A program made the position numbers and the translations under genes. From a virus, in IMG/VR virus record IMGVR_UViG_3300025108_000496, positions 1 to 20,209 of that record: a stretch of DNA of 20,209 nucleotides; one strand, written 5' to 3'. Numbering within the stretch: the first letter of the stretch is position 1; each line of letters starts with the position of its first letter. The notes beneath the pieces were generated by a model. It was not told where the DNA came from, ran no database searches, and saw nothing but the letters and a program-made list of their open reading frames with translations. Positions 1 to 20,209 of the stretch are shown here, one piece after another.

Positions 1-3000
1 TGCTAAAGCAGCTACATTAGCTAATATTTGGTCTGCATTTGATGCAGATAAAAAGTTTCCAAACTCTTCCGTAGTGCCTTTCATAACTTCATCAACAAAG
101 TTTTGCATATACGCACTTTGGTCTTCTGCATCTATATATGCAGTTACATTAAACTCTGGTATTTCGTAAGATTCTATCTTATTTATTCTAGCTTGTAAAT
201 TAGCAGCATTCTGTGATGATGCACCTTCATTTTGTATTGCAATATCTCTAGCATTTTCTGCTGTAGTAATTGCTAAATTTTTAGAAGTTAAAGTATTTAT
301 TTCCGATAGCTTTGAATTGTATATAGCATTTGCTAAATTAATCTCGTATTGCTCTTGTCCTTCAGATAATTCGGATGCAGTAATTTGATTTAACCTAGTC
401 TGCAATTCAGTATCTAAATCAGTTATGTTATTAGCAGTTACTGTAAATACACCTAAATTTACAAAGTCGCTTGTGGCTTCTGCTTGTGCATCAAGTATTA
501 ATTGCTGCGATGTCTCATCTAATTCAATAAAAGCTTTTCTTGACTTAAATAAATCAAATGCACTATCTTTTAAAAATTCTTTAGTACTGAAATCAAAATT
601 AGTATTATCAATAAAATCTAGCCTATCTTGGTAAGCTTCACCTAGTGTATCAATGTCATCAAAACCTGTTACCACAAAGTCTGGCAAATCATAAAAAGAT
701 GTTACAGGAGCTTCATAGTCTATTGGTGTACTTAAATCAATTTCTTCAATGGCTGCATATTCTTCAGACTCTATCCAATTTGGTTCATTATTAGAATTGT
801 AAAATATTGAGTCTCTTTGCCATTGAGCTAATACATCATCCTCTGTAGTGTAGTCTCCAAAAGGTTGACCTGTAAGAGGGTCATAGCCCGTAGGTGGTGT
901 AGGTGGATTTGTCGCTAAGTAATATGACCAATCTAAATCTTCCGCTTCTTGCTTTGTAATTTTACCTTGTTCAAGTAAGCTTTTTAAAACTTTAGCTCTG
1001 TCGTCAGAATTTGTGTAAAGAGGACTATAGCTTTGACCAGGAGTAATATTATACGAACCATCTGAATATCCACCAGTTGTCCATGGTTTATATTTTAGTT
1101 CATCGTAAGAATATTCTCTAAATAAATATTCTCCTGTATTCGGATTAAGTCTATTAGGGTCATAATACTCCGTAAAACCATAAAAAGTATCTGCAACAAC
1201 AAGAGGTACTCCATTTTCTTCTTCTATGACTTCAAATGGTCTTAGCTCAAATATACTTTCTTCTGTATAATTTTCATCGTATGCTTCGTTTGTTTGTAAT
1301 ACATCGAAGTTTTCATCGGTATAACCATTGAGCATTAACATATACTCAAGAGTAGGAGTTTTCCAACCACCTTGACCAAAGCTACCTCCTGGTGTATTCC
1401 AAGAATGCGCTATTGCTATTTGGTCTGTTCTTGAACCATACCTAGTTATAGGCGAATCCGTTCCAGGTAAAAGATAATCGCTTTGATTAAAATCTTTTAA
1501 TTCTTCATCTGTTAGACCTGCGTATTTTTTTAAGTAAAAATCCCCTAGTTCTAAATCAATCGAGTGCAAAACATTCCTATTGTTGCCTCCTCCAAAAAGT
1601 GAAGAATCACTAGTTACTAAGTCTCTTAACTCTTTGTATTCTAATTTACCAGTAAGAGCTAATTCCTTTAATATTTCTTTATTTAGTGTTCTATCAGAGT
1701 TCCTTAAATCTTCTGCTGATAAACTTGGAAACGTATATAGGTCATCTCTAGTGCCAGGCTCATCAAACAATCTAGCTTGTTCAAATTCATATGTTACACC
1801 CGACATAGGGTCATAAACAAATTCATCACCTTGCTCGTTTGTTCTGTAATCAAAATAACTGGCTACTGCAGGTACGTCTCTCATAACAATATAATCTTCC
1901 TCTTCTACATAATTGGTTGCAAAAAAACTTGCATCCGATGTAATCTCAAAGTCTACACCCTCTGTAAATTGCGTACCTTCCGCACCTTCACTTATTAAGT
2001 AATCAAAACCTGCTTCGTATTCTGAATCCGTAATGTCTGGAAATGTTTCTTTTAATCTATTTATTGTTTCTAAATCAAAATAAAATTCATTGTTTTCTCC
2101 AAATCCCACTTTGTCATTTACTTCAAATGTTCCCCCTAGTTGTTTGTACAAAACATCAAGTCCGTTTTCTGGGTCATATTTTTCTCCTCTATCTATTGAA
2201 CTTTGTACTTGGTCATTTAGTACAGCTATGATTTCCGCAGGTTGCATTCTATCCATAGGCTTGTTGGTAATTTCTTCTAGATAAGAACTTAAAGAAGATA
2301 AATATTTAGCAGACAAGCCACCTTTATTAGCGCTATCTAGTAAGACATCAAAACCAGTCTTACTAGGCTCGGATACTGAATCGTCTTCAAAGTAATTATC
2401 TAATGTACTTCTCCAATAAGATATATCTGCTTCTTGTACATTATTAGGGTCTATACCTTTATTTTCTAAATACCTTACCCAATCCTTTGCACTTTGCGGA
2501 CCCATTGCTGCTGAAATGCCATTAGCTAAACCCGATACTGGATAACCTTTAAAAATAGCATTATCTATAATCATTTGAGTTAAACCAGGACCGAATATCT
2601 TTTGACCCGCTACTCCAAGTCCTTGAACATATGAGCTTATACTATCAAGCATCCCTATTGCACCAGTTCTTCTGTTTGATTCTACTCCTTCAAATTTACC
2701 TTCTTCTGATTGCTCTTGTACTGCATCTAAAATATTACCTTCCAATAAAGCATCAGCAATGTTTTCAAATATATTTTCACCAGTTGGGTCAAATTTTCCT
2801 AACTGTGTACCACCCATTCCCGCTAATGATAATGTTGCTTCTGGGTTGTGAAAAGGCATTAAGTATTTAGTTTTATCTGCTATTCCTTCTAGAATTGGTT
2901 CTCCATCTTTATCAACAAATTTTTGATTAAGTATCTCAGCCGCCATTTCGTGAATATTTAAATTAGGAAAATCAAATCCTAATCCAGTTAACTTATTAGC

Positions 3001-4023
3001 TATTCTCTCTACACCATTTACTACATAATTGTAACCCGCTTGAGTAACATATAAAGATGTTCCTACGCCAGACATACCTAGCAAATCTAAAGCAACAGCT
3101 ATAAAATAACCAGATGAACTTATAGTTTCTCCTGTGTTTTGACCAAATGATAAATCTATTTTATTAATAGAATCGTTTACATCATCTTCTGTTATTTTAT
3201 CTACTCCATAAGCAAAGTCATTTATTAAATCTTGGTCTACTATATATTTACCAAAATCTGGATTTGACACTACATCTCCGTATCCCACAGATTCTGGAGT
3301 ATAACCCATAGATTCATCTAATGTAATAGTTTCTCTTTCATCTATTATATCTGGGTTATTAAATCTTCCATCATAATAGTCACTATCAACGAAATCTTGT
3401 AAAGCTACATTAAACCTATTTCTAAAATCTTCTAAATCAGCTAATTGATTTATTTCTCTTATTTCTGCATTACTAAATCCGTAAGCTTTTGAAACAGTAT
3501 TTTGTATATTATCAGAAGCTCTCTTGTGTTGCAAGTAGTCTAATTCTTTTACAAAAGTTCTTAAATAAACTTCTGCTTCTCCTAAGTTTTTAGGGTCGGA
3601 ATAAATGTCTAATATTTTTTGCCTTGTAACAGATGGGTTTGCATCTGGAGTAACTTCTCCATTTTGACTTAAATCTAATAAACCATCTTCACCAAAAGCA
3701 TCACTAACAAGTTTGTCTGCATCAATTCCTATAGAATTTAAATAAGACTTATCTTCAATAGTAAAAGCGTCAGTAAATATATCTTTATCTAATACATTGA
3801 AAACAGCATTAACTTCATCAAAGCCTAAAGAAAATCCACCATAACCTAAGTTTTCGGTTTCGGTGATACCCATGTTACCTAAGTCTGTTTCAAATTCTTG
3901 AAAATCGAAACCTCCCCCAGATAAACTTCCGTCAAAATTTAATCCTTCTGGCATCCACCAAGTGTTACTCGGTGAATAAGTATCCATCATCCAGTCATAA
4001 CCGTCTTGACTGCCGTATCCCAT
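1..4023 (-). CDS. Giant acidic phage structural protein, 3' end beyond window
   Basis: An uninterrupted minus-strand reading frame runs from an ATG at 4023 to base 1, giving 1341 codons with no stop, so the C-terminus lies outside the window. The start follows the fibre gene's stop by one base and has a good ribosome site (TAGGAG, six bases before ATG). The N-terminus (MGYGSQDGYDW) is rich in Gly, Tyr, Trp and Asp. Most of the protein is acidic and rich in Asp, Glu, Asn and Tyr. A hydrophobic stretch lies near residues 300-335 (SSSGYFIAVALDLLGMSGVG and onward), and a helical, coiled-coil-like region near residues 1180-1290. I see no transglycosylase, peptidase or lysozyme motif. Size and position after nozzle and fibre genes fit an internal ejection protein or other very large virion component. 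That role is inference; the reading frame itself is certain. Confidence 0.85.
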   Translation of the reverse strand, partial: MGYGSQDGYDWMMDTYSPSNTWWMPEGLNFDGSLSGGGFDFQEFETDLGNMGITETENLGYGGFSLGFDEVNAVFNVLDKDIFTDAFTIEDKSYLNSIGIDADKLVSDAFGEDGLLDLSQNGEVTPDANPSVTRQKILDIYSDPKNLGEAEVYLRTFVKELDYLQHKRASDNIQNTVSKAYGFSNAEIREINQLADLEDFRNRFNVALQDFVDSDYYDGRFNNPDIIDERETITLDESMGYTPESVGYGDVVSNPDFGKYIVDQDLINDFAYGVDKITEDDVNDSINKIDLSFGQNTGETISSSGYFIAVALDLLGMSGVGTSLYVTQAGYNYVVNGVERIANKLTGLGFDFPNLNIHEMAAEILNQKFVDKDGEPILEGIADKTKYLMPFHNPEATLSLAGMGGTQLGKFDPTGENIFENIADALLEGNILDAVQEQSEEGKFEGVESNRRTGAIGMLDSISSYVQGLGVAGQKIFGPGLTQMIIDNAIFKGYPVSGLANGISAAMGPQSAKDWVRYLENKGIDPNNVQEADISYWRSTLDNYFEDDSVSEPSKTGFDVLLDSANKGGLSAKYLSSLSSYLEEITNKPMDRMQPAEIIAVLNDQVQSSIDRGEKYDPENGLDVLYKQLGGTFEVNDKVGFGENNEFYFDLETINRLKETFPDITDSEYEAGFDYLISEGAEGTQFTEGVDFEITSDASFFATNYVEEEDYIVMRDVPAVASYFDYRTNEQGDEFVYDPMSGVTYEFEQARLFDEPGTRDDLYTFPSLSAEDLRNSDRTLNKEILKELALTGKLEYKELRDLVTSDSSLFGGGNNRNVLHSIDLELGDFYLKKYAGLTDEELKDFNQSDYLLPGTDSPITRYGSRTDQIAIAHSWNTPGGSFGQGGWKTPTLEYMLMLNGYTDENFDVLQTNEAYDENYTEESIFELRPFEVIEEENGVPLVVADTFYGFTEYYDPNRLNPNTGEYLFREYSYDELKYKPWTTGGYSDGSYNITPGQSYSPLYTNSDDRAKVLKSLLEQGKITKQEAEDLDWSYYLATNPPTPPTGYDPLTGQPFGDYTTEDDVLAQWQRDSIFYNSNNEPNWIESEEYAAIEEIDLSTPIDYEAPVTSFYDLPDFVVTGFDDIDTLGEAYQDRLDFIDNTNFDFSTKEFLKDSAFDLFKSRKAFIELDETSQQLILDAQAEATSDFVNLGVFTVTANNITDLDTELQTRLNQITASELSEGQEQYEINLANAIYNSKLSEINTLTSKNLAITTAENARDIAIQNEGASSQNAANLQARINKIESYEIPEFNVTAYIDAEDQSAYMQNFVDEVMKGTTEEFGNFLSASNADQILANVAALA

Positions 4024-4024
4024 A

Positions 4025-4771
4025 TTATTCTCCTACTGCTGTATAATAAATTTTGTCTACGCCTGCAGGGTGATTTACTACTGCCTGCGTTAAGCTTACA
4101 GATTTTAATGAAATACTATTTGTAAATACTACATCATCGTTTTCAAGACCTGTAAGCTGTACTGAAAAAACTGTATCAAAGGCTATAGTGCTATCAAATG
4201 TTATTGTTGATTGTGTAACTGTTCCATCGGAAGGTGCTACTTCTCCGAACTTCATTATTAAACCATTAGGAAATTTAGTATACTTGCTACTATTATCAAC
4301 TGCCGCAGGTAACAATCCAGGGTTGGAATCTACATAAGCTTTAGTAGCTTTAGCACTAGGTATAGTATCATCATTAGAACTTACTACAGATAAGTCTGTA
4401 TCAATGTCTACTTCTTCAACTACTCCAGTTCCTGCGGTTGTTCTACCTAATAATTTAGCAGTCGCTGAAACATATTGCATTTTTGCGTATGTTACCCCAG
4501 TTGTAGTGTTTGTAGAATCTGGAAGCTTTACGGTAGTAATAGCATCATCTGCTATTTTAGCAGTAGTTACTCCTGTAGTTTCACTTGTACTTGTTTCTAT
4601 TAAAGAAGTAGTAATAGCGCCATTAGTAATTGTAACTACTCCTGTATTTACAGTAAATGTATTACTAAACGAATCACTTGCTAAAAGTAAAGTGTCTGTA
4701 ATATCATTAAGAGATGTAGCCGTAATGGTATCCCCATTTGAGAAATTGTTTTTACCTGTAAATTTTGCCAT
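4025..4771 (-). CDS. Tail fibre protein
   Basis: This 248-aa protein is probably a receptor-binding or tail fibre subunit. It starts MAKFTGKNNFSNG. The middle (about residues 40-125) is Thr/Ser/Val-rich with loosely repeated segments such as GVTTAKIADDAITTVKLPDS, typical of trimeric beta-structured fibre shafts. A segment near 140 (IPSAKATKAYVDSN) matches the 'TKAYVDS' style of phage fibre repeats. The C-terminal 80 residues (from FPNGLIMKFGEV, then FDSTIAFDTVFSVQLTG) resemble the Gp53-like C-terminal fibre domain, where a short Gly-rich strand precedes 'F...iaF...vFsV'. It begins two bases before the nozzle-like gene's stop codon and is followed after one base by the giant gene. No Shine-Dalgarno is visible, so it may be translated by reinitiation. 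The fibre assignment is fairly safe; the receptor is unknown. Confidence 0.75.
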   Translation of the reverse strand: MAKFTGKNNFSNGDTITATSLNDITDTLLLASDSFSNTFTVNTGVVTITNGAITTSLIETSTSETTGVTTAKIADDAITTVKLPDSTNTTTGVTYAKMQYVSATAKLLGRTTAGTGVVEEVDIDTDLSVVSSNDDTIPSAKATKAYVDSNPGLLPAAVDNSSKYTKFPNGLIMKFGEVAPSDGTVTQSTITFDSTIAFDTVFSVQLTGLENDDVVFTNSISLKSVSLTQAVVNHPAGVDKIYYTAVGE

Positions 4772-4772
4772 A

Positions 4773-6989
4773 TTATTCTGCTTTGTTTTGTGAACGGAAA
4801 GTTAAAGCTCCCGCAACTTTAAATTGATAAAGCTCAAACCTGCCTACTGGATTGGATATTGTTGCTTCTAAACCATAAGCTCGTTTGTTACCTATTCTAC
4901 CACGGAAGGAAATACCCTTTTCATTATTATCTGCGGGCATTGTAAAATTAGTAACATTGCTTTCAGTATCTCTATTAAAAGTGTAAAATATAACTTGAGA
5001 TGTTGCATCTACTCCTACTGAGTTCATATTACCCATTACTATCTCAAAGTTATTCCATTTTTTTCTATCTATAGTTTTTAAATTATATTGTCTAGTTCTT
5101 AATTCTGTAGAAATATTGTCTAGCTCTGTAGAACCACCAATTTCTGTTATTGTAGAATCTTGAGTATCTGTAGAAGAAGCTTCTAGTCTATGAACACCCC
5201 CTTGGGAATTGACTGCATATACTCCTCGCTTGTCGCTTTTTCCTGCAACAATTAATTTATCTATAGTAAAATCAGCATTACCATAGCCGTCTATGCTTTC
5301 CCAAGCTTTATTTAAAAAGTTATAAACTAAAACTATCTTATTAGATGTAGAAAGAATACTAGCAGGAACTGCAATATAATATCTATTATCAAAATAAACC
5401 GCTGATGAAAATTTAGCTGCTTGAGAAAATTTTGGACCAGACATACTATTGTCTATTGCTGCACTTAAAGGAATATCATTACCTCTTAAATTATACAAAT
5501 CTTGGAAGCTAACACCGTATACACCATTGTCAGACAAGAATAATATTTGATTACCTACTTGAACTATAGTATCTTTAGCCAAGCATCCTACTTCTTTTGT
5601 CAAGCTTTGTACTCTTGCTTCTTGAAAGTTAAAGCTATCAACTCCAGTTATTACAGAAATACTTTTTCTGTTAAAAACAAGTAACTTATCTTCAGCAAAA
5701 GAAAAAGCGGCAACAAAACTATCATTCTGTCCACCTGCAGTAACAAATGTTCCGTATGTAGTATCAAATTTTTCTGAGTTAAATGGAAAAGAAATTAACA
5801 ATTCGTCAGTTACATCTCTTGCTGTATAGCTATCGTCTCCTGCATCAACTGTAAACTTATATGGTACCACCAATCTATTACGATGAACTATCGCATCTCC
5901 AGGTGCAGGAGCGTGTGTAAATCCTGCTCCTCCAGATACTCTGCCTATAATAGAAACATTTTTATTAGCTGCTTCTTCTGGTACTTCTGCGTAAAAACTT
6001 ACACTTGTAGTAGTAGCTGATGCCACTTGATATCCAGCATCTACATCAAGTCCTGTCATATTAGATTCTACAATAACAATTTCATCTCCTGTAGTTAATG
6101 CTCCGAATCCAGTATTGGTAATAGTTCCTACTGTAACTAAACCATCTGCAGCAGCCGTAGTATGATTGCTTGCTTTAATTGTAGGTTGTGTAAATGTACC
6201 ACTTTCTTCTTTAGTAAAAGCATTAGAAAAATTTAAATCCCAAGACATAGGAACGTGACCCTCTTCAAAAATAAAAACTTTATCAAAAGCTTGTATTACA
6301 GTTGCTCGGTCTTCATTAATTACATGACCTCCAGGGTAATTAATCGTTGTGCTAGTACCGTCACTAATTTTAACTGCTACTGCATTTGCTGTACCTGCTA
6401 ACAATATATATTCTTCATTATCATTACTTGGGTCTATAAAATTATTAGAACCTACTACTCGTGTATTTTGTGCATTTGATAATTTAGGTGCGCCTATAGT
6501 TGGTGTACCACTTACAGCACCTGTAGTTGTAACAGGAATATTTATGCTTATTTCGGTAGCACTTACTCTAGTAGCTATATAGTTGCTTCCCGAAACGTAT
6601 CCTACTACATTATTAATAGTGCCTGTAACAGATACTAAAGTATTATTTATAATACCATTAGAAGCATCTGTGCCTGTAGTCGTTGTGATTCCTGCAAATG
6701 TAAGAACTCCACTAGACTCAGTAGTGCCTGTAGCGGCATCATCTACATATAAATTAAAAGGTAATACTAAAGCAGTATTAGTATCTACAGTAAAAGGAGC
6801 AGCTAAAACATTTACTGCATTTCTTTTTTGTGCTAAACCTCCAAGCCCAAATCTAACATTATTAGCCACTTGAAACATACCAGGCTCTAACGAATCGGGT
6901 CTTGAACGATTGTTAAAACCTTTAAAGTTGCTGTCTAAGTCTTCAAGTATTTGGTCATCAGTAGCACCATATGTATCGTAGCGAGCCAT
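4773..6989 (-). CDS. Tail nozzle-like / tail tubular B-like structural protein
   Basis: A 738-aa structural protein. The N-terminal segment (about residues 20-58: FKGFNNRSRPDSLEPGMFQ, then NNVRFGLGGLAQKRNAV) is a pattern common in phage proteins that open with a short arm followed by 'NvRf..GglaqRp'. The interior is beta-rich with repeated blade-like strands, e.g. RLVVPYKFTVDAGDDSYTA, LLVFNRKSISVITGVD and QVGNQILFLSDNGVYGV (about residues 370-500), suggesting a beta-propeller. Length is close to T7 gp12 (794 aa), the nozzle protein of short-tailed phages, and the propeller-like strands support that comparison. Sequence identity to gp12 is not evident by eye. It follows the Pro/Arg-rich small protein by five bases, and its stop overlaps the leader of the fibre gene. 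Nozzle is the preferred role; another tail-associated propeller protein is possible. Confidence 0.65.
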   Translation of the reverse strand: MARYDTYGATDDQILEDLDSNFKGFNNRSRPDSLEPGMFQVANNVRFGLGGLAQKRNAVNVLAAPFTVDTNTALVLPFNLYVDDAATGTTESSGVLTFAGITTTTGTDASNGIINNTLVSVTGTINNVVGYVSGSNYIATRVSATEISINIPVTTTGAVSGTPTIGAPKLSNAQNTRVVGSNNFIDPSNDNEEYILLAGTANAVAVKISDGTSTTINYPGGHVINEDRATVIQAFDKVFIFEEGHVPMSWDLNFSNAFTKEESGTFTQPTIKASNHTTAAADGLVTVGTITNTGFGALTTGDEIVIVESNMTGLDVDAGYQVASATTTSVSFYAEVPEEAANKNVSIIGRVSGGAGFTHAPAPGDAIVHRNRLVVPYKFTVDAGDDSYTARDVTDELLISFPFNSEKFDTTYGTFVTAGGQNDSFVAAFSFAEDKLLVFNRKSISVITGVDSFNFQEARVQSLTKEVGCLAKDTIVQVGNQILFLSDNGVYGVSFQDLYNLRGNDIPLSAAIDNSMSGPKFSQAAKFSSAVYFDNRYYIAVPASILSTSNKIVLVYNFLNKAWESIDGYGNADFTIDKLIVAGKSDKRGVYAVNSQGGVHRLEASSTDTQDSTITEIGGSTELDNISTELRTRQYNLKTIDRKKWNNFEIVMGNMNSVGVDATSQVIFYTFNRDTESNVTNFTMPADNNEKGISFRGRIGNKRAYGLEATISNPVGRFELYQFKVAGALTFRSQNKAE

Positions 6990-6994
6990 TCATT

Positions 6995-7294
6995 CTAACC
7001 ACGCATTCCTGGCATTGGAGGACGAGGCATACCTCCACCTTGTCCCATTTGAGGGCGAGGCATAGGAGGACGTGGCATAGCACCACCTTGAGCCATTTGA
7101 GGTCTACCTTGTGGGGCTTGTGGTCTCGCTTGTGGTCGTGCTTGTGGTCGTGCTTGTGCAGGTCCACCAGATAGCTTTTTCTCTAATGCAGAGATACGTT
7201 GCTCTAGCTTTGCCATTTTGCTACCACCTGTAGCCTTTGGGGCTTTGGGGCTTTTTGCAGAAGTTTTCTTTTTAGCTGTTTTTTTAGGGGCCAT
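6995..7294 (-). CDS. Small protein with H1-like basic tail, coiled coil and Pro/Arg/Met repeats
   Basis: A 99-aa protein of three visible parts. Residues 1-27 are a Lys/Ala/Pro/Ser tail (MAPKKTAKKKTSAKSPKAPK) like the tails of histone H1 and bacterial HU-type nucleoid proteins. Residues about 27-42 (KMAKLEQRISALEKKLS) have heptad spacing of Leu/Ile and form a short predicted coiled coil, so the protein may oligomerise. Residues 43-99 are low-complexity: three to four QARP units, then two copies of a motif containing QGG-x-MPRPPMP. The DNA carries matching repeats (7117-7164 and 7017-7102). Lysine-rich tails with an oligomerising helix suggest binding of DNA or another polyanion, but this is inference. 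It lies between lysis-region genes and the nozzle gene. No Shine-Dalgarno precedes the ATG, which sits just after the stop of the 30-aa peptide gene. Confidence 0.75.
   Translation of the reverse strand: MAPKKTAKKKTSAKSPKAPKATGGSKMAKLEQRISALEKKLSGGPAQARPQARPQARPQAPQGRPQMAQGGAMPRPPMPRPQMGQGGGMPRPPMPGMRG
7017..7102 (-). repeat. Two 38-bp imperfect direct repeats inside the Pro/Met-rich gene
   Basis: Copies at 7017-7054 and 7065-7102 align base for base with a 48-bp period and only a few mismatches. They encode the repeated QGG-x-MPRPPMP peptide. The period is a multiple of three, so copy number could change without a frameshift. Confidence 0.75.
7117..7164 (-). repeat. 12-bp tandem repeat encoding QARP units
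   Basis: On the plus strand the unit CTTGTGGTCGTG occurs exactly at 7129-7140 and 7141-7152, with a near copy at 7117-7128 and a decayed copy at 7153-7164. Each unit codes for four residues (Gln-Ala-Arg-Pro) on the minus strand. Near-identity at DNA level suggests recent slippage expansion. Confidence 0.8.
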
Positions 7295-7295
7295 G

Positions 7296-7388
7296 TTATT
7301 TTTTCTTTTTCATTGCACGCCCTTTAGACTTAGCAGCCTTTGATGGTCGTCCAACTTTTGTTCCGTATGTTCCTTTTCCGTAGGGCAT
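7296..7388 (-). CDS. 30-aa basic peptide
   Basis: A short frame from ATG at 7388 to TAA at 7296 encodes MPYGKGTYGTKVGRPSKAAK followed by SKGRAMKKKK. It fills the gap between the stop of the membrane protein (7393) and the ATG of the next gene (7294), with spacings of four and one bases, so it fits the operon packing exactly. Ten of 30 residues are Lys or Arg. No strong ribosome site is seen, so expression may depend on reinitiation. The composition matches the neighbouring lysine-rich miniproteins, and a function in DNA or membrane binding can only be guessed. I recall similar 'MPYGKGTYG' peptides from other marine phages, but cannot check this. Confidence 0.65.
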   Translation of the reverse strand: MPYGKGTYGTKVGRPSKAAKSKGRAMKKKK

Positions 7389-7392
7389 GATA

Positions 7393-7782
7393 TTATTTGA
7401 TTTGAGATGAACCAAAGTAGAATCCTACAATGGCGAGTAAAGTTTGTCTAACTTCGGGTAGTATAACATAACCTGCAAGAGTTTCCCAAGTTGACCATTG
7501 AAAAAATAAAAAGTTTTTTGCCTCTAGTACAGTTACACCTCTGTCAGTAAATGCTAAAATAAAGGGTACTAATATAAGTGCAAATAAAATAGCTCCTACA
7601 ATAGTTCTTCTTACTATGACCCCACCGTTCCTAGCAGCGGCTCTATCTGCACTAGAGTCAGCCATATCTTGCTTTTCTAGAATTGTTTGTACAGTTGCCT
7701 TCTGAGCTTCTACTAAACTCCCAATAAGCTTAAATACAAAACCCATTGCACTACCTAATCCTAATGCTTGTAAATCGTCCAT
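7393..7782 (-). CDS. Membrane protein, putative three-TM holin
   Basis: A 129-aa protein. The N-terminal 50 residues are helical and partly amphipathic (GSAMGFVFKLIGSLVEAQKA). A clear membrane span follows near residues 55-78 (IVGAILFALILVPFILAF), then a Trp-containing hydrophobic region near 91-109 and a third hydrophobic helix near 113-126 (LLAIVGFYFGSS). The closing 'hhGFYFGS' motif is characteristic of the holin family first described for gene transfer agents (GTA holin, three TM segments). Holins permeabilise the inner membrane at the end of infection to release or activate the lysin. Its ATG overlaps the previous stop as TAATG, and AAGGAG lies about ten bases upstream. The membrane nature is clear; the holin role is likely but shares the region with a second candidate at 8533-8706. 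Confidence 0.65.
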   Translation of the reverse strand: MDDLQALGLGSAMGFVFKLIGSLVEAQKATVQTILEKQDMADSSADRAAARNGGVIVRRTIVGAILFALILVPFILAFTDRGVTVLEAKNFLFFQWSTWETLAGYVILPEVRQTLLAIVGFYFGSSQIK

Positions 7783-8018
7783 TATTTTTTACTCCTTACT
7801 TTTGCCGCAGGTGTATTCTTTACTACGGTTTTTTTACTTTGTTTCTTTTTCTTTGCAGTAGCTGCTCGCTGAGACTGCGATAAACTCTTGGCTTTAGCCA
7901 TTGGAAGGCATCTGTCTGGTTTTTTCTTGTTTTTAGATGTACCGCAAGCCCCTTTAATCTTTCCGTCAGTTCCGATGCGAACCCAATTTTGGTCTCTCCA
8001 TTTTTTAAGTTCACCCAT
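7782..8018 (-). CDS. Lysine-rich small phage protein with KKPDRCLP motif
   Basis: A 78-aa strongly basic protein. The N-terminal half holds WRDQNWVRIGTDGKIKGACG (about residues 7-26) and KKKPDRCLPMAKAKSLSQ (about 31-48), and the C-terminal half is Lys/Ala-rich (AATAKKKKQSKKTVVK). I recognise the pattern 'W..QdWVRI...G.I.G.CGtSk..knPDRCLP..kA.sLs..qRa.TA.KKK' from many marine phage and algal-virus proteins of unknown function (from memory, a DUF5872-like family; not checked). Two cysteines (25 and 37) flank a Lys-rich loop and could bind metal or form a disulphide. The start ATG overlaps the previous gene's TAA, and the stop overlaps the next ATG. No strong ribosome site is visible. A DNA-binding or virion role is inference. 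Confidence 0.8.
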   Translation of the reverse strand: MGELKKWRDQNWVRIGTDGKIKGACGTSKNKKKPDRCLPMAKAKSLSQSQRAATAKKKKQSKKTVVKNTPAAKVRSKK

Positions 8019-8185
8019 TACTTCTTCTTTCTTTTCTTACCCTTTGCTCCTTTAGCGTAATTAGGGTCTTTGCAATACTTAGATGCAGCCATATTAGCAT
8101 AAGCACTAGGGTATGTATCAAATGTACGCCTAGCCCAAGCTTTACCTGCAGAGCATATTTTATTTCCTTTTTTCTTAGAAGCCAT
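8018..8185 (-). CDS. 55-aa Lys/Cys protein with TFDTYPSAYAN motif
   Basis: The protein begins MASKKKGNKICSAGKAWARR and ends in a Lys tract (KGKKRKKK). The central TFDTYPSAYANMAASKYCKD is a motif I remember from cyanophage, pelagiphage and other marine phage small proteins; its function is unknown. Cysteines at 11 and 38 bracket the conserved core. I chose ATG 8185 because GGAGG sits at a good distance upstream. A longer version starting at a TTG (8257) would need a rare start and would overlap the 29-aa gene in another frame. Start and stop both form TAATG overlaps with neighbours, tying its translation to the cassette. Confidence 0.8.
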   Translation of the reverse strand: MASKKKGNKICSAGKAWARRTFDTYPSAYANMAASKYCKDPNYAKGAKGKKRKKK

Positions 8186-8274
8186 TAAACTTTCCTCCGT
8201 TTGTATGAAACAGTTTTTCTTTGTGGTACTGCCTTGGCAGCGCATTCTGAACAACAAGCACCTTTCATTAGCAT
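8185..8274 (-). CDS. 29-aa Cys-rich miniprotein (CCxxC)
   Basis: A very short frame encodes MLMKGACCSECAAKAVPQRK followed by TVSYKRRKV. The start at 8274 is preferred because AGGAG lies six bases upstream; in-frame ATGs at 8280 and 8268 are alternatives, the latter making a perfect TAATG overlap with the previous stop. Its own TAA overlaps the ATG of the next gene. Exact packing between two real genes, with a ribosome site, supports translation. Three clustered cysteines (CCSEC) followed by a Lys/Arg-rich tail suggest metal binding or disulphide linkage plus nucleic-acid contact. Three cysteines alone are too few for a classic zinc site unless it pairs with itself or with the Cys-containing neighbours. 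Function unknown. Confidence 0.6.
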   Translation of the reverse strand: MLMKGACCSECAAKAVPQRKTVSYKRRKV

Positions 8275-8561
8275 TTCCATCTCCTTCTGGCTTGTCTTAA
8301 TCTTGAGTTAGGGTCTTTCGCAGCTTTAGGAAACTTCTTCATTTGTCCTGCACTTCTAGCGCAATAAGACTTTCTACGCTTTGCATCCTTGCTACCTTTC
8401 TTAGGATTGCCTGTAACGGCAGTTTTGAGCTTAGACCCAGGGTTCTTACGCTTGTAAGCTTCTACCCCTTTCTTGGTCATTCCTGCACCTTGCTTGGTTG
8501 GTCTATAGTTACCACCCTTGCTAGTCGTACGTCTAATCGGATTTTCCTTTTTTCTGCTCAT
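8268..8561 (-). CDS. Histone-like basic phage protein (DUF6321-like)
   Basis: A 97-aa, very basic protein. Visible blocks are GGNYRPTKQGAGMTKKGVEA (about residues 16-35), KRKNPGSKLKTAVTGNPKKG (37-56), KDAKRRKSYCARSAGQMKKF (58-77) and the C-terminus DPNSRLRQARRRWKC. This order ('G.GLT.kG...yk....sklk.PVt....k......rRksfCaRm.gM.........dpnsr...alrkWnC') is a signature I know from marine phage proteins of unknown function (from memory DUF6321). Two conserved cysteines (67 and 97, the last residue) are retained. Charge suggests DNA binding or internal virion packing. The N-terminal 29 bases overlap the holin-like gene in another frame. No obvious ribosome site. Confidence 0.85.
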   Translation of the reverse strand: MSRKKENPIRRTTSKGGNYRPTKQGAGMTKKGVEAYKRKNPGSKLKTAVTGNPKKGSKDAKRRKSYCARSAGQMKKFPKAAKDPNSRLRQARRRWKC

Positions 8562-8706
8562 CTATAAGTTTTTTTATTCCTAAAATTGTATGCACTATTG
8601 TACCAACCGATGCAATACTAGCTAATATTAAACTTATATCCATTAAACCCCAAGATGCTAATACACCAAAAAAAGATACCGATAGTCTATTAGCCAAGTC
8701 TTCCAT
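8533..8706 (-). CDS. Putative class II holin (57 aa)
   Basis: A 57-aa frame from ATG 8706 to TAG 8533. The ATG overlaps the stop of the upstream gene (TAATG), and the 3' end overlaps the next gene by 29 bases. The protein reads MEDLANRLSVSFFGVLASWG, then a hydrophobic helix (LMDISLILASIASVGTIVHT, residues 21-40), then ILGIKKLIDEQKKGKSD. A polar N-terminus, 'FFG', a membrane segment and a Lys-rich tail closely mirror the layout of T7 gp17.5 holin (67 aa). Position next to the second membrane protein supports a lysis function: forming the inner-membrane lesion that releases virions. The match is architectural, not a proven homology, and a spanin or antiholin-like accessory role is the alternative. 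The gene is easily missed because it is short and overlapped. Confidence 0.65.
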   Translation of the reverse strand: MEDLANRLSVSFFGVLASWGLMDISLILASIASVGTIVHTILGIKKLIDEQKKGKSD

Positions 8707-8930
8707 TATACATTTACAGTTGTTAAAATTAATAATTCTTCTTCATTCGTAAGAGTTGTGTACTCGGTAACATCTAATGCCCATTTAGAATCGGCAGTTA
8801 TAAACGGGTAGGAAACATATTTCATTTTCCAATGTGGATTTTCCCACCAAGGAAGTCCTACTGCTCTACCTTCCTCTTCTGCCTTAACTAAAGCTTCTTC
8901 AATTGTATCGTATATTATAAATTTGTACAT
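8706..8930 (-). CDS. Conserved-looking 74-aa protein of unknown function
   Basis: MYKFIIYDTIEEALVKAEEE opens the protein, followed by GRAVGLPWWENPHWKMKYVS and a mixed C-terminus ending in EEELLILTTVNV. It is aromatic-rich (four Trp) with an alternating beta/alpha look (strand, helix, loop, strands), no membrane segment and no signal peptide. It starts one base after the stop of the 306-aa structural protein, and its stop overlaps the holin-like ATG. I think I have seen similar small proteins in marine phage structural or lysis modules but cannot name a family. A small cytoplasmic or virion accessory role is all that can be said. Confidence 0.75.
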   Translation of the reverse strand: MYKFIIYDTIEEALVKAEEEGRAVGLPWWENPHWKMKYVSYPFITADSKWALDVTEYTTLTNEEELLILTTVNV

Positions 8931-8931
8931 A

Positions 8932-9852
8932 CTATAAAGCGTCTATTTCTGTGTTTAAGGTAGTAACATCATCAGCACTTAGTCCTTCAGCAAACATCAT
9001 CGCAGTTTGAAATCTAAACTCCCTGTGTCCTAATGTATATTCTTCTAATTCTATAGCAGTTGAAATTGTTGTTGTATCTGCATCAACTATTTCTGTAGTT
9101 CCTTGATAAGCATTTAGCTCTGTAGTAGTCCCACTTGCTTTTTTTATAACTCCTGTATAATTTCTTAAAGTGCCGTCAACTGCATCATCGCTCATTGAGT
9201 CAAATAATGTGTAAGAATCATCTCTTACAGAAACTCCAATATATTGTGTTCCAACAGTTATATTTAAAGCTTTATGCCTGTCATTTAAGAAAACTGTAGG
9301 ATTACCGTCTCTAATTCCAAAAATGCCTGTTTTAGCAGATGCAGGAGAAAATACATGGTCTTTCATATTCAACAATAAAGTGACTCCTTGACCTACTGAA
9401 TTTCCTCCAAATGTAGAGTTTATATCCGAATCATTAGTTGTAGTTCTTAAATAAGAGATAACATAAGGATTCGGTTTGTAATTTAGCCCCATATTTGCAG
9501 AAGCGTCATATTTCGGAGCAATTCCTGTTGTAGAAGTAAAATCAACGAATCCTTTTTGGTCGTACATTGCAGTAACTAAAGTATCCCCACTTGAGTACCA
9601 AGAAGTATAAGTGCCATCAGTTAATTCTGTTGCAGTAAAATCTTTGCTAGTTGGACTTGATGCTGAATTATAAAACTGAACAACATTTCCTCCCGTTCCA
9701 AGTACATCCTTAAAACTAAATATTGATGTTGCCCTACTTGCAATAGTAGCAGGTATAGGACCAGGTCTTGATTTACCACGTAAGCCGTTCCATGCAGAAG
9801 CAAGGCTACCGCTTAGTGTACCAACCGCAGAACCTAATAGCGTTCTCTCCAT
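8932..9852 (-). CDS. Structural protein with arabinofuranosidase-B-like / LamG-type fold
   Basis: A 306-aa protein. After an N-terminal Gly/Ser/Pro linker (residues 1-35) the text runs SIFSFKDVLGTGGNVVQFYN, then DFTATELTDGTYTSWYS and TLVTAMYDQKGFVDFTS. This mirrors the phage and fungal pattern 'ayslrkl...g.airvr...d....dig......l......g.VttwYDQSG' of alpha-L-arabinofuranosidase B catalytic-like (concanavalin/LamG) domains, which in phages act as carbohydrate-binding or decorating domains of virion proteins. The remainder is beta-rich, ending in a helical tail (LSADDVTTLNTEIDAL) typical of such domains. It lies between neck proteins and lysis genes and is joined to its upstream neighbour by TAATG. 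The fold is a moderately confident call; enzyme activity is not implied, and virion glycan binding is inference. Confidence 0.65.
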   Translation of the reverse strand: MERTLLGSAVGTLSGSLASAWNGLRGKSRPGPIPATIASRATSIFSFKDVLGTGGNVVQFYNSASSPTSKDFTATELTDGTYTSWYSSGDTLVTAMYDQKGFVDFTSTTGIAPKYDASANMGLNYKPNPYVISYLRTTTNDSDINSTFGGNSVGQGVTLLLNMKDHVFSPASAKTGIFGIRDGNPTVFLNDRHKALNITVGTQYIGVSVRDDSYTLFDSMSDDAVDGTLRNYTGVIKKASGTTTELNAYQGTTEIVDADTTTISTAIELEEYTLGHREFRFQTAMMFAEGLSADDVTTLNTEIDAL

Positions 9853-10166
9853 TAGTCAGTAAATTCTGTAGCGGCTATAATAGCTGTACCTGCAACTGAG
9901 ATAAACTTAGCAGCTTGGGCTGTTTCTATATTCCAGGTGTAACTTCTTTCTGCATATAGAACGTGTCCTACTGAAGCACTAGGTGTTTCCCCTGTGAAGG
10001 TTACATATACATTGTTATCTTGTACATCTAATACAAGGTAACGAGTTCGGTCATCATATGTAGTTTGAAACTCCGTTGCTGAACCTGTGGTTACAGACAG
10101 CATCTCCATCGTTCCTACAGAGTTATTTACAAATGGATATAAGTTTGATACTCTTGAGTTTGGCAT
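9852..10166 (-). CDS. Small beta-rich virion protein
   Basis: A 104-aa protein starting MPNSRVSNLYPFVNNSVGTM. It contains strand-like segments such as RTRYLVLDVQDNNVYVTFTG, SVGHVLYAERSYTWNIETA and AKFISVAGTAIIAATEF. The pattern 'n.VyvtfdG.tPsas.Gh.L..g..y.w....a..akfis.sgta.i...ef' recurs in small phage virion proteins that sit between connector and fibre genes, probably beta-sandwich adaptors or decoration proteins. It starts two bases after the adaptor-like gene and shares TAATG with the next gene, so the two are likely made in fixed proportion. Function within the virion is inferred from position only. Confidence 0.65.
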   Translation of the reverse strand: MPNSRVSNLYPFVNNSVGTMEMLSVTTGSATEFQTTYDDRTRYLVLDVQDNNVYVTFTGETPSASVGHVLYAERSYTWNIETAQAAKFISVAGTAIIAATEFTD

Positions 10167-10168
10167 AA

Positions 10169-11167
10169 TTATCGTGATTGTCTATTGACATAAGTTGAAA
10201 ATCTCATGTTTGCGTTGTTATTGTTGCTGATTATATCATTGCGTTCAAGTTGCAAATCTAATGCACCTTTAGCAGTTTGTTCTTCTAAAAGTGCTTTTTG
10301 ATGCTGACCATCCATACGTAAAAAATCTGCATATGCAGTATGAGCAATAAATGCAAAAAACTCTTCTGGAACTTCTTCTGTAGATGTATCGTAATCAGAA
10401 CTTGTAGTAAAAGCAGTAAATGGTTTTTTATAAGTTACATAGGCATAACCAGTTGCACTAGAATTATTGTCAAAGTTTAAAATTTCTGCACCGTCTTTAG
10501 TGACGATAAAATCATATTCATCTGCCCCTTGACTTAAATATGGTTCGGTTCGATGTATTCTTATAAATTCTCCTATTGTTTGTAAGCTTAATGATGTTAC
10601 TGCACTATTTAATATAGGCAAAGAAAGACTTGCAAACTGTACTAAATTTAAGGAATCAAAAGTTTTTGCTATTGCATCAGTTCCTCCTAATCCAGAGCCT
10701 CTCCAAGCTTTTACTTTTTCTGGAGAATCATATACTCCGTCATCTAAATAATTTGTTCCCGTATAGTCCTGTATAGAATCATCAGTAGAACTGCTATATG
10801 TAATTACACCTGTAATGGGGTTAGTTGTAAAAACTGTATCACTAACAATAGCCGCCCAATATTTATCGCCAGTTCCCATACTTCTAACATAGCCATAATT
10901 TTTATCTGCTGTATCTAAATAAAAATTAATTCCATTTTGGTCTTTACCTAAAACTGTAAAGTAATTACTACCTTGTTTAAAACTGCTTACAGGTCTTTTT
11001 TCGCCTGTAACCAAATATCGAACCCATATAGGACTCTCATTGTAAGCTTGAAAAAACCTACGGTTAATAAATCTAGATATATCATTTTGTTCTTCAGCAG
11101 TAAATGAATCAACACCTGCTAATGATTTTATTAACTTAAATAAACTTCCGTAAGTTCTAGTTTGCAT
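10169..11167 (-). CDS. Putative head-tail adaptor / connector protein
   Basis: A 332-aa protein with a helical N-terminus (SLFKLIKSLAGVDSFTAEEQ, then NDISRFINRRFFQAYNES) like the helices of adaptor proteins that dock beneath portals. Its middle is beta-rich (VSSFKQGSNYFTVLG onward), and a C-terminal helical region (about residues 266-305: EEVPEEFFAFIAHTAYADFL, then a helix containing QHQKALLEEQTAKGALD) resembles the 'ip.ef...l...AyadyL...Gq...A...e..a...Ld' segment of many phage adaptors and tail tubular A-type proteins. Position between capsid genes and nozzle-like gene supports a role joining portal to tail. The start overlaps the stop of the previous gene (TAATG). The exact family is not identified. 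Confidence 0.6.
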   Translation of the reverse strand: MQTRTYGSLFKLIKSLAGVDSFTAEEQNDISRFINRRFFQAYNESPIWVRYLVTGEKRPVSSFKQGSNYFTVLGKDQNGINFYLDTADKNYGYVRSMGTGDKYWAAIVSDTVFTTNPITGVITYSSSTDDSIQDYTGTNYLDDGVYDSPEKVKAWRGSGLGGTDAIAKTFDSLNLVQFASLSLPILNSAVTSLSLQTIGEFIRIHRTEPYLSQGADEYDFIVTKDGAEILNFDNNSSATGYAYVTYKKPFTAFTTSSDYDTSTEEVPEEFFAFIAHTAYADFLRMDGQHQKALLEEQTAKGALDLQLERNDIISNNNNANMRFSTYVNRQSR

Positions 11168-11478
11168 TATATTTTATTGGGCGACAAATCAGAAAAATTC
11201 CTCTGATAATATTGTAAAAAATTCTTAGAATGCACTTCCTCGTGTCCGTACTTACCTGTAAGTCTAAAAAATTCTCTTGCAGGCATTGTTGCTACGCATC
11301 GACCCAGAACAGGGTGCGTTTTTCCTTTAGTGTCTTGTGCTTCTTTTCGTGCTTGTTGTACACGCAAATGCTCGGTTTCTTTTTCTAACTTGAAACCACT
11401 TTTAATTTCATTCATAAAAGCTTCGTCCAACTCTCCGTCAGTAAAGCTTCTAGGTATATCTGTAATGATGTCTGACAT
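11167..11478 (-). CDS. 103-aa neck-region protein of unknown function
   Basis: From ATG 11478 the protein reads MSDIITDIPRSFTDGELDEA and continues as a mostly helical, charged protein with FKLEKETEHLRVQQARKEAQ in the middle and EVHSKNFLQYYQRNFSDLSP near the end. A longer version beginning at a TTG (11514) would run through the hairpin and is unlikely. There is a TGHP/GRCVATMPAREFFRL-like central loop (HPVLGRCVATMPAREFFRL). No catalytic motif is recognised. It is the first gene after the terminator-like hairpin, and its stop overlaps the ATG of the adaptor-like gene. Small proteins at this place are often completion or neck factors; this is inference from context. Confidence 0.7.
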   Translation of the reverse strand: MSDIITDIPRSFTDGELDEAFMNEIKSGFKLEKETEHLRVQQARKEAQDTKGKTHPVLGRCVATMPAREFFRLTGKYGHEEVHSKNFLQYYQRNFSDLSPNKI

Positions 11479-11491
11479 AAATAAAATGGCA

Positions 11492-11507
11492 GGGGGCTTT
11501 CGCCCCC
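11492..11507 (-). terminator. GC-rich GAAA-loop hairpin after the decoration gene
   Basis: GGGGGC at 11492-11497 pairs perfectly with GCCCCC at 11502-11507. On the minus-strand RNA the loop is GAAA, a stable GNRA tetraloop, which points to the minus strand as the transcribed one. Downstream lie TGCCATTTTATTT, a weak T-rich tract. It could partly end transcription after the capsid and decoration genes, or protect the 3' end of that abundant mRNA. It stands between 11522 and 11478, the only sizeable gap in the structural block. Confidence 0.7.
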
Positions 11508-11521
11508 GAACCAAAATAATA

Positions 11522-11959
11522 TTATCCGTTTAAACGTCTAATAGCTAATTGAAGTGTAAGTTTACCAGAGGTACTTCCATCCAATGCTGATGCTGAGATA
11601 ACAGTAATGTTACCATCTGCAGCTGCTACAATTTTAGTATTGTTAGCATCTCCACCATCATCAAGAGATGAACCTGTGTCTACTTTTACTTGTACAGTAT
11701 TAACATTAGAGTTAAGAATAAACGCTTCTGTTACTGCAGCTCCTGCTGTTACAGTTGCATCGTATCCAACTTTAAGGTTAGAACTAACGCTGAATGCTTC
11801 AGTAATATTCAAAGCAGCGCCATAAATGACATCTCCTTTTTTAACAGGAATATCAACTTGTGTAGTTGTGTTTCCTGCTGCTGTAGTGAAGTCACCAGGT
11901 GTTAGTATAATCTTATCGGTATAACCGTCTGCGATTTCGTTAATAGTTAATCTTGACAT
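11522..11959 (-). CDS. Putative capsid decoration / head stabilisation protein
   Basis: A 145-aa protein starting MSRLTINEIADGYTDKIILT. It is Thr/Val/Ala/Gly-rich with alternating beta strands (TTTQVDIPVKKGDVIYGAAL, VTEAFILNSNVNTVQVKVDT, GKLTLQLAIRRLNG), no cysteine and no membrane segment. Location directly after the major capsid gene, beta-sandwich composition and a hairpin right behind it are the usual setting of decoration or head-fibre proteins made in high amounts. The leader contains AAAGGA but about 11 bases from the ATG, a weak ribosome site. Alternative: a major tail or minor head protein. Confidence 0.65.
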   Translation of the reverse strand: MSRLTINEIADGYTDKIILTPGDFTTAAGNTTTQVDIPVKKGDVIYGAALNITEAFSVSSNLKVGYDATVTAGAAVTEAFILNSNVNTVQVKVDTGSSLDDGGDANNTKIVAAADGNITVISASALDGSTSGKLTLQLAIRRLNG

Positions 11960-11978
11960 AATTTATAATTCCTTTCTG

Positions 11979-12995
11979 TTAAGCTACAATTTTACCGTGT
12001 GCTGCAGGGTGGTATACACCTAGAGTCAACGCACAATCAACAAATCCACGTTCGCCACCACCTAAGTTAGGTAAGCGTGTGCTTCCCATAGGGATGAGGT
12101 CGTGAATACCAACATAGTTAGGATTGATAATATAACCATCAGCGTGGTCAGTATTTGCTCCAGTAACTGTAGCAGGTGCTGTATCTGGGTTCATATTAAC
12201 AATTGACACTACTCCGTGGTCTGACTCATAGAGTTCAACAGACAACTTAATAGTTGTTTGTCCTTGCTCCATGTTTACTTGACGCATATTTGTAGCTGCA
12301 TCAACATTTGCACTTAAACGAGCAAAGTCAGAAATACGTCTACGTAAGCCAGTATCAGCAACAAGCATCATATTTGAAGATTCTCCTGTTTGACGGAAGA
12401 TTTCAGATAGCTGTGTATTAAGGATTGTCTCAGTATAAGCATTACCTGCGTCTGAGTTATTTGCAGTTGGTGTAGCATATGCTGCAGGAATATCGGAAGG
12501 TGTACCTGCGATAGTTGTTCCGTCAGCTAACCATTTACCTAAACCACGTAAGCCATAATTAGTTCCTGCACCGTTCTCTACAGAGCGGTCATTGTCACTA
12601 AGGATAGTAGCTTCAACGTCACGTTTAAGTTCACGAATTGCTTTTGATTCAGCTTGAGCAACTTTAGCAGGACCAACAGAGTCAACAGCTTCTTGTAAAT
12701 CAGAAACCATATAATCTCTACGGAATTTTTGCACGTAGTTACCAAGACGAGCGCGTTCTGCGAATTTGTCATCGAATGTAGTGACATCTGCACCTTCAGA
12801 GACACCTGTGGTGACTGGAGCTTGCAATTTGTCTACTGTCCATTCAGAAAACGTAGCCGTAGCTTTTTTCTTAGAGGCGGATGAAAGGACTGGTGTTTCT
12901 TCTGGCGCAAGGATTGTTAAGACATCTGTCAAATCCTCACGGTTAGAAACAGCAGAACCTGGATTAGTTGTATCGAATGTATTTGAAAACGACAT
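11979..12995 (-). CDS. Major capsid protein, HK97 fold, SU10-like family
   Basis: A 338-aa protein forming the icosahedral shell. The N-terminus contains ETPVLSSASKKKATATFSEW (residues 33-52) followed by TVDKLQAP, and near 82-98 ARLGNYVQKFRRDYMVS, then a long Lys/Glu/Ala helix (AQAESKAIRELKRDVEATIL, 113-132), an HK97-spine-like helix. The order 'EtP..s...k..a....heW..d.L.......EG.d......R.gNy.Q.f.....VS.........g....ar......eLkrdlE...l' is that of the SU10-type (DUF5309) capsid family, usually 300-360 aa. Near the C-terminus, SVELYESDHGVVSIV and GGERGFVDCALTLGVYHP fit the A-domain strands of that family. It follows the scaffold gene, as expected. The gene uses ATG with an A/T-rich leader and no strong ribosome site, despite presumably high expression. 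Confidence 0.9.
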   Translation of the reverse strand: MSFSNTFDTTNPGSAVSNREDLTDVLTILAPEETPVLSSASKKKATATFSEWTVDKLQAPVTTGVSEGADVTTFDDKFAERARLGNYVQKFRRDYMVSDLQEAVDSVGPAKVAQAESKAIRELKRDVEATILSDNDRSVENGAGTNYGLRGLGKWLADGTTIAGTPSDIPAAYATPTANNSDAGNAYTETILNTQLSEIFRQTGESSNMMLVADTGLRRRISDFARLSANVDAATNMRQVNMEQGQTTIKLSVELYESDHGVVSIVNMNPDTAPATVTGANTDHADGYIINPNYVGIHDLIPMGSTRLPNLGGGERGFVDCALTLGVYHPAAHGKIVA

Positions 12996-13007
12996 AATTT
13001 TTAAGTT

Positions 13008-14057
13008 TTACTTTCTATTTTGCTTTTGTAAGGTTCTAAGAGCTACAAAATCACTAACACTTCCAGAGGTCTGGAATTGTTTTGCAGTTTCACTAAGCTT
13101 TTTAGTTGTTCTTGGTACAGTTTTTTCAGATTTAGCTGCTACGGTAGAAGCACTTCTAGGAGGTGCGGATTTAATGGTACGAGGAGTAGTCCGAGTTGGT
13201 GGCAAAACTTTTCTGCCGTACATACTATTTGCTGCATGAGCAACTATGTATGGCATCTGTGCCGATACTTCTGGATTAATTTTTTGTAAATCGATTAACC
13301 TTTTATCGTTAATCATAGCATCGTACTTTTTGTACGCTTCGCTATTTTTATTTTTCATCCATGGTAACTCTTGTTCTGCTTTTTCTGCAAAGGCATCTCT
13401 TGCTTGAATAGCCGCGTTTTTCTTTTGTAAGGTCTGCATTTGTGCAGGTATAAACTTACGAAGAACATTTTGCGAATGCCTCATTGTTTTGCGTACTTCA
13501 GCTTTGGTTAACTCTCTACCATCTACTGTAGCAATAACATCATCGGGTGAATAGTCTCCCTTTTCGTATAACAAGTCTTCAGCCCAGTCCACAACTTCTT
13601 GCGCACTATTAGCTTGTTCTTGTAACTCTTGAGGGTTCTCGATGTGCTTTAAAGGATTATCTTTTACTACAGGAACTTTTTCTTTTTGCTCGCTTTGCAA
13701 GGTATTAAGTTTTTGTTCCATTTGTTCTAAGCGTTCTTCGGCATCCTTACGTTTTTTAGTAAGTTCACCATAGCGTGCTACTGCACGACTATTTAACTTA
13801 GAAGATAATGATTTAAGTTCATCTTCCGATAAGTCATCTATATCTAACTGTGAAAGAACATCTGCTTTGGTTTCTTCAACTTCGGATTCGGTTGCACTCT
13901 CATTAACAACTTCTTCTTCAACTTGGGATTCCTCCGCTACTTTGGGTTCATCTTGCGATAAACCTGCCCGTTGAGCCATAAACTCTGCAGGCGTTAAACT
14001 GTTATCCGTATTTTTTTGTTCTGACTCTACGTTGTCAGTCGTGTTTTGTTCTGTCAT
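13008..14057 (-). CDS. Capsid scaffolding protein
   Basis: From ATG 14057 this is a 349-aa protein; a frame from TTG 14081 would add eight residues and is less likely. Residues 1-90 are strongly acidic (EESQVEEEVVNESATESEVE and similar). Residues about 97-127 form a charged coiled coil (LTKKRKDAEERLEQMEQKLN). The middle is helical, and the last 60 residues are basic (KVLPPTRTTPRTIKSAPPRS, then a Lys/Thr-rich stretch) ending in SVSDFVALRTLQKQNRK. Acidic start, coiled core and basic, short amphipathic C-terminus are the classic scaffold layout: the C-terminus contacts the capsid protein during procapsid assembly. Location directly before the major capsid gene agrees. No protease domain or fused protease motif is visible. 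Confidence 0.85.
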   Translation of the reverse strand: MTEQNTTDNVESEQKNTDNSLTPAEFMAQRAGLSQDEPKVAEESQVEEEVVNESATESEVEETKADVLSQLDIDDLSEDELKSLSSKLNSRAVARYGELTKKRKDAEERLEQMEQKLNTLQSEQKEKVPVVKDNPLKHIENPQELQEQANSAQEVVDWAEDLLYEKGDYSPDDVIATVDGRELTKAEVRKTMRHSQNVLRKFIPAQMQTLQKKNAAIQARDAFAEKAEQELPWMKNKNSEAYKKYDAMINDKRLIDLQKINPEVSAQMPYIVAHAANSMYGRKVLPPTRTTPRTIKSAPPRSASTVAAKSEKTVPRTTKKLSETAKQFQTSGSVSDFVALRTLQKQNRK

Positions 14058-14112
14058 AATTGTCCACTTTCTTTGCGCCAAAGCGATTGCGATTAAAAGT
14101 CATTATACAACC

Positions 14113-14343
14113 TTATACAAGCTTACTAAAAGTACCATCGTGTTTCTTACGAATGGACTCCCAATCTGACATCTGAAGTATTTGGTCATACGTTAAAATT
14201 CTACCAGAGATTTGCTTCATATTGTCACCATCTGCTTCGTGCAGTTCGGCTATAGCTTCTTCTCTTAGTGAATGTATTACAGAAATAAACACAGCAAAGT
14301 GTTCATTGTGCTGTAAGAACTTGAGGGCTTGTGCTAGACTCAT
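14113..14343 (-). CDS. 76-aa protein between portal and scaffold
   Basis: The protein reads MSLAQALKFLQHNEHFAVFI, then SVIHSLREEAIAELHEADGD and NMKQISGRILTYDQILQMSD. It is nearly all helix with no Cys and no membrane segment. Its ATG overlaps the portal stop as ATGA (14340-14343), so it is translationally coupled to the portal. I remember similar 'FL..NehF..Fl..i..LREe.i.eLh.a....iqqisGrI.tydqiL' proteins beside portals in marine phage genomes, always without a known function. A small assembly or scaffold-associated role is plausible but unproven. Confidence 0.75.
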   Translation of the reverse strand: MSLAQALKFLQHNEHFAVFISVIHSLREEAIAELHEADGDNMKQISGRILTYDQILQMSDWESIRKKHDGTFSKLV

Positions 14344-16430
14344 TGATTAATACCTTGTGTTTGCATTGCACCCATAGATGCAGGTTGTGTACCTACTTTA
14401 CCTATCTGGGCGTTTTGTGCTTGCTGTTGCATAAAGGTATATTGACCAATGTATTTTTGTAATCTAGCTTGGAAAGCTTCGTCAGCCTGCGCTCTCTGTG
14501 CAATATCTGGTTGCTTAACATAGTTTTGTATTACTTGCATTGCGACTTGCGCACCATTTGGTCTAGCAGGCATTTCAATTCCTGCAAAAATCTTAGCTAA
14601 GTCATCGGTAACATCTTGCATCATCTTATCTGCTGCTTGTTTACCTTCTTGTAAAATGCTATCTGCCATTACAGGGTCAATAGAATTAGCTACAGTTTCT
14701 AGTAAAGCATCCATATTGATACGACCAGAGCGGTCTAACTGAGTAAGCGACACTAAAGAGTTTAGTTTCTTCTCTTGTGTATCCTTGTCAGTATTCAATA
14801 CATCATAAGATACTACAATATCATAGCCTTCTTCTGCACTACCTTTAGAAAATTTCATAGGGTCTGGACTACCAGTAACCTTAAAGAAAACTTCGTCTGG
14901 CCCAAATCTTTGAAAGCACTTCCAAGTCATCTGCAATACTTCTGCAGCATGATTTAAGAACTTGTCTATCAAGAATTGTCTACGTATAGGAGCTAATGGG
15001 TTTTCAAAATCTAATCCTACTAAAGCATCTGCCTGTTCCTCTAAGGTTCTTTCTATTTCTATAGAACCTGTTGGTGGTGGTGGCGTAGGTGCAAAGTCTA
15101 AATCTCCTTTTCTTCTGTAAGGAATCATTCTACCAGGACCCCAATCCGTTGGTGCTTGTCCTACTGGATGCAATATCGGAGGTAATGTAGCTAAACTGTT
15201 TCTATCTATTCTAGAATCACGCTCTACCTTTACTTGGTTCTGTATACCACGTAAAACATCTGGAATAGTCATTGTATCGTAAAGTCTTTTAGAATCTTCA
15301 GATAACTTAGTAACTACTACAGGGTAATCTTCGTATCCATTAAGTAATTCAAACTTAGCGTAAGCAGGACTTTCGTCTCCTCCACTATAATCTTTATGAA
15401 AGACTGTACAGTAAATACCTTCTGAGCCATCCTCTTCGTCAAATAATCTTTGATAACCATAAACGATTTCAATTAAATCATCTGATTCATAAATACTATC
15501 GCTTACATTGTTTGCTCTACGCCCCTCTTGTTCATTCTCTATAGAGTTTATATTGATACCTCGGTAGCGTTCAATCATTACATCTACAAAGTCTTGGTCC
15601 CATCCATCTGTTACTACTTTATTTTCTAGCTCTTGTGCTGTGTAGTACGTACGCCAAAAACAATAAGGCGCTCTTTGTGGGTCTGTTACATAGCTAGGAA
15701 AAAAGAAATCTCCATCGGGTGCAAGTGTCTTTACCTCTGGGGCATCTACTTGTCTTCTTACTGTAGGTAATTCTGCTTTACCTGTTTCCCTTAAATCTTC
15801 TATGGCCTTCTTTGCTCTTTCGGAGTTTACTCCTGGGAACGCAGCAATCATTAAGTTTATTACATTTTCTATTTCATCATTGTCTGCTATAGACTGAGCT
15901 ATCTCTGGAGATGCTGTTGAAATTTGTTCAAGACTTATTTCTTGTAAAAACTTTCTGTCTTCTCTTTGCCATCCAATGTATGTAACTAAAATGCCTCGTT
16001 CTAATAAATAGTTAGCACCTAGTTCCATTTCTTTTTTGAATCTAGGTATATACCCACTAGAAATCATCCACTTTAAAAAGTTGGATACTATTCTAGCTCT
16101 AGGAATATCAGAGGTTTCTGTTGGAAATGCTCGTACGTTTGCTCTAGATACAGCAGACATAAACATAGATACAAGTCTAGTTATGCGTTCGTCAATAACA
16201 TGGGACTCAATATCCGATGCACCTTCCCAAGGAAAAGCATCTGCACCGTGCTTGCGGTGGTCGCGGCTTTTCCCATTCCACCAATTACGCCTATCATCAT
16301 AACTTGTTCTGCATAAGTCAAAATAATACTCAAGGTCGGCAATAGTTTTACTGTATGCCCAACGCAAAGTTTGTACGTCTGGCGTTTTGCTTACATAAGT
16401 AAGAGCTTTAGAGGCTTCTGTTTCTTCCAT
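14340..16430 (-). CDS. Portal protein
   Basis: A 696-aa protein forming the dodecameric vertex ring through which DNA is packaged and ejected. It lies directly after the terminase genes and before scaffold and capsid, the canonical position. The N-terminus has a helical region with WAYSKTIADLEYYFDLCRTS (24-43), then WWNGKSRDHRKHGADAFPWE (50-69) and GASDIESHVIDERITRLVSM (70-89). The 'RkhG..aFPWEGASD....vID' block is frequent in large podovirus and SU10-like portals. A central region is beta/alpha with EVKTLAPDGDFFFPSYVTDP, and the C-terminus is a long Gln/Ala-rich helix (from about residue 620), fitting a barrel domain as in P22-like portals (725 aa). The ATG has no Shine-Dalgarno; the leader is GTGTTATAATTTTTCGCA. 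Confidence 0.85.
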   Translation of the reverse strand: MEETEASKALTYVSKTPDVQTLRWAYSKTIADLEYYFDLCRTSYDDRRNWWNGKSRDHRKHGADAFPWEGASDIESHVIDERITRLVSMFMSAVSRANVRAFPTETSDIPRARIVSNFLKWMISSGYIPRFKKEMELGANYLLERGILVTYIGWQREDRKFLQEISLEQISTASPEIAQSIADNDEIENVINLMIAAFPGVNSERAKKAIEDLRETGKAELPTVRRQVDAPEVKTLAPDGDFFFPSYVTDPQRAPYCFWRTYYTAQELENKVVTDGWDQDFVDVMIERYRGININSIENEQEGRRANNVSDSIYESDDLIEIVYGYQRLFDEEDGSEGIYCTVFHKDYSGGDESPAYAKFELLNGYEDYPVVVTKLSEDSKRLYDTMTIPDVLRGIQNQVKVERDSRIDRNSLATLPPILHPVGQAPTDWGPGRMIPYRRKGDLDFAPTPPPPTGSIEIERTLEEQADALVGLDFENPLAPIRRQFLIDKFLNHAAEVLQMTWKCFQRFGPDEVFFKVTGSPDPMKFSKGSAEEGYDIVVSYDVLNTDKDTQEKKLNSLVSLTQLDRSGRINMDALLETVANSIDPVMADSILQEGKQAADKMMQDVTDDLAKIFAGIEMPARPNGAQVAMQVIQNYVKQPDIAQRAQADEAFQARLQKYIGQYTFMQQQAQNAQIGKVGTQPASMGAMQTQGINQ

Positions 16431-16449
16431 TGCGAAAAATTATAACACA

Positions 16450-16827
16450 TTAATCAACACTAGGAGGCTGCACCCATTTAAATTTAGGTTCTTCTTCCTT
16501 GTTGTCTACTTCTATATAAACATACTTGCCAACTGCACTTGCTCCTTGCATTCGTCTAGGCATTAAAATCGGAATCTTTCTAAGCATTTCTTTTATGTAT
16601 ACATAAGAGAACTTAGGATTGGGGCAGACAGATAAAACTTTACCTCTGTATACTTGTGCTACAGGGATAGATGTATCCATTATATCTTGTCCTTCTTCGT
16701 TTATCCACGTGCTTTTACCACGTCCTGTGACCATATCTTCATCAAGATGCAATGAGGAAATTTCTAATGCTTTATCAAAAGAAATCCCCATTTCATCCGC
16801 TATTTCTGTTAGTTTTCTTTTAGGCAT
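16450..16827 (-). CDS. 125-aa protein with IF2_N-like helical start
   Basis: The first 50 residues (MPKRKLTEIADEMGISFDKA, then LEISSLHLDEDMVTGRGKST and WINEEGQDIMD) form a small helical unit reading like the N-terminal IF2_N or winged-helix 'k.tEiAdElgi.fdealeia...Le...vtGrGk.TWi.eeG..il.' pattern, which binds nucleic acid in some proteins. The C-terminal half (VAQVYRGKVLSVCPNPKFSY, then YIKEMLRKIPILMPRRMQG) is beta/alpha with a basic patch. The start is decided by a strong AGGAGG six bases upstream, and the ATG overlaps the terminase stop (TAATG). Location between terminase and portal suggests packaging or head-assembly support. Nucleic-acid binding is inference. Confidence 0.75.
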   Translation of the reverse strand: MPKRKLTEIADEMGISFDKALEISSLHLDEDMVTGRGKSTWINEEGQDIMDTSIPVAQVYRGKVLSVCPNPKFSYVYIKEMLRKIPILMPRRMQGASAVGKYVYIEVDNKEEEPKFKWVQPPSVD

Positions 16828-18482
16828 TAGTATCCTCCTTTAGATTTGCGGGTTGTAGTTAAATTATGTCCGTCTACATGGTCGGGTCCTTCGCCACCAT
16901 TGGACATTCGTAAATATCTCAGTACATCAAAAAAGTCTTTTAGTGCTTCGTCTGCTTTACCCTTTGCGTTGTAGTTAATAATGCTGTCTATAAGATTGCC
17001 GCAATCTTTATGAATATAGCACAGGGGTCTATTAGCATTGTCTATTTTTACATCGGGGTTGTAGTTAAACCAATCGTCTAGGGCAGAGATACCCATATCT
17101 TCACCTCTGCCATCAGATGGCACGAAATCCATACCGAAGTCGCTGAAGGATGTAAACAAGTCATCATTGTTTTCATTCTCCCTAGCAAAATACCTAGAGT
17201 CACCTATTCGCTCAAATACTTTAATCCCTAAGTCGGACTCTATGTCCTTGAATAGCTCTACATATCCTTCAACATTGTATCCAATCTTTTTAGAAGCAGG
17301 TCCGTATCTCCATTTTGGGTCGCCAAAAACAGCCCACTCTCCGTATGAGCCTCTATCGGGCCACTCCCTGGAAATAAAGACTCGTCCTTCTTTATCAACT
17401 GCAGCCCATATCGCAGTATAGTTTCTTGCTCCTGCGGGGTCGACCACACAATAATTAGTAAATCGTCCTCTATTCTTAATATCTGGGAAGGTGTGTCCAT
17501 ATTTATTCGGGGTTTCTGATAATACATTAACTTCAGTATTAAACAATGGCAATAAGCTAGTCATTGATTTAACTGGCACGCCATATGCTCTAACCATAAT
17601 CTCTTCTTCTGGTCTATTCTTTAGGTCTTTTGCTATACGCTCATAACCACCAAAGGGGTTTTCATCAGAATGAAGGTAAATTATACTTGCATCTCTTTCG
17701 GTGCTATATTGCTTAACTGGTAATGCTTTATCTAATAACTCAGCTTGTCGTGTTTCTAATGTTTCTGCTCCTCGTAGGTATTCATTTATAAACGGAGTGT
17801 ACCCATCAATAGGGGTAAACCCTATTAGTAACTTAGAATCTCTAGTCGCTAGTCGGAAACGCAAGGTGTTTACCAAGGTGGCATCACCCAGGTACTCATC
17901 AAGCCAAGCTCCTATGTTAGTACCCTTAGGGTTTTTAAACCCGAACTCGAATCCTTCTAAGATGGTCTGATTATTACTGAACTGCGTATAAGTCTTAAAG
18001 TCTACTCTAGTCTTAGTATCTGGGAAGATAAAGCTCTGCCCTGTAAACCCATTCTGCATAGAGTAATTGATATAACCCTCTGTACTCTTAGTCTTCCGTC
18101 TGAACTCCTTCGGCATCATATCCCATACGGCCTTCTGCTGAATCTTAATACTTGTATCTATATTCTGCGAAAAACATATAAGGTGTCCACCTTCATTCTC
18201 AGTAACTGCTTTCATTACTAACTTTGCGCATCCTGTAGTCTTGCCGCTACGATTACCACCTAGGACAAGGCACTCATTGTACTTAGCTAAACCTTCATAC
18301 ATTCGCTCCCATCCTGCTAAATCAAAGCCATGCCGTATAGGGTCTTCCTCTGAAGCGCGGATTCGCCCTTCGTGTGCATCATATAAAGCCTTCAGTAAAG
18401 TAGGGTCGTGTTCACCTAGTGCTACAATCTCTTTGTCTGTAGGTGCTTTTACTATTGGATGCGGTGTAAAACTAAGTTCCAT
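16827..18482 (-). CDS. terL: Terminase large subunit
   Basis: A 551-aa DNA-packaging motor and headful/site nuclease. Walker A is GGNRSGKT (residues 75-82). Walker B is IGAWLDE with Asp195/Glu196. The coupling motif is near LLIGFTPIDGY (219-228). The C-terminal RNase-H-like nuclease shows NYCVVDPAGARNYTAIW with Asp348, FERIGDSRYF with Asp428, and DFFDVLRYLRM with Asp519 or Asp516 as the third acid. All key residues are present, so the enzyme is intact. Length is typical. The start codon lies inside the end of the upstream gene (11-base overlap). Its TAA overlaps the next ATG. It works with the small subunit (18704-19246) and docks on the portal (14340-16430). Confidence is high; the packaging mode (cos, pac or direct repeats) cannot be told from it. 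Confidence 0.95.
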   Translation of the reverse strand: MELSFTPHPIVKAPTDKEIVALGEHDPTLLKALYDAHEGRIRASEEDPIRHGFDLAGWERMYEGLAKYNECLVLGGNRSGKTTGCAKLVMKAVTENEGGHLICFSQNIDTSIKIQQKAVWDMMPKEFRRKTKSTEGYINYSMQNGFTGQSFIFPDTKTRVDFKTYTQFSNNQTILEGFEFGFKNPKGTNIGAWLDEYLGDATLVNTLRFRLATRDSKLLIGFTPIDGYTPFINEYLRGAETLETRQAELLDKALPVKQYSTERDASIIYLHSDENPFGGYERIAKDLKNRPEEEIMVRAYGVPVKSMTSLLPLFNTEVNVLSETPNKYGHTFPDIKNRGRFTNYCVVDPAGARNYTAIWAAVDKEGRVFISREWPDRGSYGEWAVFGDPKWRYGPASKKIGYNVEGYVELFKDIESDLGIKVFERIGDSRYFARENENNDDLFTSFSDFGMDFVPSDGRGEDMGISALDDWFNYNPDVKIDNANRPLCYIHKDCGNLIDSIINYNAKGKADEALKDFFDVLRYLRMSNGGEGPDHVDGHNLTTTRKSKGGY

Positions 18483-18717
18483 CGTCTTCGCTATCTGATT
18501 CTGTTTCTTCCCATATAAACTCTATATCATCTTTGTTCATTTCAGATAAAGTCTCTCGGCAGAGAGTCTTACCTATGTAATAATTAGTATAATCATATGC
18601 TAGTGAATCATCATCATCTATAACAATAACTGCCCAATTCGGGAAATGCTCAGATAAAATAGCCTTTGCCTTAGCAAACGCTTCTTCCTCCTGTGGACTC
18701 ATGTCATTCTTCGGCAT
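18472..18717 (-). CDS. 81-aa acidic protein between terminase genes
   Basis: The protein reads MPKNDMSPQEEEAFAKAKAI, then LSEHFPNWAVIVIDDDDSLA and YDYTNYYIGKTLCRETLSEM, ending in an Asp/Glu-rich tail (EETESDSEDDGT). The centre is 'hpnwaVIVidddDsLaYdytNyyigk.Lc.e.ls', an alpha/beta pattern I recall next to terminase genes of marine phages, with no known function. The ATG (8-14 bases inside the end of the small-subunit gene) and the terminase overlap on the other side show it belongs to the packaging operon. The acidic tail could mimic DNA or contact the terminase; this is a guess. Confidence 0.7.
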   Translation of the reverse strand: MPKNDMSPQEEEAFAKAKAILSEHFPNWAVIVIDDDDSLAYDYTNYYIGKTLCRETLSEMNKDDIEFIWEETESDSEDDGT

Positions 18718-19246
18718 CTATAACCTCTCCCTCTATTATTTTAATTCTTTCCTTTGCTTTCTTTATTGTTTCTTCATAGTCTTCCTGTGTAACTACATTC
18801 CTGCTTTCGGTAATAGAACTAGCCTCGCCTCTGGCGGTCAGAGCTTGACGCGCGGAATTAGCCTTGGCTATACTTATCTCCTTAATGTCCCTAGGTGTAG
18901 GCTCATATTCTCCAGTATGTATCTTTTCTCTTACACTTTCTATTAAATCTTCCTCTAGACTCTCCAGGTTTACATAGCTTCTAGCAGATAACTGACCACC
19001 AAGCTCACGAAATGCACTCTTGAAGTCCGCATAATCTACCAATGTATTGATAATTGTGCCGCGGTCAAAGCCATATTTGCGTATCATAGCCGTCTGCGAC
19101 ACCCCAATAGCGTGCAAATACAGTATCTTAGCCACCTTTTCGGGCTTACTTCTGCTTAAACTTTTGATTTTAGCAAGCTCTTTTCCCTCAACAACTTGCG
19201 AAATTGCTTGTTCTATCTCTGCCTGTAACTCTGCTTCTACACTCAT
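18704..19246 (-). CDS. terS: Terminase small subunit (putative)
   Basis: A 180-aa protein immediately upstream of the packaging motor gene, the usual place of the DNA-recognition subunit. Residues about 35-70 contain VAKILYLHAIGVSQTAMIRK and YGFDRGTIINTLVDY, a helix-turn-helix of homeodomain or Trp-repressor type with the turn at 'IGVSQTAMIRKYGFDRGTI'. The C-terminal two thirds are helical (a charged stretch ending in AKERIKIIEGEVIDAEE), suited to oligomerisation as a ring. No enzymatic motifs. No ribosome site is visible before ATG 19246. It is the first gene of the leftward operon, with a possible promoter at 19307-19336. Assignment rests on context and the helix-turn-helix. Confidence 0.75.
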   Translation of the reverse strand: MSVEAELQAEIEQAISQVVEGKELAKIKSLSRSKPEKVAKILYLHAIGVSQTAMIRKYGFDRGTIINTLVDYADFKSAFRELGGQLSARSYVNLESLEEDLIESVREKIHTGEYEPTPRDIKEISIAKANSARQALTARGEASSITESRNVVTQEDYEETIKKAKERIKIIEGEVIDAEE

Positions 19247-19269
19247 GGGACAAATCTGTCGCTTGGAAG

Positions 19270-19283
19270 GGACTAATTAGTCC
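19270..19283. promoter_or_regulatory. Perfect 14-bp palindrome, possible operator
   Basis: GGACTAATTAGTCC reads the same on both strands and sits 24 bases upstream of the small terminase ATG. Perfect dyads of this length near a start are typical repressor or dimeric-protein sites. It lies downstream of the possible late promoter, where a bound protein could block it. Confidence 0.45.
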
Positions 19284-19290
19284 TACCTAT

Positions 19291-19312
19291 ACCAAACAAT
19301 AACCAAACAATA
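19291..19312. repeat. Exact 11-bp tandem duplication
   Basis: ACCAAACAATA occurs twice in perfect tandem (19291-19301 and 19302-19312). One-helical-turn spacing would place two protein-binding faces on the same side of the DNA. It overlaps the candidate -10 region of the leftward promoter. Confidence 0.7.
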
Positions 19313-19336
19313 GTATATAGGGGCTGTACCTGTCAA
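19307..19336 (-). promoter_or_regulatory. Candidate sigma-70-like promoter for the late operon
   Basis: On the minus strand TTGACA (19336 to 19331) is a perfect -35 hexamer. Possible -10 boxes are TATTGT with an 18-base spacer (19312-19307) or TACTAT with a 15-base spacer (19315-19310); a better-matching TATACT is only 13 bases away, too near. It points into the small terminase gene, 60 bases before its ATG. No -10 is ideal, so confidence is moderate at best. Confidence 0.35.
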
Positions 19337-19342
19337 GCCCCT
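19319..19342. repeat. Seven-bp stem, ten-base loop hairpin
   Basis: AGGGGCT at 19319-19325 pairs exactly with AGCCCCT at 19336-19342 across a ten-base loop (19326-19335). On the plus strand a short T-run (19355-19360) follows at some distance, so it might end transcription coming from the left, but most of the -35 hexamer of the leftward promoter lies in its loop, with only base 19336 in the stem. A regulatory role is as likely as termination. Confidence 0.4.
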
Positions 19343-19423
19343 TAGGGCATCTAATTTTTTAGGGGGCGTTTTATATATAATATAATCTAGCTCGCGTGCG
19401 GCTTTAAGGCCCCTCCCCCCTAT

Positions 19424-19461
19424 AGCCACGGGCGTGCGTGCAGGCGTTAAGCCACGGGCGT
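19424..19461. repeat. 12-bp direct repeat in CpG-rich island
   Basis: AGCCACGGGCGT occurs at 19424-19435 and 19450-19461, 26 bases apart, inside a segment (about 19388-19475) with 13 CpG dinucleotides in an otherwise CpG-poor window. The core CGGGCG occurs again at 19465-19470. Confidence 0.65.
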
Positions 19462-19607
19462 AATCGGGCGACGCGTTATTGCTCCTGGTAGGGTTTGGCT
19501 CATTTTGAAGCCGTTATTTTTTATTGCTTTAGGCAACGGGTTTTCGGGTATGGTTTCGGGTCGGGTTTGCGTGCGTTTGTTTGCATTTGCTTGCAAGGCT
19601 TTTCAAC

Positions 19608-19637
19608 TTGGTTCAGTTTGGTTCAAAAAATTATTAT
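19608..19637 (+). promoter_or_regulatory. TTGGTTCA repeat with possible rightward promoter
   Basis: TTGGTTCA occurs at 19608-19615 and again at 19618-19625, ten bases apart (one helical turn). TTGGTT at 19608 and TATTAT at 19632-19637 are separated by 18 bases and could form a weak sigma-70-like promoter about 80 bases before the first rightward gene. The match is modest and AT-rich DNA yields such hits by chance. Confidence 0.25.
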
Positions 19638-19716
19638 AAAGTTTTTTTCGTTTTTACTTGCATTGTTTCAAATTATCGTCCAGTTTTTGAAAATTATTAA
19701 CCAAAAATTAAACAAA

Positions 19717-19893
19717 ATGAATATTGAAATAGAAATAAAAAACCATTACGGCAATCAGTTGCATTATGCTACAGATAGAGACATAGCAATTGTTTTAAGC
19801 CGTCTTACTGGTCGCAAGACTTTGACACTTGACGACATTTCAAACTTGAAAAAGCTAGGCTTTACTTTTTCAGTTTTTCAACCTACAATCTAA
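19717..19893 (+). CDS. 58-aa phage or mobile-element protein, unknown function
   Basis: The protein reads MNIEIEIKNHYGNQLHYATD, then RDIAIVLSRLTGRKTLTLDD and ISNLKKLGFTFSVFQPTI. The pattern 'mkI.I..nYG....YpatD.a..fa.LtgrKTLt...i..ikkLGf.i.v' is familiar from small proteins of phages and mobile elements, including ones from Bacteroidota; its function is unknown. The ATG at 19717 is preferred to an upstream TTG (19495), whose added 74 residues look like translated AT-rich non-coding DNA. The leader is AACCAAAAATTAAACAAA, A-rich with no Shine-Dalgarno. It is transcribed away from the structural operon and followed after 37 bases by another rightward gene. Confidence 0.7.
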   Translation: MNIEIEIKNHYGNQLHYATDRDIAIVLSRLTGRKTLTLDDISNLKKLGFTFSVFQPTI

Positions 19894-19930
19894 ACAAATA
19901 AAAAATCAAATCATTAAACAACAAATCAAA

Positions 19931-20209
19931 ATGAAAATAAATAAATTCAAAAATATTGACAAAGAAAACCCTAAATACTGGAAAAGTTCTTATGAGAATC
20001 ACCGACCAGACATTGCCAATCCTTTGGCTTATTCACTTGCGAAAAACCTTTTAAACTATGGTTTAGAAGCCGATAATGCTTGCTACGGCAACGACTTAAA
20101 CCACCGAATAGACATAGGGTATAAAGGCTTAATAATATCAATTTTTATTCCAAACGCAAAATTTACAAATTGGGACGAAGAAGAGTTTGCGAGCTATTCT
20201 TGGCAAATT
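19931..20209 (+). CDS. Unknown protein, 3' end beyond window
   Basis: An open frame from ATG 19931 runs 93 codons to the window edge. It begins MKINKFKNIDKENPKYWKSS and continues YENHRPDIANPLAYSLAKNL, then a Cys/Tyr-containing loop and IDIGYKGLIISIFIPNAKFT. It looks soluble and alpha/beta, with a helix near 32-43 and strands near 62-74. I do not recognise a family. The 37-base gap before it (CAAATAAAAAATCAAATC and similar) is A-rich without a ribosome site, the same style as the gene before it and unlike the tight overlaps of the leftward operon. Confidence 0.6.
   Translation, partial: MKINKFKNIDKENPKYWKSSYENHRPDIANPLAYSLAKNLLNYGLEADNACYGNDLNHRIDIGYKGLIISIFIPNAKFTNWDEEEFASYSWQI

Follow-up and report, generated by a model that had tools for sequence, protein, structure and literature searches.

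Three small, strongly basic proteins encoded close together in a marine phage, labelled here C (97 aa), A (55 aa) and B (78 aa), form a conserved module. The best explanation, to which we would give a probability of about one half, is that the module is virion cargo, held inside the head and associated with the DNA, with each small domain ('bead') stapled by an intramolecular disulphide. What has been observed is the conservation of the module, the fusion of its genes, capsid-targeting-like leaders in some T4-like relatives, and one mass-spectrometry detection in a relative. The window, by which we mean the whole 20,209-base stretch of viral DNA from IMG/VR, belongs to a podovirus-like phage and not to a T4-like one, and a virion location in this phage is suggested by analogy with those relatives.

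We infer contact with DNA, disulphides and ejection. C, A and B would be three small basic domains, each probably closed by one intramolecular disulphide, made late alongside the structural proteins and packed inside the head touching the DNA, where their lysines would neutralise its charge. They would probably exit with the DNA at infection, as the internal proteins of T4 do. The beads would be kept as separate genes in this phage and strung into one protein in T4-like cyanophages, with some single-bead forms carrying a T4-type leader. C, A and B turn up repeatedly in ocean metagenomes, none of them with an assigned function. Once they are tied to one another, to a late protein that fuses them and to capsid targeting, three separate 'hypothetical' families become one testable system, relevant to the proteins that abundant ocean phages enclose along with their DNA and may pass on to SAR11 and cyanobacteria. 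What is new is the module together with its fused, capsid-targeted counterparts; the single families were known before, listed without a function.

A chain of basic genes in a structural operon

All of the genes discussed lie in a minus-strand structural operon with genes for the terminase large subunit (phrog_2), the major head protein (phrog_1328), a head-closure-like protein of 738 aa and a tail-fibre-like protein. C, the 29-aa gene, A and B have the capsid genes on one side and the tail genes on the other.

Table 1. Genes of the basic chain and its neighbours, with positions in the window.
Feature	Position	Strand	Evidence or remark
C, 97-aa basic protein, DUF6321, Cys67 and Cys97	8268..8561	-	PF19846, E 9.9e-13, 49 bits against a cut-off of 28.5
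29-aa CCxxC peptide (31 aa if the upstream ATG at 8280 is used), lineage-specific	8185..8274	-	also in the nearest phage, C75C1
A, 55-aa basic protein, Cys11 and Cys38, motif YPSAYAN	8018..8185	-	phrog_27331, E 3.5e-29; alignment A1; 167 dereplicated loci
B, 78-aa basic protein, motif W..WV...CG..C.P, Cys25 and Cys37	7782..8018	-	phrog_23735, E 6.4e-37
129-aa protein with two hydrophobic stretches, flanks the chain downstream	7393..7782	-	phrog_38283 (unknown function); hydropathy
30-aa basic peptide, no Cys, lineage-specific companion	7296..7388	-	start 4 nt downstream of the 129-aa gene
99-aa basic protein, Pro/Gln-repeat, no Cys, lineage-specific companion	6995..7294	-	90-aa homologue in C75C1
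57-aa protein with two hydrophobic stretches, flanks the chain upstream	8533..8706	-	29-nt overlap with C; sub-threshold Phage_holin_Dp1 match

A preliminary description of this DNA had picked out the six basic open reading frames, and these are real, with the cysteines placed as it claimed. Their net charges are strongly positive (C +29, 29-aa +7, A +15, B +21, 30-aa +11, 99-aa +19), the other 18 genes ranging from -157 to +3. Six of the 24 genes exceed a net charge of +0.15 per residue, four of them being consecutive, and the permutation p for at least four of six basic genes standing side by side among 24 is 0.027. The description also read the stop/start overlaps as a sign of production in fixed ratios. 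The overlaps are present (7, 1, 1 and 1 nt within the chain), but overlap is the ordinary style of this genome, being found at 11 of its 23 gene junctions and at several outside the chain, so that 1-nt overlaps say nothing about ratios. Elsewhere in the window, a 258-nt stretch separates a 357-aa gene from a 696-aa gene (14082-14339); the single minus-strand frame read there, 14100-14345, is without a long ORF.

The two flanking genes had been called holin-like, which is not supported: the sole holin match, of the 57-aa protein to Phage_holin_Dp1, is sub-threshold (E 0.1, 13.4 bits against 25), and the 129-aa protein has no holin match. The hydrophobic neighbours could still suggest that the basic proteins are lysis-module peptides acting with them on the membrane, and HTVC010P and HTVC100P do have a peptidase M15 gene in the vicinity of C. 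We regard this as very unlikely, because the neighbours seldom accompany the module (the 129-aa protein is present in 16 of 220 loci and the 57-aa protein in 6 of 220), the 129-aa protein has no match to a pelagiphage membrane protein of similar size, and the module is far from the lysis genes in T4-like phages and in P-SCSP2.

The conservation of the module was surveyed in 220 dereplicated viral loci around A, B or C, taken as the best 80 relatives per query, so that the figures apply to near and moderately distant relatives. The commonest orders are C-A-B (64 loci), A-B (54), A-B-C (28) and C...A-B (16), and the commonest junction from A to B is a 1-nt stop/start overlap (88 of 165). Where at least 1.5 kb is available on both sides, B is nearby in all 46 loci seeded with A, and A in all 44 seeded with B; C is also present in 42 of these 90, and both A and B are present in 19 of the 38 loci seeded with C. 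All three genes are found in HTVC027P, DSL-LC04 and P-SCSP2. Occurrence in the same order is thus largely borne out for three genes, but these do not form an obligate set, since HTVC010P, HTVC100P and the cyanopodovirus P-SCSP1u have C but lack A and B, and HTVC106P has A-B but lacks C. P-SCSP1u was considered as an empty-site comparison for P-SCSP2 and rejected: A and B are absent from it but C is kept elsewhere, and the flanks align poorly.

The remaining basic genes are lineage-specific. Besides C75C1, the 29-aa gene has relatives in just two of the 220 loci, both weak (E about 0.01); the 30-aa gene has relatives in about four other loci, and outside C75C1 the 99-aa gene was not found in other loci of the survey. 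The conserved set is C, A and B, and the observation of a gene set in the preliminary description is real once it is trimmed from four genes to these three.

C75C1 is the nearest named phage. It carries the same genes at 93-96% identity and, between its 29-aa gene and A, one more basic gene, of 34 aa. This gene (L001 20377-20481, MPFKSEKQRKFLYANKP...) is absent from the window, and phage 023Pt_psg01 has a similar one. In C75C1 the annotation places A (L001:20456-20623) in a different frame. Two further genes are present and unannotated, namely A in 023Pt_psg01 (L002, MW574966, 6400-6594) and B in DSL-LC04 (OR003939.1 1789-2031, minus strand). P-SCSP2 has a 41-aa EF-hand-like basic miniprotein between A and B (L007 5168-5293).

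In nearly all annotated cases the module is among late structural genes. In P-SCSP2 it is between the scaffold and capsid genes, and in DSL-LC04 it follows the major capsid protein and cement genes; in P-SSM7 and Ma-LMM01 the gene is outside the main structural block.

Fused proteins and cysteine pairs

A scan for T4-like DUF6321 proteins identified 32 T4-like loci in which B, A and C are part of one late protein, in the order B-A-C. The smallest fusion, of 264 aa (L305), has the arrangement X-B-A-C with one Cys pair per bead, X being an additional Cys-pair bead (CWxGY...C) that is often present. The sequence CWxGYxxxGxxxxxGKxxxxCV of this extra bead recurs in the fusions, sometimes twice (e.g. 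L305:4443-5234, L289:4214-5173), and Cys-rich N-terminal segments of the form KCxxGYYYCxTDKKCKPIP are also found. In annotated cyanophages the fusions or their shorter relatives are often located between the small and large terminase genes (P-TIM68, S-H34, SynMITS9220M01, S-CREM2). Taken together, the clustering of the genes in podoviruses and their fusion in T4-like phages point to a shared process for A, B and C.

The cysteine pairs are well conserved, as the preliminary description would lead one to expect. Among sequences readable at both positions, C has the pair in 158 of 158. In B the pair is present in 185 of 193 and wholly missing from 8; in A it is present in 146 of 162 and replaced by Tyr or Trp in 16, a count which leaves out three long or divergent misaligned proteins and two cut ones. 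No readable A, B or C sequence has just one cysteine of its pair. The joint loss in A maps to one event in the tree, which shows that the pair stays together and is weak evidence for a disulphide rather than proof of a bond; repeated co-evolution was considered as a reading of the joint loss and is ruled out by there being only this one event.

The structure predicted by AlphaFold2 for the C protein of the window (48 sequences) has a folded, helical C-terminal half with pLDDT 81-89 and a disordered N-terminus, and a Foldseek search of this model against the PDB gave no match. For the fused L305, AlphaFold2 predicts small, separate folded beads joined by disordered linkers (pTM 0.30), with no confident packing between beads. 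These results bear on the earlier idea that four proteins form a metal-linked complex of fixed ratio. The natural B-A-C fusion does set a 1:1:1 ratio in T4-like phages. However, the 29-aa CCxxC gene is not conserved, C alone or A-B alone is found in some phages, the predicted fusion has beads that do not pack on one another, and Cys-less A beads adjoin B beads with cysteines, also inside fusions, which argues against a metal site shared between A and B. Such a complex is hardly likely.

Capsid-targeting-like leaders and virion detection

The internal proteins of T4 are packed with the DNA through an N-terminal capsid-targeting sequence (PMC9026906, PMC3012670), and it has been described which residues of the leader act in targeting and undergo processing (PMC9026906). 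T4 IPII and IPIII both start MKTYQEFIAE (read from NC_000866). Using as criterion an N-terminal capsid-targeting sequence with aromatic residues at 4 and 7, followed by a (L/I/V)xE cleavage site, a T4-type leader with cleavage motif was identified in nine C-only proteins out of 43 from T4-like phages, compared with 14 out of 714 among the remaining ORFs of those loci; the Fisher p of 1.2e-6 is optimistic, since the pattern was picked after seeing P-SSM7_194 and others, and some of the sequences are related. The other 34 of the 43 are without the leader. Examples are MKTYSQFIVE-HND, MKTYSQFIEE-GKK and MKNFREFRELAE-AKR, and a further case is S-SZBM1_192, in which MKTFKQYITE-AKN is combined with a C domain. 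The leaders precede differing middle regions, so that several lineages are involved. A second family with a capsid-targeting-like leader, MKSFxxFLSES(V/I)NI.GDFNG, is found near DUF6321 genes of T4-like cyanophages (L344 2812-3129; also L257, L261, L268 and L294).

None of 31 fused proteins has an N-terminal leader. Of 92 beads, 42 have the gp21-type cleavage motif (L/I)xE no more than 10 residues upstream, compared with 7.5% of other linker windows. By type it precedes X in 20 of 30 cases, A in 12 of 30 and C in 10 of 32, and in a shuffle control the enrichment is clear only for X (18 against 7.2 expected, maximum 14). Internal remnants of targeting leaders inside the fusions were also considered and rejected, three being seen against 4.2 in shuffles.

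One relative has been detected, weakly, in virions: ORF137 of S-CREM2, with four unique peptides and 4.1% coverage from CsCl-purified particles (PMC10665884 Table 3). The authors of that study caution that carry-over may account for some non-structural proteins (PMC10665884). Its C-terminal 77 residues are DUF6321. The protein is acidic overall (-20) except for the C domain, so the detected peptides may not stem from that domain; A and B domains are not recognisable in it, and the detection therefore bears only on C-domain proteins. In P-SCSP1u, C directly follows the capsid gene. The cryo-EM capsid of this phage is built only of major capsid protein (PMC10575957), which excludes an ordered capsid decoration there and bears on ordered decoration only, not on an internal role.

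It could be proposed that the proteins are helpers of head assembly or packaging, basic proteins of the prohead or partners of the terminase (core, scaffold-like or DNA-loading) that are neither retained nor ejected as cargo. This would agree with the genes adjoining terminases in T4-like phages and being between scaffold and capsid genes in P-SCSP2, with S-SZBM1_192 not being among the 30 virion proteins reported for its phage (PMC9146016), and with the degradation of some prohead core proteins in maturation (PMC9026906). Against it are the detection of ORF137 in virions and the phages that keep only C (P-SCSP1u) or only A-B (HTVC106P), which argue against a fixed assembly role for the trio, and we consider it unlikely.

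A host take-over or counter-defence function, late or carried in and acting on host nucleic acid or nucleoid, would make DNA contact in the head incidental. The T4 internal proteins are diverse injected defence proteins with only the leader in common (PMC3012670), and the beads are likewise separable and combined differently between phages. Nevertheless, the module proteins match nothing in a library of defence-system models, and the identity of C between podoviruses and T4-like phages stays at about 40-47%, unlike that of arms-race proteins; this function is unlikely.

The reading as head-internal, DNA-associated cargo is thus the one that we prefer. A place in the virion was among the suggestions of the preliminary description and is the best supported of them, on grounds that it did not have: the fusion, the T4-type N-termini and the one mass-spectrometry detection, all of them in relatives. 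Inspection of the window's own proteins gave no capsid-targeting leader. This counts against the reading, as do the S-SZBM1 virion list without S-SZBM1_192, the leaderless fusions and most C-only proteins, and the gene position in P-SSM7 and Ma-LMM01. A wider proposal, which is tentative, is that the beads represent a modular class of head-internal DNA-binding proteins common to unrelated groups of marine phages (pelagiphages, cyanopodoviruses and T4-like cyanophages), present as overlapping mini-genes or as a polyprotein. The prohead protease may cut between the beads, the class may be related to the giant-virus family DUF5872, and oxidation in the virion would give disulphides that stiffen the beads.

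Comparison with known families and systems

The C protein of the window is a clear member of DUF6321 (PF19846), its residues 26-95 matching positions 6-72 of the 72-position profile, above the Pfam gathering cut-off. The family has no recorded function, and our literature search found no paper naming it. It occurs in 430 of 50,697 records (cultured marine phages). Outside viruses it was found at 70 loci among 84,980 prokaryote species, mostly in environmental MAGs and SAGs, making it essentially viral. One of the few matches in isolate genomes is on a Nonlabens xiamenensis contig (L390, NZ_RMVE01000006.1) and is possibly a prophage. What distinguishes C here is that it is a separate protein whose gene clusters with A and B. 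The phrog families of A and B are both listed as of unknown function. In a PDB sequence search with profiles, B and C gave nothing and A one chance match (E 0.14).

The B protein of the window has no match in Pfam. However, its relative gp50 of HTVC027P has a weak match to DUF5872 (PF19197; E 5e-4, 21.0 bits, below the cut-off of 27.5), and judged on this match B is perhaps a distant relative of DUF5872. The algal giant virus CpV-BQ1 likewise has an annotated DUF5872 protein (PMC12085832).

The C domain is also contained in the cyanophage cluster T4-GC 119 (S-SM1 SSM1_115, P-SSM7_194), described merely as a hypothetical protein (PMC3037559). The S-SM1 copy is between TerS and a carbon-metabolism cassette. 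Here the domain is part of one multi-domain protein, in contrast to the separate genes of the window.

Finally, the module may be compared with T4 IPI, IPII and IPIII. Beyond the leader no sequence similarity of these to the module was seen; they are without cysteines, and the window's genes are without the leader. They resemble the module in being small, basic and packed with DNA, and their type of leader is shared by some C proteins of T4-like cyanophages.
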